From assembly GCF_031081985.1 (NCBI RefSeq), contig NZ_JARWSK010000002.1:310001-374000 (forward strand): a stretch of 64,000 bases of DNA, given 5' to 3'. Below, piece by piece: positions 1-64,000 of this stretch. Below the pieces are notes generated by a model. That model had not been told where the DNA came from and searched no databases. It worked only from the letters and a program-made list of their open reading frames with translations. Origin of the DNA: Komagataeibacter xylinus. GTDB lineage: Bacteria; Pseudomonadota; Alphaproteobacteria; Acetobacterales; Acetobacteraceae. The stretch's first letter is position 1. The number at the start of each line of letters is the position of its first letter. Position numbers and translations under genes: made by a program.

Positions 1-473
1 TCAATGGCATTTCCAGCGGTTATGCTGGCGCAGGCTTCAAGACCGTGCTGCCCGGCGAGGCCGTGGCCAAGGTGTCGTTCCGGCTCGTCGCCGGGCAGGA
101 CCCGGTGCATATCCGCCAGGCTTTCTGCAGTCATGTGCGCAACATGGTGCCCGAGGACTGCACGGTCACGTTTACGCCCTGCGGGGGATCGGTAGCCAGC
201 GCCCTGCCCGATGATGCCTTTGGCCTGCAACCCGCCCTCGACGCGCTGGGTGCTGAGTGGAACACCCCTGCGGTGACCATCGGCTGTGGCGGCTCGATCC
301 CGGTGGCTGCTGACATGCAGCGCGTGCTGGGCATGCCCGCCCTGCTGGTGGGCTTTGCGCTTGATGATGACCGCGCCCATTCCCCCAACGAGAAATACGA
401 CCTGACCTCCTTCCACAAGGGCATGCGCTCATGGATCCGCATCCTGCACGCCATGCCCGCGACCGATGCCTGA
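1..473 (+). CDS. M20 family metallopeptidase, C-terminal part (5' end outside window)
   Basis: The reading frame is open from base 3 and ends in TGA at 471-473, giving about 157 residues of a truncated protein. The visible part covers the end of the lid/dimerisation domain ([20 protein letters not shown], then FRLVAGQDP) and the end of the catalytic domain with the conserved HSPNEKY block, whose His and Glu are typical of the metal site in the ArgE/DapE/CPG2 (M20) peptidases. These are cytoplasmic Zn-dependent hydrolases of peptides or N-acyl amino acids; the exact substrate cannot be told from the C-terminus. Its stop overlaps the first codons of pdxA by 8 bases, so the two may be co-transcribed. 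Confidence 0.8.
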
Positions 474-1455
474 GCCCATGCCCCCCCTTGCCCTGACCAT
501 GGGCGACCCCGCCGGGATCGGGCCGGAAATCACCGCAGGCGCCTGGCGGGCCATGCGGGCCGGCGCCACGACCTTTGCCGTGATTGGCGATGCGGCCCTG
601 ATCGCCCGCTCCGGTGTGACAGTGCGCGAGATTGGCAGCATTGGCGAGGCTGCGGGCGTGTTTGCCGATGCCGTGCCGGTGCTGCCGGTCACGCTGGCCG
701 CCCCTGCCGTGGCGGGCCAGCCGGACAGCCGCAACGCTGATGCCATCACCACCTCCATCGCGCGCGCGGTGGAACTCGCCCGCCACGGGCACGCGGCGGG
801 TGTGGTGACAAACCCCATCAGCAAGATCGTGCTGAAAAAGGCGGGGTTCGCCTATCCCGGCCATACCGAATACCTTGCCGCCCTGTGCAACGTGCCGGGG
901 CGCGAGGTGATGATGCTCGCCTGCCCGGAACTGCGCGTGGTGCCCATTACCATCCATGTCAGCCTGCGCTGCGCGCTTGATGAACTCACCACCGAAGGCA
1001 TCATCGCCGCCACCCGCACCACCCATGCGGCATTGATGCGTGATTTTGGCATTGCCCGCCCACGCATCGCCATGGCCGGGCTGAACCCGCATGCGGGCGA
1101 AGGCGGCACCATGGGCACGGAAGAACAGACCATCATCATCCCCGCCATGGAGGCGCTGCGCGCGCACGGCATGGATGTAAGCGGCCCGTGGCCACCGGAT
1201 ACGATGTTCACGCCCCCCGCCCGCGCGCGCTATGACGTGGCGATGTGCATGTATCACGATCAGGCGCTGATCCCGCTCAAGACCATCGACATGACGCAGG
1301 GGGTCAACACCACGCTGGGGCTGCCGATCATCCGCACATCGCCCGATCACGGCACCGCCTTCGATATTGCAGGCCAGGGCACGGCTGACCCCTCCAGCCT
1401 TGTCGCGGCATTGCGCATGGCCATGCAGATGGCTGAATACAGGAACAGGTCATGA
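466..1455 (+). CDS. pdxA: 4-hydroxythreonine-4-phosphate dehydrogenase
   Basis: 329 residues, the usual PdxA length. PdxA oxidises and decarboxylates 4-phosphohydroxy-L-threonine with NAD, and the product condenses with deoxyxylulose phosphate in the PdxJ reaction to give pyridoxine phosphate. Seen in the sequence: the opening [12 protein letters not shown], the metal-ligand regions GHTEYLA, TIHVSLR and MYHDQALIP, and [13 protein letters not shown] near the end. Two in-frame ATGs (466 and 478) precede the conserved start; the first overlaps the upstream peptidase gene and neither has a strong Shine-Dalgarno. The last four bases (ATGA) are shared with pdxJ, so the two enzymes that act in succession are translationally coupled. 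Confidence 0.95.
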
Positions 1456-2198
1456 GCGCATCTTCTCCCGCCGCCATCCGGCTGGGCGTGAACATCGATC
1501 ACGTCGCCACCGTGCGCAACGCGCGCGGCGGCACGCATCCCGACCCGGTCAAGGCCGCCCTGCTGGCCCAGAAATCAGGCGCTGATGGCATTACCGCCCA
1601 CCTGCGCGAGGACCGCCGCCACATCCGCGATGCCGACCTCGAGCGCCTGCGCGCGGAACTGGCCATTCCCCTGAACATGGAAATGGCCGCGACCGAAGAA
1701 ATGACTGCCATCGCCACCCGCCTGCGCCCGCATGCCTGCTGCCTCGTGCCCGAGCGGCGGCAGGAAGTCACGACCGAGGGCGGGCTGGACGTAATGGGGC
1801 AGGCCGAGACGCTGGCCCCGCGCATTTCACGGCTCAATGACGCAGGCATCCGCGTCTCGCTGTTCATCGACCCTGATGCCGCGCAGATTGAAACCGCGGC
1901 AAAGCTGGGTGCTGCCGTGGTGGAACTGCATACCGGCGCCTATGCCGATGCGCCCGATACGGCTGCCCGCGCGGTGGAACTCGGCCGCCTGACCATAGGC
2001 GCCGCCCATGCCGCGCGTTGCGGGCTGGAAGTGCATGCGGGCCACGGTCTGACTTACGATAACGTGCCCCCCATCGCGGCCCTGCCGCAGGTGATGGAAC
2101 TCAATATCGGGCATTTCCTGATCGGGCAGGCCATTTTTGACGGGCTGCCCGCGGTCATCGGGCACATGAAGGCCGTGATTGCTGCGGCGCGGGCGTGA
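1452..2198 (+). CDS. pdxJ: Pyridoxine 5'-phosphate synthase
   Basis: 248 residues. PdxJ condenses 1-deoxy-D-xylulose 5-phosphate with the PdxA product to make pyridoxine 5'-phosphate, the last ring-forming step of the DXP-dependent vitamin B6 route. The TIM-barrel protein shows the family opening [35 protein letters not shown], the [16 protein letters not shown] block and the C-terminal phosphate-binding [12 protein letters not shown]. The start ATG overlaps the pdxA stop (ATGA). Twenty bases after its stop lies a copy of the cloverleaf repeat, the likely 3' end of the transcript. Confidence 0.96.
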
Positions 2199-2218
2199 GA
2201 AGCCACGGCAAGGCAGAT

Positions 2219-2298
2219 AAAAGTTTTTGGGTGCTGCCTTTTTTCAAAAAGGCGGCGTTCTTCGAAGCTTTTTGCAAAAAGCTTCACCAAAAACTTTT
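2219..2298 (+). repeat. Cloverleaf repeat, full copy 1
   Basis: Outer arms AAAAGTTTTTGG and CCAAAAACTTTT are a perfect 12-bp inverted repeat. Inside are hairpin I (GCTGCC...GGCGGC, one G-U type change) and hairpin II (GAAGCTTTTT / AAAAAGCTTC). It lies between the convergent genes pdxJ and tldD. Confidence 0.9.
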
Positions 2299-2404
2299 AT
2301 GATTCCAGTGTTTTATTGGGGCTGCCTTTTCAGGTAGTCTCCAAAGGCACGGCCACCGGACCGAAGGGACACGCCTGCCGCATGCCCCTCCGCCCGGTTC
2401 ATCA

Positions 2405-3865
2405 TCAGCCGCCCGTGCCACCCACGGTCAGGCCGGTCATTTTAAGGGTGGGCTGGCCCACGCCCACCGGCACGCCCTGACCTGCCTTGCCGCAGGTGCC
2501 GATGCCGGGGTCAAGGGCAGGTTCGCCGCCAATCATGGTCACCTTGGTCATGGCATCCGCGCCATTGCCAATCAGGGTGGCGCCACGCACGGGGGATGTG
2601 ATTTTGCCATCCTCGATCATGTAGGCTTCCGATGCGGCAAACACGAATTTGCCCGAGGTGATATCCACCTGCCCGCCGCCAAAGTTGACGGCATACAGGC
2701 CGCGCTTCGTGCTGCGGATCATATCCTCGGTCGTGGCGTCGCCGCCGAGCATGATGGTGTTGGTCATGCGCGGCATAGGCGCATGGGCATAAGACTGGCG
2801 GCGGCCATTGCCGGTGGGGGCAACGCCCATCAGGCGGGCGTTGAGGCGGTCCTGCAGGTAGCCGGTCAGGATGCCATCCTCGATCATGACCGTGCGGCCC
2901 GTCGGCGTGCCTTCATCATCAATGGTCAGGCTGCCGCGCCGCTCGGGGAGCGTGCCATCATCGACCACGGTCACGCCGGGGGCGGCCACGCGCTGGCCCA
3001 TCAGCCCGGCGAAGGCAGACGTGCCCTTGCGGTTGAAATCGCCCTCAAGCCCGTGGCCCACGGCCTCATGCAACAGGATGCCGGGCCAGCCCGCGCCAAG
3101 CACCACCTCCATCTCGCCCGCGGGTGCGGGGCGGGCATCAAGGTTGACCAGCGCCATGCGCAGGGCCTCGTCCACCGCGTTCTTCCACACTTCGGGGGCC
3201 AGCAGGCGGCTGTAGGCATAACGCCCGCCCAGCCCGTGGCCACCGCTCTCGCGCCGTCCGTCGTGCTCCACCACCACCGACACGTTGAGTCGCACCAGCG
3301 GGCGGATATCGGCCATACGCTGCCCGTCAGGCCGCAGGATCTGGATGGCCTGCCACTCCGCCGAGATCGACGCCATCACCTGCACCACGCGCGGATCACG
3401 CGCGCGGGCATAGGCATCAAGCTCCGACAGCATGGCTGCGCGCGACGCGAATTCACCCTCCGCCAGCGGGTTGATGTCGGGGTAGAGGCGGTGATTGGTT
3501 GAACGGGGGCCTGCGGCCAGCGTGCCCGACCGGCCCGCGCGCACCTGGCTTACGGTCTCGGCGGCGCGGCGGATCGCGCTTTCGCTGATTTCATCGGAGT
3601 GGGCGAAGCCGGTTTCCGTCTCCAGCACGGCACGCAGGCCGAAGCCTGATGACGTATCGAAAGTGGCGGAGCGGATGACGCCTTCATCGAGCGAAATACC
3701 TTCGCTTTCACGATATTCCAGGAAAAGCTCGCCATCATCCATCCCTTCAAGCGCCTGCTGCACGAGGCGCTCGGCATCGGGGCGGCCAAGGCGGGCACCG
3801 GCGCGTTCAAAGAACAGGGCATCAGTTGCGGCCAGCGGGGTAAGACCCTGAAGGGATGAGGGCAT
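2405..3865 (-). CDS. tldD: Metalloprotease TldD
   Basis: 486 residues, normal for TldD. TldD forms a heterodimeric zinc protease with TldE/PmbA that degrades unfolded peptides and matures modified peptides such as microcin B17, in the cytosol. The zinc motif HExxxH is visible as HEAVGHGLEGD near residue 265, followed by the family segment FNRKGTSAFAG. The C-terminal barrel region carries GGGQVDITSGKF and MIGNG-like blocks. pmbA/tldE is not in the window. A GGAG about 10 bases before the ATG at 3865 can serve as ribosome binding site. It stands alone, divergent from the trehalase and convergent with pdxJ. Confidence 0.93.
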   Translation of the reverse strand: MPSSLQGLTPLAATDALFFERAGARLGRPDAERLVQQALEGMDDGELFLEYRESEGISLDEGVIRSATFDTSSGFGLRAVLETETGFAHSDEISESAIRRAAETVSQVRAGRSGTLAAGPRSTNHRLYPDINPLAEGEFASRAAMLSELDAYARARDPRVVQVMASISAEWQAIQILRPDGQRMADIRPLVRLNVSVVVEHDGRRESGGHGLGGRYAYSRLLAPEVWKNAVDEALRMALVNLDARPAPAGEMEVVLGAGWPGILLHEAVGHGLEGDFNRKGTSAFAGLMGQRVAAPGVTVVDDGTLPERRGSLTIDDEGTPTGRTVMIEDGILTGYLQDRLNARLMGVAPTGNGRRQSYAHAPMPRMTNTIMLGGDATTEDMIRSTKRGLYAVNFGGGQVDITSGKFVFAASEAYMIEDGKITSPVRGATLIGNGADAMTKVTMIGGEPALDPGIGTCGKAGQGVPVGVGQPTLKMTGLTVGGTGG

Positions 3866-4110
3866 GAAAGGACAACTCCGGTTTGGCGGAACAGGAAAAA
3901 CACGAACGCTCAGGCCGCGCAGGCCGGGAGGACAGATAGCATAGCCGGTTTCACACCCTATGGAAAAGCGGGGACATGTTCATGACAGCCACCATGCCTG
4001 AAAATGAACTTCCCTCCATCTGCATGGTTTCCCTTTGTGGTAGGCAGGCAAGGCAGGGCATGGTGCGGGGATCATATTTATCTTTTTATTATCTGGAGAA
4101 TTGGCGTCTC

Positions 4111-6819
4111 GTGAAAGTTTTACTCCTGTGCGGTTCAAACCTGTCCCGGTCCGCGCCCCGTCAGGCCGGGCTCGTGCTGGCCAGCCTTCTTTACGCGGGT
4201 GCGCCCGCTTTGGCCCAGACAGCGCCTGAGTCCACGCAGGCCACGCCCGTTGCCCAGACGCCCGCTGCCCAGACGCCTCCAGTCCAGACTCCCGCTGCCA
4301 TCCCGTCCGCGCCCACCGGCACGGAACGGACAGCAGCGGCACCGTCAGCCCCTGCTCCCGCCGCAAGCCCGGACACGGCGGGGGAGCAGCTCTATTCGGT
4401 GCCAACGCCCGAACCGCTTTCGGGGAGCGGAAGCATGCCACCTGCGCCTACCACCACGTCACCCGCAAGCCCCACGCCGCCGCAGGCCCCGCAGGGCATC
4501 GCAACACCCGCCATGCAAGCGGGTGGTAGCGCGCCCGTGGCACCGCAGGAAGGCAGCATCCCGGCCAGCCCGCCCGCGGCCACGCCAGGCGGCCCGGCCA
4601 GCGCCAGCCATGCCGATGCCACTCCGCCGGGCACCGAGCCTGCCCAGACCATGCACAAGGATGGCCCGGCATCGAGCGGCAGCAGCCCGGTCCCGCCAGC
4701 CGATGCCCTGCTGTCCGACGCGGCAGCGCCCGCGGCCCTGGCCCAGGACCTGCGCCCGCCCTCGATCGCACTCGACGGCCTGTTCCAGGCCATTGGCGAG
4801 GCGCATATCTATACGGATGCCAAGACCGCAGCCGACGCCATACCCGATGAAGCGCCCGCCGACCTGATGGCGCAGTACAACCTTGCCCGCCAGCGCCCCG
4901 ATTTCTCGCTCAAGGATTTCGTGGCCCAGCACTTCACCCTGCCCGAACGCAAGACCGTCTCCTACCAGCGCACGCCCGATGAAAACGTGCGCGACTACAT
5001 CGTGGGCATGTGGGAAGTGCTCAGCCGCCCGCCCGACACGCAGGTGGCCTATTCCTCGCAACTGCCGCTCCCCTTCACCTACGTGGTGCCCGGTGGCCGT
5101 TTCAGTGAGCTGTATTACTGGGACAGCTACTTCACCATGATCGGCCTGTACGAAAACCAGAAGATCGACCTCATGCGCGACATGGTGCGCGACATGGCCT
5201 CGATGATCGACCGGTACGGCCATATCCCCAACGGCAGCCGCACCTATTACCTCAGCCGCTCGCAGGCGCCGTTCTTCTCGCTGATGGTCGACCTGCTGGC
5301 CATGCATGACGGCCAGGTGGCCTACACCACCTTCCTGCCCGAACTGCAGGCGGAATACGACTACTGGATGGACGGGCAGGATTCGGTCGCCCCCGGTGGC
5401 GCCTACCGCCATGTGGTGCGCCTGCCCGATGGCACGATCATGAACCGCCACTGGGATGACCGCGACACCCCGCGTGATGAAAGCTACCCGCAGGACATCG
5501 CCACGGCCGCCGAATCCGGCCGCCCCAAGAACGAGGTGTACCGCGACCTGCGCGCAGGCTCCGAGACGGGGTGGGACTTCAGCTCGCGCTGGCTGGCGGA
5601 CGGGCATACCCTCTCCACCATCCACACCACGGAACTGCTGACCGTGGAACTCAACTTCCTCATCCCGCACCTGCAGCAGACTTTGGCCCATGCCTATGAC
5701 CTCAAGGGCAACAAGGAAGAGGCCGCCCGCTACGCGCACCTGGCCGAAGAGCGCATCAGCGCCGCACAGCGCATCCTGTGGGATGAGCGCCGCGCGGCCT
5801 ATATCGATTATGACTGGAAAAAGGGCGAATCGACCTCCATCCTGTCAGGCGCAACCGTCGTGCCGCTGTTCCTGCAGATGGCAACGCCCGAGCAGGCCAA
5901 GGCCGTATCGGAAACCGTGCGCAAGAACCTGCTCAAGGTCGGCGGCCTGATCGCCACCGAGCGCACCAATAGCGGCCAGCAATGGGATTCACCCAATGGC
6001 TGGGCCCCGCTGCAGTGGATGGCGGTCAAGGGCTTCAACCAGTACGGCTATGACCAGCTTGCCAGCGACATCGCGGCGCGCTGGATGGGCCGCGTAATCG
6101 GCACCTACGAAAAATCGGGCGTGCTGCTGGAAAAATATGACGTGGTCAATCCCTATATCAGCCCCAAGGGCGGCAAGGGTGGCGGCGAATACCCGATGCA
6201 GATCGGCTTTGGCTGGACCAACGGCACGCTGCTTGGCCTGATGAACCGCTACCCGCAGAACACCCGCGTGGTGCTTGACCGCAACCCGGCAGCGGATCAG
6301 CCCTCGCCCCTGCCCCTGCCGCCCATGAACGCCTATGGCGTGCAGAGCGATGCCGATGCGCTGAACCGCTACACCCAGCCCACCGTGACCCTGACCCCGC
6401 GCCCGGTGGCGCCCACCCCCACGCTGCCGCAGGTTTCGAGCGTGGGCGCCAGCGCGCCGACCGCAACCACCGAAGTGCCGCCCGCCCCAGCGCCCGCGCA
6501 GGCGACGGCCCCAGCCACGCCGCCTACCGAAGCACCCGCGCCAAGCGCCACCCCGGCGGAAATCGCGACACCCACCGCTCCGGCTGCACAGCCTGCTGCA
6601 AACGCACCTTCCACGCCTGCGGCACAGGACGCGACCAGTGCTGCGCCCGCTTCCGCGCCTGCGGCCAGCCAGCCCGCGCCATCAACGGCGCCTGAAGCCG
6701 CCACGCCGCCCACGGCCCAACCGGCACCGGCCGCGCCATCCAGCGATGCGACAGCACCTGCCAACCAGCAGGCCGCCCCCGCAAGCCCGGCCACGCCGCC
6801 ACAACCGGCCCAGCCGTAA
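4111..6819 (+). CDS. treA: Periplasmic alpha,alpha-trehalase (GH37) with long Pro/Ala-rich tails
   Basis: 902 residues from the GTG at 4111, chosen because GGAG lies 12 bases upstream and because it places a signal peptide (MKVLLLCG..., hydrophobic LVLASLLYAGA, then ALAQ cleavage site) at the N-terminus; an upstream ATG at 3976 would bury it. Both GH37 signatures are present: PGGRFSELYYWDSY near residue 326 and QQWDSPNGWAPLQW near 623. The enzyme hydrolyses trehalose to two glucose units in the periplasm. The catalytic core is flanked by about 170-200 residues of Ala/Pro/Thr-rich sequence after the signal peptide and about 150 residues of similar sequence at the C-terminus, far beyond the roughly 550 residues usual for TreA. 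Single gene with its own terminator. Confidence 0.93.
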   Translation: MKVLLLCGSNLSRSAPRQAGLVLASLLYAGAPALAQTAPESTQATPVAQTPAAQTPPVQTPAAIPSAPTGTERTAAAPSAPAPAASPDTAGEQLYSVPTPEPLSGSGSMPPAPTTTSPASPTPPQAPQGIATPAMQAGGSAPVAPQEGSIPASPPAATPGGPASASHADATPPGTEPAQTMHKDGPASSGSSPVPPADALLSDAAAPAALAQDLRPPSIALDGLFQAIGEAHIYTDAKTAADAIPDEAPADLMAQYNLARQRPDFSLKDFVAQHFTLPERKTVSYQRTPDENVRDYIVGMWEVLSRPPDTQVAYSSQLPLPFTYVVPGGRFSELYYWDSYFTMIGLYENQKIDLMRDMVRDMASMIDRYGHIPNGSRTYYLSRSQAPFFSLMVDLLAMHDGQVAYTTFLPELQAEYDYWMDGQDSVAPGGAYRHVVRLPDGTIMNRHWDDRDTPRDESYPQDIATAAESGRPKNEVYRDLRAGSETGWDFSSRWLADGHTLSTIHTTELLTVELNFLIPHLQQTLAHAYDLKGNKEEAARYAHLAEERISAAQRILWDERRAAYIDYDWKKGESTSILSGATVVPLFLQMATPEQAKAVSETVRKNLLKVGGLIATERTNSGQQWDSPNGWAPLQWMAVKGFNQYGYDQLASDIAARWMGRVIGTYEKSGVLLEKYDVVNPYISPKGGKGGGEYPMQIGFGWTNGTLLGLMNRYPQNTRVVLDRNPAADQPSPLPLPPMNAYGVQSDADALNRYTQPTVTLTPRPVAPTPTLPQVSSVGASAPTATTEVPPAPAPAQATAPATPPTEAPAPSATPAEIATPTAPAAQPAANAPSTPAAQDATSAAPASAPAASQPAPSTAPEAATPPTAQPAPAAPSSDATAPANQQAAPASPATPPQPAQP

Positions 6820-6827
6820 AAAACACA

Positions 6828-6861
6828 GGGGGGAAGACCGGCAGGTCCTCCCCCCTTTTTT
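6828..6861 (+). terminator. Rho-independent terminator of the trehalase gene
   Basis: A GGGGGGA / TCCCCCC stem with an inner GACC-GGCA-GGTC extension is followed by six T residues, starting 9 bases after the stop codon. Confidence 0.9.
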
Positions 6862-6873
6862 AAGGAAAGCCAC

Positions 6874-6957
6874 AAAGACGTTTGTGGTGAAGCCTGTTTT
6901 CAAAAAGCGTCGAAGAGCGCCGCCTTCTTGAAAAAAGGCGGCACCCCCCAAATTTCT
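6874..6957 (-). repeat. Cloverleaf repeat, diverged full copy 2
   Basis: Inverse orientation. Hairpin I is intact (GCCGCC...GGCGGC). Hairpin II has mismatches (GAAGCCTG against AAGCGTC) and the outer arms are partly decayed. It lies between the trehalase terminator and the tRNA-Pro terminator, which face each other. Confidence 0.75.
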
Positions 6958-6977
6958 GTCATTCAGGCAAATACGAA

Positions 6978-7008
6978 AACAGGCCGACCACCCAAGGGCG
7001 ATCGGCCT
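6978..7008 (-). terminator. Rho-independent terminator of tRNA-Pro
   Basis: On the minus strand an AGGCCGAT.../...GTCGGCCT stem is followed by GTTTTC, immediately downstream of the tRNA 3' end. Confidence 0.8.
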
Positions 7009-7015
7009 GCAAATC

Positions 7016-7092
7016 TGGTCGGAGTGAGAGGATTCGAACCTCCGGCCCCTGCGTCCCGAACACAGTGCTCTACCAGGCTGAGCTACACTCCG
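7016..7092 (-). tRNA. tRNA-Pro (anticodon CGG)
   Basis: 77 nt on the minus strand with an encoded 3' CCA. The acceptor stem CGGAGTG pairs with CACTCCG, the D-arm reads GCTCAGCCTGGTAGAGC, the anticodon stem CTGTG/CGCAG encloses the loop TTCGGGA (anticodon CGG, reads CCG), and the T-arm reads GGAGGTTCGAATCC. Confidence 0.96.
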
Positions 7093-7101
7093 TTGCACGC
7101 G

Positions 7102-7130
7102 GCTATACTAGCCTGCTCCCTTTTGCGCAA
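7102..7130 (-). promoter_or_regulatory. Sigma-70-type promoter of tRNA-Pro
   Basis: Minus strand TTGCGC, 17-base spacer, TATAGC, with the -10 box ending 9 bases before the tRNA 5' end. Confidence 0.65.
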
Positions 7131-7148
7131 GGGGATAGATGAAAAGTT

Positions 7149-7733
7149 TTACAGCGTCGTGACCGCGTCACGCACGCCTGATGGCGCGGGGAGTGCGGCA
7201 AGGGCGACCATGAGGGTTGCCACATCCGGCACCACCACAAACAGGTCGCGCGCGCTTGGTGAGGCAAACCCGTCCTCGATACAGGCATCGATCATGGCCA
7301 GCAGCGGGTCGGCCCAGCCTGCGATGTTGACGATATAGATCGGCTTGTCATGCTGGCGCAGTTGCCGCCATGTCATGATCTCGATCGTCTCGTCAAACGT
7401 GCCCAGGCCGCCGGGCATGACCACAAAGGCATCCGAGCACGCAAACATGCGCGCCTTGCGGTCATGCATGCTGTCGGTCACGGTCAGGTCGGTCACGCCT
7501 TCATGCATGATCTCGCGTGAATGCAGGAAGCGCGGGATCACACCCGTTACCTCGCCCCCTGCCGCCAGCGTGGCATCGGCCACCGTGCCCATGAGGCCGA
7601 CATGTCCACCCCCATAGACCAGCCGCACCCCCGCCTGCCCCAGCGCCGTACCCAGCGCACGCGACTGGGCGGCATATTCCGGCCTTGAGCCGAAACGTGA
7701 TCCACAAAAAACCGCTACAGATGAAATCTGCAT
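7149..7733 (-). CDS. LOG family protein (nucleoside 5'-monophosphate phosphoribohydrolase type)
   Basis: 194 residues with a Rossmann-like fold typical of the lysine-decarboxylase-like/LOG family. Seen: VFCGSRFG at the N-terminus, the nucleotide-binding GGGHVGLMG, and the hallmark PGGLGTFDE (PGGxGTxxE) followed by a conserved TWRQL. Characterised members cleave nucleotide monophosphates, including cytokinin riboside phosphates, to the free base and ribose 5-phosphate; the name lysine decarboxylase attached to this fold is misleading. Start ATG at 7733. It is separated from the upstream MFS gene by 46 bases and could be read with it. Confidence 0.88.
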   Translation of the reverse strand: MQISSVAVFCGSRFGSRPEYAAQSRALGTALGQAGVRLVYGGGHVGLMGTVADATLAAGGEVTGVIPRFLHSREIMHEGVTDLTVTDSMHDRKARMFACSDAFVVMPGGLGTFDETIEIMTWRQLRQHDKPIYIVNIAGWADPLLAMIDACIEDGFASPSARDLFVVVPDVATLMVALAALPAPSGVRDAVTTL

Positions 7734-7779
7734 CTATCCAGCTCAGCTCCCGCAAGGTTGGTCACGCGCCGCGCACCTT

Positions 7780-8973
7780 TCAGCGCGACAGGAATTTCAA
7801 TGCCATGGTGACACCCACGCCCGCCAGCGTAAACAGCCCCGAGACCAGAAACAGCGCTCCGTAGCCCATTGTCTGGATCACCAGCCCCAGCAGCGGGCCG
7901 GACAGCCCCACGGCAATATCAAGAAACACGGAAAATGCCCCCAGCGCCGCGCCCCGGTTCTCCGCCCCCACGCGGCCCACGGCCAGCACCCCCATGGCCG
8001 GGAATACCAGCGAGAACCCCGCTCCGGTCAGCGCGGCCCCAAGGGCTGCGCCCTCCACGCTCGAGCACTGCCACAGCACGCCCAAGCCCAGCGTTTCCAC
8101 CAGCAGGGAAATGAGGGTGACCTGCAATCCGCCCCGGCGGTCGATCTGGCGGGCGAACAAAAAGCGCATCATCACGAAGGTCAGGCCAAAACCGGCCAGC
8201 GCCACGGCGGCGCCATTCCAGTTGTTATGGGCATAGAACAGTGCAAGGCAGGCGGAAATGGTGCCAAACCCCACCGACCCGCAGGCCAGCACCACGCCAT
8301 GGGGCAGCACGCGCATGAAGACCTGCCCGAATGGCATGGGCGGCGCCTTGGCAGGCACGGGCGGCACCGGCGCATACTGCCGTGCCAGCACGAAACCGAA
8401 CAGTGCCAGCCCCGCCGAGAGCGCGCCCACCAGCGTCAGCCCGCCATAAGGCATGGGCAGGCCGGACAGGATCTGCCCGATTGGCGCGCCAAGGGCGATG
8501 CCACCATAGGAGGTCACGCCATTCCACGAGATGACCTGGGCAGTGCGCCCTGCCCCCACGCGGCCGATATTCCACATGATGGCGCCTGTCGCCGTCCAGC
8601 TTTCGCCTATGCCCAGCAGCACGCGGCTCAGGATCAGCAGCCCGACCGACAGCATGGCAAAATGCAGCAGCAGGCCCGAGGCCAGCAGCATCAGCCCCGA
8701 GAGCGTGCACATGGCCAGCCCCACGATGACCGTGGGCTTGGCACCGCGCCGGTCGGTCTGTCGCCCCGCGCCTGCGCGCGAGGCGAAGGTGGCAAGATAC
8801 TGCACCGAGACCGCCATGCCCGCGAGCACGGTATTGTAGCCCAGCACCTGATGCACAAAAACCGGAATAACCGCCATTGGCAGGCCGATATCGATGTAAC
8901 ATAGCAGATTGAACAGCACGACGGGCAGTATCCGCCGTGTCGGTGACGCCGATGATGCCTGCGGCCCGGTCAT
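7780..8973 (-). CDS. Major facilitator superfamily transporter
   Basis: 397 residues from the ATG at 8973, which has a strong GGGGGAG upstream; a longer frame to 9063 has no such signal. About twelve hydrophobic segments are visible, beginning with LPVVLFNLLCYIDIGLPMAVIPVFV, and the loop after helix 2 carries RQTDRRGAKPTVIVG, the GxxxDRxGRR-type signature A of MFS carriers. The half repeat is seen again around RQIDRRGGLQVTLI. The compound carried cannot be inferred. The neighbouring LOG-family gene follows on the same strand. Confidence 0.85.
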   Translation of the reverse strand: MTGPQASSASPTRRILPVVLFNLLCYIDIGLPMAVIPVFVHQVLGYNTVLAGMAVSVQYLATFASRAGAGRQTDRRGAKPTVIVGLAMCTLSGLMLLASGLLLHFAMLSVGLLILSRVLLGIGESWTATGAIMWNIGRVGAGRTAQVISWNGVTSYGGIALGAPIGQILSGLPMPYGGLTLVGALSAGLALFGFVLARQYAPVPPVPAKAPPMPFGQVFMRVLPHGVVLACGSVGFGTISACLALFYAHNNWNGAAVALAGFGLTFVMMRFLFARQIDRRGGLQVTLISLLVETLGLGVLWQCSSVEGAALGAALTGAGFSLVFPAMGVLAVGRVGAENRGAALGAFSVFLDIAVGLSGPLLGLVIQTMGYGALFLVSGLFTLAGVGVTMALKFLSR

Positions 8974-9185
8974 GATATGCCTGCACTCCCCCTGAAAAAC
9001 CAACGCACCGCACCGGCGCGCATGACAACCCTGATTTCCGGCACCACAAAAAGGCTTGGGCACAACGCCGGATACGGCTTATGGAAAAAACTGAAAAAAC
9101 CAACCCGCAACCATTCGTTCCCGCACCACAGCCCCGTGCCGGATGCATGGACACGCATCAACCGGCCACGAAGGAGACAGGTTTC

Positions 9186-9761
9186 ATGACGCAACGCCCC
9201 ACCCCCGATGCAGGCGGCTACACCACGCTTTCAACCCGCACGGCCTATGAAAACCCCTGGACCCGCGTGCGCGAGGATATCATCCTGCGCCCCAATGGCC
9301 GCGAAGGGCTGTACGGCGTGGTGGAGCGCGGTGATTTTGTCGTGATCCTGCCCTTGTGGGAAAGCCCCGAAGGCCCCCGCGTCACCCTGATCCGCCAATA
9401 CCGCTATCCCATACAAAAGCGGATGTGGGAACTGCCCATGGGCATGTGGGAAAACCGCCCCGATGCCACACCTGATGAAGTGGCACGGGGGGAACTGCGC
9501 GAGGAAACCGGCATCGTGGCCACCGAGATGCGCGATGCAGGGCTGATGTACCAGGGGTCCGGCTACACCACCCAGAAGGGCCGCGCCTTCCTGGCCACGG
9601 GGTTGACGCAGGGCAGCCACCAGCGCGAGGAGACGGAGGAGGACATTACCTGCCACACCGTAACCCTGGCCGAGATGGAGGCGATGATCCTGGACGGGCG
9701 GATCACCTGCATGGTCACGATCGCGGCATTTGGCCTGATCCGGGCGCGTGGCTGGATCTGA
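9186..9761 (+). CDS. NUDIX hydrolase (ADP-ribose pyrophosphatase-like)
   Basis: 191 residues from the ATG at 9186, chosen for the AAGGAGA seven bases upstream; upstream in-frame codons lack one. The Nudix box is recognisable as GMWE...TPDEVARGELREETGIV around residue 90: the EExG metal-binding core is intact, while the usual Arg before the first Glu is a Gly and the loop after the first Gly is lengthened. The preceding VTLIRQYRYP and WELPMG blocks match the ADP-ribose/GDP-mannose pyrophosphatase branch, which hydrolyses nucleoside diphosphate sugars. Substrate uncertain. A cloverleaf repeat follows 24 bases after the stop. Confidence 0.85.
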   Translation: MTQRPTPDAGGYTTLSTRTAYENPWTRVREDIILRPNGREGLYGVVERGDFVVILPLWESPEGPRVTLIRQYRYPIQKRMWELPMGMWENRPDATPDEVARGELREETGIVATEMRDAGLMYQGSGYTTQKGRAFLATGLTQGSHQREETEEDITCHTVTLAEMEAMILDGRITCMVTIAAFGLIRARGWI

Positions 9762-9785
9762 ACACCTGGGTAGCGTGAACCCTGA

Positions 9786-9865
9786 AAAAGTTTTTGGGTG
9801 CCGCCTTTTTTAAAAAAGGCGGCATTCTTCGAAGCTTTTTGAAAAAAGCTTCACCAAAAACTTTT
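9786..9865 (+). repeat. Cloverleaf repeat, full copy 3
   Basis: Canonical copy with outer arms AAAAGTTTTTGG / CCAAAAACTTTT, hairpin I GCCGCC...GGCGGC and hairpin II GAAGCTTTTT...AAAAAGCTTC. It fills the gap between the convergent NUDIX and MTHFR genes, 24 and 15 bases from their stops. Confidence 0.92.
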
Positions 9866-9880
9866 CCTTTTATCAATATT

Positions 9881-10633
9881 TCAGTTTGAAACGCCCTGAT
9901 CACGCCGCAGTGGCGTCAGGTAACGCTCAAGGTTGACGCGCAGCGGCATGAGATAGGTATTGCCGCCCGCGCGGGCCACGACATCCATCATCCGCCGGGC
10001 GAAGGTGATGTTGGCCTCGAGCGTGGGCTCGAACCCGTGGGGGAAGATGACGTGGTTTGTTGTCTCCCAATACGAGCGCGACTTTGGCCCAACCACGGGC
10101 GAGATACCCCAAAACACGTTTTCCCCATCCAGCCAGTTCATGCACAGGTCGAGCATGGGCAGGTCGAATATGGGCTGGGTGAAGAAGCCGATGGCACCGG
10201 CTTCCTTCTTGCGCGCAATGGCTTCCATTTCCTGATACGGCGCGCGGCGATACGGATCGAACGCGGCATAGACATCAAGATGCGGCGCCTCGCGGCGATA
10301 ACGCGCAATCACGCTCTCGCTGCTGTTGGGGTAGGTGCGGTGGCGCAGGTCCGATGGCGGGTCGCCCTTGACCACCAGCACTTCGCGCAGGTCAGGATCA
10401 TCCACGCCCGGCAGGGGGGCGTCGGGCGCAATATCGATGGCGCGGATATGCGGCACCACGCGCGCAAAAACCGGGCGCACCAGACGCGCCGCCTCCCAAC
10501 TGCGCAGCGGAAAGCGCAGCAGGTCGGGGATATTGATCATCCCGGCATCAGGGAACAGCCGGGCGACTTCATTGGCATCACGCAGCAGGGTTTCCGCATC
10601 CCGCGGGATCAGTTCAACGGAGGTCAGGGTCAT
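9881..10633 (-). CDS. Methylenetetrahydrofolate reductase family protein
   Basis: 250 residues, somewhat shorter than E. coli MetF (about 296). The segments SVELIPRD at the N-terminus, [38 protein letters not shown] and the C-terminal [13 protein letters not shown] follow the MTHFR TIM-barrel order, in particular FFTQPIFD near the folate site. The family reduces 5,10-methylene-THF to 5-methyl-THF with a flavin, supplying methionine synthesis. Its start overlaps the folD stop (ATGA at 10630-10633), so the dehydrogenase/cyclohydrolase and this reductase, which compete for the same substrate, are translated from one message. The shortened N-terminus leaves the exact reaction to be shown. Confidence 0.8.
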
Positions 10634-11547
10634 GAACGTGCCTGCCCCGTTACGATCAGGCGGGCGGCATCAAGGGTGTTGCGCAGCAGGCAGGCAATGG
10701 TCATCGGCCCCACGCCACCGGGCACGGGCGTAATCAGGCCCGCGCGTTCAACAGCCTCGTCAAACTTTACATCGCCCACAAGCCGCGTCTTGCCCGAAGG
10801 CAGCGTGATGCGTGAAATGCCAACATCGATCACCGTAGCACCGGGCTTGATCCAGTCGCCGCGCACCAGTTCGCGCACGCCGGTCGCCACCACCACGATA
10901 TCGGCCTGCCGGGCCAGGGCCGCCGTATCGCGCGTGTTGATATGCGCCACGGTAACGGTGCAGCCCTCCTGCAGCAGCAGTTCGGCCATGGGGCGGCCCA
11001 CGAGGTTCGAGGCCCCGATCACCAGCGCGTCCTTGCCGCGCATGTCGCCCACGTAATGACGCAGCAGCAGCAGGCAGCCCAGCGGCGTGCACGGCACGAT
11101 GCCCGGCAGCCCCAGCGCCAGCCGGCCCGCATTGACCACGCCCAGCCCGTCCACGTCCTTTTCAGGCGCAATGGCGTTGGTCACGGCCACGGGGTCAAGC
11201 CCCGCAGGCAGGGGCAACTGCACGAGGATGCCGTGGATCTCGGGATCGACATTGAGCCGCGCGATCAGGCTGAGCAGTTCCTCCTGCGCGGTGGTGGCGG
11301 GCAGCATGTGCATGAACGAGCGCATGCCCGCGCGATGGGTCTGGAGCGCCTTGTTGCGCACATAGACCTCGCTTGCGGGGTCATTGCCCACCAGCACCAC
11401 GGCAAGGCCGGGGGTGACGTGATGCTTTTCATAAAAAGCGCTGACATCGGCCGCGATATCCTGTGTAAGGCGGGCGGCGAAACCCTTGCCATCAATCAGG
11501 CGCGCGCGAGACGACCCCTGGGCATCGGATAGTGCTGGACCGGTCAT
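10630..11547 (-). CDS. folD: Bifunctional methylenetetrahydrofolate dehydrogenase / methenyltetrahydrofolate cyclohydrolase
   Basis: 305 residues from the ATG at 11547, which has GGAGG five to nine bases upstream; an adjacent ATG at 11550 is the alternative. FolD interconverts methylene-, methenyl- and 10-formyl-THF using NADP. Seen: [14 protein letters not shown] (YxxxK with the catalytic Lys), [29 protein letters not shown], and the Rossmann element [17 protein letters not shown], then [15 protein letters not shown]. It is the first gene of a two-gene operon with the MTHFR family protein. A strong GC-rich inverted repeat lies in its upstream region. Confidence 0.95.
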
Positions 11548-11670
11548 CATCCCCTCCGGAAACGAACATGTATGCGTGCAGATACGGCAAGAAGCCCTGC
11601 CACGACAATCAGGGTGAGCCGTTTTTTTAAGGAAACGGGGGGAAAGCCGCCCCTTTTCCGTGCCACAACC

Positions 11671-11696
11671 GCCTGCCTGCCCGGGAGCAGGCAGGC
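11671..11696. other. Perfect GC-rich inverted repeat upstream of folD
   Basis: GCCTGCCTGC and GCAGGCAGGC form a perfect 10-bp stem around a 6-base loop. There is no T-run on either side, so it is not a standard terminator; it sits between the divergent folD and monooxygenase genes. Confidence 0.6.
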
Positions 11697-11775
11697 ACAC
11701 TCCGGCTGCGTCCGGCGTTAACGTGGTGGCATCCGTTCATTATGGCCTGACACGTCCTTTCCTTTGGATCAAACC

Positions 11776-13275
11776 ATGTCGAAGCCCGTCCTTGTTAGCG
11801 GTGCGGGGCCTGTCGGCCTGATCATGGCCGCCGAACTGGCCCGCTACGGCACGCCTGTCAGGGTTATTGACAGGCTGTCGGCCCGCACCACCCAGTCCCG
11901 CGCCCTGGCCATCTGGCCCCGGACACTGGAACTGCTTGATGCAGCCGGCTGTGCCGATGCGTTTATGGCCACCGGGCTGCGTGCGGATGCCGTGAGCATT
12001 CATGCTGGCAACACGACATTGGCCCGGATTCCGTTCGGCACGATCGCATCTTCCTTCAATTACCTGCTGATGATTCCGCAATCGGAAACCGAGCGGCTGC
12101 TGGAAGACCATCTCGGGACTTTTGGCCATACTGTCGAACGCGGGACCGAACTGACCGACTTCGTTGAGAGGGATGACGGTGTGTCCTGCACGCTCAGGCA
12201 TGCGGGCGGCAGGATCGAGACCGTGGAAGCAGCATGGCTCATCGGGTGCGATGGGGCGCATTCCCTTGTGCGCAGCAGGCTGGGTCTGGCATTTGCGGGG
12301 GACACGCTGCCCATGGGTTTTGTCATTGCTGACGTGCACGTGGCGGGCCTTGCGATCCCGCCTGACGAACCGGCAATTTTCTGGCACCCGGACGGCGCTG
12401 TCATGTTCTTTCCAATATCGCGGGGCCATTACCGTATCATCGCCGATCTGGGGCCGGTTGCATTGCATAGGCCTGACCTTGGGGAAATGCAGGCAATTGT
12501 TGACCGGCGGGGACCGGGTGGGGTCATCCTGTCCGATCCGGTGTGGCTGTCGGATTTCGGGGTTAATGAACGCAGGGTCAGGGATTACCGCAGGGGCCAT
12601 GTGTTTCTGGCTGGTGATGCGGCCCATATCCATAGCCCTGCCGGTGGTCAGGGTATGAACATGGGCATGCAGGATGCCTTCAATCTTGCGTGGAAGCTGG
12701 CCCTTGTCGAGCGGCAGGACGCCAGCCCGCGCCTGCTGGACAGCTACAGTAGCGAACGCAGCGGCGTTGCGCGGCAGATCCTGTCGGATTCCAGCCGCAT
12801 GACCAGAATTGTCCTGCTCAGAAGCCATCTGGCGCAGAGGGTGCGCAACTTCATTGTAAAGCAGGGCTTTCGCATTCCCGTGGTCCGCCGTGCCATTGCC
12901 AATCGGCTTTCCGGAATTCTGATCGGCTACCCGGACAGCCCCCTCAACATGGGTTCAGCCCGGGGGCTGCGTGGCCCCGGGCCGGGGCAGCGACTGGTTT
13001 CGCGATGCAGTTCCAAACAAGGCAATAGGCCGCCCCGCTTTGTGCTTGCGGCCAGGGACAGCGCCGAAGCGCGGGCCATGATCGCACGCCATCCAGCCCT
13101 GCTGATGCCCGAACCATGCCTGCCACCGAATGAAAACGGTATCTGGCTGATACGACCTGATGGCTATGTCGCTGCTGCTGCAAAATGTGGGAACTGGACG
13201 GTCATCGACATGGCCCTGAAGAATATGGCAGGCAGTCAAAACATCAGGACTTATGATGAGATTGAAAGACATTGA
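11776..13275 (+). CDS. FAD-dependent aromatic-type monooxygenase
   Basis: 499 residues from the ATG at 11776; a TTG twelve bases earlier is possible and no clear Shine-Dalgarno is seen. The N-terminal dinucleotide-binding motif reads VLVSGAGPVGLIMAAELARYG, the DG motif region reads WLIGCDGAHSLVR, and the GD motif reads VFLAGDAAHIHSPAGGQGMN followed by DAFNLAWKLA, the pattern of the PheA/TfdB (p-hydroxybenzoate hydroxylase-like) family that hydroxylates aromatic or polyketide rings using NAD(P)H and O2. The C-terminal thioredoxin-like part is present but short. Substrate unknown. Codon choice and GC are visibly lower than in the flanking folD and degP-type genes, consistent with acquisition. 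Confidence 0.88.
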   Translation: MSKPVLVSGAGPVGLIMAAELARYGTPVRVIDRLSARTTQSRALAIWPRTLELLDAAGCADAFMATGLRADAVSIHAGNTTLARIPFGTIASSFNYLLMIPQSETERLLEDHLGTFGHTVERGTELTDFVERDDGVSCTLRHAGGRIETVEAAWLIGCDGAHSLVRSRLGLAFAGDTLPMGFVIADVHVAGLAIPPDEPAIFWHPDGAVMFFPISRGHYRIIADLGPVALHRPDLGEMQAIVDRRGPGGVILSDPVWLSDFGVNERRVRDYRRGHVFLAGDAAHIHSPAGGQGMNMGMQDAFNLAWKLALVERQDASPRLLDSYSSERSGVARQILSDSSRMTRIVLLRSHLAQRVRNFIVKQGFRIPVVRRAIANRLSGILIGYPDSPLNMGSARGLRGPGPGQRLVSRCSSKQGNRPPRFVLAARDSAEARAMIARHPALLMPEPCLPPNENGIWLIRPDGYVAAAAKCGNWTVIDMALKNMAGSQNIRTYDEIERH

Positions 13276-13642
13276 TGGTGCCCGGTTATGAAACCGGACG
13301 GACGGTATTCGCCTCTTATTGGTCGTTTTCGTCATTCAATAAGCGTCTACGAAGCGGACATGACGAGGATTGGCCTCGCCCATGGTTGGTCGTAGTTGTC
13401 TATGCTGCGATAGGCTCGTGCCCGTTTTGCAACGAAAATCAACAAAATCAGATTATAATCACATATGGACAAGTTCATATAATTGGTAACGTGACGATAG
13501 ATAGTGCTGTGCCTGTCTCTGTTATCAGTCTGAAGAACCATAACCACACATCTGGGAAGGAAGGAGCGCCAACATCTGTTCCTCAATGCTCGTGTTTGGT
13601 GTTATGTATCAGGTATCTTTAACGCTAAGAGACTGATTTATA
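13276..13642. other. Gene-free stretch between monooxygenase and AT-rich orphan gene
   Basis: A 6-bp perfect hairpin CCGGTT-ATGA-AACCGG (13282-13297) follows the monooxygenase stop and contains the left copy of an 11-bp direct repeat (13289-13299). GC falls steeply from left to right. Short frames on both strands (for example 13272-13622 on plus) lack a start signal and family features, so no gene is called. Confidence 0.5.
13289..13299 (+). repeat. 11-bp direct repeat, left copy
   Basis: TGAAACCGGAC, repeated exactly at 14614-14624. The two copies bracket the AT-rich segment that holds the orphan gene. Confidence 0.5.
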
Positions 13643-14383
13643 ATGCCACTTTATGATTTATTCGAGCATACACAATACATCCCTGTATATCTACCACCCG
13701 CTCCAGAAGGTAATTTATGGTCAGTTGTGAAAACATTTGGCCCAAGTATTATTGCGGGCTCAATTGCAATTATGGCATATCGTTTATCACGAGAACAAAA
13801 AGGCATTGCGGAGACTCAAAAAGAAATTGCCGCCAATAAATACAATTTGGATTTATTTGATAAGCGATATGACATTTTTGAGAGTCTATCTGATGTAAAT
13901 GATATTATTTGTACAATACATATACAAGATTACAGCAATGAATCATTTTTAAATTATGATAGCGGTCACAAATCAGAAGAAGAATTAGTTTCGGAACAAA
14001 TTGATCTTATTTCATCTATAATTCGTTTGTCAGCCTTAAAAGAAAAAAAAGTCATTAAAAACCTTAAAAAAGCATTAAAAATATATAACAGCATAGATGA
14101 AGAAAAAATGAAATTATTATTCGAAGAAATAGATATGATAGTAAAATATTTAAATGAAATATATAATAAATACAAATGCGACAAAAATACAATAATGAAT
14201 AATTTACAGCATAATCTTAATTATGAGTTAAGACACCTTACTATGTATGGTAACGAAATTGATGAAATTCTTGTTAAAGCAGTCGTGTCAGCAAAAAACA
14301 TTAAAGAATATTTTTTAATTATTTACAATGGGATGGATATAGATTTATGTATTGCGAAAAATGCTTACATCGAGAACAAATAG
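13643..14383 (+). CDS. AT-rich orphan: membrane-anchored coiled-coil protein of unknown function
   Basis: 246 residues. I do not recognise a named family. Residues 1-30 include a Pro-rich segment (VYLPPAPEG); residues about 31-47 (FGPSIIAGSIAIMAYRL) are a likely transmembrane helix; then comes a charged amphipathic stretch (EQKGIAETQKEIAANKYN, LDLFDKRYDIFESL) that resembles the helix following the membrane segment in many small uncharacterised bacterial membrane proteins. The remainder is Lys/Glu/Ile/Asn-rich and helical. Base composition is strikingly AT-rich (long runs of AAA, ATT, TTA codons) in a GC-rich chromosome, so recent horizontal acquisition is likely. Start ATG at 13643 has only a weak AAGAG upstream. 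A terminator follows. Single-gene cargo such as a defence or toxin-type protein is possible but unproven. Confidence 0.75.
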   Translation: MPLYDLFEHTQYIPVYLPPAPEGNLWSVVKTFGPSIIAGSIAIMAYRLSREQKGIAETQKEIAANKYNLDLFDKRYDIFESLSDVNDIICTIHIQDYSNESFLNYDSGHKSEEELVSEQIDLISSIIRLSALKEKKVIKNLKKALKIYNSIDEEKMKLLFEEIDMIVKYLNEIYNKYKCDKNTIMNNLQHNLNYELRHLTMYGNEIDEILVKAVVSAKNIKEYFLIIYNGMDIDLCIAKNAYIENK

Positions 14384-14473
14384 AGAGTTTATAATCAATG
14401 ATCTTGCCAGATCGAGGAACTATTGATTGAAGAGCCTCCCTCGTGATTTTGGGGATTGGGTGTTTTGATTGAT

Positions 14474-14494
14474 GGCTCCTGAGCCGTTTTTTTT
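14474..14494 (+). terminator. Terminator downstream of the AT-rich orphan gene
   Basis: GGCTCCTGAGCC hairpin followed by a G and eight T residues, 90 bases after the stop codon. The loop is tight, so efficiency is uncertain. Confidence 0.6.
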
Positions 14495-14613
14495 GCACTG
14501 CGTTTTGAGCAGATTGAGAGTTATCATTCGCTAGATTGCTACGCTGCGGCGTTAATTCCCTCCAGAACGAAGAAGCGGCGTCGAACGGATGCCTGTTTTC
14601 CTATGGTATAATT

Positions 14614-14624
14614 TGAAACCGGAC
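14614..14624 (+). repeat. 11-bp direct repeat, right copy
   Basis: TGAAACCGGAC, identical to 13289-13299; the copies are 1.3 kb apart on either side of the AT-rich gene. Confidence 0.5.
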
Positions 14625-14673
14625 CTTCTGTTTACCCCCCCAAACAGTCATAACCCCATCCGTCCCCGCCCTC

Positions 14674-14705
14674 AAAAAAAAGGCCGGGACAGAACTGCCC
14701 CGGCC
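14674..14705 (-). terminator. Rho-independent terminator of the Do-like protease gene
   Basis: Minus strand: GGCCGGG stem with CCCGGCC around a ten-base loop, then eight T residues. It begins 29 bases after the stop codon. Confidence 0.88.
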
Positions 14706-14734
14706 CCATATCAATCCGTTCAGTTCACCCGATC

Positions 14735-16309
14735 TTACTGATCGTCATCATCCCCCGTCGATGCATCGTTATCATCAGCATTGGGGCTGACCGCCACGAA
14801 CACGCTCTGCCCGTTGCGCACCACGCGCAGCAGCACCGAGTGGTTGGCCTGGAACGCCTGCCTTATGGCCGAGACAGTGGCGCGCGGGTTTTCAACCGGC
14901 ACTTCACCCACTGCCTGAATGACGTCACCGGCATGGATACCGGCCTGCTCGGCGGGCGAGCCGGGCTGCACGTCACTCACCACCACGCCGCGCACGCTTT
15001 CCTCCAGCCCGAGCTGCTGCCGCAGGTCAGGCGTAAGAGGCGCAAGGGTTACGCCGAGTTTCGGGCCTTTGTCAGCATCATGCGTGCTGTCGCCCACCGT
15101 GCCATCGGCCGTGCTGCCCTTGCCCAGGCTTGAAATCAGCACGGTTGCCGTCTGCGGCTTGTTGTTACGCAGGTAGGCAATCGACGCCTTGGTGCCGGGC
15201 GTGATGGAAGCCACATTGACCGCCAGCGTATGCGGCGTATCGATATTCTGCCCGTTGAGCTGGGTCACCACGTCGCCTGCCTTGAGGCCCGCCTTCTCGG
15301 CCGGGCTGCCCACGCTCACACTGGCCACCAGCGCCCCGGTGGCAGGCGCTCCCGTGGCCGAGGGTTTCATGCCCAGCGCACTGGCCATGGACGGCGTGAT
15401 TTCCTGCGCCGTTACCCCCAGATAGCCGCGCGTGACGTGGCCGGTCTTTTCAAGCTGCTCGACAATGTTCTTCACGGTATCGGACGGAATGGCGAAGCCA
15501 ATGCCGATCGACCCGCCCGAAGGCGAGAGGATGGCGGTATTCACCCCCACCACCTTGCCATCCTGCGTGAACAGCGGGCCGCCGGAATTGCCGCGATTGA
15601 TGGGCGCATCGACCTGAATGAAGGAATCATACGGCCCATCGCCAATGTCACGTCCGCGCGCGGAGACGATGCCGGCCGTCACCGTGCCGCCAAGGCCGTA
15701 CGGGTTGCCCACGGCCACCACCCATTCACCCGGCTCGACCTTGTCGGAATCACCAAGTTCGATAAAGCGCAGCTTGCCCGAGGGCGAGACCTTGAGCAGG
15801 GCGATATCGGTCTTTGAATCACGGCCCACGATCTTGGCGGGCAGCGCCGTGCCATCATCAAGCGTGACCGTGACCTTGGTCGCACCCTTGACCACATGGT
15901 TGTTGGTCACGACGTAGCCATCGGGCGAGATGACGAAGCCCGAGCCACGCGCCTCAACCGTGCGATGCGCCTGCTGCGGCATCATCTGGAAAGGGAACGG
16001 GAACGGAAAGCCACCCGGCATGCCGCCACCGCCGCCCATTTCCTCGCCCGTGTCAGCATCCTTGATGCGGGCCGTGATCGAGACCACCGCCGGTTTGACC
16101 TGCTTGACCAGATTGACGAAGTTGGGCAGCTGCTGGATCTGGGTATCGGGGTGGATGACCCCGGTTTCATCGGCCCGCGCCACAGGCGCGCAGACCAGAC
16201 CCGCCCCGGCAACCGTGCTGGCCACCAGCGAGGCCAGCAACCGCGTGCGAAACCGGCGGGAGGAAAGGGTGTTCGACCTTACTACGTCTGACATGGCATC
16301 CCTGAGCAT
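14735..16309 (-). CDS. Periplasmic Do-like serine protease/chaperone (DegP/HtrA family)
   Basis: 524 residues from the ATG at 16309 (AGGA five bases upstream; an ATG at 16294 is the alternative). An Arg-rich n-region, the hydrophobic LLASLVASTVAGAGLV and APVARA-DE form a signal peptide. The trypsin-like domain shows the His of TNNHVVKG, the Asp of DSKTDIALLKV and the Ser of NRGNSGGPLF. Two PDZ domains follow (around GYLGVTAQEI and LGVTLAPLTP). A Gly/Met/Pro/Phe-rich loop before the His corresponds to the flexible LA loop. HtrA proteins degrade or refold misfolded envelope proteins. It acts alone here; no sigma-E-type signal was identified. Confidence 0.93.
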   Translation of the reverse strand: MLRDAMSDVVRSNTLSSRRFRTRLLASLVASTVAGAGLVCAPVARADETGVIHPDTQIQQLPNFVNLVKQVKPAVVSITARIKDADTGEEMGGGGGMPGGFPFPFPFQMMPQQAHRTVEARGSGFVISPDGYVVTNNHVVKGATKVTVTLDDGTALPAKIVGRDSKTDIALLKVSPSGKLRFIELGDSDKVEPGEWVVAVGNPYGLGGTVTAGIVSARGRDIGDGPYDSFIQVDAPINRGNSGGPLFTQDGKVVGVNTAILSPSGGSIGIGFAIPSDTVKNIVEQLEKTGHVTRGYLGVTAQEITPSMASALGMKPSATGAPATGALVASVSVGSPAEKAGLKAGDVVTQLNGQNIDTPHTLAVNVASITPGTKASIAYLRNNKPQTATVLISSLGKGSTADGTVGDSTHDADKGPKLGVTLAPLTPDLRQQLGLEESVRGVVVSDVQPGSPAEQAGIHAGDVIQAVGEVPVENPRATVSAIRQAFQANHSVLLRVVRNGQSVFVAVSPNADDNDASTGDDDDQ

Positions 16310-16431
16310 GGAGGTCCTGCTGAAATCTCGAAACAACGGGGCGGGACTGGCCGCCTGAGCTTTACAGTCCCATTCCCTGCATTGTGCCGCAAGAGAGCCG
16401 ACCCGTGTTATACCGTTGCATGACAAATAGG

Positions 16432-16893
16432 TTAGGCGCGCCTGCGGGCAAAAAAATCTCGTAGCAACGCCCCGGCCTCACGCTCGCGCACGCCGCCCAC
16501 CGTCTCGGGCCGGTGCAGGCAGCGGGCTTGCGCAAACACCCGCGGGCCATGCTCCACGCCCCCGCCCTTGGGGTCATAGGCTCCGAACACAATCCGGCCG
16601 ATACGGAAATGCACCGCCGCCGCAGCACACATGGGGCATGGCTCGAGCGTGACATAAAGCGTGCAGTCAGCCAGGCGCTGGCCGCCACGCAGGCGGGTTG
16701 CAGCGCGCATGACCTGCATTTCGGCATGGGCAGAGGGATCATGCCATTCCTCCACCCGGTTGCCCGCGCGCGCAATCACCTGCCCCTGTGGCCCGGCAAG
16801 GGCGGCCCCCACCGGCACCTCGCCACGCAGCGACGCGGCCCGCGCCTCTGCCATCGCAATATCCATGAAATAAGCCGGAAGCGGACGTGTCAT
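16432..16893 (-). CDS. tadA: tRNA(adenine34) deaminase
   Basis: 153 residues from the ATG at 16893. The cytidine-deaminase fold motifs are complete: HAEMQ (zinc-ligand His and catalytic Glu) near residue 54 and PCPMCAAA (two zinc-ligand Cys) near 84, with EVPVGAAL before them. TadA converts A34 to inosine in tRNA-Arg(ACG) so that it reads CGN codons. The length matches the short essential TadA type. It lies upstream of the protease gene on the same strand with a 120-base gap that contains the protease leader. Confidence 0.9.
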   Translation of the reverse strand: MTRPLPAYFMDIAMAEARAASLRGEVPVGAALAGPQGQVIARAGNRVEEWHDPSAHAEMQVMRAATRLRGGQRLADCTLYVTLEPCPMCAAAAVHFRIGRIVFGAYDPKGGGVEHGPRVFAQARCLHRPETVGGVREREAGALLRDFFARRRA

Positions 16894-16995
16894 GCCCGCA
16901 TGATAGCCAGCCCTCCCGCTACGGGCCAGCACGCCGCACACGCACGCAGCTTTTTACTGGAGCGGGGCAACCCCGCACGCCCATGATGGTTAACC

Positions 16996-17029
16996 GGTCA
17001 GGGGACGGGCATGGCACCGACTCCTGACC
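16996..17029. other. Imperfect hairpin upstream of tadA
   Basis: GGTCAGG and CCTGACC form a 7-bp stem around a 20-base loop; no T-run follows. Possible leader structure for tadA or for the small reading frame to the right. Confidence 0.35.
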
Positions 17030-17108
17030 CATGAAAACAGGCCGGGCGCCTTCAGGCCTCCGCAACCAGACCGGAGGACAGGTCGCCCCACCAGCGGAGG
17101 GAATGGTC

Positions 17109-17231
17109 ATGCACACGCTTACGCTCATTCTGGCAACCGCCGCGATCGTGGCGGGCCTGGCCGCATCGAATGACCTGCACCCCGCCGCACGCCCTGCCGA
17201 GACCTGCCTGCTGACCTGTGCTCTGCGCTAA
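17109..17231 (+). CDS. Possible small exported peptide (40 residues)
   Basis: The frame has GGAGG eight bases before an ATG at 17109. The predicted peptide begins with a hydrophobic helix (MHTLTLILATAAIVAGLAAS) and ends with two cysteines (CLLTC). It may be a small secreted or membrane peptide. No family is recognised, and only the ribosome binding site and the hydrophobic N-terminus support it. Confidence 0.35.
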   Translation: MHTLTLILATAAIVAGLAASNDLHPAARPAETCLLTCALR

Positions 17232-17260
17232 GAGTTGTGCTTAACTAATTGCAAAAAAAT

Positions 17261-17337
17261 AAAATTTTTTGGTGAAGCTTTTTCAAAAAGCTTCAGGGAA
17301 CACCGCCTTTTTGAAAAAAGGCGGCACCCAAAAACTT
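17261..17337 (-). repeat. Cloverleaf repeat, full copy 4
   Basis: Inverse orientation: hairpin II (GAAGCTTTTT...AAAAAGCTTC) comes first, then hairpin I (CCGCC...GGCGG). The outer left arm has AAAATTTTTTGG instead of AAAAGTTTTTGG. It ends 20 bases from the stop of the histidine phosphatase gene. Confidence 0.88.
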
Positions 17338-17357
17338 TGATTCCATATGCCTGTCCT

Positions 17358-18029
17358 TCAGGGCAGCGGCAGGTCGTTCACGGTCACGATCCGCCACCCC
17401 TCCGGCAGGCGCTCGATCACGCTCAATGCCAGATTCTGGATGGAGAAATGTAGCGCCGTTTCGGGGTGAACCCGCAGGGCATGGGCCAGGGCGGCACGAA
17501 TGGCCCCCCCGTGGCTGACCACCACCATGTCCTGCCCCTCGTGCTCGGCGGCAAGGCGGTCAAGGCAGGCCCCCACGCGCGAGCACACCTGCACCATGCT
17601 TTCGCCCTGCGGCGGCAGTTCCGTTGCCCCCACCGACCAGAACGGATGCGCGGGCAGGCTCAGCTTATCGGGCAGCGTATCATGCGTAATGCCGTGCCAC
17701 TCGCCCATCGACTGTTCGGTCAGGTCGGGCTCCACGCACCAGTCATGCGGGCCGTAACCGGCCTTCTGGATGGCGCGCGCGGTATGCTGGGTACGTGACA
17801 GCGGCGAGGTAAACCACAAGGCGGGTTTTGGCAGGCGGCGGGCCAGCGTTTCATACATCTCGCGCTGCGCCACGAGGCTGTCGGGGCACAGCGGCACATC
17901 CATCGCGCCATACAGCCGCATGCGGGCATTGTGCTCCACCAGGGCATGGCGGATCAGCCAGAAGCGGGTCACGCCCTTCTCCAGTTGCGGGGTATCAAGA
18001 AAATTGCCGTGGTTGGTCTGTATCGTCAC
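17358..18029 (-). CDS. Histidine phosphatase (phosphoglycerate mutase-like) family protein
   Basis: 223 residues from a GTG start. The phosphohistidine site reads FWLIRHALVEHN, that is RHA where RHG is typical. The second catalytic region reads VVSHGGAIRAAL with the conserved His, and RTQHTARAI and EQSMGEWHG fit the superfamily. Members dephosphorylate sugar phosphates, cobalamin precursors or phosphoproteins; the substrate here is open. It is the last gene of the ftsK-rluA-PLP enzyme-phosphatase run, 33 bases after the PLP enzyme. Confidence 0.85.
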   Translation of the reverse strand: MTIQTNHGNFLDTPQLEKGVTRFWLIRHALVEHNARMRLYGAMDVPLCPDSLVAQREMYETLARRLPKPALWFTSPLSRTQHTARAIQKAGYGPHDWCVEPDLTEQSMGEWHGITHDTLPDKLSLPAHPFWSVGATELPPQGESMVQVCSRVGACLDRLAAEHEGQDMVVVSHGGAIRAALAHALRVHPETALHFSIQNLALSVIERLPEGWRIVTVNDLPLP

Positions 18030-18062
18030 GCCGGAAATCCATCATGGAAAAACAGGAAAAAG

Positions 18063-20174
18063 TCAGGCAGGCAGGATCGCACGCGCGCGCCAGCCATGCG
18101 GCAGGTAGGTCTGCACGGGCGCCATGGCGGCAAGGCGGGGCCAGTGCCGCAGGATCAGGCCAATCTTGTCAAGGATGCGCCCGACATTGCGTGCCTCGCG
18201 GCGCAGGCGTTCGGTCGGGTCCATGCCCTCATGCGAGGGCTCGCCCGAAACCAGCCGCGCGCCAGCCGAAATACGCAGCGCGCCCGCCAGTTCATCCGGC
18301 AGGTCGGGATGGGCCAGCGGCACCGGCTGGCCCACATGGCACAGCACCGCGGCAAGGGCCGCATCAGCATCATCAGCAGGGATGCAGCCAGAAAGATCGG
18401 TATTGAGCCACGCATATAACTGCCGCGCCTCGGCTACCGCCAACGGGCGAAAGCCACCTTCGGGGCTATCGGGCGCGCGGACAAAAAAGCTCATGATGGT
18501 TGGCAGGCAGTCCCATGCATCATCAGGCCCGGGCCGGGCGGGGGCGACAGGCGGCAGCAGTTCCAGCACCGGGCGGGCCGCGATCTGCGCCGTCACGGCC
18601 GCAAGGAAAGTACGCAGCCGGTCGCGCACCACGGCGCGGGGTATGGCGCCAAACGCCGTCATTTCGGCCAGGGCTGCCTGCCAGCGCAGGATAAGGCCGA
18701 TATTATGCCCTGCAGGCAGGCTATTGCGCGCGGGGCCTGCGGGCCAGGCAGCACGATAGCTGTAATCTGCCAGCCCAACGGGCAGGCCGCGCGGGCCATC
18801 AAGCCTGCGGCGCACGCAGGCCGGCAGCAGCAGCGCCCCGCAGAAGGGCGGGCCGGTAAAGAATTTGGAGCCGGTCACCATCACCATCCAGCCCATGTCC
18901 AGATAGGCGCGCACCCGTGCCGGATCGAGCCGCGCCTGACAGGCATCGACCACCACATCGGGCCGGTCATCCGCGCCAGCGCCGAGCGGGGCGGTGGCCT
19001 GTTCCAGCGCCGCAAGCCCCGGCGCGAGCAGGCCCGTCTTGGACAGGTCAAGCCGATGCAGCAGCACATGGCGGCCAGTAGCCCTGAGTTCATGCGTCAG
19101 GCGGCAGGTCTGCGCATCGACCTCTGACAGGGCGCGCACATGACCCGCCTCGTCGCGCATGGGCACGTTGACCACATCCGTATCATCCGGAAAGCCCGCA
19201 ATACGCGCGCCCCGTGTCACGCCGTGGCCAAGGGCGGTGTCATTGGCAAAATGGCGGCCCTGTGCCGCCAGCGGCACGCCGCTACCCGTCTCCTCCGGGG
19301 CAAGGAGGATATTGCTGACAGGGCGGCCACCGGGTGCCAGCGCCGCAAGGGCCAGCGCATAGAGTTCGCAATCCGTGCCCGAGGGGGCCAGCACCACGCC
19401 TTCCTGCCCGGTCAGCCCAAACGCGCTGGCGATACGGGCCTGTATATCGGCATCCTGAATCTGTGCCGCCTCATCCGCCCGGCCCTGCAATGCCCCCGCC
19501 ACCAGGGCAAGACGGGCCGTTTCGGCACCTGCAAAGCCACGTTCGGACAGTGATGAAGCCGTGGACGAAGCAAAGGTGATGGCCCAGGGCCGGGGCCGGT
19601 GCGAACAGCCATAATGGTTCAGTCCCGTTGCCGGGTCCACCGCCAGCCGGGCGTCGCCGCCCGTGGCCATCAGGGTCTCGATCGGCCCGAGTTGCTGCCA
19701 CAGGTGGGCCAGCACGCCCTGCAACGCCATGAAATCGGCCGCCACCGGCGGGGTTGCAGGCGCGGGCTGCAGGGGAGCAAGCGCGGGCCACGTTGCGCGC
19801 AGGGTGGCGCTGTCCGGCACGTCGGGTCTGGCCATCAGCGGCACCCATGCGGCAGGCGCATCCGTATCGGCGCGGCCCGTATCAAGGTACCAGAACAGGG
19901 CTGCCGTGCGGGCGGCACAGAAGGCGGCCTGAAAAGCCTGCCGGGGCGCGCGTTCCAGCAGGGCAGCGAGTTCCAGCGCATGGCGCAGGAAGAAGGCTGT
20001 CTGCTCAAGGTCGCCCTGAAGCGGCAGGCCCAGCACGATCGCGCCATCTGGCAGGATGCGGAAAGGCGCTTCGAGCACCGGGTCCAGCACGATGCGCCGC
20101 GCGCCCGCAATCACCCGCAGGTCTGGCCGTTCCAGAACACGCAGCAGTTCCTGCGTCAGAGTATGGGCGAACAC
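18063..20174 (-). CDS. Large PLP-dependent enzyme of fold type I, function unknown
   Basis: 703 residues. The centre resembles class V aminotransferase/cysteine-desulfurase-like enzymes: LAPSGTDCELYALALAAL near 262-280 in the cofactor phosphate region, VVVDACQARLD around 408-417 (Asp410 and Gln413 for the pyridine ring), and TGSKFFTGPPFCGALLL with the probable Schiff-base Lys437. About 190 residues precede this core, with weakly conserved helical sequence (RHALELAALLERAP), and about 200 follow it. Known class V enzymes have roughly 400 residues, so the protein is unusually long. Its start overlaps rluA by 19 bases, and the histidine phosphatase follows. Reaction not inferable; desulfurase, lyase or aminotransferase chemistry are all possible. 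Confidence 0.8.
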   Translation of the reverse strand: MFAHTLTQELLRVLERPDLRVIAGARRIVLDPVLEAPFRILPDGAIVLGLPLQGDLEQTAFFLRHALELAALLERAPRQAFQAAFCAARTAALFWYLDTGRADTDAPAAWVPLMARPDVPDSATLRATWPALAPLQPAPATPPVAADFMALQGVLAHLWQQLGPIETLMATGGDARLAVDPATGLNHYGCSHRPRPWAITFASSTASSLSERGFAGAETARLALVAGALQGRADEAAQIQDADIQARIASAFGLTGQEGVVLAPSGTDCELYALALAALAPGGRPVSNILLAPEETGSGVPLAAQGRHFANDTALGHGVTRGARIAGFPDDTDVVNVPMRDEAGHVRALSEVDAQTCRLTHELRATGRHVLLHRLDLSKTGLLAPGLAALEQATAPLGAGADDRPDVVVDACQARLDPARVRAYLDMGWMVMVTGSKFFTGPPFCGALLLPACVRRRLDGPRGLPVGLADYSYRAAWPAGPARNSLPAGHNIGLILRWQAALAEMTAFGAIPRAVVRDRLRTFLAAVTAQIAARPVLELLPPVAPARPGPDDAWDCLPTIMSFFVRAPDSPEGGFRPLAVAEARQLYAWLNTDLSGCIPADDADAALAAVLCHVGQPVPLAHPDLPDELAGALRISAGARLVSGEPSHEGMDPTERLRREARNVGRILDKIGLILRHWPRLAAMAPVQTYLPHGWRARAILPA

Positions 20175-20914
20175 CGTGCTGTTTCCTTTTCCACGTTGGC
20201 AGGTGGCACGACCCAGCCTGCCTGCGCCATGATGCGGCGCATATGCTCAGGTGGGGGCGCCATGGCCCGCACGGGCGGGTCAAGCGGCAGAATGATGCCG
20301 CGACTCATGAGGTGTAGCGCCCCTGCCATGGGGGCGCCATAGCGCACATCCCCCCGTATGGGGCAGCCAAGCAGGGCGCAATGCGCACGGGCCTGATGGG
20401 TGCGCCCGGTTTCCAGCACCAGTTCCAGCCAGCTTATGGGCTCGCCCGCCGCATCCAGCCCCTGCCCCAGCACCCGCCACCGCGTGCGCGCGGGCTGCGC
20501 GCCCTGCACGTTCGCCTGCATGCGCCACTGCCCGGCCTCTTCCACGCGGCCAAGCGGGGCCGCGACCACGCCGGACTGGCCCGCGGGCGTGCCCTGCACG
20601 ATGGCCCAGTAGGTCTTGCGGGCCTGGCCTGATGCAAAACAGCCCTGTGCCGCCACCAGCGCCTGCTTACGCAGCGCCACGACCAGGCAGCCCGCCGTAT
20701 CCTGATCCAGCCTGTGCGCCAGCCATGGCCCGTTGCGGTGACGTGACAGGAGGGGAAACCAGTCCTCGACACTCGCCCCGCCCCTGCGACCGGGATGGAC
20801 CGGCAACCCCGGCGGCTTATCGAGCACCACGAAGCAGCTGTCGCGGTACAGAACCGTAAACGGCAGGGGGCCCGTGGGCTGCACGGATGCGGGCCGGGGC
20901 GAAAATGGCCTCAT
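20156..20914 (-). CDS. RluA family RNA pseudouridine synthase
   Basis: 252 residues. The family's active-site motif HRLDQDTAGCLVVAL is present near residue 67 with the catalytic Asp, preceded by FVVLDKPPGLPVHPG and followed by ETGRTHQARAH and PIRGDVRYG. No S4 domain is visible at the N-terminus, as in the RluA/TruC subgroup. It isomerises uridines in rRNA or tRNA; the site cannot be told. The start shares ATGA with the ftsK stop, and the 3' end overlaps the PLP enzyme gene by 19 bases. Confidence 0.9.
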   Translation of the reverse strand: MRPFSPRPASVQPTGPLPFTVLYRDSCFVVLDKPPGLPVHPGRRGGASVEDWFPLLSRHRNGPWLAHRLDQDTAGCLVVALRKQALVAAQGCFASGQARKTYWAIVQGTPAGQSGVVAAPLGRVEEAGQWRMQANVQGAQPARTRWRVLGQGLDAAGEPISWLELVLETGRTHQARAHCALLGCPIRGDVRYGAPMAGALHLMSRGIILPLDPPVRAMAPPPEHMRRIMAQAGWVVPPANVEKETARCSPIL

Positions 20915-23757
20915 TCGTCTTCCGTCGAACGGCGCATCAGCACTTCACGGCGGCCCACATGATTGGCCTCGCTGACCAGCCCTTCCTTTTCCATCTGCTC
21001 GATGATCTTGGCCGCGCGGTTATAGCCAATGGAGAGATGGCGCTGGATGAAGGAGGTGGATGCCTTGCCCTCGCGCGCCACCACCTCGACCGCCTGGGCA
21101 AACAGGCCATCTTCCTCGGCACCACCAGAGGGGGCGGCAAACGGCTTGTCCGCGCTGTCTTCTTCCTGCGGCGAGATGACATCATCATCATAGATCGGCT
21201 CGCCCTGCGTGCGCAGGAAGGCCACGACAGCCTCCACCTCCGCATCCGCCACGAAGGGGCCATGCACGCGCGTGATCCGTCCGCCCGCCTGCATGAACAG
21301 CATGTCGCCGCGGCCCAGAAGCTGCTCGGCCCCCTGCTCGCCCAGAATGGTGCGGCTGTCGAACTTGCTGATGACCTGAAAGGAAATACGCGTGGGGAAG
21401 TTGGCCTTGATGGTGCCGGTAATCACATCGACCGAGGGGCGCTGGGTGGCAAGGATGAGGTGGATGCCCGCCGCGCGCGCCTTCTGTGCCAGGCGTTGCA
21501 GCAGGGACTCGATTTCCTTGCCCGCCACGATCATGAGATCGGCCATCTCGTCCACCACGATGACAAGATAGGGCAGCGAATCAAGGGCAAGCTGCTGCTC
21601 TTCAAATGTCGGCTTGCCGGTTTCAGGGTCGTAGCCGGTCTGCACGCGGCGGGTCACGATCTCGCCGCGCTCGCGGGCTTCGGTCACGCGCTCGTTGTAG
21701 CTGGCGATGTTACGCACCTGCAGGTGCGCCATGGCGCGGTAGCGGCGATCCATTTCACGCACCGCCCATTTCATGGCCGCGACCGCCTTGGCCGGTTCCG
21801 TCACCACCGGGGTCATGAGGTGGGGAATGCCTTCATAAATCGACAGTTCGAGGATCTTGGGATCAATAAGGATCAGGCGGCACTGCTCGGGCGAGAGGCG
21901 GTAGAGCAGCGAGAGGATCATGGAGTTCACCCCCACCGACTTGCCCGACCCCGTGGTGCCCGCGATCAGCAGGTGGGGCATGGCGGCAAGGTCGCTGTAA
22001 ACCGATTCACCCGCAATATCCTTGCCAAGCGCAAGGTTGAGCCGCGCGGGGGAATGCGCCCATCGGGGGTCCATGAGCAGTTCGGAGAAATAGACTGTCT
22101 CGCGCCGTGAATTCGGCACCTCGATGCCAATCACGTTGCGCCCCGGCACGGTGGCGATACGCACGCTCAGCACCGACAGGGAGCGCGCCACGTCATCCGC
22201 CAGGCCAATCACGCGGGCAGCGCGAATGCCTGCGGCGGGCTGGAGTTCATACAGCGTGACCACCGGGCCTGCATGATAGGCCACGATCGTGCCCTGCACC
22301 CCATATTCAGACAGCACGGTCACAAGCTGGGCAGCATTGGCCTTGAGCAGTTCCTCGGTTGGCTTGTTCGTCGAGGCGGGCGGCGGCGGGGTCAGCAGTG
22401 ACAGCGAGGGAAACTGCCACTGCGGCGGCTGCGGCGGCGTATAGGCGGGCGTGGCGGACGCTGCGGGGGCAGGCGCATCATACGCATCCGGGCGGGCGGG
22501 GGCCTCATCGCCACGCGGGGCACCGGAGAAAAGGCGCGAGAAGATATTCGGGCGCGCAGGTTCCTCAACAGCGGGTGGCGTGCCCGGATGGCCGGTGACG
22601 GGCCTGTTTTCAGGCGGGGCGGGCTCATCATGCCATGGTGCGCGATCAGATGCCGTATCGTCCCCCCCCATCAGCAACGGCTGCGGAATGTCCTCGTCCA
22701 TGCCGGGCGGGTGCATCCAGTTGCTCTGCAACGACACCTGCGCCGGTCGCCCGCCTTCCACCTTGCGGCTGCCGGGCAGCGCCGGGCGCGCCGCATCCTC
22801 CGGCTTTGTGGTGGTGGCGGGCATGTTCGCGGCATCCGGCGCGCGCAGGCTGGCCGTGGGGGCCGCATCGTTCACCGGCATCAGACCCGTGCCGGGGGCA
22901 GCGCCCGCCTGCGCGGGGGGCGCTGCCCCGGCATGGGGCGCAGGTGCGGTCAGGGTGGTATTGAAAAGCGGTTCGTCCTCTTCCTCGATCAGGGCCGCCA
23001 GCGAGGAAGGGGGAGCTGCGGCAGGAGCGGCCTGAGAGGCAGCGGGACGGGCTGGTGCCTGCGCCCTGCCCTGCCCCGCTTCGGGCCGGGCCGCCATGCG
23101 GCGCAGCCAGGCCACCAGCACCATGGGCTGACGCACGCCGAACACGAGGCCCCGCCCCATGCCCTGCCATTCCGACAGGGACAGGGCGAGTGCGAGCAGC
23201 ACCAGCAGAACGCCCAGCACAAGCCCCAGCACCCAGACGAGAAGCGGCCCGCCACGCCCCATGAACACGGTGGCGGCCTGAATCGACATATGCGCGACCG
23301 AGAGGCCAACCGCACCGCCCAGCCCCGCCTGCGTGGGCCATTGCGGCGCATGCAGCCCCGCCAGCAATGGCAGGGCCGCAACCTCGGCTGCAATGACCGG
23401 CAGGCCGCATACAAGGGCGATGAAACGCAGCAGCGCCGATGCCAGCCCATGGTGGCGGATCAGGCGCCAGCCCCATGCCATGAGGCACAAAATGGCCAGC
23501 GTGCCCACGATCCCGAAATCCTGGAGCATGAAGTCGGCCATATAGGCGCCGGGCCGCCCGAGCAGGTTGCCCGGTGGCTGCGCGCTCGACGTATTGGCGG
23601 AGGGATCGCGCGGGTCATAACTCCATAACGCGATGGCGAGACACAGCGCCAGAATCCATAACCCCACGCCACCGGCTTCAGCCAACCGTTCGCGCAGGCG
23701 CGAACGGGCCGGGTCAGAGGAGAGTGATTCAGGAAAAAAACGGCTGAAGATCGCCAA
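20911..23757 (-). CDS. ftsK: DNA translocase FtsK
   Basis: 948 residues, TTG start (no better in-frame start is seen). The N-terminal 200 residues hold several membrane helices (for example GVGLWILALCLAIALW). A Pro/Ala-rich linker of about 220 residues follows. The motor begins near residue 480 and has Walker A GTTGSGKSVGVN and Walker B LVIVVDEMADLM, then ATQRPSVDVITG. The C-terminal winged-helix gamma domain (SIGYNRAAKIIEQMEKEG) reads KOPS sequences. FtsK sits at the division septum, pumps chromosome ends towards dif and activates XerCD. It is the first gene of a run with rluA, the PLP enzyme and a phosphatase. Confidence 0.95.
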   Translation of the reverse strand: MAIFSRFFPESLSSDPARSRLRERLAEAGGVGLWILALCLAIALWSYDPRDPSANTSSAQPPGNLLGRPGAYMADFMLQDFGIVGTLAILCLMAWGWRLIRHHGLASALLRFIALVCGLPVIAAEVAALPLLAGLHAPQWPTQAGLGGAVGLSVAHMSIQAATVFMGRGGPLLVWVLGLVLGVLLVLLALALSLSEWQGMGRGLVFGVRQPMVLVAWLRRMAARPEAGQGRAQAPARPAASQAAPAAAPPSSLAALIEEEDEPLFNTTLTAPAPHAGAAPPAQAGAAPGTGLMPVNDAAPTASLRAPDAANMPATTTKPEDAARPALPGSRKVEGGRPAQVSLQSNWMHPPGMDEDIPQPLLMGGDDTASDRAPWHDEPAPPENRPVTGHPGTPPAVEEPARPNIFSRLFSGAPRGDEAPARPDAYDAPAPAASATPAYTPPQPPQWQFPSLSLLTPPPPASTNKPTEELLKANAAQLVTVLSEYGVQGTIVAYHAGPVVTLYELQPAAGIRAARVIGLADDVARSLSVLSVRIATVPGRNVIGIEVPNSRRETVYFSELLMDPRWAHSPARLNLALGKDIAGESVYSDLAAMPHLLIAGTTGSGKSVGVNSMILSLLYRLSPEQCRLILIDPKILELSIYEGIPHLMTPVVTEPAKAVAAMKWAVREMDRRYRAMAHLQVRNIASYNERVTEARERGEIVTRRVQTGYDPETGKPTFEEQQLALDSLPYLVIVVDEMADLMIVAGKEIESLLQRLAQKARAAGIHLILATQRPSVDVITGTIKANFPTRISFQVISKFDSRTILGEQGAEQLLGRGDMLFMQAGGRITRVHGPFVADAEVEAVVAFLRTQGEPIYDDDVISPQEEDSADKPFAAPSGGAEEDGLFAQAVEVVAREGKASTSFIQRHLSIGYNRAAKIIEQMEKEGLVSEANHVGRREVLMRRSTEDE

Positions 23758-23912
23758 AAATCCACATCCCGATCATAAGGCCCGCCTGCGGGGACCAAAA
23801 GCACGAGGGAGATGACCTTGCATGCCGCGCCTGCCATTCCCGCCAAACGAAACAACTATAACCCTGTCCACACGACAGAAAGAAGGCCGACAGGATAAAA
23901 TACGGCGATGAA

Positions 23913-24488
23913 TCACCCGTTATCATCCGTCCCATGCCGCCATGCATACAGGCACGCCGCCCCGTGCCGCCGCTCAAGCAGCAGGCGGGGGGCTGGCACG
24001 GGGGCCGCTTCCGCCGCTGCCGTCTCGACCACGATGAGGGTATCGGCATGCAGCCAGCCGCCACGTTCCAGCACACTCAGCGCCCTTGTGGGCAGGTCTT
24101 GGTTATAGGGCGGATCAAGAAAAACCAGATCGGCGGGCGCGGCTGCACCGCGCGGTGGCAGGCGCAGCATGTCGCAGGCCCGGATCATGGCACGGTCCTG
24201 CAGGCCACAGCCGCGCACATTATCGCGCAGGCAGCGCAGGGCAGCGCGGTCGCGCTCGACAAACAGCGCCGATGCTGCCCCGCGTGACAGGGCCTCAAGG
24301 CCCAGAGCGCCGGTTCCGGCAAACCCGTCAAGCACATGCGCGCCACGCAGCCGGTCCGCCCCGGCCCATGACGCATGGGCCAGCGTATCGAACAGGGCCT
24401 GACGCACCCGGTCTGCCGTAGGCCGCGTGACCTGCCCCGGCGGGGCCAGCAGGGTGCGGCCCCGGCATTCGCCCGCGATAATCCGCAT
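23913..24488 (-). CDS. rsmD: 16S rRNA (guanine966-N2)-methyltransferase
   Basis: 191 residues. It opens with MRIIAGECRGRTLLAPPG and PTADRVRQALFD, the typical RsmD N-terminus, has the SAM-binding VLDGFAGTGALGLEALSRGA, and the catalytic DPPY motif in DLVFLDPPYN. RsmD methylates G966 of 16S rRNA in the assembling 30S subunit. Its start overlaps the rluB stop by one base, so it closes an amidotransferase-rluB-rsmD operon. Confidence 0.94.
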   Translation of the reverse strand: MRIIAGECRGRTLLAPPGQVTRPTADRVRQALFDTLAHASWAGADRLRGAHVLDGFAGTGALGLEALSRGAASALFVERDRAALRCLRDNVRGCGLQDRAMIRACDMLRLPPRGAAAPADLVFLDPPYNQDLPTRALSVLERGGWLHADTLIVVETAAAEAAPVPAPRLLLERRHGAACLYAWRHGTDDNG

Positions 24489-25264
24489 CAGGCCCCGCGC
24501 GGGGTCTTGCCGCCCGCAAGGCCCGCGATCTGCTCGCGGATCACCTTGCCGGTCACTTCCTCGAGTTCGCCGCGCTTGAGCGTGCCAAGCTGGAACGGCC
24601 CGTAGGAGGTGCGGATCAGGCGGCTGACATGCAGGTTCAGCCCCTGCATCACCTTGCGGATCTCGCGGTTCTTGCCTTCGCGCAGCGATACGGTCAGCCA
24701 GGCATTATCACCCTTGACGGAATCAAGCTGCGCCTCGATCGGGCCATAGCGCACGCCCTCGAACTCGCTCCCCTTGATCAGGGAGGCCAGCGCGCGCTCG
24801 TCAACCACGCCAAACACGCGCACGCGGTAGCGCCTGATCCAGCCATTGCTGGGCAGTTCCAGCCTGCGTGCGAGCGCGCCATCGTTGGTGAGCAGCAAAA
24901 GCCCCTCGCTGTTCAGGTCAAGGCGGCCCACGCTGATGACGCGCGGCATACCCGGCGGCAGGGAATCGAATACGGTGGGGCGATCCTCGGGGTCACGGTG
25001 GGTCGTGACCAGCCCGTCGGGCTTGTGGTAGCGCCACAGCCGCGTGCGGTCGGGCGCGCCGACGACCTTCTGCTCGACCTGAACGATATCGCCTTCATCG
25101 ACAAAAGTGGCCGGATGGGTGACCGGCGCACCGTTGAGCTGCACCTTGCCCTCGGCAATCAGGCGTTCGGCATCACGCCTGCTGCACACGCCCGAACGCG
25201 CCAGCCATTTGGCAATACGGTCGCCACGCGCGGCGGGGGCTTCGGTGGAATGGTCCTGTGTCAT
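24488..25264 (-). CDS. rluB: RsuA/RluB family rRNA pseudouridine synthase
   Basis: 258 residues from the ATG at 25264, which shares ATGA with the upstream amidotransferase stop. An S4 RNA-binding domain is at the N-terminus (RIAKWLARSGVCSRRDAERLI), and the catalytic motif GRLDLNSEGLLLLTNDG is near residue 105. KNREIRKVMQGLNLHVSRLIR completes the family pattern. RluB modifies U2605 of 23S rRNA in E. coli; RluE, RluF and RsuA are relatives, so the exact site is inferred from resemblance only. Confidence 0.88.
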   Translation of the reverse strand: MTQDHSTEAPAARGDRIAKWLARSGVCSRRDAERLIAEGKVQLNGAPVTHPATFVDEGDIVQVEQKVVGAPDRTRLWRYHKPDGLVTTHRDPEDRPTVFDSLPPGMPRVISVGRLDLNSEGLLLLTNDGALARRLELPSNGWIRRYRVRVFGVVDERALASLIKGSEFEGVRYGPIEAQLDSVKGDNAWLTVSLREGKNREIRKVMQGLNLHVSRLIRTSYGPFQLGTLKRGELEEVTGKVIREQIAGLAGGKTPRGA

Positions 25265-25998
25265 GTTCCTGTCTGCCTCGCAGCGTCGATCAACCCTTCG
25301 AACAGAAGACGGTCTCCTGCCGATATGCCAAATTCGGGGTGCCACTGCACCCCCATACAGAACGGATGGCCGGGAAGCTCAATGGCCTCGACCACGCCAT
25401 CGGGCGCCGTGGCGCAGACTACGCCGCGCCCGGCATCCGCCACCGCCTGGTGGTGCGATGAATTGACGGCCAGCGTATCGCACCCCACCAGGCGCGCAAG
25501 CTGCGTGCCGGGCGTTACATGCACCACATGCCCTGCCTCATCACGCGGGTTGGGCTGTTCATGCGCCAGGGCCGCGGGATAGGTGTCGGGAATATGCTGC
25601 ACCAGCCGCCCGCCAAGCAGCACGGCCAGCAACTGCATGCCACCGCAGATGCCCAGAACGGGGCGCTGCAGAGCCAGCCCTTCCCCGAGCAGCGCCATCT
25701 CCGCTGCCGTGCGGCGCGGCTTGGTCTGCACGGTGGCATGCGGCGGTTCATCGCCATACAGGTCAGGCGGCACGTCAAAGGCCCCGCCGGTGATCACCAG
25801 CCCGTCAAGCCGCGCCACCATCTGCCCCGCCTGCGCCACGTCGTGCCCCACAGCCACCGGCAGGCCGCCACAGGCAGTAATCATGTCCATGTAGTTCTGG
25901 CGCAGCGCATACCACGCAAAGCGCGAATAACCACCCGTGGTGGAGGGTGGTTCACTATCGAGCGTGATACCGATCAGGGGGGCGCGTGAGGCGATCAT
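25261..25998 (-). CDS. Class I glutamine amidotransferase-like protein (PuuD/gamma-Glu-GABA hydrolase family)
   Basis: 245 residues. The nucleophile elbow is LGICGGMQLL (Cys near 121), and the catalytic His-Glu pair is in GVQWHPEFG. The N-terminus PLIGITLDSEP and YVDM-like QNYMDMITACGGLPV match peptidase C26. PuuD hydrolyses gamma-glutamyl-GABA in putrescine breakdown, but no other puu gene is near, so the substrate is uncertain. It is the first gene of a three-gene run with rluB and rsmD. Confidence 0.85.
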   Translation of the reverse strand: MIASRAPLIGITLDSEPPSTTGGYSRFAWYALRQNYMDMITACGGLPVAVGHDVAQAGQMVARLDGLVITGGAFDVPPDLYGDEPPHATVQTKPRRTAAEMALLGEGLALQRPVLGICGGMQLLAVLLGGRLVQHIPDTYPAALAHEQPNPRDEAGHVVHVTPGTQLARLVGCDTLAVNSSHHQAVADAGRGVVCATAPDGVVEAIELPGHPFCMGVQWHPEFGISAGDRLLFEGLIDAARQTGT

Positions 25999-26091
25999 GG
26001 CCCTGCGGAACCGGTGGACGGGCGGAACGGAGTCATCATGCTGTTCCCCCTTCTGTGCTGCTGCAAGAGTGCCGCGTGGCGTGCATGATAC

Positions 26092-26124
26092 AAAAAATCC
26101 CCACCGGCAAAGCCTTGATGGGGA
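26092..26124 (-). terminator. Rho-independent terminator of tRNA-Lys
   Basis: Minus strand TCCCCA...TGGGGA stem with an inner AAGGC-TTT-GCC pairing, followed by six T residues, about 25 bases beyond the tRNA 3' end. Confidence 0.8.
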
Positions 26125-26148
26125 CCTCTGTAATCTTATTAAACCCTA

Positions 26149-26224
<76 letters not shown>

Positions 26225-26251
26225 ACAGGGTTACCCTCTCGGGTGAGAGGG

Positions 26252-26280
26252 CTTTTAGCAGCCCCCCCCTTGGCTTGCAA
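26252..26280 (-). promoter_or_regulatory. Sigma-70-type promoter of tRNA-Lys
   Basis: Minus strand TTGCAA, 17-base G-rich spacer, TAAAAG, ending 27 bases before the tRNA 5' end. Confidence 0.55.
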
Positions 26281-26306
26281 GAGGTTTTTGAATTTTTTTT
26301 ATAAGC

Positions 26307-26320
26307 GACTGTTTGAAAAC
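26307..26320 (+). repeat. AT-rich side module linked to repeat copy 5
   Basis: GACTGTTTGAAAAC followed by AACTCATTGATAA, adjoining the left arm of the truncated cloverleaf copy. The same words recur beside copies 7 and 11 and, on the other side, copy 8. Confidence 0.6.
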
Positions 26321-26341
26321 AACTCATTGATAAAAAATAAC

Positions 26342-26390
26342 AAAAGTTTCTGAATGCCGCCTTTTTGAAAAAAGCTTCACCAAAAACTTT
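26342..26390 (+). repeat. Cloverleaf repeat, internally deleted copy 5
   Basis: Only 49 bp. The left half of hairpin I (GCCGCCTTTTTG) is joined directly to the right half of hairpin II (AAAAAAGCTTC), so both hairpins are destroyed while the outer arms AAAAGTTTCTG / CAAAAACTTT remain. It ends 12 bases from the parB stop. Confidence 0.8.
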
Positions 26391-26402
26391 CTTCTCCAAC
26401 CG

Positions 26403-27302
26403 CTAGCGCTGGAGCAGCCGCAGCAGCCCATCGAACTGCTCAAGCGAACGGTAATCGATCTTCACGCTGCCGCCCTTGCCATCAAAGCTGATCTGCACCT
26501 TCAGGCCCAGCCTTGCGGCCAGATCGCGCTCAAGGGCGGCGATCTCGGGGTTACGGGCCGCTTTCTCCCCCTTCTCACGCGCGGTTGCGGCCTTGCGCTC
26601 ATGCTGCTTGGCCAGGGCCTCGGTCTGGCGCACGTTCAACCCCTGCGCCAGCACCACCTTCAGTGCTGCCACCGGATCGGCATGCGCCAGCAGGGCACGG
26701 GCATGACCTGCAGAAAGGCCGCGATGGCGCACCGCATCACGCACGGGCGGAGGCAGTTGCAGCAGGCGGACCATGTTGGCCACATGCGGGCGCGACTTAC
26801 CGATGGCGCTGGCCAGTTCATCCTGCGTCAGGGCATAGTCATCAAGCAGGCGCTGCAGGCCCTCGGCTTCCTCGATGGCGTTGAGATCGGCACGCTGAAG
26901 GTTTTCCACCAGCGCCGCGGCCATGGCATCGCCATCATCAAGCGGGCGGATATGCACCGGCACGTCATGCAGCCCCGCAATCTGCGATGCGCGCCACCGG
27001 CGCTCGCCTGCGATGATCTGGTAGGTGCCCGGACGCTGTGGGTGGGGCCGGACCAGAACGGGCTGCAAAATGCCACGCACGCGGATGGAACTGGCCAGTT
27101 CATCCAGTGCGCCCGGTTCCATCTGCTGACGCGGCTGGAAAGGGCCTGGCTCCAGCACATCGACCGGCAGGCTGGAAATGGCTTCCGTGCCCTTGCGGCC
27201 CTCGACTGCGGGGGCTGCGGGCAGTGCATTGACCTGCTCGCCCAGCAGTGCCGCAAGCCCACGGCCCAGGCGGGGGCGACCCGCTTCCTTCTTGGTTTTC
27301 AC
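26403..27302 (-). CDS. parB: Chromosome partitioning protein ParB
   Basis: 299 residues, GTG start sharing GTGA with the parA stop. Order of parts: a short N-terminal tail with RPRLGRGLAALLG (the ParA-stimulating segment), the CTPase/ParB-N domain with PFQPRQQM and the GERRWRASQIAGL box near residue 118, the helix-turn-helix region that reads parS (LTQDELASAIGKSRPHVANMVRLL), and the C-terminal dimerisation domain. It spreads from parS and, with ParA, segregates the origin region. Two perfect parS sites lie 1.4 and 3.7 kb upstream of its start. Confidence 0.96.
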   Translation of the reverse strand: MKTKKEAGRPRLGRGLAALLGEQVNALPAAPAVEGRKGTEAISSLPVDVLEPGPFQPRQQMEPGALDELASSIRVRGILQPVLVRPHPQRPGTYQIIAGERRWRASQIAGLHDVPVHIRPLDDGDAMAAALVENLQRADLNAIEEAEGLQRLLDDYALTQDELASAIGKSRPHVANMVRLLQLPPPVRDAVRHRGLSAGHARALLAHADPVAALKVVLAQGLNVRQTEALAKQHERKAATAREKGEKAARNPEIAALERDLAARLGLKVQISFDGKGGSVKIDYRSLEQFDGLLRLLQR

Positions 27303-28144
27303 GCGCGTGCCTTCCCTTTCTGGCCAGCCGACAGGCTAAGGCGCCCGGCCAGTTCGGTCGCCAGCGCCTGATAGGCCTGGCTGCCCGATGAGCGCTGGTC
27401 GTAATTCATGACCGGCTGCCCGTGGCTCTGTGCCTCGGAGATGCGGATATTGCGGGGAATGAGGGTTTCCATCACCTTGTCGCCAAAGAAGCTGCGGGCA
27501 TCATCGGCCACGAGTTCCGACAGGTTGTTGCGCCGGTCATACATGGTGAGCACGATGCCATCGAGTTTGAGCGCTGGATTGAGCCCCTTGCTCACGCTGT
27601 TGACGGTGCGCACCAACTGGCTGATGCCCTCAAGCGCAAAGAACTCGCATTGCAGCGGCACGAGCACCGACTGGGCTGCGACCAGCGCATTGAGCGTGAG
27701 CAGGCCAAGGCTGGGCGGGCAGTCGATCAGCACCACGTCATAATCGCCCCCAATCTGGGCCAGGGCTTCACGCAGGCGGTATTCACGCCCTTCCGCCATG
27801 ACCAGTTCAAGCTCGGCACCGGCCAGTTCGGTATCGGCCGCAATCAGCGACAGGCCGGGAACAGTGCTGGCCTGCACCACGCCTGCGGCGCGCGCGCCAT
27901 CTTCAAGCATGGCATAGGTGCCGCTGCTGCGGGCATCATACCCCACGCCCAGCCCGGTCGAGGCATTGCCCTGCGGGTCGAGATCGACCAGCAGCACTTT
28001 TAGCCCCGAAGTCGCCAGCGCTGCCGCCACGTTGATGGCGGTGGTTGTCTTGCCCACGCCGCCCTTCTGGTTGGCCAGCGCGATAATGCGGGGGGAAGAC
28101 GCGGACCGGCTTCCCGTATCATTCATTGTTATGGTCTCTGACAC
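27299..28144 (-). CDS. parA: Chromosome partitioning ATPase ParA
   Basis: 281 residues from a GTG at 28144; an ATG at 28126 would give 275. The deviant Walker A motif reads [20 protein letters not shown], with Walker A' [14 protein letters not shown] and Walker [15 protein letters not shown]. ParA binds DNA nonspecifically as an ATP dimer and pulls ParB-parS complexes. Its 5' end overlaps the end of rsmG, giving the order mnmE-mnmG-rsmG-parA-parB that is widely conserved near alphaproteobacterial origins. Confidence 0.95.
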
Positions 28145-28745
28145 GCCTGATATCGCTCAATTCTAGAATCACACCATCCGTATTGGTACGGCTTGGAATC
28201 CGGGTTGTCGCCATGTGCCAATCGGCACGGGCCATCGTCAATTCTTCCTCTGCGTTGCGTCCTTTCAGAAACAGGCAGACACCATCGGGCCGCAGGAAAC
28301 GCGTGCCCCAGGCCAGCAGGCGCGACAGGGGCGCGAGTGCCCGTGCCGTCACGACCTGCGCAGGCGGCACATCGGCCGCTTCCAGCCGCTGCGCGCAGAC
28401 CCGTACCTTCACCCCTGCCACCCGCGCGGCCTCACGCAGGAAGGCGGCCTTGCGCTGGTCGGATTCCACCAGCGTCACGTTCGCATCGGTTGCACACGCA
28501 ATAACCAGGCCGGGAAAGCCGCCGCCAGAACCCATATCAACCAGATCCACGCCGCCAGGTGGGATCAGGCTGGCAAGTTGCAGGCTGTCACCGATATGGC
28601 GTGACCACAGATGCGGCAGGTCATGCGGGGAGACAAGGTTGATGCGCGCATTCCAGCGCAGCAGCAGGTCGGCATAGCACTCCAGCCGTTCGCGTGTTTC
28701 ACGTGAAACATCGGCCAGCACCGCCACGGAATCACCCTGCGCCAT
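28119..28745 (-). CDS. rsmG: 16S rRNA (guanine527-N7)-methyltransferase
   Basis: 208 residues. The N-terminal helix contains [29 protein letters not shown], typical of GidB/RsmG; the SAM site reads [16 protein letters not shown] and is followed by [19 protein letters not shown]. RsmG methylates G527 of 16S rRNA; its loss gives low-level streptomycin resistance in other bacteria. It overlaps mnmG by one base and parA by up to 26. Its codons for DVSRET contain a parS site. Confidence 0.95.
28695..28710. promoter_or_regulatory. parS: parS centromere site 1 (inside rsmG)
   Basis: Perfect 16-bp palindrome TGTTTCACGTGAAACA, identical to the widely conserved ParB-binding consensus. It encodes V-S-R-E-T in the rsmG frame. 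Confidence 0.95.
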
Positions 28746-30616
28746 CAGGCCGCGACCTGGCGCTGGCGAATATGCGCGAGCAACGCCACAAGGGCCGAAG
28801 GCGTCATGCCCGGAATGCGCTGCGCCGCGCCAAAGGTTACGGGTCGCACGCGGGCAAGGCGCTCCTGCATCTCGCTGCTCAGGCCGCCCACCTGCGCGTA
28901 ATCGAGGTCAGGCGGCAGGGCGATGCGGCCTTCGGTGGCAAGCTGGCGGATTTCGCGATCCTGCCGGGCAATATAGCCGCTATAGCGGGCCTCGGTCGCC
29001 AGATGCCGGGCCACGCGGGGCGGCAGTTCGGCAAACCACGGGGCGATGGTGGCAATCATGCCGGGCGCTGCGTCAGTGGCCAGCACATCAAGCAGCGAGC
29101 GCGCACGCCCGTCTGCCGAGACACTGATCCCGGCCTTGCGCAGGAGTTCCGGCGCATAGGTTTCCTGCCCGGCCCGACGGGCGGCTATATCAATGGCGGC
29201 CTGATCCGCCTTGAGCCGCGCGGCGCGGGCACTCCCGACACACCCCCATTCCATGCCGCGCGGCGTAAGCCGCAGGTCAGCATTATCAGCCCGCAGCGTC
29301 AGCCTGTATTCCGCGCGTGACGTAAACATGCGGTATGGCTCGGACACGCCCTGCGTGGTCAGGTCATCAATCATGACCCCAATATAGGCATCGCCACGCT
29401 CCAGCGTTACCCCCGCCTCACCTGCTGCGTGCCGGGCGGCGTTGATGCCCGCGATCAGGCCCTGCGCCCCGGCCTCTTCATAACCCGTCGTGCCATTGAC
29501 CTGGCCTGCAAGAAACAGGCCGGGCAGGCTTTTGAGTTCCAGCGTAGGAGCGAGTTCGCGCGGGTCGACATAGTCATACTCAACGGCGTAGCCCGGCCGC
29601 ACGATGCGGCAGTTTTCAAGCCCCGGAATGCTTTGCAGCATTTCAAGCTGCACATGGGCAGGCAGGCTGGTGGAGATGCCATTGGGGTAGACCAGCCCGC
29701 CATCGGGGTTGCCGGGCAGGCCTTCGGGTTCGAGGAATATCTGGTGCGAGTCCTTTTGCGCGAACCGCACCACCTTGTCCTCGATGGAGGGGCAGTAACG
29801 TGGCCCCCGCCCCGAGATCGCGCCACCATACAGCGCCGAGAGGTGCAGGTTCTCGCGAATGATCTCATGCGTGCGCGGCGTGGTGGCCGTGATGCGACAT
29901 GAGACCATGGGGTTTGTGATGCCGTCCGTCATGCGGCTGAAGGGTTCGGGTTCGACGTCACCCCGGTCTTCGGGCAGGCTGTCCCAGTCGATGCTGTCGC
30001 GCGCGATGCGGGCGGGCGTTCCGGTCTTGAGGCGCCCCATGCGCAGGCCGAGCGCGGCGAGACGTTCGCCCAGCGCATTGGCAGGCCGGTCCCCTACCCT
30101 GCCCGCCGGTTCGCTGTCATGCCCAACATGGATGGTGCCGCGCAGGAAGGTGCCGGTAGCCAGCACGACGGCACCGGCGGAAAAGACCCGGCCATCCTCA
30201 CACACCACGCCGCCCACGCGCCCCTGCGCATCGAGCTGCACGTCGCCCGCAGCGCCCTCCACAATCTCCAGCCCTGCGGTCTGGTCGAGTAGATCCTGTA
30301 TGGCCTGCCGGTACAGCGTGCGGTCCGCCTGCGCGCGCGGGCCATGCACAGCAGGCCCCTTGGAGCGATTGAGCAGCTTGAAGTGGATGCCCGCCCGGTC
30401 GGCGGCAATGCCCATCAGCCCGTCCAGCGCATCGATCTCACGCACCAGATGACCCTTGCCAATGCCGCCGATCGCCGGGTTGCACGACATGATGCCCACC
30501 GTATCGCGCCGGTGCGTGAGCAGCAGGGTGCGGGCACCCGTGCGCGCTGCAGCAGCAGCGGCTTCGCACCCCGCATGGCCGCCCCCGACCACAATCACAT
30601 CATAGGCCCGATCCAT
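28745..30616 (-). CDS. mnmG: tRNA uridine 5-carboxymethylaminomethyl modification enzyme MnmG
   Basis: 623 residues from the ATG at 30616, preceded by AAGGGG; a GTG one codon upstream is the alternative. The FAD-binding N-terminus reads [22 protein letters not shown], followed by [24 protein letters not shown], the most conserved MnmG segment. The C-terminal helical tRNA-binding region is complete ([11 protein letters not shown]). With MnmE it installs the cmnm5 group on wobble U34 of several tRNAs using methylene-THF, FAD and glycine. It follows mnmE by 12 bases, so the partners are co-expressed. Confidence 0.96.
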
Positions 30617-30628
30617 CACCCCTTGCTC

Positions 30629-31936
30629 CTACTTGCCAATACAGAACTGGCCAAACACGGTATCCAGCAGCGCTTCCACATCCACCGCCCCGGTCAGGCG
30701 GCCAAGCGCGCGCATGGCCAGCCGCATTTCCTCACCCCGCATTTCCGGCCACGCCAGCGAGAGCGCACACCCGATATGGTGCGCCGTCTCCTCGATCGCG
30801 GCGCGATGGCGCGCGCGGGTCAGCGGGGCATTGGCCCGGCCCGCTGTCAGGTCACGGGCTTTTGTGGCCAGCACTGTCCGTAGCACATCCATGCCCGCAT
30901 GGGTGAGAACACTGATGCCAATTGCCCCTTCAGGTGCCGGGTGCTGGTCGATCTTGTTACAGACCAGCAGGCCACCTTCTTCCAGCCGGGCTGGAAGGGT
31001 GCTGCCGGTAAAGACCTGTACCACGCAATCCGCCTGTTTCACGTGAAACAATGAGCGCCGCACGCCCTCGGCTTCAATCTCATCCTCTGTTTCGCGCAAT
31101 CCGGCGGTATCGACAAGCGTTACGGGCACGTCACCCAGCACGATACGGATCTCGATCGCATCGCGCGTGGTACCGGCACGGGCGGATACAATCGCCGCAT
31201 CCCGCCCCGCCAGCGCATTGAGCAGACTGGACTTGCCCACATTCGGCTCGCCCACAATGGCGAAGACCAGCCCACGACGCAGCCGTTCCGCCCCTGCCCC
31301 GTCGCGCAGGTAGTCTGTCATGGTGGTGTGCAGCGCCGTCAGGCCATCGATCAGGCCCTGCTCCACTTCAGGCGGCAGTTCTTCATCAGGGAAGTCGATC
31401 AGCGCTTCCTGATGGGCGAGCAGCGTGCGCAGCCTGTCGGCCCATTGCTGGTACAGGCGGCTCTGCGCGCCATCAACCTGGGCGAGCGCCTGCTGCCGCT
31501 GGGCCTCGGTCTCGGCATCGATCAGGTCGGCAATGCCTTCCGCCTGCATGAGGTCGATACGCCCGTTGCCAAAGGCCCGGCGGCTGAACTCGCCCGGCTC
31601 GGCGGGGCGCGCGCCAAGGGCTACGAGCGCATCAGCCACGGCATTGATCACGGCGGGGCCAGCATGCAGGTGCAGTTCCGCGCTATCCTCGCCCGTGTAG
31701 CTGTCTGGTCCGGGGAACCACAGCACCAGCGCGCGATCAAGCAGCACGGGCGTGGCGCCCTGCCGGTTCCACAACCCGCGCAGAGAGGCCCGGCGGGGTG
31801 CCGGCAGGCGACCGCAGAGGCTTTCAAGCATCCGGCCACTCCCCTTCCCGCTCAACCGCATGACAGCGATTGCCGCACGCGACAGGCCGCTGGCCAGCGC
31901 GAAAATGACCGGGGGCGAACCATCATTTTCCTGCAT
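30629..31936 (-). CDS. mnmE: tRNA modification GTPase MnmE
   Basis: 435 residues from the ATG at 31936 (GGAGG five bases upstream; an ATG four codons earlier is weaker). The N-terminal THF-binding domain starts [20 protein letters not shown], the helical domain encloses a G domain with [17 protein letters not shown] (G1), GTTRD (G2), [10 protein letters not shown] (G3) and CNKID (G4), and the protein ends in the obligatory FCIGK. It partners MnmG in U34 modification. The codons for LFHVKQ contain a parS site. Confidence 0.96.
31035..31050. promoter_or_regulatory. parS: parS centromere site 2 (inside mnmE)
   Basis: Perfect TGTTTCACGTGAAACA, 2.3 kb from the first site. It encodes L-F-H-V-K-Q in mnmE, a different reading phase from the rsmG copy. 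Confidence 0.95.
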
Positions 31937-32020
31937 TCTTGCCTCCATCAGGTCATCATCATTTTGCCGGTGCCGCGAACGGCGTTATCGTTCACCTCTT
32001 TGTCCTGATCAAGGTGACTC

Positions 32021-32488
32021 ATGCCACAACTTTCAATGCATTCGCCACTGGCCCCCCTGACCGTCTCTGCCGAGGACGGGAAGATCGTGGCGCTTGACTG
32101 GGGCTGGGGCCGCGACCAGGAAGAAACACCCCTGCTGAATAAAGCCCGCTCCTGGCTGGAAGCCTATTTTGATGGTGAGGTCGCGCTGTGCGATCTGCCA
32201 CTCGCCCCCTATGGCACACCAGAGCAGCAGGCGGCGTGGCAGTTCATGCTAGGCATTCCCGTAGGCCAGCAGGTTAACTGGCGCGATGCCGCCCACCGGG
32301 CAGGCGTATCACCCGAGACCATTCTCAGCGCCTGCGCCGAGAACCCCATCCCCATTTTCATTCCCTGCCACCGCATCGATTTTGCCGATTGCCCGGATTA
32401 TGACCCCGAAAGCTACCCCGGCGATGAAGGCGCGCGCGACCGGCAGTTCCTGCTTGACCTTGAAACCCTGTCCGCCACCCCGCTTTGA
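32021..32488 (+). CDS. Methylated-DNA--protein-cysteine methyltransferase-like protein (Ogt fold)
   Basis: 155 residues. The alkyl-acceptor motif IFIPCHRIDF matches the PCHR(V/I) active site of O6-alkylguanine-DNA methyltransferases, and AENPIPIF precedes it as in that family. The N-terminal half is short. The helix that normally carries the RAVG arginine finger reads SPETILSACAENP here, so the arginine that flips the damaged base appears to be missing, and the C-terminal segment is acidic (DCPDYDPESYPGDEGARD). It may be a divergent repair or lesion-sensing protein rather than a standard Ogt. It is divergent from mnmE and 30 bases upstream of the quinone oxidoreductase. Confidence 0.75.
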   Translation: MPQLSMHSPLAPLTVSAEDGKIVALDWGWGRDQEETPLLNKARSWLEAYFDGEVALCDLPLAPYGTPEQQAAWQFMLGIPVGQQVNWRDAAHRAGVSPETILSACAENPIPIFIPCHRIDFADCPDYDPESYPGDEGARDRQFLLDLETLSATPL

Positions 32489-32518
32489 CCCCCACATAGC
32501 TGAACGGGAGCCACGATC

Positions 32519-33490
32519 ATGAATACCGTCATCCGCGTGCATGACTATGGGGAGCCTGATGTGCTCCGCGTGGAAACGCTGCCTGTCCCGACACCCGGCC
32601 CCGGCGAGGTCGTGCTGCGGCAGGAGGCGATTGGTGTCAATTTCATTGATACCTATTTCCGCAGCGGGCTGTACAAATTCCCCTCCCTGCCCGCCATCCC
32701 CGGCATGGAGGGGGCTGGCACCATCACGGCGGTGGGTGAAGGCGTAACGGGGCTGGAGGTCGGCATGCGGGTGGCCTACCCCGCAACGCCGGGTGGATAC
32801 GCCACCCTGCGCACCATCGCGGCAGACCGGGTCGTAGTGCTGCCACCCGATATCACGACCCAGACAGCCGCCGCCATGATGCTGCGCGGGCTGAGCGTGC
32901 ACATGCTGCTGCGCGAGGTGTACCGCGTGCAGCCGGGCGATGATATTCTGGTCTATGCGGCGGCAGGCGGCGTGGGGCTGCTCATGTGCCAGTGGGCGCG
33001 GCATCTGGGCGCGCGCGTGATTGGCGTGGTTTCCACCCCGGAAAAAGCCACACTGGCAAAGGCCAATGGCGCGGCGGATGTCATCATCGGCACCGACAAT
33101 GTCGTCGAACAGGTCCGCACCCTGACCGAAGGCCGCATGCTGCCCGTGGTGTATGACAGTCTCGGCAAGGCTACGTTCGAGGCCAGCCTGTCCTGCCTCC
33201 GGCCACGGGGGCTGATGGTCAGCTACGGCAATGCCACAGGTGCCGTGACGGGGGTGGATGTCGGCACGCTGGCCAGCCACGGCAGCCTGTACCTCACCCG
33301 CCCCCTGCTCATGACCTATATTGCCCAGCGCCCAGCCCTTGAGCATGCGGCGCGTGAACTGTTTGCCCTTGTCGAGAAAGGCGTGCTGACGCCGCGCATC
33401 GGCCAGTCCTTTGCGCTCAAGGATGCCGCACAGGCGCATATCGCGCTGGAATCGCGCAAGACCACCGGCAGCACCATCCTGCTGCCCTGA
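32519..33490 (+). CDS. NADPH:quinone oxidoreductase (zinc-independent MDR family)
   Basis: 323 residues with GGGAG eight bases before the ATG. The GroES-like N-terminus contains IGVNFIDTYFRSGLYK and PGMEGAGTI; the NADPH-binding region reads VYAAAGGVGLLMCQWARHLGARVIG, a modified AxxGGVG motif. These match E. coli QorA, which reduces quinones by one-electron transfer. No zinc-ligand cysteines are seen. It lies directly after the Ogt-like gene, and a cloverleaf repeat starts one base after its stop. Confidence 0.9.
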   Translation: MNTVIRVHDYGEPDVLRVETLPVPTPGPGEVVLRQEAIGVNFIDTYFRSGLYKFPSLPAIPGMEGAGTITAVGEGVTGLEVGMRVAYPATPGGYATLRTIAADRVVVLPPDITTQTAAAMMLRGLSVHMLLREVYRVQPGDDILVYAAAGGVGLLMCQWARHLGARVIGVVSTPEKATLAKANGAADVIIGTDNVVEQVRTLTEGRMLPVVYDSLGKATFEASLSCLRPRGLMVSYGNATGAVTGVDVGTLASHGSLYLTRPLLMTYIAQRPALEHAARELFALVEKGVLTPRIGQSFALKDAAQAHIALESRKTTGSTILLP

Positions 33491-33491
33491 T

Positions 33492-33572
33492 AAAAGTTTT
33501 TGGGCGCTGGTTTTTTTCAAAAAGGCGGCGTTTCTTTCGAAGCTTTTTGAAAAAAGCTTCACCAAAAATTTC
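33492..33572 (+). repeat. Cloverleaf repeat, full copy 6
   Basis: The left arm is canonical. Hairpin I has a changed left half (GCTGG against GGCGGC), hairpin II is canonical. The element starts one base after the quinone oxidoreductase stop and is followed at once by the rho terminator. Confidence 0.88.
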
Positions 33573-33577
33573 CAATG

Positions 33578-33607
33578 AAAAAACCCCGGCCTTTCGGCCG
33601 GGGTTTT
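33578..33607 (-). terminator. Bidirectional Rho-independent terminator (rho and quinone oxidoreductase)
   Basis: CCCCGGCC-TTTC-GGCCGGGG stem flanked by A-rich sequence on one side and TTTT on the other, so it works on both strands. It lies 24 bases past the rho stop. Confidence 0.92.
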
Positions 33608-33631
33608 GCTCTGGCACCTGCTGTAATGCGA

Positions 33632-34942
33632 TCAGGTATTCATCGCATCGAAGAAGTCGTGGTTGGTCTTGCTGTATTTCAGCTTGTCGAGCAGGAAGTC
33701 CATCGCATCCATCGTGCCCATCGGCGCAAGGATACGGCGCAGCACCCACATCTTGGCCAGATCGGCACGATCAACCAGCAGTTCTTCCTTGCGCGTACCA
33801 CTCTTGGTGATGTCGATCGCGGGGAAGGTGCGCTTGTCGGCCAGCTTGCGGTCAAGGATCAGTTCCGAGTTGCCGGTGCCCTTGAACTCTTCAAAGATGA
33901 CCTCGTCCATGCGGCTGCCGGTATCGATCAGGGCGGTGGCGATGATGGTCAGCGATCCCCCTTCCTCAATGTTACGGGCCGCACCGAAGAAGCGCTTGGG
34001 GCGCTGGAGCGCATTGGCGTCCACGCCACCGGTCAGCACCTTGCCCGATGAGGGCACGACCGTGTTGTAGGCACGGGCCAGGCGCGTGATGGAATCCAGC
34101 AGGATCACCACGTCGCGCTTGTGCTCGACAAGGCGCTTGGCCTTCTCGAGCACCATTTCGGTCACCTGCACATGGCGGGTGGCGGGCTCGTCAAAGGTGG
34201 AGGATACCACTTCGCCGCGCACGGAGCGCGCCATGTCGGTCACTTCCTCGGGTCGCTCGTCAATCAGAAGCACGATGAGGAAGACTTCGGGGTGGTTGGC
34301 GGAAATGGAAGAGGCGATACTCTGCAGCATCACAGTCTTGCCGGTGCGCGGCGGGGCCACGATCAGCGCGCGCTGCCCCATGCCGATGGGCGAGACAAGG
34401 TCGATCACGCGGGAGGTGAAATCGCGGTTCGGGGTCTTGCCCTTCCCCTTGCCGGTGGGCACTGGCGCTTCAGCGCCGCCCACGGCCGAGTTCTCGACTT
34501 CCATCTTCAGCCGCCGCTCGGGGTAGAGCGGGGTCAGGTTGTCAAAGTTGATGCGCTGGCGCACCGCCTCGGGCGGCTCGAAATTGATGGCGTTGACCTT
34601 GAGCAGCGCAAAATACCGCTCGCCATCGCGCGGGGCGCGGATCTGGCCTTCCACCGTATCACCAGTGCGCAGGCCAAAGCGGCGGACCTGGCTGGGGGAG
34701 ATGTAGATATCATCCGGCCCCGGCAGGTAATTGGCCTCGGGCGAGCGGAGGAAGCCAAATCCATCGGACAGGATTTCAAGCGTGCCGTCCCCATAGATGG
34801 CTTGGTCATTATCGGCCAGCGTCTTGAGGATCGTGAACATCAGCTCCTGCTTGCGAAGAGATGATGCGTTTTCAATATTCAGACTTTCAGCATAAGCCAG
34901 AAGGTCTGCTGGAGTTTTGGCCTTGAGTTCGGCGAGTTGCAT
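33632..34942 (-). CDS. rho: Transcription termination factor Rho
   Basis: 436 residues from the ATG at 34942 ([19 protein letters not shown], the usual Rho start). Order of parts: N-terminal helix bundle, RNA-binding cold-shock-like domain ([18 protein letters not shown] and [14 protein letters not shown]), Walker [16 protein letters not shown], Walker [18 protein letters not shown]-loop and R-loop near the end. Rho is the hexameric RNA-dependent ATPase that terminates transcription. It has a clear promoter about 180 bases upstream and hence a long leader, consistent with the autogenous control known for rho. Confidence 0.97.
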
Positions 34943-35259
34943 GCAGGATGTGCCTATAAGTGGGCAGTTCACGGAGGGAAAGAAAAGTCAGCCATCAGAG
35001 GGAAAAGGCATGCCGGAACCGGCGCCTGACCATTGTTTTTATCAAACTGTCGATGCTGCTTAACTGATAAGGCAGGAATCCTGACCGCGCAGAAAGCACC
35101 CTGTCAGAATTGGCTCAACTATAGGCATTCATGCCCTTTCCGTCAAGCTTTTGCATCACTGCGCCATGAACCGTAGCCCGCGCACTACCGGGCGATGTAT
35201 GAATTGTTAAGCTTTGATCCGTACAATCCCTCTCCTTTCGGCCTCTTCAGGAGAGACGG
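34943..35259. other. Divergent intergenic region between rho and the glycosyltransferase
   Basis: It holds the rho promoter and a leader of about 170 bases on the minus strand. On the plus strand a pair of CTCCT/AGGAG words just before 35260 could occlude the glycosyltransferase ribosome binding site; nothing else was recognised. Confidence 0.5.
35118..35146 (-). promoter_or_regulatory. Sigma-70-type promoter of rho
   Basis: Minus strand TTGACG, 17-base spacer, TATAGT: nearly consensus in all positions. Confidence 0.8.
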
Positions 35260-36069
35260 ATGTCGTTTCGCGCCGCGATCATCACCATGGTTTACAATGA
35301 AAATTATTTTCTACCGTTATGGTGTGCGTATTATGGTCGGCAGGTCGGGATGGAAAATCTCTATGTCATCGATCATGGCAGCACCGATGGCTCGACCGAT
35401 GCCCTGCCGTGCAACAGGCTGCGTATTCCGCGCGACTGTTTTGATGACGGACAGCGGGCTGGCATGATCAGCCGACTGCATGAGTCCCTTCTCTCGTTTT
35501 TTGATGTTGTAATCTATGTGGACTGCGATGAATTTCTGGTCCCGCGCACCGACCTGTTTCCATCACTACCGGATTATCTGGAAAAGCGCCGCAATCACAC
35601 CGTAATCCGTGCCGTGGGCGTTGATGTCTTTCCCGAACGGCCGAACATGCCTGCCATCATCCCCTCCCTGCCGCTACTTGAGCAGCGTTCGTTCGGGTTC
35701 ATCAACCCGTGGGAATCCAAACCCGTCATATCCTATGTTCCGGTTTCATGGGCACCGGGATTTCATGAATGCGACCAGCCTTCCTATCTCGATCTCGATC
35801 TATGGCTGTTTCATATGAAAAACATGGACCTTGATGTCAGCCTCAGGCGACTTGCCCTGACGCGCGCCCTCAACTGGAGCAGGGCATCCGTGCAGAACGG
35901 CCAGGGAGCCCATCAACGCTGTAGCGATGAAGAGCTGATCAACAAATTCCATCATCTGATGAATAGTAAAAGGAATATAGATCTGGATTCCCTGCCGATA
36001 AACGAAATTCTTTCCAAAGGCCGCACAAGCGATATCTGCAGGATACCGGAACAGTTCATTTCATTTTAA
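35260..36069 (+). CDS. Glycosyltransferase family 2-like protein
   Basis: 269 residues, ATG with AGGAG six bases upstream. It opens with AAIITMVYNENYFLPLWCAYYG and NLYVIDHGSTDGSTD, the nucleotide-binding start of GT-A enzymes, and has a DxD-like VIYVDCDEFLVP near residue 90, which binds the metal and sugar nucleotide. The pattern matches the GT2/GT92-type proteins often found in surface polysaccharide loci. No membrane segment is seen, so it is cytoplasmic. Sugar and acceptor are unknown. GC is lower than in flanking housekeeping genes. It is followed by a Hint-domain protein and an XRE regulator. Confidence 0.82.
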   Translation: MSFRAAIITMVYNENYFLPLWCAYYGRQVGMENLYVIDHGSTDGSTDALPCNRLRIPRDCFDDGQRAGMISRLHESLLSFFDVVIYVDCDEFLVPRTDLFPSLPDYLEKRRNHTVIRAVGVDVFPERPNMPAIIPSLPLLEQRSFGFINPWESKPVISYVPVSWAPGFHECDQPSYLDLDLWLFHMKNMDLDVSLRRLALTRALNWSRASVQNGQGAHQRCSDEELINKFHHLMNSKRNIDLDSLPINEILSKGRTSDICRIPEQFISF

Positions 36070-36188
36070 AAAGCCTGCTGCCCGTTCAGGACAATGACCA
36101 CAGCAGGAATGACCCGGAACGGCAACAGGGCGCGCAACGCGCGACCGGCGTGAAACCCTTACAGCCCCAACAGGGCTGTCACATTAAT

Positions 36189-36239
36189 AGAAGTGTTTGA
36201 TGACGCCTTTTTGAAAAAAGGCAGCACCCCAAAATTTCT
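36189..36239 (-). repeat. Cloverleaf repeat, single-hairpin copy 7
   Basis: Inverse orientation. Hairpin II is missing: the left arm AAGTGTTTGATGA runs straight into hairpin I (CGCC...GGCAGC), then the right arm CCCCAAAATTTCT. Confidence 0.78.
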
Positions 36240-36260
36240 ATTGTTTCCTATAAAGAATTT

Positions 36261-36274
36261 GTTTTCAAACAGTC
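36261..36274 (-). repeat. AT-rich side module linked to repeat copy 7
   Basis: GTTTTCAAACAGTC, the exact reverse complement of the word beside copy 5, on the same side of hairpin I and at similar distance. Confidence 0.6.
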
Positions 36275-36421
36275 ACTAAGCCCAAATTTCCATATAAATG
36301 TTCATACAGTGCTTACAAAAAGAAAGCATAATTATATTTTTAAGTAAATATTATTCATTGGCGCATATTCTGCAAATTCAAAAAGAAAATATTCCGGCCA
36401 TCCAGATTCAGGAGCACGAAT

Positions 36422-38173
36422 ATGTCCGATGTTCTCGGCGTTTATTATGGAACAGGCAACACCGTAACCAAAAGCGGCTCATATACACTGGACCCAGGGG
36501 GCCTGCTCGGCATTCTTTCACCTGCGGACATCACCGTCTCCTCGCCAGACGGCAAACCCGTCGATGCGACAATCGACCTCGCGGGCCTGCTTGACCTGCC
36601 CGTCACCGCCGCTGCCACTTTTACCGTCACCGCTGAAAAGAATACGGTCGTGACGGTCAGCGCGGGCGCCGTAAACGCGCTAACCACAACCACCCTTGAT
36701 GCAAACGGGGGCACGGTAGCGCTGGCTGGCGGCCTGCTGAACGCGGCAAGCGGGGTGACAATCAACCTGACAAATGGCGGCACGTTCAACGGGTCTGGCA
36801 TCATTTCCGCCCTGACGGGCGCTACCATCAACTTTGGCAGCGGCGGCGGCACGCTCAACCTTGCCGGTTCCGACACGGGGCTTGCGCTGCTGTCGGGCGC
36901 ATCCATCAATAACTTCGGCAGTGGTGATTCCATTATCGTGGAGAATGATGGCACCCCCGCAACGGTAACCGGCGTCAGCTATGATGGCCTGCTTGGCACA
37001 TCCACCCTCACCTTCTCCAATGGTGATACGCTGGCGCTACAGGGCCAGTATCAGGACACCGACCCGCAGGCCGCCGGTTACGTCTCCACCGTGGCCGATG
37101 CGGATGGGGAAGGCACGGTGCTGGTGTGCTTCCTCGCCGGCTCCATGATCCGCACCCCGGACGCTGACATTGCCGTTGAAGACCTGTGCGCGGGCGACAC
37201 CATCATCGCCATGGTGAATGACACACCCCAGCCCCGTACCATTACATGGGCAGGCAGGGCGCATGCCATGGTTCGCCCTGAATTGCCCGATGATGAAGCG
37301 GGTTACCCGGTCCGTATCCTCAAGGATGCCATAAGCGCGGGCGTGCCCTACAAGGACATGCTGATTACGGCGGAGCATTGCCTGTATTTCGAGGGCCGGT
37401 TCGTGCCCGCGCGCATGCTCGTCAATAACACGTCCATCTTCTATGATCGCGCGATCACGTCCTACGATTACTACCACATTGAAACGCAGGAACACGCGGT
37501 CATCATCGCTGATGGCATGCTGACCGAAAGCTATCTCGATACCGGCAACCGCCGCGCCTTCGTGCAGAAAGACAATGTCGTTTTACTGAGTGGCAGCCGC
37601 AACCTGACATGGGCACACGCCGCCGCACCGCTTGACGTATCACCGGGTTTTGTCGAGCCCCTATTCCGCCAGATCGCGGCCCGTGCGGCGGCTTCAGGGC
37701 ATGCGCCCCAGACACAAGCCGCCACCATGACGGACGAGGCCGACCTGCACCTGCTGACACAAACCGGCGCCATCATCCACAAGATGCGCGAGGCAAACGG
37801 ATTTGCCTTTTTCATGATCCCGCCGGGGGTGGAGAGCGTGCGCATCATGTCGCGCACCAGCCGCCCATCGGACACGATCGGCCCCTATATCGACGACCGC
37901 CGCCAGCTTGGCGTTCTGATCAGGGACATCAAACTGTTTGAAGGCAGCGTGGCCCGTCCCATTACCACCCATCTTGCCAATGAAGCACCCGAAGGCTGGC
38001 ATGATGGCTGGTACGCGCCAGAAAATGTTCCCTGCCGCTGGACGGACGGGCAGGCCAGCATGTCTCTCGGCACCCGGCACCCCACGCTCATGGGGCTGCT
38101 CTGCCTCGAAATCCTTGCAGGCGGCCCCTATGCCATCAGTTCCGCCCCCCAGCCACAGGCCCTGACAGCGTGA
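36422..38173 (+). CDS. Hint-domain (Hint_2 type) protein with beta-helix-like N-terminus
   Basis: 583 residues, ATG with AGGAG seven bases upstream. Residues about 40-230 are a Gly/Thr/Ala/Asn-rich repeat (for example NGGTFNGSGIISALTGATIN) like the parallel beta-helix passengers of secreted proteins. At 236 the Hint module starts: CFLAGSMIRTPDADIAVEDL, AGDTI, then LITAEHCLYFEGRFVPARML, YYHIETQEHAVIIADG and SYLDTGNR. Hint modules can cleave the bond before the first Cys; the His residues of blocks B and F are present, and the C-terminal Asn of true inteins is not obvious. About 190 residues follow the module. Probably a secreted or surface protein, autoprocessed at Cys236; no classical signal peptide is visible. 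Confidence 0.82.
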   Translation: MSDVLGVYYGTGNTVTKSGSYTLDPGGLLGILSPADITVSSPDGKPVDATIDLAGLLDLPVTAAATFTVTAEKNTVVTVSAGAVNALTTTTLDANGGTVALAGGLLNAASGVTINLTNGGTFNGSGIISALTGATINFGSGGGTLNLAGSDTGLALLSGASINNFGSGDSIIVENDGTPATVTGVSYDGLLGTSTLTFSNGDTLALQGQYQDTDPQAAGYVSTVADADGEGTVLVCFLAGSMIRTPDADIAVEDLCAGDTIIAMVNDTPQPRTITWAGRAHAMVRPELPDDEAGYPVRILKDAISAGVPYKDMLITAEHCLYFEGRFVPARMLVNNTSIFYDRAITSYDYYHIETQEHAVIIADGMLTESYLDTGNRRAFVQKDNVVLLSGSRNLTWAHAAAPLDVSPGFVEPLFRQIAARAAASGHAPQTQAATMTDEADLHLLTQTGAIIHKMREANGFAFFMIPPGVESVRIMSRTSRPSDTIGPYIDDRRQLGVLIRDIKLFEGSVARPITTHLANEAPEGWHDGWYAPENVPCRWTDGQASMSLGTRHPTLMGLLCLEILAGGPYAISSAPQPQALTA

Positions 38174-38181
38174 AAGAGGAT

Positions 38182-38207
38182 CCCTGCGCCCCTGAACGGG
38201 CGCAGGG
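38182..38207 (+). terminator. Strong hairpin after the Hint gene
   Basis: CCCTGCGCCC and GGGCGCAGGG make a perfect 10-bp stem around CTGAAC, nine bases after the stop. There is no T-run, so it may be an RNA 3' stabiliser or a weak terminator. Confidence 0.55.
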
Positions 38208-38220
38208 ACCGACCGGTCAC

Positions 38221-38790
38221 ATGAATGCACTCTTTACCCTCAAAGCCGGACAGGTCTGGACCGGCGCGCCGCCCCGCCGCGAAATACGTGGCATTGATGA
38301 AGTGGGGGAGACGCAGGTCTCGTTTCACAAACAGACCTCAAGGCGCCGTTTCCTGACCTATCAGACCACCACGATCATGGGATTTCGTAAATGGATCCAG
38401 CAAAGTCAGGCCGTGTCCAATGATGGGCTGAGTGCTGCGAGCATGCATGGGTTCTCCCCATCGCGTGAAATCGGGCAGCGGATCCAGCTCCTGCGCAAGG
38501 CGGCAGGGCTGAGCCAGCAGGATCTGGCCAACATGCTCGGCGTCTCGCGCACCGCCGTCGGGTTCTGGGAAACGGGGCGCCCCAACAGGATCAGCAGGCA
38601 TGTGCCCCGTATCGCGAAGATTTTTGGTATCAGCGAGGAAGTCTTCCTCAATGGGCAGAATAGCGAAAAAACCCAGATGTCCATTACAAAGGACGAAGAA
38701 AACATCATCAACCTCTACAGGGCCCTTTCAATAGATGACAGGCTCCAGGCCATGAAACGCATGGAAATGCTGTACAGGAGGCAAAAATAG
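38221..38790 (+). CDS. XRE family transcriptional regulator
   Basis: 189 residues from the ATG at 38221; the frame is open back into the Hint gene, but the strong hairpin at 38182 argues for a start after it, and ATGs at 38377 and 38443 are also possible. The helix-turn-helix lies near the middle: IGQRIQLLRKAAGLSQQDLA then MLGVSRTAVGFWETGR, the Cro/CI pattern. The C-terminus (INLYRALSIDDRLQAMKRME) is a common tail of small HTH proteins. The 70 residues before the HTH are unusual, Arg/Thr-rich and without a recognised domain. It may regulate the Hint gene or the porin. Confidence 0.75.
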   Translation: MNALFTLKAGQVWTGAPPRREIRGIDEVGETQVSFHKQTSRRRFLTYQTTTIMGFRKWIQQSQAVSNDGLSAASMHGFSPSREIGQRIQLLRKAAGLSQQDLANMLGVSRTAVGFWETGRPNRISRHVPRIAKIFGISEEVFLNGQNSEKTQMSITKDEENIINLYRALSIDDRLQAMKRMEMLYRRQK

Positions 38791-38811
38791 TCTTCATGCC
38801 GCACGGCAAGA

Positions 38812-38825
38812 GACTGTTTGAAAAT
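38812..38825 (+). repeat. AT-rich side module beside repeat copy 8
   Basis: GACTGTTTGAAAAT, one base different from the word at copies 5 and 7, but here on the hairpin II side of the element. Confidence 0.5.
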
Positions 38826-38835
38826 TTGGCTCAGA

Positions 38836-38913
38836 AAATACGAAGCTTTTTTCCAAAAGCTTCGGAGAACGCCGCCTTTTTGCAAAAAGGCGGCACCCAA
38901 AAACGTATATTCT
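38836..38913 (-). repeat. Cloverleaf repeat, variant copy 8
   Basis: Both hairpins are present (GAAGC...GCTTC, GCCGCC...GGCGGC). The outer arms are replaced by a shorter pair ATACG / CGTAT. It lies between the convergent XRE and porin genes, 14 bases from the porin stop. Confidence 0.85.
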
Positions 38914-38927
38914 TTCCAGGTCCGGAC

Positions 38928-40238
38928 TTAAAACCCGATAACCGCATCACCACCAAAGGTGAACATGCCGTTATTACGGCCACCATTGAACGGCGTGGTG
39001 CTGTTGAGGGCGCGGTCAAAACGGATTTCCGGGCGGATCTGGAACACGCGCACATGATGGCCGAGGTTCGGGCGGTAGCTCATGTTCAGCGTCATTTCGC
39101 CATAGGTCGTGCCGTGGCTTGAAGACGACGGACCGGTCATGACCATGCCGCCCGTTCCGGCAATGGCTTCCATATAGGAGTTGTTGCCTATGAAGGTGGC
39201 CACCATGGAGTTGTTGTTATCGCGGTAGATTTCGCCGCGGTAGTTGAAGGTCAGGCTGTCATTGACCTTGTAGCTCAAAAAGCTGACAAAACTTTCCGCA
39301 TCCGCCCCGGCAAACTGCCCCCGGGCTCCGATGCCGCGCACACCTTCATCATGCAGGTAATTGAACTCGGCCGTCAGGGTCAGGCGGTCATTGACCTGAT
39401 AGGTGGCGTTGATGTCGTTCCAGAAGCGGTTGGTGTGGTCAGCCTCGTAATGGCCAATCAGCTGCCACGAATTCTCCGGTCCCACGCGGCTCAGTTCCAC
39501 AATCCGCAGCTTGCCATGGGCAAGGTTGTTCAGGTTGAAGCCGAAATAGCCCGCAGGTGCGCTGTTGTTGTCCGATTTGCCAAACGTTGTCTGGTTGCCG
39601 GTATCAATGCCGAAAGTCACATCGACCATGGGGGTGACATGCCAGTTGAACATCGCCCCCACATGCTGGAACGGCACGGAATATTCAGATGTATAGGCCA
39701 GCGTGTAGAACGCGCGGGAGGCGGGATCGAGTCCTTCCACCCCCATCGGGGCCTGCAGGATGCCCGCCTGCATGTCCAGCCCGCCCTTGGTGACCCAGGG
39801 CAGATGTACATCCATATGCGCCTGGGCGGGAATAAGCTGGTAGCGGTCGTTCCACTCCCGGTCACTGACACCGACCAGATGGTAGTAACGGGCATCGGAG
39901 CCATACATGGCCTCAAGCGTGAAACCGACCTGGTATTTGTTCACGCTGGAATCAATTGCCTTGTTCAGGGTAAATTCCAACTGGTTGAGCTGCACCTGGT
40001 TGGCATGGTCGGCAAAGAAATCACCGAAGTTGTAGCCGGGCTGGGGGCGGGCAGGATTGGCCATGATGCCGCCTTCGATCTGTCCGGTCAGGGTAATGTC
40101 GCTCAGCCAGTGCGCAAAACCCGTATCGTGCTTCTTCATCCCCGAGAAGATCTGGACCTGCGCATGGGCACCTGTCGACACGCCAGTCAAAACAGTGGCG
40201 ATCACCAGAAAACAACCAACCCTGTGGTTCAGTTTCAT
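38928..40238 (-). CDS. Outer-membrane beta-barrel porin (BBP2/OmpL-like)
   Basis: 436 residues, ATG with GGGAG nine bases upstream. A signal peptide is clear (KLNHRVGCFLVIATVLTGVSTGAHA-QV). The mature part alternates polar and aromatic residues as amphipathic strands, contains GYNFGDFFADHANQVQLNQ and GILQAPMGVEGLDP, and ends in the aromatic Phe expected for recognition by the BAM complex. The layout matches putative beta-barrel porin-2 proteins, which form outer-membrane channels for small solutes. A promoter with an embedded palindrome lies just upstream, suggesting regulation. Solute unknown. Confidence 0.85.
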   Translation of the reverse strand: MKLNHRVGCFLVIATVLTGVSTGAHAQVQIFSGMKKHDTGFAHWLSDITLTGQIEGGIMANPARPQPGYNFGDFFADHANQVQLNQLEFTLNKAIDSSVNKYQVGFTLEAMYGSDARYYHLVGVSDREWNDRYQLIPAQAHMDVHLPWVTKGGLDMQAGILQAPMGVEGLDPASRAFYTLAYTSEYSVPFQHVGAMFNWHVTPMVDVTFGIDTGNQTTFGKSDNNSAPAGYFGFNLNNLAHGKLRIVELSRVGPENSWQLIGHYEADHTNRFWNDINATYQVNDRLTLTAEFNYLHDEGVRGIGARGQFAGADAESFVSFLSYKVNDSLTFNYRGEIYRDNNNSMVATFIGNNSYMEAIAGTGGMVMTGPSSSSHGTTYGEMTLNMSYRPNLGHHVRVFQIRPEIRFDRALNSTTPFNGGRNNGMFTFGGDAVIGF

Positions 40239-40290
40239 ACGGTTTTCTCCCTTCCCGGCATGACAGACACGGGCAGGAGCCGCTGCGCCT

Positions 40291-40319
40291 GATAAATCAT
40301 AAAATTTGTTTTATGCCAA
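40291..40319 (-). promoter_or_regulatory. Putative porin promoter with embedded operator palindrome
   Basis: Minus strand TTGGCA, 17-base spacer, TTTATC. The palindrome CATAAAACAAATTTTATG (40298-40315; 7-bp arms, 4-base centre) occupies the spacer, so a bound repressor would block RNA polymerase. Confidence 0.45.
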
Positions 40320-40394
40320 TTATTATCCTTCTAAAACCTTGATTCGACTGCCTAATATCAGAGATGCAATTATTTTAAACCGGGTTCGTCATAT

Positions 40395-41363
40395 TTACTG
40401 CTTGCCCAGCCAGCCACGCCGCCAGAACCAGAGCAGCGGCAACACCACCGTGGCAGCCATGAGAATCAGGGAATACCAGTAGCCGTATTTCCAGTTGAGT
40501 TCGGGAATATCATGGAAATTCATGCCATAGATACCCGCCACCAGCGTGGGCGCGACACCAATGAAGCTGACCACGGTCAGGATCTTCATGCCGTTATTCT
40601 GCTCGATACTGATAAAGCCCAGCGTTGCATCCAGCAGGAACTGCACCTTGTTGGCGGTCTGTGACACGAAATCGTTGAGCGAGCGGATATCACGCCCCAC
40701 CGTGCCCAGCCGCGCCTGCAGCCGCTCGCTCAGGTCATGGCGCTTGCTCTCGCCCAGAAAGATCGAGATCCGCTCAAGCCCAAGCAGGCTGTCGCGCACG
40801 GAGGAACTCAGGTCGCCCGACCGCCCCACCCGGCGCAGCATGTTGCGCAGCAGGTTGGCCGCCTGCGCCTGGCTCGGGGTCTCGGACTGAAAGACATCCT
40901 TGGACATGCCATCAAGCGACTGGCCCAGGTGCTCCAGAATATCGGCCAGCCGGTCCACAATGGCCTCGAGCAGCATGATCCCCGCCTCGTTGGCGCTGAG
41001 CGGCGTGTCCTGCCCCGCCACCTGCCGCGCCACCACGTCAAACGCGCTGAAGCCGGTATAGCGGATGGTCAGGATCCGCTCATGCATGAGTACGAAACCG
41101 ACAGGAGAGACGAAAAAGTCATCCGGTGTCTTGCGCACCAGCGGCGTGGAGAGATAGACGGCATCCCCTTCCATGAACAGGCGCGATGAACTCTCGATCT
41201 CGTCAAGCTGGGCGCGGGTGGGAATGCGCAGGCCCGTAATCCGGGCGGCCAGGGCCTCCTCATCAGTCGTGGGGTCAAGCAGGTCCAGCCATGCCGCACC
41301 TGTCGCATCCGCCGCCGTAGTCACGGTGCGGGCCGGTGCGCCGGGATGATGCGCTAGAAACAT
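40395..41363 (-). CDS. corA: CorA family magnesium/divalent-cation transporter
   Basis: 322 residues. The C-terminus shows the two membrane helices of the family with the selectivity motif GMN at their junction ([27 protein letters not shown]) and a basic tail ([10 protein letters not shown]). The large N-terminal cytoplasmic domain is helical and acidic. CorA forms a pentameric channel for Mg2+, Co2+ or Ni2+ in the inner membrane; the ion cannot be told apart. Start ATG at 41363. Single gene, divergent from trpB. Confidence 0.93.
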
Positions 41364-41561
41364 GGGCTGTCTTTCGTTGGTTCCTGTCGTTGTTCATCCA
41401 TCATGCCCGAACAAACATGTCAAATCGTGACACGGCGCTACCGGCCTGCGGGGGCTGGTATTTTATCGCCATCCAGTCCAGAACCGCATGACACGGCAGC
41501 CCGGGACGGCTGCATGACCAAACCCCTGAGCCACGCACCTATTTCTTGCGGAGTAGAGAAG

Positions 41562-42791
41562 TTGAGCGCAACAGACACACAGGCAGGCGCCAACAGCCTG
41601 CGCAGCGGGCCGGACGGACGCGGCCGTTTTGGCATTTTCGGGGGCCGTTTCGTGGCCGAGACCCTGATGCCGCTCCTGCTGGAACTGGACGCCGCCTACA
41701 GGACCGCCCAGGCCGACCCCGAATTCCACCGCGAACTGGATTACTACCTCAAGGATTACGTTGGCCGTCCCAGCCCGCTGTGGCTTGCCCGCCGCATGAC
41801 CGCGCAGCTTGGTGGCGCAAAGATCTACATGAAGCGCGAGGAGCTGAACCACACCGGCTCGCACAAGCTCAACAACGTCATGGGCCAGATCCTGCTTGCC
41901 CGCCGCATGGGCCGCACGCGCATCGTGGCCGAGACAGGGGCGGGCCAGCATGGTGTTGCCACCGCCACCGTGTGCGCGCTGTTCGGCATGAAATGCGCCA
42001 TCTACATGGGGGCTACCGATGTCGAACGGCAGAAGCCCAACGTGTTCCGTATGCGGCTGCTCGGCGCCGAGGTGGTTCCCGTCACGGCGGGCGCGGGCAC
42101 GCTCAAGGATGCCATGAACGAGGCCATGCGCGACTGGGTGACCAACGTGCATGACACCTACTTCCTGGTGGGCACCGTGGCAGGCCCGCACCCCTACCCG
42201 CAGATGGTGCGTGACTTCCAGTCCGTCATCGGCGTGGAAACCAGGGAGCAGATCATGGCCGCCGAAGGCCGCCTGCCTGACGCCATCGTGGCGGCCATTG
42301 GCGGCGGGTCGAACGCCATGGGCATTTTCCACCCCTTCCTCGATGACCCCGAGGTCAGGCTGATCGGCGTCGAGGCCGCAGGCTGCGGGCTGGATAGCGG
42401 GCGCACCGCCGCCTCCATCGAGCGTGGCAAACCCGGCGTGCTGCACGGCAACCGCACCTACCTGCTGCAGGATGATGACGGGCAGATCACCGAGGCGCAT
42501 TCCATCAGCGCAGGGCTGGACTATCCCGGCGTCGGCCCCGAGCACTCATGGCTCAGCGACATCGGCCGCGCGGAATATGTGGGCGCCACCGACCAGGAGG
42601 CGCTTGACGCCTTCCAGCTCTGCACCCGCACCGAGGGCATCATCCCCGCGCTGGAAAGTGCGCATGCCATCGCCTACGCCGCCAAGCTCGCGCCCAGCAT
42701 GGCGAAAGACCAGATCATCGTGGTCAACATCTCCGGCCGGGGGGACAAGGACATCTTCACCGTTGCCGAACACCTGGGAGTGAAACTGTGA
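41562..42791 (+). CDS. trpB: Tryptophan synthase beta chain
   Basis: 409 residues from a TTG at 41562, chosen because GGAG lies eight bases upstream and the length equals the family norm; an ATG at 41514 lacks such a site. Seen: [14 protein letters not shown], the PLP-lysine segment [30 protein letters not shown], the phosphate-binding [13 protein letters not shown], and [14 protein letters not shown]. It joins indole from TrpA with serine to make tryptophan. The stop overlaps the trpA start (GTGA). Confidence 0.95.
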
Positions 42792-43624
42792 GCCGCATCG
42801 CCCGCCGCTTCGCCACCCTGCGCACGCAGGGCCGTGGCGCCCTGATCCCTTATGTCGAGGCCTGCGACCCCGATTATGACACGTCGCTCGCCATCCTGCG
42901 CGGCATGCCCGCCGCCGGTGCCGACCTGATCGAGGTGGGCGTGCCCTTCTCCGACCCGTCTGCCGATGGCCCGACCATCCAGAAGGCCGCGCTGCGCGGG
43001 CTGAAGGGCGGCTCGACCATGAAGCGCGTGCTGGAGATGGTGCGTGCCTTCCGCGCAGGCGATGACGAGACGCCCATCATCCTGATGGGCTACACCAACC
43101 CCATCGAGGCCTACGGGCCGGAACGCTTCTGCATGGATGCGAAAGCAGCCGGCGTGGACGGGCTGATCGTGGTCGACATGCCACCCGAGGAAGCCGACCT
43201 GCTGGCAGGCCCGGCAGCAGCCAGCGGGCTGGACATCATCCGCCTCGTCGCCCCCACCACGCCTGATGACCGCCTGCCCGTCGTGTTCAATGGCGCGTCG
43301 GGCTTTGTGTATTACGTCAGCATCACGGGCGTAACCGGCACACGCACGGCCAGCACCGATGAACTGGCCGCTGCCCTGCCGCGCCTGCGCAAGGCGACCG
43401 ACCTGCCGATTGCCATCGGCTTTGGCATCCGCACGCCAGAACTCGCAGCCAATGCCGTAAGCGTGGCCGATGCCGCCGTGGTGGCCTCCGCCCTGCTCAA
43501 CACGCTTGAGGGCACGCTGGATGCGGATGGAAAAGCCACAGCGAAAACCGCGCCCGCCGTGCTCGAGCAGTTGCGTGGGCTGGCTGACGCCGTGCATGCC
43601 GTGAGCAAAACTGCCTCAAAATAA
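42788..43624 (+). CDS. trpA: Tryptophan synthase alpha chain
   Basis: 278 residues from a GTG overlapping the trpB stop. The catalytic Glu is in [20 protein letters not shown] and the catalytic Asp in [10 protein letters not shown] (usually YxxAGDP; Gly is Cys here). [22 protein letters not shown] and GFGIRTPE follow in the normal order. It cleaves indole-glycerol phosphate and passes indole to TrpB. A cloverleaf repeat lies between it and accD, so the trp pair probably ends here. Confidence 0.95.
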
Positions 43625-43640
43625 TTCATTGATAAGAAAC

Positions 43641-43722
43641 AGAAGTTCTTGGGTGCCGCCTTTTTTCAAAAAGGCGGCGTTCTCTCGAAGCTTTTTGAAA
43701 AAAGCTTCACCAAAAACTTTTT
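43641..43722 (+). repeat. Cloverleaf repeat, full copy 9
   Basis: Left arm AGAAGTTCTTGGG is slightly decayed; both hairpins and the right arm CCAAAAACTTTT are canonical. It is preceded by AATTCATTGATAAGAAAC, the inner part of the side module seen at copy 5. It lies 16 bases after trpA, in the same-strand gap before accD. Confidence 0.9.
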
Positions 43723-43841
43723 ATGGTTTGCGGGCCATTTCACCGGCGATTTTCCACAACGGTGCCTGCAATGACAATCTGGCCCAATCGTTCATCTGCC
43801 TGTATGGAACAGGCCTCCAGAAAGCTTAAGGGAGAGGCAAC

Positions 43842-44708
43842 ATGAGCTGGCTGACCGAATATGTGCGCCCCAAGATCCGCGGCCTGCTCAAGCGGGAAGT
43901 GCCGGACAATTTGTGGACCAACTGCGAATCATGCGAGCAGATGATCCTGACCAAGGACCTGCGCAAGGCACTGAACGTGTGCCCGCATTGCGGCCACCAC
44001 ATGCGCGCAAGCGTGCCCGAGCGGCTGGAATGGACGTTCGATAACGGGGAATACACCCGCATCGAACTGCCCAAGGTGCCGGTTGACCCGCTCTCCTTCC
44101 GTGACCGCAAGCGCTATACCGACCGGCTGAAGGATGAACGCGCCAAGTCCCACCTTGAGGAATCGATGGCCGTGGCCCATGGCCAGATCGGCGGCCATAA
44201 CGCGGTGGTGGCCGTGATGGCGTTCGAGTTCATTGCAGGCACCATGGGGGCAGCACTTGGCGAGGCTTTCCTGGCAGCCGCCCGCCTGGCCATCCTGCAG
44301 CAGTCACCGCTGATCGTGTTCACCGCATCAGGTGGCGCGCGCATGCAGGAGGGCATGATCAGCCTGATGCAGATGCCGCGCACCACGGTGGCCGTGCAGA
44401 TGCTCAAGGAAGCGGGCCTGCCCTACTTCGTGGTGCTGACCAACCCGACCACGGGTGGCGTATCGGCCTCGTTTGCCATGCTGGGCGATGTGCAGATTGC
44501 CGAGCCCAATGCGCTGATCGGCTTCGCGGGCCAGCGCGTGATCGAGGATACGGTGCGCGAGAAGCTGCCCGAAGGCTTCCAGCGCGCGGAATACCTGCTT
44601 GAACATGGCATGCTCGACATGGTGGTCAAGCGCGGCGACCTGCGCGAGGTGCTTGGCCGCCTGACAGCGCAGCTCAACTACCGCCACATCGCCCCCCGCG
44701 CCGCCTGA
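43842..44708 (+). CDS. accD: Acetyl-CoA carboxylase carboxyltransferase beta subunit
   Basis: 288 residues, ATG with GGGAGAGG upstream. The zinc ribbon is seen as CESCEQM...CPHCGHH near residues 27-49. The crotonase-like domain carries FTASGGARMQEGMISLMQM, the conserved oxyanion-hole segment, and TNPTTGGVSASFAML. With AccA it transfers the carboxyl group from biotin to acetyl-CoA, the first step in fatty acid synthesis. folC follows 18 bases later. Confidence 0.96.
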   Translation: MSWLTEYVRPKIRGLLKREVPDNLWTNCESCEQMILTKDLRKALNVCPHCGHHMRASVPERLEWTFDNGEYTRIELPKVPVDPLSFRDRKRYTDRLKDERAKSHLEESMAVAHGQIGGHNAVVAVMAFEFIAGTMGAALGEAFLAAARLAILQQSPLIVFTASGGARMQEGMISLMQMPRTTVAVQMLKEAGLPYFVVLTNPTTGGVSASFAMLGDVQIAEPNALIGFAGQRVIEDTVREKLPEGFQRAEYLLEHGMLDMVVKRGDLREVLGRLTAQLNYRHIAPRAA

Positions 44709-44726
44709 AGCCACGGAACCCCGCAC

Positions 44727-46049
44727 ATGAAAGCGCCTGCCCTCGGGCCGGAATTCGTGGGCCGCACAGGACAGATACTGGAACGGCTGAACCGGCTGTA
44801 TCCGGCCCTGATCGACCTGTCGCTCACCCGGCTGGAAACGCTGCTTGCCCGCCTTGGCCACCCCGAGCGCCACATGCCGCCTGTCGTGCATGTGGCGGGC
44901 ACCAACGGCAAGGGCAGCACCTGCGCCTTCATGCGCGCCGTGGCCGAGGCGGCAGGCTGGCGCGTGCATGTGCTCACCTCGCCCCACCTCGTGCATGTGA
45001 CCGAGCGCTTCCGCATTGCGGGCCAGATCGTGAGCGAGCACGAACTCGCCGCCGTGCTTGAAGAGATCGAGCAGGTCAACGCAGGCGCGCCCATTACCGT
45101 GTTCGAGGTGCTGACGGCGGCAGGCTTCATGCTCAGCGCCCGCCACCCGGCGGATCTGACGATTGTGGAAGTAGGGCTGGGCGGCCGGTTTGACGCCACC
45201 AACGTGATCCAGCGCCCGGCCGCCTGCGCCATTACCGCCATCTCGATGGACCACGAAGCCTTCCTCGGCGATACGCTGGCTGCCATTGCGGGCGAGAAGG
45301 CTGGCATCATCAAGCACGGCGTACCGGTCGCCACCGGTCGCCAGCCTGCCGAGGTGATGGCGGTCATTGCCCGCACTGCACACGCTCAGGCCGCACCGCT
45401 GTGGCGGCGCGACCATGAATGGTTCATCGACCCCGTGGCAGACGGCACTGGCCTGCGCTACCGCGACGCCCACGGCACGCTGGACCTGCCCCCACCCGGC
45501 CTGCGCGGCGCCCACCAGATCGACAATGCGGGGCTGGCCATCGCCACCCTGCGGGCCAGTGGCCTGCCCATGCCTGCCAGCGGCTGGGCGGGCATTGCGC
45601 AGGCCCGCTGGCCTGCGCGCATGCAGCGCCTGTCGGGCCATCTGGCGGCGTTGCTGCCTTCGGGGTGGGAACTTTGGCTTGATGGCGGCCACAACCCCGG
45701 CGCGGGCCACGTGCTGGCGCAGGTGATGGACGAATGGGCGGACCGGCCCACCCATCTGGTCATTGGCATGAAGCAGACCAAGGATGCCACAGGCTTCCTT
45801 GCCCCGCTGCTGCCGCGTGCCGCTTCCATCCAGGCCGTGGCGGAGGAAGGCCAGCACTTGGCCCAGCCCGTGGCCGAGATCGTGGCCGCATCAGGCGGCC
45901 GCGCCATGGCAGGCCCGACCCTGCACGCCGCCCTGCGCCATCTTGCGGCCAAGGCTGGCCCTGATGCTCCTCCTACCCGCGTCATCATATGCGGCAGCCT
46001 GTACCTGGCCGGTGTTGCGCTCCAGCACGATGGCTGGCAACCGGACTGA
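44727..46049 (+). CDS. folC: Bifunctional folylpolyglutamate synthase / dihydrofolate synthase
   Basis: 440 residues. The ATP loop reads VAGTNGKGSTCAFMRAVAEAAG, followed by SPHLVHVTERFRI, the folate-binding region. MDHEAFLGDTLAAIAGEKAGI and WLDGGHNPGAG complete the Mur-ligase-like pattern. FolC adds glutamate to dihydropteroate and to reduced folates. The accD-folC pair is a common proteobacterial arrangement. A truncated cloverleaf repeat lies seven bases after the stop. Confidence 0.94.
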   Translation: MKAPALGPEFVGRTGQILERLNRLYPALIDLSLTRLETLLARLGHPERHMPPVVHVAGTNGKGSTCAFMRAVAEAAGWRVHVLTSPHLVHVTERFRIAGQIVSEHELAAVLEEIEQVNAGAPITVFEVLTAAGFMLSARHPADLTIVEVGLGGRFDATNVIQRPAACAITAISMDHEAFLGDTLAAIAGEKAGIIKHGVPVATGRQPAEVMAVIARTAHAQAAPLWRRDHEWFIDPVADGTGLRYRDAHGTLDLPPPGLRGAHQIDNAGLAIATLRASGLPMPASGWAGIAQARWPARMQRLSGHLAALLPSGWELWLDGGHNPGAGHVLAQVMDEWADRPTHLVIGMKQTKDATGFLAPLLPRAASIQAVAEEGQHLAQPVAEIVAASGGRAMAGPTLHAALRHLAAKAGPDAPPTRVIICGSLYLAGVALQHDGWQPD

Positions 46050-46056
46050 AAACGGA

Positions 46057-46110
46057 TAAAGCTTCAAGAAAAACGCCGCCTTTTTGAAAAAAGGCGGCGC
46101 CCGGAAACTT
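46057..46110 (-). repeat. Cloverleaf repeat, truncated copy 10
   Basis: Inverse orientation; the left arm and most of hairpin II are lost (AAAGCTTCAAGAAAAAC remains), hairpin I is perfect, right arm CCCGGAAACTTTCT. It exactly fills the 62-base gap between folC and the convergent MFS gene. Confidence 0.82.
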
Positions 46111-46111
46111 T

Positions 46112-47527
46112 CTATTTTTCCTCCGGCAGCGGAGCGCCCTGCCCGATTTCGCGCAGCGGCAGGCCCGCCATCAGGCGCTGCTCGATCTTTTCAAGCGACA
46201 TGTCCCGCGTCTCGGGAATGAAGCGCCATGTGACCAGCACAAAGAACAGGTTGAAGCCCGCAAACAGCCAGAAGGTCGGGCCATTGCCCATCCACTGCAA
46301 CAGCGACAGGAAGCTCGCGCCCACGATCATGTTGGCGATCCAGTTGGTGAGCGTGGAGATGGAAATGCCAAGGTCACGCCCCTGCAGCGGCTGCACCTCC
46401 GAGCACAGCACCCAGATCAGCGGACCCGCCGACATGGCGAAGCCGGAAATATAGATCAGCAGCATGAACACCGCGATGATCTGCTCCGACTGGTCCAGAT
46501 GCGGGCGGTTGAGCATGAAGCCAAGGCTACCCATGCCCACGGCCATGATCAGGAAGCCGGTATACAGGATCGGCTTGCGCCCCCAGCGATCGACAAGCCC
46601 GATGGCAATAAAGGTGGCCAGCATGTTCACCAGCCCCACCATGGCGGTGCACCACAGCTGCGCGGGGCCGACATAGCCTGCGAGCGCGAAGATCTTGGGG
46701 GCGTAGTACATCACCACGTTCACGCCCGCGAGCTGCTGCATGACCTGCAGCGTCATGCCCAGGAAGATGGAGCGGCGGAAATTGCGGTTGTTGCGCAGCA
46801 GGCTCCAGCCGCGCTGCTTCTGCTGGAGCTGGCGGCTGATGTTCTGGATCTCCTGCATGGCCACGCTTTTGTCGTTGCGCAGGTCTTCCAGCACTTCCAG
46901 CGCTTCCTTGCGGCGGCCACGCATCATGAGCCAGCGCGGGCTGTAGGGCAGGAACAGCACGCCAATCAGGAACAGCACGCCTGGCACGGCGGCCACGGCG
47001 AACATGCCGCGCCAGTTGCCCGTATAGCTGAACATGGTGTTGCTGAGAAAGGCGATGAAGATACCCGCCGTGATCATGAGCTGGTAGGTCGAGATCATGG
47101 CGCCACGCGCCTGCTCGCTTGCAATCTCGGACAGGTAGAGCGGCGCCGTGAACGCCGCCACCCCGATGGCAAGCCCCATGATGAGCCGCCCTGCAATCAT
47201 GGACGGGATCGACCACGCCAGCGCACAGGCCAACGAGCCCGCCACGAACACGGCCGCCCCCACCAGCAGCGCATGCTTGCGCCCGATCTGGTGCGACATC
47301 CAGCCCCCGCACAGCGAGCCAACGGCAGCACCGCCCATCATGGCGCTGACAATCCATTCCTGCTGCAGGGTGGTGGCGTGGAAGGTGGCGGCGAGCAGGT
47401 CGAGCGCACCGGAGATGACCCCGATATCAAGCCCGGCCATGAGGCCTGCAAGTGCCGCGAGGCAGCCAATGATGAGGGTACGCATCCGTGCCGAATCAAA
47501 TACGGCGGGCGCGGGCTGATTTTCCAT
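46112..47527 (-). CDS. MFS sugar porter (sugar:H+ symporter type)
   Basis: 471 residues, twelve membrane helices. Family signatures: GLMAGLDIGVISGAL at helix 1, GGWMSHQIGRKHALL after helix 2 (GRR/K loop), PLYLSEIASEQARGAM, PYSPRWLMMRGR in the central loop, QQLAGVNVVMYYAPKIF at helix 7, VDRWGRKPILY and a C-terminal RFIPETRDMSLE. These match the GalP/XylE/AraE branch, which imports monosaccharides with protons. The sugar cannot be decided. Its closest companion in the window is the second sugar porter at 52261. Confidence 0.92.
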   Translation of the reverse strand: MENQPAPAVFDSARMRTLIIGCLAALAGLMAGLDIGVISGALDLLAATFHATTLQQEWIVSAMMGGAAVGSLCGGWMSHQIGRKHALLVGAAVFVAGSLACALAWSIPSMIAGRLIMGLAIGVAAFTAPLYLSEIASEQARGAMISTYQLMITAGIFIAFLSNTMFSYTGNWRGMFAVAAVPGVLFLIGVLFLPYSPRWLMMRGRRKEALEVLEDLRNDKSVAMQEIQNISRQLQQKQRGWSLLRNNRNFRRSIFLGMTLQVMQQLAGVNVVMYYAPKIFALAGYVGPAQLWCTAMVGLVNMLATFIAIGLVDRWGRKPILYTGFLIMAVGMGSLGFMLNRPHLDQSEQIIAVFMLLIYISGFAMSAGPLIWVLCSEVQPLQGRDLGISISTLTNWIANMIVGASFLSLLQWMGNGPTFWLFAGFNLFFVLVTWRFIPETRDMSLEKIEQRLMAGLPLREIGQGAPLPEEK

Positions 47528-47571
47528 TAAAATCCGGTCCTTTTATATTCTTATTGTTGCCGGTGATCACA

Positions 47572-48090
47572 TTATTCCTGCCGCGCGAGGCCGGTCAGGA
47601 GAAAGAACGATACACCATATTCGCGCGTCCGGTCGGGATCATGTTCCAGCAGCCTGTCAATGACAAATCGTTTTACCCTAAAAACAACAGGGCTATCCGC
47701 TCTATGCCCTGCTTCACAGTCCGATTCCATGACTTCCATCATGTTTGCAAGCCATGGCAGCACGCCCGGGCGTTCAGTCAGCGCCAGGGGCGCGCGGGGC
47801 GAGAACAGGAGCGTGCCACGCGCGCGCAGCGTGTCCATCCCGGCGGCAGTGGTGATATGGTAAAGATAGCCATCCGGCCCGTCATCAGGGCGCAGGCTGC
47901 GGGCCGACACGACCGTCAGCCCCAGCCCGGCAATATCAAGATAGGTCAGCGCATGCGGGCGGCCCATTGGGGCCGTGGCAAACAGATCAGGCTGCGCGAC
48001 CGCGGGCGCGGGCGGTGCCGCAGGGGGTACCGTAGGCCGCCTGCGGCGTGGGTGCCGGGGGGCGGTCGGTATGAGCGGCAGTCCTGACAT
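47572..48090 (-). CDS. Uncharacterised protein, possible ADP-ribosyltransferase-like fold
   Basis: 172 residues from the ATG at 48090 (AAGGG upstream; an ATG at 48114 is possible). The first 45 residues are Pro/Arg-rich and disordered (RHPRRRRPTVPPAAPPAPA). The core contains YLYHITTAAGMDTLRARGTL, then LTERPGVLPWLANMM and PVVFRVKRFVID. The spacing of Y-H-x-T, a Gly-containing helix and a later LTE...W resembles small ART/RES-type proteins, but this rests on pattern memory and may be chance. It lies between zur and the sugar porter on the same strand. Confidence 0.6.
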   Translation of the reverse strand: MSGLPLIPTAPRHPRRRRPTVPPAAPPAPAVAQPDLFATAPMGRPHALTYLDIAGLGLTVVSARSLRPDDGPDGYLYHITTAAGMDTLRARGTLLFSPRAPLALTERPGVLPWLANMMEVMESDCEAGHRADSPVVFRVKRFVIDRLLEHDPDRTREYGVSFFLLTGLARQE

Positions 48091-48178
48091 CCTGCCCTTG
48101 CGCCCGTGCCCCATGCATCCGCCCCATCAATACCGGCTCACGCCCCCTCAAGGGCCGCGCCTGTCCATTCAACCACCC

Positions 48179-48667
48179 TCAGCTACACGCGGCGCACACG
48201 CCTTCGGCCTCGATGGTGGTCTGCCGCACCGTAAAGCCCCGCGCCTTCGTCACCTCAAGCAGCGCCTTGAGGATATGGGGATCATCGAGTTCGGTCACAC
48301 GCCCGCACGCACTACAGATCAGGAACTGCGCCGCATGGACATGACCGTGACAGGCATGCCCCGATTCCAGCATATGCCTGCACCCCACGAAGGCCGAAAG
48401 CCGCTCGATCTTGTGGATCAGCCCCTGCTCCATCAGAAAATCCAGCGCCCGGTACACCGTGGGCGGCGCCACCGGCTTGCCCCGGCTGGCACGGATCTGC
48501 TCAAGCAGTTCATAGGCACCAAGCGGCCGCTCGGCCGCCAGCACCAGGCCAAGCACCAGGCGGCGCATGTCCGTCAGCCTGACCGCGCGCGCGGCGCACA
48601 GGCTGGCAGCCTGCTCAAGCAGGGACTCCGTCCCCGCGGGCAGGTCGGTTCCGGCCATCTGTGTCAT
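48179..48667 (-). CDS. zur: Zinc-responsive Fur-family regulator
   Basis: 162 residues from the ATG at 48667; other starts nearby are possible. Winged helix RLTDMRRLVLGLVLAAERPLGAYELLEQI then PPTVYRALDFLMEQGLIHKIE, the Fur DNA-binding pattern; structural zinc cysteines in LICSACGRVTE and GVCAACS; HACHGHVHAAQF supplies further ligands. The HxH-rich centre and short length fit Zur better than Fur, but metal choice is inferred. It represses zinc uptake genes when zinc is plentiful. A 43-residue membrane protein gene lies just upstream. Confidence 0.85.
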   Translation of the reverse strand: MTQMAGTDLPAGTESLLEQAASLCAARAVRLTDMRRLVLGLVLAAERPLGAYELLEQIRASRGKPVAPPTVYRALDFLMEQGLIHKIERLSAFVGCRHMLESGHACHGHVHAAQFLICSACGRVTELDDPHILKALLEVTKARGFTVRQTTIEAEGVCAACS

Positions 48668-48739
48668 GCGGGCCACTGCTGTGCTCCTGTGCGGTTGCCG
48701 GGGGGGTTCAACCATCCTGCCCCGTATCCCGGCAGGCGG

Positions 48740-48871
48740 TCAGTCCGGCAGGTGATCCACCCACATGGCCATCAGGACCACGAAAAGGGCAAGTCCCGCA
48801 TGTATCCAGATCAGTCCGCGCAGCGTCAAGACAGGAACCTGCGGAGCGCGGGCGCGCGGGGTCTGTGCCAT
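48740..48871 (-). CDS. Small single-helix membrane protein (43 residues)
   Basis: ATG with AAGGAG nine bases upstream. A basic N-terminus (AQTPRARAPQVPVLTLRG) is followed by one long hydrophobic helix (LIWIHAGLALFVVLMAMWV) and a short acidic end (DHLPD), consistent with a single-pass inner-membrane protein with its N-terminus inside. It precedes zur by 72 bases on the same strand and may be co-transcribed with it. No family is recognised; it is supported by its ribosome binding site and topology. Confidence 0.6.
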   Translation of the reverse strand: MAQTPRARAPQVPVLTLRGLIWIHAGLALFVVLMAMWVDHLPD

Positions 48872-48950
48872 GGCATCTGCTCCTTCTGTCGCATTACTGC
48901 GCTGTGCATGCGACAAAAGGCTGGATTTTTTCTTAATATGAAGAAGTGCA

Positions 48951-49029
48951 AGAAGTTTTTGGTGACGCTTTTTTCAAAAATCTTCGAAGAACGCCGCCTT
49001 TTTGAAAAAAGGCGGCATCCAGAAACTTT
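48951..49029 (-). repeat. Cloverleaf repeat, full copy 11
   Basis: Inverse orientation. Outer arms AGAAGTTTTTGG / CCAGAAACTTTT, hairpin II with mismatches (ACGCTTTTTT...AAAATCTTC), hairpin I perfect. It lies 3' of the flavin reductase gene. Confidence 0.85.
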
Positions 49030-49051
49030 TATTGTTTTTTATTAATGGTTT

Positions 49052-49064
49052 GTTTTCAAACAGT
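49052..49064 (-). repeat. AT-rich side module linked to repeat copy 11
   Basis: GTTTTCAAACAGT, on the hairpin I side, ending three bases from the flavin reductase stop; same layout as copies 5 and 7. Confidence 0.6.
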
Positions 49065-49067
49065 ATT

Positions 49068-49553
49068 TTATTCGTGCGGCAGCATGTGATAGCTGCGGTT
49101 GAAATAGACCAGCCCGCCACGCGGGCTGGAATTGCGCAGGCTTTCCACCGCGCCGAACATGACGCTGTGGGTGCCGACTTCCACAATCCGCTCGATGCGG
49201 CAGTCAAGCGACAGCACCGCCTCGTTCAGCACGGGCGCGCCCGTGGTCAGCGTATCCCAGTGCCCGGAGCGGAAGCGCTCGGCCTGCTCGAGCGGGCTTG
49301 CGAACACACCCGATATGTCCTGCTGGTCGGCGGCGAGCACATTGATGCACATGGCCGCATCCACCCGAAAACGGTCGCGCACGCGGGAATTGCGGTTGAG
49401 GCAGACCAGAACCGTGGGCGGCGTATCGGTTACCGAACACACGGCAGACGCGGTAAAACCCGCCGGGTCTTCCAGTGTTCCCGTCGTGACAACATTCACG
49501 GCCGCGCCAAGGCGGGCCATGGCGTTGCGAAAGGTGAGGGCGTCAATCCCCAT
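49068..49553 (-). CDS. Flavin reductase (FMN-binding, RutF/HpaC-like)
   Basis: 161 residues. The split-barrel FMN domain is seen as FRNAMARLGAAVNVVTT, then GFTASAVCSVTDTPPTVLVCLNRNS and FCINVL-like AMCINVLAADQQ, and ends with the typical GGLVYFNRSYH. Such proteins reduce free flavin with NAD(P)H and feed it to two-component monooxygenases; no partner monooxygenase of that type is adjacent (the FAD enzyme at 11776 is a one-component type). Divergent from the acyl-CoA hydrolase gene. Confidence 0.88.
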   Translation of the reverse strand: MGIDALTFRNAMARLGAAVNVVTTGTLEDPAGFTASAVCSVTDTPPTVLVCLNRNSRVRDRFRVDAAMCINVLAADQQDISGVFASPLEQAERFRSGHWDTLTTGAPVLNEAVLSLDCRIERIVEVGTHSVMFGAVESLRNSSPRGGLVYFNRSYHMLPHE

Positions 49554-49679
49554 GGTGCTTGTGCCTTCGGTAACTGTGCATGCCTGTAGTCCGCACGCAG
49601 CCGTGACGCCGGACAGCAGCGGAGGTAGCGCATTCTACCCTCGTTGAATACCGCAAAACCACATGAAAGGACGCAATCC

Positions 49680-50741
49680 GTGCCCCCCGAACCGATCCAG
49701 ACCACCGTGCAGGGCGCACTCGGCCGCATCACGCTTGCCCGCCCCGAGGCCCTCAACGCCCTGAACCTGAACATGATCGACCACCTTGCCGCCACCATGC
49801 ATGCGTGGCGTCACGACCCACGGATTGAAACCGTGCTGCTTGACAGCACCAGCCCCCGCGCCTTCTGCGCGGGCGGCGATATCCGCGCCATCCGCGCCCT
49901 GTTGAGCGAGCATGGGGTCGAGGCGGCGACACAACCCTTCCGCCACAGCTACCGGCTGGCCTCGATGCTGGCGGGCTACCCCAAGCCGGTTGTCTCGTTC
50001 CTTGACGGGATCTGCATGGGCGGCGGCGTGGGGCTTGGCGGACATGTGCGCCACCGCATCGTGACCGAGCGCGCCTGCGTGGCCATGCCCGAGAACGCCA
50101 TTGCGCTGACGCCGGATGCCGGCGGCTCCTACCTGCTTTCCCGCGCGCCGGGGCTGAGCGGGCTACGCCTTGGCCTGACCGGCGCGCGCATGAACGCCAC
50201 CATGGCCATTGCCGCAGGCTTTGCTGACCGGCAGGCCCCCTCCGACCAGCTTGAAAACATAAGGCACGCACTCACCCACACGCCCGCGGGGCAGGTGATG
50301 GACAGCCTGCCGCCCTGCCCTGCCCTTGATGGCGGCCCGGACACCGCCACCATCGCCCCGGTCTATGACGCGCCGGACGTGGCGACGGTCATGGCGCGGC
50401 TCGAGGCGCATCCGGCCCCGTGGGCGCAGGCGGACCTGGCCGCCCTGCGGGGGGCGTGCCCGTTCTCACTGTGCATCACCTTTGCCGCCTATCATGCAGC
50501 CCGCGCCCTGCCCGACTTTGACCATGTGCTGGAGCAGGAATTCCAGCTCATCTGCCAGTTGCTCCGCCGCCCTGACTTTGCCGAGGGCGTGCGCGCCCGC
50601 CTGATCGACAAGGACAACGCGCCGCGCTGGTCACCGGCCACGCTTGGCGATGTATCGGAGCGCGAAATTGCCTCCTGCCTGCAAAACCATGCATCCTTTT
50701 CCCTCGACCTGCCCGTTCTCGATGCGGACCAGGAACAATAA
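49680..50741 (+). CDS. Enoyl-CoA hydratase/isomerase family protein (3-hydroxyisobutyryl-CoA hydrolase-like)
   Basis: 353 residues from the GTG at 49680, which has AAGGA eight bases upstream. Crotonase-fold blocks: GRITLARPEALNALNLNMID, AFCAGGDIRAI (oxyanion hole), and LDGICMGGGVGLGGHVRHRI with MPENAIALTPDAGGSY, in which the Glu and Asp match the 3-hydroxyisobutyryl-CoA hydrolase subgroup, as does the long C-terminal extension. In that role it would act in valine breakdown; other acyl-CoA hydration or hydrolysis cannot be excluded. selO follows 19 bases later. Confidence 0.82.
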   Translation: MPPEPIQTTVQGALGRITLARPEALNALNLNMIDHLAATMHAWRHDPRIETVLLDSTSPRAFCAGGDIRAIRALLSEHGVEAATQPFRHSYRLASMLAGYPKPVVSFLDGICMGGGVGLGGHVRHRIVTERACVAMPENAIALTPDAGGSYLLSRAPGLSGLRLGLTGARMNATMAIAAGFADRQAPSDQLENIRHALTHTPAGQVMDSLPPCPALDGGPDTATIAPVYDAPDVATVMARLEAHPAPWAQADLAALRGACPFSLCITFAAYHAARALPDFDHVLEQEFQLICQLLRRPDFAEGVRARLIDKDNAPRWSPATLGDVSEREIASCLQNHASFSLDLPVLDADQEQ

Positions 50742-50760
50742 GTTATCACCCGTAAAGTAG

Positions 50761-52197
50761 ATGAAAATGCCATTCTCCGATTGCTACGCCCCCGCCACCC
50801 ATCACAGCCGCCTCGGCAATGAATTCTATGACGTGGTGCAAGCCGCCACCTTCCCCGCCCATATCCTGCGCTACCGCAATCATGATGTTTCGCCCCGCAT
50901 CGGCCTTGACGGGCTGACGGATGCGGAATGGATCCGCCATTTCGGTCATTTCGATCCCCTGCCCGGCTCGCTGCCCCGGCCACTCGCCCTGCGCTATCAC
51001 GGCCATCAGTTCCGGTCGTACAACCCCGACCTTGGCGATGGGCGGGGCTTCCTGTTCGCTCAGCTCATGGACAGCGTGGATGGCCGCCTGCTCGATATCG
51101 GCACCAAGGGCAACGGCACCACGCCGTGGTCACGCGGGGGCGACGGGCGGCTGACGCTCAAGGGCGGCGTGCGTGAAATCCTGGCCAGCGAACGGCTTGA
51201 TGCGATGGGCGTGCGCACCTCGCGCACATTGAGCGTGATCGAAACCGGCGAGGCCCTGCACCGGGGCGACGAACCCTCGCCCACGCGGTCATGCGTGCTG
51301 GCGCGGCTCAGCCATTCGCACATCCGCATCGGCACGTTCCAGCGTCTTGTCGCCAATGATGACAAGGCCAGCCTGAAGCACCTCGTGACCTATGTGCTCG
51401 AAACCTATTACCCCCACCTTGCCAATGAACCCGACCCGGCGGCAGCACTCTATGATGCCGCCACCACCCGCATGGCCGAGATGACGGCGCAATGGATGAC
51501 GGCGGGCTTCGTGCACGGGGTGCTCAATACCGATAACATAAACCTGACCGGCGAGAGCTTCGATTACGGCCCGTGGCGGTTCCTGCCCAGTTTCGACCCC
51601 CGCTTCACTGCCGCCTATTTCGACCATTCGGGCCTGTATGCCTATGGCCGCCAGCCCGAGGCGATGATGTGGAACGTGGCCCGGCTGGGAGAGTGCCTGA
51701 TCGCGCTTTCGTCACTTGAGAAAATTCAAAGTATTTTTGATGACTTCTGGGAGAGATATGAAAGATTCCTTGATATTTCTGTATTAAACCGGCTTGGCGT
51801 CAATGAAATTTCAAGAAAATCATCGCAACATCTGCGTGAATGTCTGTTCTCATTCATGGAAGAAAGCCAGATTGGGTTTGAATTTCCGTTTTTTGACTGG
51901 TATGGTGGCCCCAAGAGCCAGAAACGGGCCGTATCAGGGCCACGTGCATCTTTTTATGCACAGGACAGTTTCCGCCCCGTGCAGGGCGCGCTCATGGAGC
52001 ATGAGCCCGTGCCCGGCTGTGACCTGTCGCACCCCTATTTCAATGACGGGGCGGCGTGCCTGATGCCGGTCGAAACCGTGGAAGCCCTGTGGCAGCCCAT
52101 CGCCACGGCCGATGACTGGAACGGCCTGCACGCCACAATGGGGCACATTGCCCGCATGAAGGCCGCGCTATCCATGCCCCACCACGGGGCAGGCTGA
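50761..52197 (+). CDS. selO: Protein adenylyltransferase SelO (YdiU)
   Basis: 478 residues. A pseudokinase-fold enzyme that transfers AMP to protein hydroxyls. Seen: LALRYHGHQFRSYNPDLGDGRG, QLMD...LLDIGTKGNGTTPWSRGGDG (nucleotide-binding loop), LKGGVREILASERLDAMG, VHGVLNTDNINLTGESFDYGPW (catalytic loop and metal-binding Asp) and FDHSGLYAYGRQPEAMMWN. The terminal Cys/Sec of some SelO proteins is absent. Codons about 51715-51960 are unusually AT-rich compared with the rest of the gene. Confidence 0.93.
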   Translation: MKMPFSDCYAPATHHSRLGNEFYDVVQAATFPAHILRYRNHDVSPRIGLDGLTDAEWIRHFGHFDPLPGSLPRPLALRYHGHQFRSYNPDLGDGRGFLFAQLMDSVDGRLLDIGTKGNGTTPWSRGGDGRLTLKGGVREILASERLDAMGVRTSRTLSVIETGEALHRGDEPSPTRSCVLARLSHSHIRIGTFQRLVANDDKASLKHLVTYVLETYYPHLANEPDPAAALYDAATTRMAEMTAQWMTAGFVHGVLNTDNINLTGESFDYGPWRFLPSFDPRFTAAYFDHSGLYAYGRQPEAMMWNVARLGECLIALSSLEKIQSIFDDFWERYERFLDISVLNRLGVNEISRKSSQHLRECLFSFMEESQIGFEFPFFDWYGGPKSQKRAVSGPRASFYAQDSFRPVQGALMEHEPVPGCDLSHPYFNDGAACLMPVETVEALWQPIATADDWNGLHATMGHIARMKAALSMPHHGAG

Positions 52198-52260
52198 CCC
52201 CGCGGGGGAACCGGGCCGATACGGATGAATTATAACAATAAGGAAGGAAAAGGCACCCGC

Positions 52261-53739
52261 ATGAACACCCAGTCCCCCCCAAACCAGACTACGCAGCAGC
52301 CCACCGAACCGTTACCCGATCTGTCGCAGATCGAGATTTCACCCAATGCGCGCAAGACCCTGTGGCTCGCAGCCATCGTGGCCGCAATCTGTGGCGGCCT
52401 CTATGGTTACGATACCGGCATCGTATCGGGCGCGCTTTTGCTCATTACGCGTGATTTCCATCTCAGCAGCTTCCTGCAGGAGATGGTGGCCTCCGCCATC
52501 CTGGCGGGCGCGGTGCTTGGCTCGCTGCTCACCGGCTGGCTGTCGGAGCATTATGGCCGGCGCAAATCGGTCATGATCGTCACGGCGGTGTTCGTGCTCG
52601 GCGCACTGGCCTGCGCGTTTTCGCCCGATGTCTATACGCTCATCGCGGCGCGCGTGTTCCTCGGGCTTGCAGTCGGTGGCTCCACGCAGGTGGTGCCGAT
52701 GTACATCTCGGAACTCGCCCCCGCGCACAAGCGCGGCCACATGGTCACGATGTTCAACATCGCCATCGGCATCGGCATCTTTGCCGCCAACATCATTGGC
52801 TTTGCCGCGCGTGATGCGTGGGGCTGGCGGCCGATGGTGGCCATTGCAGCCATTCCGGCGGCGGGCGTGTTCATCTCCATGTTCTTCCTGCCCAAGAGCC
52901 CGCGCTGGGCGGCGGAGCATGAAAGCCTTGATTCCGCCCTTGAGCAGCTCCAGCGCATCCGCACCTCCGAGCGCGAGATCCGCCGCGAGATGCGCCGCAT
53001 CCACGCCAATGCCAATGAGGAGACCGACCCGCGCGATGTCGGCTGGCGCGGCATCCGCCAGCCCTGGGTGCGCCCCGCACTCGTGGCCGCCCTTGGCGTT
53101 GCCTTCTTCACGCAGGCAGGCGGGCTGGAGATGATGATCTACTATGCGCCGACCTTCCTGTCGGATGCAGGCTTTGGCAGTTCATCGGCACTGATGGCCA
53201 GCATCGGCATTTCCATCATCTATCTGGTCATGACCGTGCTGGGCTCGAACATTGTTGACCGTATCGGCCGCCGCCGCCTTGTGCTGGTCATGGGGCCGGG
53301 CAGCGTGCTGAGCCTGATCGGGCTGGGCATCATGTTCCTGGCCCACCCGCAGCCGGGCAGCATGGGCAGCTGGTTGATCATTGTGTTCATGCTGCTGTTC
53401 ATGGTGTTCAACGCTGGCGGCATTCAGGTGGTGGGCTGGCTGCTCGGCGCCGAGATGTTCCCGCTTTCCATGCGCGGCAACGCCACCAGCCTGCATTCCG
53501 CCATGCTGTGGGGCAGTGACCTGCTGGTCACCAGCACGGCGCTCACGCTGGTCACCAAGATCACGCTGGGCGGCACCATGTGGTTCTATGCCGGGGTAAA
53601 CCTGCTTTCGGTGCTGTTCGTGTATTTCATGGTGCCTGAAACGCGCGGCGCCTCGCTGGAGGATATCGAGGAGGCGCTGCGTGAAGGCCGCTTCCGCCCC
53701 ACGCGCGGCAACACCGCGATCGTGGAGGAAGAGGAATAA
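52261..53739 (+). CDS. MFS sugar porter
   Basis: 492 residues from the ATG at 52261, preceded by AAGGAAGGA. Twelve helices with the sugar-porter signatures GLYGYDTGIVSGALLLI, TGWLSEHYGRRKSVM, PMYISELAPAHKRGHM, PKSPRWAAEHES, DRIGRRRLVLV and the C-terminal PETRGASLEDIE. It differs in helix 7 from the GalP-type (QAGGLEMMIYYAPTFL in place of QQLAGVN). Imports a sugar or polyol with protons; substrate open. Its stop codon lies inside the first bases of cloverleaf copy 12. Confidence 0.92.
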   Translation: MNTQSPPNQTTQQPTEPLPDLSQIEISPNARKTLWLAAIVAAICGGLYGYDTGIVSGALLLITRDFHLSSFLQEMVASAILAGAVLGSLLTGWLSEHYGRRKSVMIVTAVFVLGALACAFSPDVYTLIAARVFLGLAVGGSTQVVPMYISELAPAHKRGHMVTMFNIAIGIGIFAANIIGFAARDAWGWRPMVAIAAIPAAGVFISMFFLPKSPRWAAEHESLDSALEQLQRIRTSEREIRREMRRIHANANEETDPRDVGWRGIRQPWVRPALVAALGVAFFTQAGGLEMMIYYAPTFLSDAGFGSSSALMASIGISIIYLVMTVLGSNIVDRIGRRRLVLVMGPGSVLSLIGLGIMFLAHPQPGSMGSWLIIVFMLLFMVFNAGGIQVVGWLLGAEMFPLSMRGNATSLHSAMLWGSDLLVTSTALTLVTKITLGGTMWFYAGVNLLSVLFVYFMVPETRGASLEDIEEALREGRFRPTRGNTAIVEEEE

Positions 53740-53817
53740 AGGTTTTTGGGTGCCGCCTTTTTTCAAAAAGGCGGCGTTCTTTAGAAGCTTTCTGAAAAAA
53801 GCTTCACCAAAAACTTC
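53738..53817 (+). repeat. Cloverleaf repeat, full copy 12, overlapping a stop codon
   Basis: The left arm AAAGGTTTTTGGG begins within the TAA of the MFS gene; hairpin I is perfect, hairpin II has one mismatch (GAAGCTTTCTG), right arm CCAAAAACTT. It fills the whole gap to the convergent S9 peptidase gene. Confidence 0.9.
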
Positions 53818-53818
53818 C

Positions 53819-55798
53819 CTAAGCTTTCAGGTCAACCGCAAGGGCAGGGGTCACGGCCAGGCGCAGCACCTGCTGATAGAAGGCCAGTTCCAGCTCCCAG
53901 GCCTGCCGTATGGTGGCCTCCTGCCTGAAGCCGTGACCCTCGCCTGCAAATTCATACAAGGCGCAGGGCACGCCCTGCCCACGCAGCGCCGCGACCATGG
54001 AGCGGGCCTGCGAGGGCGGCACCACCTTGTCATCCAGCCCCTGCAGGAACAGCACCGGCGCCTTGATGTGGGCCACCTGCGTAATGGGGGAGCGGGCCAG
54101 ATAGGTCGCTTCATCGGCAGGGTAGGGGCCAACCAGCGTATCAAGATAGCGTGATTCGAACTTGTGGGTATCAGTCGCCAGCGCACGCAGGTCGGTCACG
54201 CCATACAGGCTGGTGCCTGCGGCAAACAGGTCCGAGCGCGCCAGCGCCAGCAGCACCGTCAGCCCCCCGGCACTGCTGCCGCGTATGACGATGCGGGCCG
54301 GATCCACCAGCTTTTGCTCCGCCAGATGGTGGCAGGCGGCAATGCAGTCATCCACATCCACCACGCCCCACTGGCCCTCGAGCCGCTGACGATAGGCGCG
54401 GCCAAAGCCTGTCGAGCCGCCATAATTGATATCGACGACGGCAAAGCCACGGCTGGTCCACCACTGCACCTTGAACGAGAAGGCGGCATTTGCCCGCCCG
54501 GTCGGGCCGCCATGCGCCATGACCACCAGTGGCGGCTTCTCACCCGCAGGCCCGCCATAGCGGCTGCTCGCAGGCGCATAGAAAAAGGCCTGCCCCATGC
54601 CATCGCCCATGGGCAGCGGAAAGGTGATGGCGCGCGGCAGGGCAATATCGGCGGGGCCAAGCGGCAGGTCGGTAGCCCGGCGCAGCACATGGGGCGGCTG
54701 GCCCGCATCGCCAGTCACCACTGCCGCCGCATTGTCGGGCGGCACGTCCAGCCACGCAAAACCGCCGCCTTCCACCGGCACCGGGCACCCGGCGGGGTGG
54801 CCAAGGGCCACGGGTGTCGCCACGCCATCACGCAGGCAGGCCATGCGGGCCTCGCCGCCGCTTATGATCATGGCCAGGATTGTGCCATCGGCCAGCAGCA
54901 CGTAGCTGCGCAGGCCAAAGATCCAGTGCGGCTGGCCAATTTCGGCCTGCATGGGAGCCACCGCCACCGGGGCGGAGGATGTGGTGTCGAAGCGGTAAAG
55001 GTTCCACCACCCGCTGCGATCCGACAGGGCCAGCAGGCGGCCCGCCGCATCCCAGCTTGGTTCAATGACCGATTCCGCCTGTCCGTCCTCTCCCGCCAGC
55101 GTCCAGGGTGCGGCGAGGCGAGGGGGGTCGCTACCCTCCTGCAGCAAGGTGGCGACACGCAGGCGCGTTGCGTCCCATGGCATGGCGGGATGGTCCCACT
55201 CGATCCAGGCCAGATACCGCCCATCGGGCGAGGGCCGGGGCGAGGACAGGAAATCCGGCCCCATCACCAGCGGCGTGCCGCCATTGAAGGCGGGGTCTTC
55301 CACCACCGCCATGCAGTCGAACACCACGATGGCGGCGGCGGGCTCGCCCTCTTCCACGCCATGATCCTCACGCACGCAGAACAGGAAGCGGCCATCGGCG
55401 CTGAAGGTCAGGTCCGCAAAACGCAGCCCGGCGCCCGCGGCAATGCAGCGTGTCTGGCCGCCTTCCATCAGCCACACGCTGCCATCGCGCCGGTTGCTCA
55501 GTGCAATCCGGCCCTGACAGACCGCATATGCCCCGCCGCCATATTCATGCACGCGGGTGCCGACATCAAACGGGGCAGGGGTCATGTCCGCCACAACACC
55601 CGCGCGGGCACGCACCAGCACCCGGCGGCCGCCTTCGGCCGGGCGGCCCTCGATCCAGTAAATATCCCGCCCATCGACCCGCACATCGGACAGCGACACC
55701 GTCTGCCCTGCCACCAGCGCCGCGCTGACGGGTGAGGGCCATGTGCCGTAAGGTCGTATATCGATGTCCGTCTTGCCGCTGGTGCCGGACTGGGTCAT
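53819..55798 (-). CDS. S9 family prolyl-oligopeptidase-like serine peptidase
   Basis: 659 residues from the ATG at 55798 with AGGAG eight to twelve bases upstream. The N-terminal part is a beta-propeller-like domain (about residues 40-380, with repeated sheet motifs and Trp/Asp clusters). The C-terminal alpha/beta hydrolase has VMAHGGPTGRANAAFSFKVQ, FAVVDINYGGSTGFGRAYR, the nucleophile IRGSSAGGLTVLLAL, then LQGLDDKVVPP (Asp) and EGHGFR (His). It matches the acylaminoacyl-peptidase/DPP-type branch and likely trims small peptides in the cytosol; no signal peptide is seen. Confidence 0.9.
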   Translation of the reverse strand: MTQSGTSGKTDIDIRPYGTWPSPVSAALVAGQTVSLSDVRVDGRDIYWIEGRPAEGGRRVLVRARAGVVADMTPAPFDVGTRVHEYGGGAYAVCQGRIALSNRRDGSVWLMEGGQTRCIAAGAGLRFADLTFSADGRFLFCVREDHGVEEGEPAAAIVVFDCMAVVEDPAFNGGTPLVMGPDFLSSPRPSPDGRYLAWIEWDHPAMPWDATRLRVATLLQEGSDPPRLAAPWTLAGEDGQAESVIEPSWDAAGRLLALSDRSGWWNLYRFDTTSSAPVAVAPMQAEIGQPHWIFGLRSYVLLADGTILAMIISGGEARMACLRDGVATPVALGHPAGCPVPVEGGGFAWLDVPPDNAAAVVTGDAGQPPHVLRRATDLPLGPADIALPRAITFPLPMGDGMGQAFFYAPASSRYGGPAGEKPPLVVMAHGGPTGRANAAFSFKVQWWTSRGFAVVDINYGGSTGFGRAYRQRLEGQWGVVDVDDCIAACHHLAEQKLVDPARIVIRGSSAGGLTVLLALARSDLFAAGTSLYGVTDLRALATDTHKFESRYLDTLVGPYPADEATYLARSPITQVAHIKAPVLFLQGLDDKVVPPSQARSMVAALRGQGVPCALYEFAGEGHGFRQEATIRQAWELELAFYQQVLRLAVTPALAVDLKA

Positions 55799-55864
55799 GC
55801 TTTCGCTCCTGCCATTTCTGCGTGACAATGGTATCGGGATTGCCCAAACCATGTTTCACGGCCT

Positions 55865-56563
55865 GTGCCCGTACCCTACATAATCTTCTTATCTGTGACA
55901 GGTAGTACGCTGCTTCACCATCTTGAATCCCTTTTCCAGCATTACGGCTATGGCGTGATCGGGATCATCGTCATGCTGGAAAGCATGGGCATTCCGCTCC
56001 CGGCGGAAACACTGGTCATCTCCGCCGCCATCTACTGCGCCACCACCCACAGGCTGGACATCAGATGGGTGGCGACAGCCGCCATCGTGGGCGCGATCAT
56101 GGGCGATAATTGCGGCTACCTGATTGGCAAATGGCTGGGCTACCCGCTGCTCGAGCGCCAGGGCGCGCGGATCGGGCTGACAGCGCGGCGGCTGCAACTC
56201 GGGCGCTTCCTGTTCCGCCGGCATGGGGGCATCATTGTATTCCTCGGGCGCTTTATCGCCATCCTGCGGGTCTTTATTGCCCTGCTGGCAGGCGCCAATC
56301 ATATGGCATGGCCCAAATTCCTCCTGTTCAACGCCATGGGGGGCATATTATGGGCGGGGGGCTATGCCTACGCGGCCTATTACCTGGGCAACAGAATCAC
56401 GCGCCTGTCTGGCCCGGTGGGCCTGACGGTCGCCATCTGTGGCGGGATCGTGCTGGTGTGTGCCATCATCTTCCTGCGCCGCAACGAGGCACGGCTGACA
56501 GCCGAGGCGGAAGCCACCGCCGAGAAAGAAATGAACCAACCCGGAGAACAGGCTGAACCATGA
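55865..56563 (+). CDS. DedA family membrane protein
   Basis: 232 residues, GTG start (later GTG at 55895 possible). Membrane helices at about 25-45, 60-80, 135-160 and 170-200, with the family segments ESMGIPLPAETLVISAA (E and P conserved), GDNCGYLIGKWLG, and FLGRFIAILRVFIALLAGAN (the FxRxxPxxR-like region). DedA proteins are involved in lipid carrier or phospholipid flipping and proton-driven membrane homeostasis. The stop overlaps the start of the SDR gene (ATGA), so the two are coupled. The C-terminal 30 residues are charged and cytoplasmic. Confidence 0.9.
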   Translation: MPVPYIIFLSVTGSTLLHHLESLFQHYGYGVIGIIVMLESMGIPLPAETLVISAAIYCATTHRLDIRWVATAAIVGAIMGDNCGYLIGKWLGYPLLERQGARIGLTARRLQLGRFLFRRHGGIIVFLGRFIAILRVFIALLAGANHMAWPKFLLFNAMGGILWAGGYAYAAYYLGNRITRLSGPVGLTVAICGGIVLVCAIIFLRRNEARLTAEAEATAEKEMNQPGEQAEP

Positions 56564-57501
56564 GCAGACACTGGACCATAAAACAGGCCCCCCGCATGGA
56601 CGGGCGCCTGGCCCTGGTCACGGGTGCGACCGGTGGCCTGGGCTACCAGACCGCCCTTGGCCTGGCACGGCGCGGCGCGCGGGTCATGCTGGCGGGCCGC
56701 AACCCCGACAAGGGGCTGGCGGCACTCACGCTCCTGCAGCAGGACGCGCCGGGGGCCAACGCCTCCTTCCGCCTGCTTGATGTCGCCTCCCTTGACTCCA
56801 TTGCGACCTTCGCCCGTGATCTGGCGGAGGAAACCGATACGCTCGACGTGCTGGTCAACAACGCAGGTGTCATGGGCACGCCCCACCGGCTGGAAACGCG
56901 TGATGGGTTCGAATTGCAGTTCGGCACCAATTTCCTTGGCCCCTTCGCGCTCACCGCGCGGCTGCGCCCGCTACTGTGCGCGCCCCGGCATGGCGGGCGG
57001 GTGGTGACGGTGGCAAGCCTTGCGGCGCTGACCGGCCAGATCGTGTTTGATGACCTGCAGGCCCGCCGCCGCTACGCGCCGTTCCGCGCCTACCGCCAGA
57101 GCAAGCTGGCCGACCTTATTTTAGCGCTGGAGCTTGACCGGCAGGCCCGCACGCATGGCTGGAACCTGCATTCCATCGCAGCCCATCCCGGCTGGTCCAT
57201 GACCGATATCGCCACCAGCCGCCTCAATACCGAGCAGGGGCTGCATGAGCGCATGACCCGTTTTGGCGCGGTGTGGGCGTTCCGGCTCATGGGGCAGTCA
57301 GCCGTCGATGGCGCACTGCCCATCGAATTCGCCGCCATGGCGCCCGAAGCGCGTGATGGCGGTTATTACGGCCCCGGCGGCTGGGGCGAGCGCCGGGGAC
57401 CGGTGACCGAGGCCTTCGTGCCGCCCGCCGCCCGCGACCTGACCATTGCACGGCGGCTGTGGCAGGCGGCGGAACGGCTGACCGGCACGTCGCTGTCGTA
57501 A
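56560..57501 (+). CDS. Short-chain dehydrogenase/reductase, retinol-dehydrogenase-like
   Basis: 313 residues. Rossmann start LALVTGATGGLGYQTALGLARRGARVMLAGRN (TGxxxGxG), LVNNAGVMG, and the active-site tyrosine and lysine in AYRQSKLADL; the conserved Ser is in ASLAALTGQ. It belongs to the extended WWOX/retinol dehydrogenase-like group acting on lipophilic carbonyl compounds; substrate unknown. Coupled to dedA by an ATGA overlap; its stop abuts the trmB stop. Confidence 0.88.
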   Translation: MSRHWTIKQAPRMDGRLALVTGATGGLGYQTALGLARRGARVMLAGRNPDKGLAALTLLQQDAPGANASFRLLDVASLDSIATFARDLAEETDTLDVLVNNAGVMGTPHRLETRDGFELQFGTNFLGPFALTARLRPLLCAPRHGGRVVTVASLAALTGQIVFDDLQARRRYAPFRAYRQSKLADLILALELDRQARTHGWNLHSIAAHPGWSMTDIATSRLNTEQGLHERMTRFGAVWAFRLMGQSAVDGALPIEFAAMAPEARDGGYYGPGGWGERRGPVTEAFVPPAARDLTIARRLWQAAERLTGTSLS

Positions 57502-58209
57502 TCAGCGGCGGGTGAAGGTCCAGTACATCGGCTGGCGGCCTGCCTTGAGCGCCTTGGCCTCGTAACGGGTGGGCGCCCAGCCTTCGGGCCGCACGGTGGC
57601 GGGGGGGGCGGTATCGAACAGGTCCTGTGCACCCATCACTTCCTCCACCCATGCCTGATAGGTCGGGTCATCGCTGGCCACGCGCCATATGGCGCCGGGG
57701 CGCAGCACGCGGGCGACCAGTTTCACCGTCTCGGGGTGAACAAAGCGGCGCTTGGCATGACGCGACTTGGGCCACGGGTCGGGGAACATGAGGAACAGGC
57801 GGTCGATTGACTGCGCGGGCAGGCCACGCAGCAGGATGCGTGCATCCTCATCCCACACCCGCAGCATGTCGGGCACGGGGGCGGTGGCCTCCGCGCCATC
57901 TTCGGGCACCAGGCGCGAAAGCAGTGAACACAGGCCGTTCTCGAACACCTCGCAGGCAATATAGCCCACGTCGGGGTGGGCTGCGTGCTGGGCCAGCGAA
58001 TGCTCGCCACCACCAAAGCCCACCTCAACCCAGATCTGCGCCGGCCAGTGGCCAAAACCGGTGGCCGGGTCGGCCATGGCGGCAGCGGGAAAGCGCAGCC
58101 GTGGCAGCGTCTGGTCCAGAAGGCGCTGCTGGCGGGGGCGCAGGGTATGGCCGCGCGGGCGCCCGTACAGTCGGTCTGGCGATGGCTTTACATCCACGGA
58201 GGCCGTCAT
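57502..58209 (-). CDS. trmB: tRNA (guanine46-N7)-methyltransferase
   Basis: 235 residues. The SAM site is seen in WVEVGFGGGEHSLAQHA, then DVGYIACEVFENGLCSLL and LFLMFPDPWPKSRHAKRRF (the conserved PDPWxKxRHxKRR) and YQAWV near the end. TrmB makes m7G46 in the variable loop of tRNAs. The N-terminal YGRPRGHTLRPRQQRL is typical of the alphaproteobacterial form. Gene-end to gene-end with the SDR gene; metK lies upstream on the same strand behind a minimal repeat. Confidence 0.95.
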   Translation of the reverse strand: MTASVDVKPSPDRLYGRPRGHTLRPRQQRLLDQTLPRLRFPAAAMADPATGFGHWPAQIWVEVGFGGGEHSLAQHAAHPDVGYIACEVFENGLCSLLSRLVPEDGAEATAPVPDMLRVWDEDARILLRGLPAQSIDRLFLMFPDPWPKSRHAKRRFVHPETVKLVARVLRPGAIWRVASDDPTYQAWVEEVMGAQDLFDTAPPATVRPEGWAPTRYEAKALKAGRQPMYWTFTRR

Positions 58210-58320
58210 CTATCCGAAAATCCTGCTCCTGCTGCCGTAATGCACGGCATGATTGAAAAACGCATCGGGGGCCGCCACGACCCGCTTTTGCAAGCAGCCA
58301 TGGCAAGCCCCCTTGATACA

Positions 58321-58366
58321 GAAGTTTCTGGTGCTGCCTTAAGGCTTTACCAGAAAACTTTTATCG
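58321..58366 (+). repeat. Cloverleaf repeat, minimal copy 14 (outer arms only)
   Basis: AGAAGTTTCTGGTGCTGCCTT is joined directly to AAGGCTTTACCAGAAAACTTTT: both hairpins are gone and the remnants pair as one long stem. It lies four bases past the metK stop. Confidence 0.78.
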
Positions 58367-58370
58367 TCTT

Positions 58371-59558
58371 TTAGCGGTTGAACGCGCCACGCAGGGCATC
58401 GACCAGATCGGTCTGCTCCCAGGTGAAGTCGTCCTTCGCCGCATCCGGCGTGCGGCCGAAATGGCCGTAGGCGGAGGTCTGGGTGTAGATGGGGCGGTTG
58501 AGGCGCAGGTGCTTGCGAATGCCGCGCGGGCTGAGGTCCATGACCTCGCGCAGGACGCGGCCAAGCTTCGCCTCATCAATGTCCTTGCCCGTGCCATCAA
58601 GGTCCACATAGACCGAAAGCGGGTGCGAGACGCCAATGGCGTAGGAGATCTGCAGCGTGCAGCGATCGGCAAGACCGGCAGCCACAACGTTCTTGGCCAG
58701 GTAGCGGCAGGCATAGGCAGCCGAACGGTCAACCTTCGTGGGGTCCTTGCCCGAGAATGCGCCGCCGCCATGCGGGGCCGCACCACCATAGGTGTCGACA
58801 ATGATCTTGCGCCCGGTCAGGCCGCAATCGCCATCGGGGCCACCGATCACGAACACGCCGGTGGGGTTGACGTAGAATTCGTCTTCCGGCGGCATCCAGC
58901 CCTCGGGCAGCACATCGCGCACGATGCTGCCGAGTTCCTCGCGGATGGTGGCCTGGCTGGCGCCTTCCACATGCTGGGTCGAGATCACGACCGAGGTGGC
59001 GCCCACGGGCTTGCCATCGACATAGCGCAGCGTGACCTGGCTCTTGGCATCGGGCTGCAGGGCGGCAGCGCGCGGGTCGCCCGCCTTGCGCAGGTCGCGC
59101 ACGCGGTGAAGGATGTCATGCGCGTAGAACAGCGGCGCGGGCATGAGGCTTTCGGTCTCGCGGGTGGCGAAGCCGAACATGATGCCCTGGTCGCCTGCGC
59201 CTTCGTCCTTCTCGCCCGCGCTGTCAACGCCCACGGCGATGTCGGCGGACTGGGCATGCAGGTAGTATTCCACCTCGGCATTGCGCCATGAGAAACCGGC
59301 CTGGTCGTAGCCGATGTCCTTCACCGCATCGCGCGCGCCCTGAATCAGCAGGTCAGGGGTTACGGAAGACGGACCACGCACTTCACCGGCAAGGATGATG
59401 CGGTTGGTGGTGACCATCGTTTCACACGCAACGCGGGATTCACCGTCTGCTGTCAGGAATGCATCGAGAACGGTATCACTGATCCGGTCAGCGACCTTGT
59501 CGGGATGCCCTTCGGATACTGATTCCGATGTAAACAGAAAATCGCCTTTATTGCGCAT
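58371..59558 (-). CDS. metK: S-adenosylmethionine synthetase
   Basis: 395 residues from the ATG at 59558 (AGGA six bases upstream); the frame is open further upstream without support. It begins [21 protein letters not shown], holds the signature [12 protein letters not shown] and the P-loop-like [19 protein letters not shown], as all MetK proteins. It makes SAM from methionine and ATP for the window's many methyltransferases (rsmD, rsmG, trmB). The leader of about 150 bases before the next repeat shows no recognised SAM riboswitch. Confidence 0.96.
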
Positions 59559-59717
59559 GATGGTCCTGTCTGCCTCGTATGGAGTAGAATAACGCCTGCG
59601 AAACCGGGCGTACGATCGCATGCGTTTGGCCGAAACCCGCCCAAGCGTCAAGCCATTTCCCTGAATAGCACCCTCCCGCACAGCCTGCGGCACGCGGATG
59701 GTCGAAGCACTGTCATG

Positions 59718-59799
59718 AAAAAGTTTTTGGTGAAGCTTTTTTCAAAAAGCTTCAAAAGACGCCGCCTTTTTGAAAAAAGGCGGCACCCAAACACTTTTA
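59718..59799 (-). repeat. Cloverleaf repeat, full copy 13
   Basis: Inverse orientation, canonical: AAAAGTTTTTGG, hairpin II GAAGCTTTTT...AAAAAGCTTC, hairpin I GCCGCC...GGCGGC, right arm CCAAACACTTTT. It lies between dapB (stop 24 bases away) and the metK promoter region. Confidence 0.92.
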
Positions 59800-59823
59800 T
59801 CTTTTATTATCAATAATCTGGAA

Positions 59824-60612
59824 TCAATCGCGCGACAGGCCCAGCACGTCTTCCATGTCATAAAGCCCCGCCTCATGCCCGCGCAGCCAGTGCGCGGCCC
59901 GGACCGCGCCCGTGGCGTACACCCTGCGGTCAAACGAGCGATGGGTCAGGCTGATCTGTTCATGGCTGGAGGTGAAAATGACCGAATGCTCGCCCACGAT
60001 CTGCCCGCCGCGCAGGGCCGCGAAGCCGATCGCGCCATCGGCACGCGGGCCGGTATGGCCATCGCGCCCGCTTTCAATATGGTCTTCCAGCTTTATGCCC
60101 CGCCCCTGCGCCACCGCGCGGCCGATGGCCAGCGCCGTGCCTGAAGGGGCATCCACTTTCTGGCGATGATGCATCTCCAGTATTTCGGCATCATATTCGC
60201 TGCCGGGCAGCACGGCGCCCATCTGGCGCGCAAGGCGGGTGACCAGCGTGACACCAGGCGAGAAATTGGCCGCCTGCACCACGGCAATGCGGGTCGCGGC
60301 CTGATCGACCGCCTGCTGGTCTGCCCCTGACAGGCCGGTCGTGCCCAGCACCCACGCCGTGCCTGCCTTTGCCAGGGCCTGGGCATGGCCCACCACAGTG
60401 CTGGCATGGGTGAAGTCGATCACCACATCACATTGCCGCGCCAGATCAGCAATATCGGCATGAACAGGGCAGTCGATCCCCTCAACAGGACGGCCATCGC
60501 GCGTCGTGCCACCGGCCAGCACGGCTCCTGCCGCTGGCACTTCCTGCGCCAGAAGGCGACCGACACGGCCATTGAGGCCCGTAATCCCGATCCGCAGGGG
60601 CTGCGCGTTCAT
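59824..60612 (-). CDS. dapB: 4-hydroxy-tetrahydrodipicolinate reductase
   Basis: 262 residues. N-terminal NAD(P)-binding GITGLNGRVGRLLAQEV, the substrate-binding signature EMHHRQKVDAPSGTAL with the catalytic His and Lys, and GERTDGAIG-like GPRADGAIGFAALRGGQIVGEH. DapB reduces the DapA product in the lysine/diaminopimelate pathway. It lies downstream of dnaJ behind a 180-base gap that contains a strong hairpin; whether it shares the heat-shock transcript is unknown. Confidence 0.95.
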   Translation of the reverse strand: MNAQPLRIGITGLNGRVGRLLAQEVPAAGAVLAGGTTRDGRPVEGIDCPVHADIADLARQCDVVIDFTHASTVVGHAQALAKAGTAWVLGTTGLSGADQQAVDQAATRIAVVQAANFSPGVTLVTRLARQMGAVLPGSEYDAEILEMHHRQKVDAPSGTALAIGRAVAQGRGIKLEDHIESGRDGHTGPRADGAIGFAALRGGQIVGEHSVIFTSSHEQISLTHRSFDRRVYATGAVRAAHWLRGHEAGLYDMEDVLGLSRD

Positions 60613-60646
60613 GCTGTTTTCTCCACCAGTGCCCAGATATGCAAAT

Positions 60647-60674
60647 GGCGGCGCGACCGGGGGATCGCGCCGCC
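60647..60674 (-). other. Perfect GC-rich hairpin between dnaJ and dapB
   Basis: GGCGGCGCGA and TCGCGCCGCC form a 10-bp stem around an 8-base loop. ATTTGC rather than a T-run follows on the minus strand, so it is terminator-like at best. Confidence 0.5.
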
Positions 60675-60795
60675 TGAACTCTATCCATGGTGCAGGTTGG
60701 GGGGATTCACCATGAATAGTGGATCGACCCTACACCTGACCCATCAGCAATTTCAACCATCTGCACGCCATGGTCGCCATGGCGTGAGAACAGGC

Positions 60796-61923
60796 TTACA
60801 GCTTGCCTTCAAAAAAGTCCTTCACCTTGCTAAAGAAGCCGGTGCTTTCGGGGCTGCCCTTGGCGTGGCCTGCCGCATCGGTCTCGAATTCCTCAAGCAG
60901 TTCACGCTGGCGCTTGCTCAGGTGGCGCGGGGTCTCGACCACGACCTGAATATACATGTCGCCCCGCGCGGAAGAGCGCAGCACCGAAAAACCCTTGCCG
61001 CGCAGGCGGAAGTGCTCGCCCGTCTGGGTGCCTGCCGGAATCTTGACCTTGGCGCGCGAGCCATCGACCACCGGCACCTCGATCTCGGTGCCAAGGGCGG
61101 CCTGCCCCATGCGCACCGGCACGCGGCAATAGATATTGGCGCCATCACGCTGGAAGATGGCATGCGCCTCAACCGACACATGCACATACAGGTCGCCCGC
61201 GGGCACGCCCTTGCCGCCTGCCTCGCCCTCGCCGGTGATGCGGATGCGCGTGCCATCCTCGACGCCTGCGGGAATCGAGACCTCGATGGTCCGGTTCTTT
61301 TCCACCGTGCCCGCACCATGGCATTCCTTGCACGGGTTGCGGATCAGGCGGCCGGTACCGTGGCAGGTGGGGCAGGGGCGCTCGATGGCAAAAAAGCCCT
61401 GCTGCGCACGCACCTTGCCCGCGCCGTGGCACGAGGGGCAGGTTTCGGGCGGCTGATCCTTGTCGGCGGAGCCGGTACCGTCACAGCTTTTGCAGGTGAC
61501 GCGGGTGGGAATGGTGATTTCCTTCTTCACCCCCGCAAAGGCCTCGGCAAAGGTGATGCTGACCTGCACCTGGATATCAGCACCCGAGCGGCGGCCACCG
61601 CGCCTGCCGCCCATCATGTCGCCAAACATCTGCTCGAAGATGTCGCCAAGGCCGCCGCCACCGAAGTCGAAGCCACCCGCGCCCGGGCCACCGCCCTCGA
61701 ACGCAGCATGGCCAAAGCGGTCATAGGCGGCGCGCTTCTGGTCGTCCTTCAGCACGTCGTAGGCTTCGCTGATTTCCTTGAACTTGTTTTCCGCTTCCGC
61801 ATCGCCCGGATTGCGGTCGGGATGGTATTTCATGGCCAGCTTGCGATACGCCCGCTTGATCTCGTCGCCATTGGCATCACGCGAAACTTCAAGGGCTGCG
61901 TAATAATCTATCTTGGTGGCCAT
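60796..61923 (-). CDS. dnaJ: Chaperone DnaJ
   Basis: 375 residues. J-domain with the HPD motif (KYHPDRNPGD), a Gly/Phe-rich linker (GGGPGAGGFDFGGGGLG), four CxxCxGxG zinc motifs (CKSCDGTG, CPSCHGAG, CPTCHGTG, CKECHGAG) and the C-terminal substrate-binding domain with RLRGKGF. DnaJ delivers clients to DnaK and stimulates its ATPase. It follows dnaK on the same strand, the usual order, with an attenuator-like hairpin between them. Confidence 0.96.
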   Translation of the reverse strand: MATKIDYYAALEVSRDANGDEIKRAYRKLAMKYHPDRNPGDAEAENKFKEISEAYDVLKDDQKRAAYDRFGHAAFEGGGPGAGGFDFGGGGLGDIFEQMFGDMMGGRRGGRRSGADIQVQVSITFAEAFAGVKKEITIPTRVTCKSCDGTGSADKDQPPETCPSCHGAGKVRAQQGFFAIERPCPTCHGTGRLIRNPCKECHGAGTVEKNRTIEVSIPAGVEDGTRIRITGEGEAGGKGVPAGDLYVHVSVEAHAIFQRDGANIYCRVPVRMGQAALGTEIEVPVVDGSRAKVKIPAGTQTGEHFRLRGKGFSVLRSSARGDMYIQVVVETPRHLSKRQRELLEEFETDAAGHAKGSPESTGFFSKVKDFFEGKL

Positions 61924-62005
61924 GTCGGTCCTCTAGCAAACGCGGTCGCCCGACCTGTCGCGGCACGATCCTCGCGTTCCATCTGTAATTGTTGGGCAGC
62001 ATATG

Positions 62006-62037
62006 AAAAGCGCCCGTCTTCAAAGAAGCACGGGCGC
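62006..62037 (-). terminator. Attenuator-like terminator between dnaK and dnaJ
   Basis: Minus strand GCGCCCGT...ACGGGCGC stem with an inner CTTC-TTT-GAAG, followed by TTTTC. Partial read-through would lower dnaJ relative to dnaK. Confidence 0.7.
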
Positions 62038-62112
62038 CACCTTGGTGGAAGGGGGCGCGGACCCTAAGGCCCGCACCCCGATTTCCGAAGCCTGTATGAC
62101 GCCTTGCGCCAA

Positions 62113-64000
62113 TCAGGACTTCTTGGAGTCGTCCACGTCCTCGAAGTCGGCGTCGACAACCTTTTCGTCCTTCGGTGCTGCCCCGCCAGCGGCGGCCCCT
62201 GCGGCACCCTCGGTCTGGCCTGCCTTGTGGATGGCCTCGCCAACCTTCATGGCAACCTGCGTCAGGTGGTCGGTCGCGGTCTTCAGCGCCTCGGCATCCG
62301 TGCCTTCAAGCGCCTTGCGCACGGCGGCGATCGCGGCTTCCGCCTCGGTCTTTTCAGCAGCCGGGATCTTGTCGCCCCCTTCAGCAAGGGACTTCTCGAC
62401 CTGATGGGTCAGACCCTCGGCCTGGTTGCGGGCCTCGACCTGCTCCTTCTTGGCCTTGTCGGCCTCGGCATTGGCTTCGGCGTCCTTGACCATCTTGTCG
62501 ATGTCAGCCTCGGACAGACCACCAGAAGCCTGGATCTTGATCTGCTGCTCCTTGCCGGTCGCCTTGTCCTTGGCCGAGACGGACACGATGCCGTTGGCGT
62601 CGATGTCGAACGTCACCTCGATCTGCGGCACGCCACGCGGTGCGGGGGCGATACCGGTCAGGTCGAAGTTGCCCAGCAGCTTGTTGTCAGCCGCCATCTC
62701 ACGCTCGCCCTGATAGACCTTGATGGTCACGGCGTTCTGGTTGTCTTCCGCGGTCGAGAAGGTCTGGCTCTTCTTGGTCGGGATGGTCGTGTTGCGGTCG
62801 ATCAGGCGGGTGAACACGCCACCCAGCGTCTCGATGCCCAGCGACAGCGGGGTCACGTCGAGCAGCAGCACGTCCTTCACGTCACCCTGCAGCACCGCAC
62901 CCTGCACGGCGGCGCCGATGGCGACCACTTCGTCGGGGTTCACGTTGCGGGCGGGTTCCTTGCCGAAGAACTCCTTAACAGCCTCGATCACCTTGGGCAT
63001 GCGGGTCATGCCGCCCACGAGGATGACTTCGTTGATCTCACCCGACGAGACGGACGCATCCTTCATCGCAGCACGGCAGGGCTCGAGCGTGCGCTGGATC
63101 AGGTCATCGACCAGGCTTTCCAGCTTCGCACGGGTCAGCTTGACCACGAGGTGCTTGGGGCCGGACGCATCAGCCGTGATGAACGGCAGGTTGATCTCGG
63201 TCTCCTTGGAGGAGGACAGCTCGATCTTCGCCTTTTCCGCCGCTTCCTTCAGGCGCTGCAGGGCCAGCTTGTCCTGACGCAGGTCGATGCCCTGCTCGCG
63301 CTTGAACTCGTCGGCCAGGAAACCGATGATGCGGGCATCGAAGTCTTCACCACCAAGGAAGGTGTCACCGTTGGTGGACTTCACCTCGATCACGCCATCG
63401 GAGATCTCGAGGATGGACACGTCGAACGTGCCGCCGCCAAGGTCATAGACCGCGATCGTGCCGCCGTCCTTCTTCTGCAGGCCATAGGCCAGGGCAGCAG
63501 CGGTCGGCTCGTTGATGATGCGCAGCACTTCAAGGCCCGCGATGCGGCCCGCATCCTTCGTGGCCTGGCGCTGGGCGTCGTTGAAGTAGGCCGGAACGGT
63601 GATGACGGCCTGCTTGACCGGCTCGCCGAGATAGGACTCGGCGGTTTCCTTCATCTTGCCCAGGATGAAGGCGGAGATCTGCGCGGGCGCGTATTTCTTG
63701 CCCTGGGCCTCAACCCATGCATCGCCATTGTCGCCCTTGACGATCTCGTAGGGGACAAGGCCCTTGTCCTTCGCCACGGTCGGATCGTCATAACGGCGGC
63801 CGATCAGGCGCTTGACGGCATACAGCGTGTTGGCGGGGTTGGTGACCGCCTGGCGCTTGGCGGCCTGGCCTACGAGCATTTCACCGTTGTCGGTAAAGGC
63901 GACCATCGACGGGGTGGTGCGTGCGCCTTCGCTGTTCTCGATAACCCGCGTCTCGTCGCCTTCACGCACGGCAACGCAGGAATTGGTCGTACCAAGGTCG
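62113..64000 (-). CDS. dnaK: Chaperone DnaK, 3' part (start beyond window)
   Basis: About 629 residues are visible, only the first few codons being outside; the frame at the edge reads [11 protein letters not shown], the N-terminal phosphate-binding loop. The nucleotide-binding domain shows [14 protein letters not shown] and [10 protein letters not shown]; the substrate-binding domain follows and ends in the acidic tail [13 protein letters not shown]. DnaK is the ATP-driven Hsp70 chaperone. Promoter and any heat-shock control lie outside the window. Confidence 0.97.

Follow-up and report, generated by a model that had tools for sequence, protein, structure and literature searches.

Why do the copies of a short repeat in this part of the Komagataeibacter xylinus genome lie almost on stop codons, mostly between convergent genes? 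The preliminary description of the 64,000-nucleotide stretch analysed here (the window) offered two answers, that the repeat is a bidirectional transcript end or that its insertion is targeted to terminators. We found that the repeats beside stop codons are the worn-down cores of a non-autonomous 162-nt transposon (a MITE) of vinegar bacteria. By profile search, the window holds 13 copies of the 80-nt repeat, seven of them in convergent gaps, six in tandem gaps and none in divergent gaps or called genes; a 14th copy is a one-hairpin remnant near metK (Table 1). Seven of the 14, rather than the eight first counted, lie between convergent genes, and the remnant is twice as far from the metK stop as the 4 nt once given. 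Other placements were described correctly: copy 12, between a sugar-porter MFS gene and an S9 prolyl oligopeptidase-like gene, starts inside the MFS TAA and ends beside the CTA that is the opposing gene's TAG stop, copy 6 begins directly after a stop, and copy 10 sits in its short gap (46050-46111). The median distance from window copies to the nearest stop is 16 nt, whereas 5000 random placements over the whole window gave a median of medians of 303 nt and a smallest median of 30 nt.

Table 1. Copies of the repeat in the 64-kb window, with their context.
Feature	Position	Strand	Context
Core copy	2219..2298	+	Convergent gap, 20 nt past a stop
Core copy	6876..6956	-	Convergent gap
Core copy	9786..9865	+	Convergent gap; reversed orientation in G018; 821-bp IS within it in G004
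Core copy	17261..17339	-	Tandem gap, upstream stop 18 nt away; only arm remnants in G018 and G015
Long-form left extension GCGACTGTTTGAAAA (26305-26319) and internally deleted core (26342-26391)	26305..26391	+	
Core copy (copy 6)	33492..33573	+	1 nt past a stop; same gap holds a conserved canonical terminator
Partial core (36200-36241) and left terminal repeat GTGACTGTTTGAAAA (36262-36276)	36200..36276	-	
Partial core (38842-38911) and right terminal repeat GAGACTGTTTGAAAA (38810-38824)	38810..38911	-	
Core copy	43641..43721	+	Tandem gap; found in 8 of 11 species compared
Partial core (copy 10)	46058..46113	-	Convergent gap of 62 nt
Core copy (48951-49030) and left extension reaching ACTGTTTGAAAACA (49051-49064)	48951..49064	-	
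Core of copy 12 (outer stem, H1, H2)	53738..53817	+	Starts in MFS stop TAA 53737-53739, abuts opposing stop at 53819
One-hairpin remnant (copy 14)	58320..58362	-	8 nt off the metK stop (58371)
Core copy	59719..59798	-	Tandem gap, upstream stop 25 nt away

The same placement was found beyond the window. We sampled 59 systematic 20-kb stretches, which with the window make up 1.244 Mb of the 3.53-Mb genome, and called 1165 genes (87% coding) with a home-made gene caller with gap-filling, whose stops are fairly reliable and whose starts are approximate. A covariance-model search of the whole genome gave at least 150 matches. The sample contained 142 copies; 78 had both ends, some of these being internally deleted, and none of the 78 lay inside a called gene. 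Six copies at stretch edges were dropped, and the remaining 72 comprised 36 convergent, 32 tandem and 4 divergent copies, where the gap lengths before insertion predict 8.4, 43.3 and 20.3 (p = 1.6e-15, 0.008 and 2.3e-6). The 64 partial copies were divided into 36 convergent, 23 tandem and 5 divergent. All 32 tandem copies were closer to the upstream stop than to the next start (medians 15.5 nt and 122 nt), and of the nine that had over 250 nt of free space downstream, eight were within 40 nt of the stop. Cores in this genome had a median distance of 13.5 nt to the nearest stop, and 38 of 68 convergent or tandem copies were no more than 15 nt from one. These counts confirm the first description and are not those of a repeat that is equally common at 5' ends and in gene interiors. 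Copy density was uneven: the 360 kb sampled from contig C9 contained 20 copies and the 180 kb from C12 contained 8; dense areas were 220 kb of contig C10 with 38 copies plus the window with 13, and 40 kb of C16 with 11.

The 80-nt repeat is the centre of a larger mobile unit. This unit totals 162 nt, its ends are GAGACTGTTTGAAAA, and its 15-nt terminal inverted repeats flank the double-hairpin core, which is offset 37 nt from the left end and 46 nt from the right end and is built of an outer stem, hairpin H1 (GCCGCC..GGCGGC) and hairpin H2 (GAAGC..GCTTC). The 80-nt core itself was dropped as the mobile unit because recurrent 5' extensions pointed to the 162-nt form: the end of a fixed 5' extension on some copies, sought as an inverted repeat, led to forms of 160-164 nt, and two of the first of these bear TAA at either side. 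A search for target duplications at the core edges found none; this is expected if the ends are lost, yet it lends no support either. The family has terminal inverted repeats, a target duplication of fixed length, empty sites in relatives, and short and numerous copies, as a MITE should. At about 162 nt, it is too short for a transposase gene, and 142 core or partial copies occur in the 1.244 Mb. In the 64-kb window, Rfam at the gathering threshold returned two tRNAs only and no curated model that matches the repeat.

We identified 43 intact 162-nt copies at 40 loci in seven relatives and the genome of the window, where intact means both 15-nt ends with at most three mismatches, so that the terminal repeats are present by the choice of copies. 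A single genome, G004, contributes 22 of the 43, and seven have an altered interior; both facts count against the MITE explanation. Terminal-repeat sites number 22 in the genome of the window, compared with none for a reversed control. There are 93 such sites in G004 and 64 in G014, two genomes that have apparently undergone recent bursts of the MITE.

Identical 3-bp duplications flank 30 of the 43 intact copies, and 28 of the 30 are of the form TNA (13 TTA, 8 TAA, 4 TGA and 3 TCA). The other 13 copies lack an identical duplication, which weakens the MITE explanation. Two stop codons, TAA and TGA, fit the TNA pattern, so the element can insert at a stop and restore it without altering the protein. 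Such an insertion does occur: L177 (G013) and L244 (G011) are 96% identical and reveal an empty site at a TAA stop, reading GCA-TAA-TAC in L244 and GCA-TAA-(162 nt)-TAA-TAC in L177, with one TAA without the element, two with it, and an unbroken gene. Two more empty sites are provided by L173/L234 and L182/L053; this search tried 30 sites and gave three candidates, the third of which was judged unrelated.

Whether stops are preferred to other TNA sites is a separate matter. Nine of the 43 intact copies abut a called stop exactly, compared with an expectation of 8.8% (p = 0.011), which is the share of stop codons among non-coding TNA sites in our sample of the genome, weighted by use. However, four of the nine have no clean duplication and three adjoin low-scoring genes, and recounts gave 5 of 30 among clean duplications (p = 0.12) and, when the stops of low-scoring genes were left out, 6 of 43 (p = 0.17). 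We therefore gave up the nine matches as proof of a stop preference, and the data do not establish that stops are favoured above TNA sites elsewhere in non-coding DNA. Thus, the earlier suggestion of targeted insertion stands in so far as there is a target, but this target is the TNA triplet. In the genome of the window, TAA made up 56 of the 141 stops no more than 40 nt from a copy, compared with 226 of 979 elsewhere (p = 4.5e-5; p = 0.0055 against operon-end genes), which a preference for TTA/TAA targets would predict. TAG stops were not significantly depleted near copies (p = 0.50 against all genes and 0.056 against operon ends), and this counts against the MITE explanation. Called genes hold at most two of the 43 intact copies, both in low-score ORFs, whereas such genes contain 67% of weighted TNA sites.

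Based on these results, we have proposed a model in which insertion of a MITE at TNA, survival at 3' ends and subsequent erosion explain the cores that hug stop codons, and we believe that this model is very probably correct. The 162-nt MITE inserts at TNA, mostly TTA or TAA, duplicating those three bases, and it would presumably be mobilised in trans by an IS5-family transposase of the TNA type. Insertion at a TAA or TGA stop can rebuild the stop codon and leave the protein unharmed. Insertions within genes or near promoters would be removed by selection, whereas those at 3' ends would persist. The ends of the element would then erode, and the double-hairpin core would end up close to the stop.

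Several observations bear on the proposed erosion. The long-form flank is recognisable on 29 of 73 full cores, where about 1.5 are expected; the other 44 have no flank above the 99% null, which counts against the descent of each core from the long form. Coverage of a model of the 162-nt element, based on 36 of the 43 intact copies, falls gradually toward both ends, from up to 136 of 141 matches in the core to 7 at position 1. At the L179 site, the element is intact in G011, and the relatives G009, G004 and G010 (L247-L249) have a decayed end directly after the stop; in G004 and G010 (L248 and L249), the core is nearer to the stop and the gene now ends in TAG. These versions of the site look like steps of erosion. 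That two of the three relatives now have TAG counts against the MITE explanation.

Intact copies and cores also differ in where they lie. Tandem copies are closer to the stop in 13 of 19 intact cases and in 32 of 32 cores (p = 0.0015), the two sets stemming mostly from different genomes. The divergent share is 5 of 40 for intact copies and 4 of 72 for cores (p = 0.28). In all, the intact copies comprise 16 convergent, 19 tandem and 5 divergent copies, two in low-score ORFs and one at an edge; without G004, these numbers are 7, 11, 2, 0 and 1. The difference between the tandem sets suggests that insertions on the 5' side happen and seem to be lost later near promoters. It is possible, though less likely than not, that selection alone places the same MITE, so that any TNA is entered, only harmless 3' sites are kept, and the stop is one TNA among others. 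This reading agrees with the lack of a clear excess of stop matches among clean duplications, and with the presence of 5'-side tandem copies among the intact elements and their absence among the cores. It agrees less well with the nine intact copies at distance 0 from a stop, when all are counted, and with the enrichment of TAA near copies. We conclude that the TNA target rule and selection jointly account for the placement.

Could the core instead be a functional element, selected at gene ends to end transcripts from either side? The distance of 13.5 nt to the nearest stop would suit such a terminator, as would its structure: all three copies that were folded formed a three-way junction, in two cases with both strands (z from -4.5 to -6.6), and the flanks are A-rich on the 5' side and T-rich on the 3' side. 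Pairing in H1 and H2 exceeds that in all 300 shuffles, with seven still-paired double changes in each hairpin compared with means of 1.8 and 1.6. Palindrome correction can produce paired changes that resemble covariation. As related copies share changes, we did not accept the covariation of H1 and H2 as proof of RNA function; moreover, the outer stem is without covariation. A hairpin with a T-run is present on one strand in 26 of 62 copies, but on the other strand in none of the 62.

Canonical terminators are as common without a copy as with one, both in convergent gaps (24 of 135 with and 29 of 190 without) and in tandem gaps of at least 100 nt (2 of 41 and 21 of 272), in comparisons of limited power made with a scanner of low sensitivity that found few terminators overall. 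Orientation in tandem gaps is unbiased (18 same, 14 opposite). Greater conservation of the core was expected as a sign of function and was not found; conservation was 0.872 for the core and 0.874 for the rest of the gap, the core being better in 22 of 54 comparisons, and its lower indel rate is biased because the comparison took intact cores only. In addition, gap 33491-33631 keeps its canonical terminator in all ten species compared, two of which are without the repeat, and some orthologous gaps without a repeat measure 0-17 nt, too small for a terminator. Thus, the bidirectional transcript end of the first description is not borne out, and we consider it rather improbable. The data can be explained by a passive role alone, and the repeat may have been put to use later.

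One such use would be that of a domesticated mobile element acting at the mRNA 3' end or in translation termination, like the REPs of Escherichia coli near stops. Of 4,072 E. coli REPs, 446 are within 15 nt of a stop, and such REPs are reported to stall ribosomes (PMC12306157). The 38 convergent or tandem copies no more than 15 nt from a stop are in this range. However, the core shows no extra conservation and the repeat turns over between close species, and we regard domestication as unlikely. Its more far-reaching form, to which we give little credence, is that the MITE uses the stop as a safe harbour, entering TAA or TGA and restoring it, and that an eroded three-way-junction RNA no more than 15 nt from hundreds of stops, throughout the genus, sets mRNA 3' ends, ribosome release or the separation of convergent transcripts. 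If true, the MITE would have provided a layer of 3'-UTRs across the whole genome. Domestication can be tested because some sites occur in intact, eroded and empty form in sister species.

The family is widespread in the genus. All 18 genomes of the same genus that were searched contain copies, from 28 to at least 141 each. Of 120 genomes from across the family, 17 match, including two within the genus; G102, from another genus, matches strongly, G097 moderately and the rest weakly, the weak matches in other genera including G050, G148 and G085. Exact core matches among those listed come from Komagataeibacter, Novacetimonas, Gluconacetobacter entanii, Acetobacter musti and Gluconobacter, and also from two Rikenellaceae gut metagenome assemblies in which the surroundings are different. 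In Alistipes/Rikenellaceae (L299 161-234, L324 874-942 and L305 6922-6986), an exact 34-nt match to H2 and the right arm sits in a different repeat (..CTTTATGAAAAACTCCGTTTTTCTTCCGTGCTGATGCGG..). Six plasmid records match, five of Komagataeibacter and one of Novacetimonas.

Among the relatives compared, orthologous gaps hold the repeat in full, in part or not at all, as the first description had proposed to check. Lost copies leave arm remnants, and relatives hold the repeat in reversed orientation in several gaps; between G000 and four near relatives, orientation agrees in 36 of 37 full pairs. Of the divergent gaps of the window, seven were followed across relatives, and all seven are free of the repeat. 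The copy at 26305-26391 is missing at that place in five aligned relatives (including G018, G015, G007 and G003), which suggests that it is probably a recent gain, already internally deleted; in G004, a different copy is at the far side of this gap. It stands upstream of a tRNA gene (26152-26224, minus strand). In the G004 gap orthologous to window positions 9762-9880 (L129-L132), an 821-bp IS with ends GGGCCTGTTGGGG lies inside the hairpin loop of the copy, so the repeat also serves as a target for an IS. The copies in L249 and L265 are interrupted by another sequence, GGGGGCTGTTGGGAATTGAG. At L024 17455-17540 and in its G003 ortholog, a canonical terminator hairpin with a T-run replaces H1 and is fused to an intact H2 and right arm.

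Which transposase could move the MITE? A 3-bp TNA duplication marks the TNA group of IS5 elements, and 28 of the 30 clean duplications are of this kind. The best candidate parent is an 884-bp IS5 element in G014 (NCBIfam NF033580), which agrees with the MITE at 13 of 15 terminal bases and, for one end of L116, at 16 of 19. The IS5 element is flanked by TTA and TGA, which differ and are no matching duplication. We looked for a parent IS at 12 transposase loci of the genome of the window and 30 of G004 and G014, and around these 12, of 19 DDE_Tnp_1 matches in that genome, we saw no IS with the same terminal repeats. The repeats are also short, palindromic, intergenic and near stops, as would be REP elements moved by a RAYT (Y1) transposase. 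This origin is extremely unlikely given the TNA duplications and 15-nt terminal repeats, and it is refuted for the assembled genome of the window, where Y1_Tnp (PF01797) has no match; control matches were found in 5 of 14 genomes.

We believe that these results supply a cause for a very frequent intergenic repeat of Komagataeibacter, which are cellulose and vinegar bacteria. A selfish element can fill a genome at little harm when its TNA target overlaps stop codons and the duplication rebuilds the stop. Such repeats resemble designed terminators, yet insertion and survival alone can give them their position. As TNA insertion includes stop codons, copies would accumulate harmlessly at gene ends and purpose-built transcript ends are not needed.

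How does the repeat compare with known elements? IS1031 of Acetobacter xylinum is an IS5-type element with a TNA duplication. The MITE shares this duplication with the IS5/IS1031 group, as well as 13 of 15 terminal bases with the 884-bp IS5 element of G014; unlike that group, it has no transposase gene, and we liken it to IS1031 by description and not by sequence. The IS1031 group is present in K. xylinus (PMC6559022). The pneumococcal RUP, BOX and SPRITE elements are short repeats over-represented between convergent genes, and SPRITE lies close to 3' ends and is terminator-like; tolerance and co-option are both considered by the authors (PMC3049150). On that account, the Komagataeibacter repeat resembles them in being short, interspersed, enriched between convergent genes and near 3' ends. 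It differs in its host, its 3-bp TNA duplication, its stop-codon insertion and its end erosion, and here too the likeness is one of description rather than sequence.

Like MITEAba12 (PMC6382973), the Komagataeibacter MITE has terminal repeats, target duplications and a presumed mobilisation in trans. MITEAba12 makes 9-bp duplications and has a proposed parent IS, whereas the Komagataeibacter MITE makes 3-bp TNA duplications and its parent is only a candidate. The ERIC and Correia/NEMIS elements are likewise short, palindromic, MITE-like repeats, and are reported to be co-transcribed with neighbouring genes and to influence mRNA stability (PMC2229807); they live in other hosts and are similar by description, not by sequence or target. 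In the literature searched, which covered few subscription journals, we found no account of the Komagataeibacter MITE. We class the Komagataeibacter repeat as a new MITE family, one whose target includes the stop codon.
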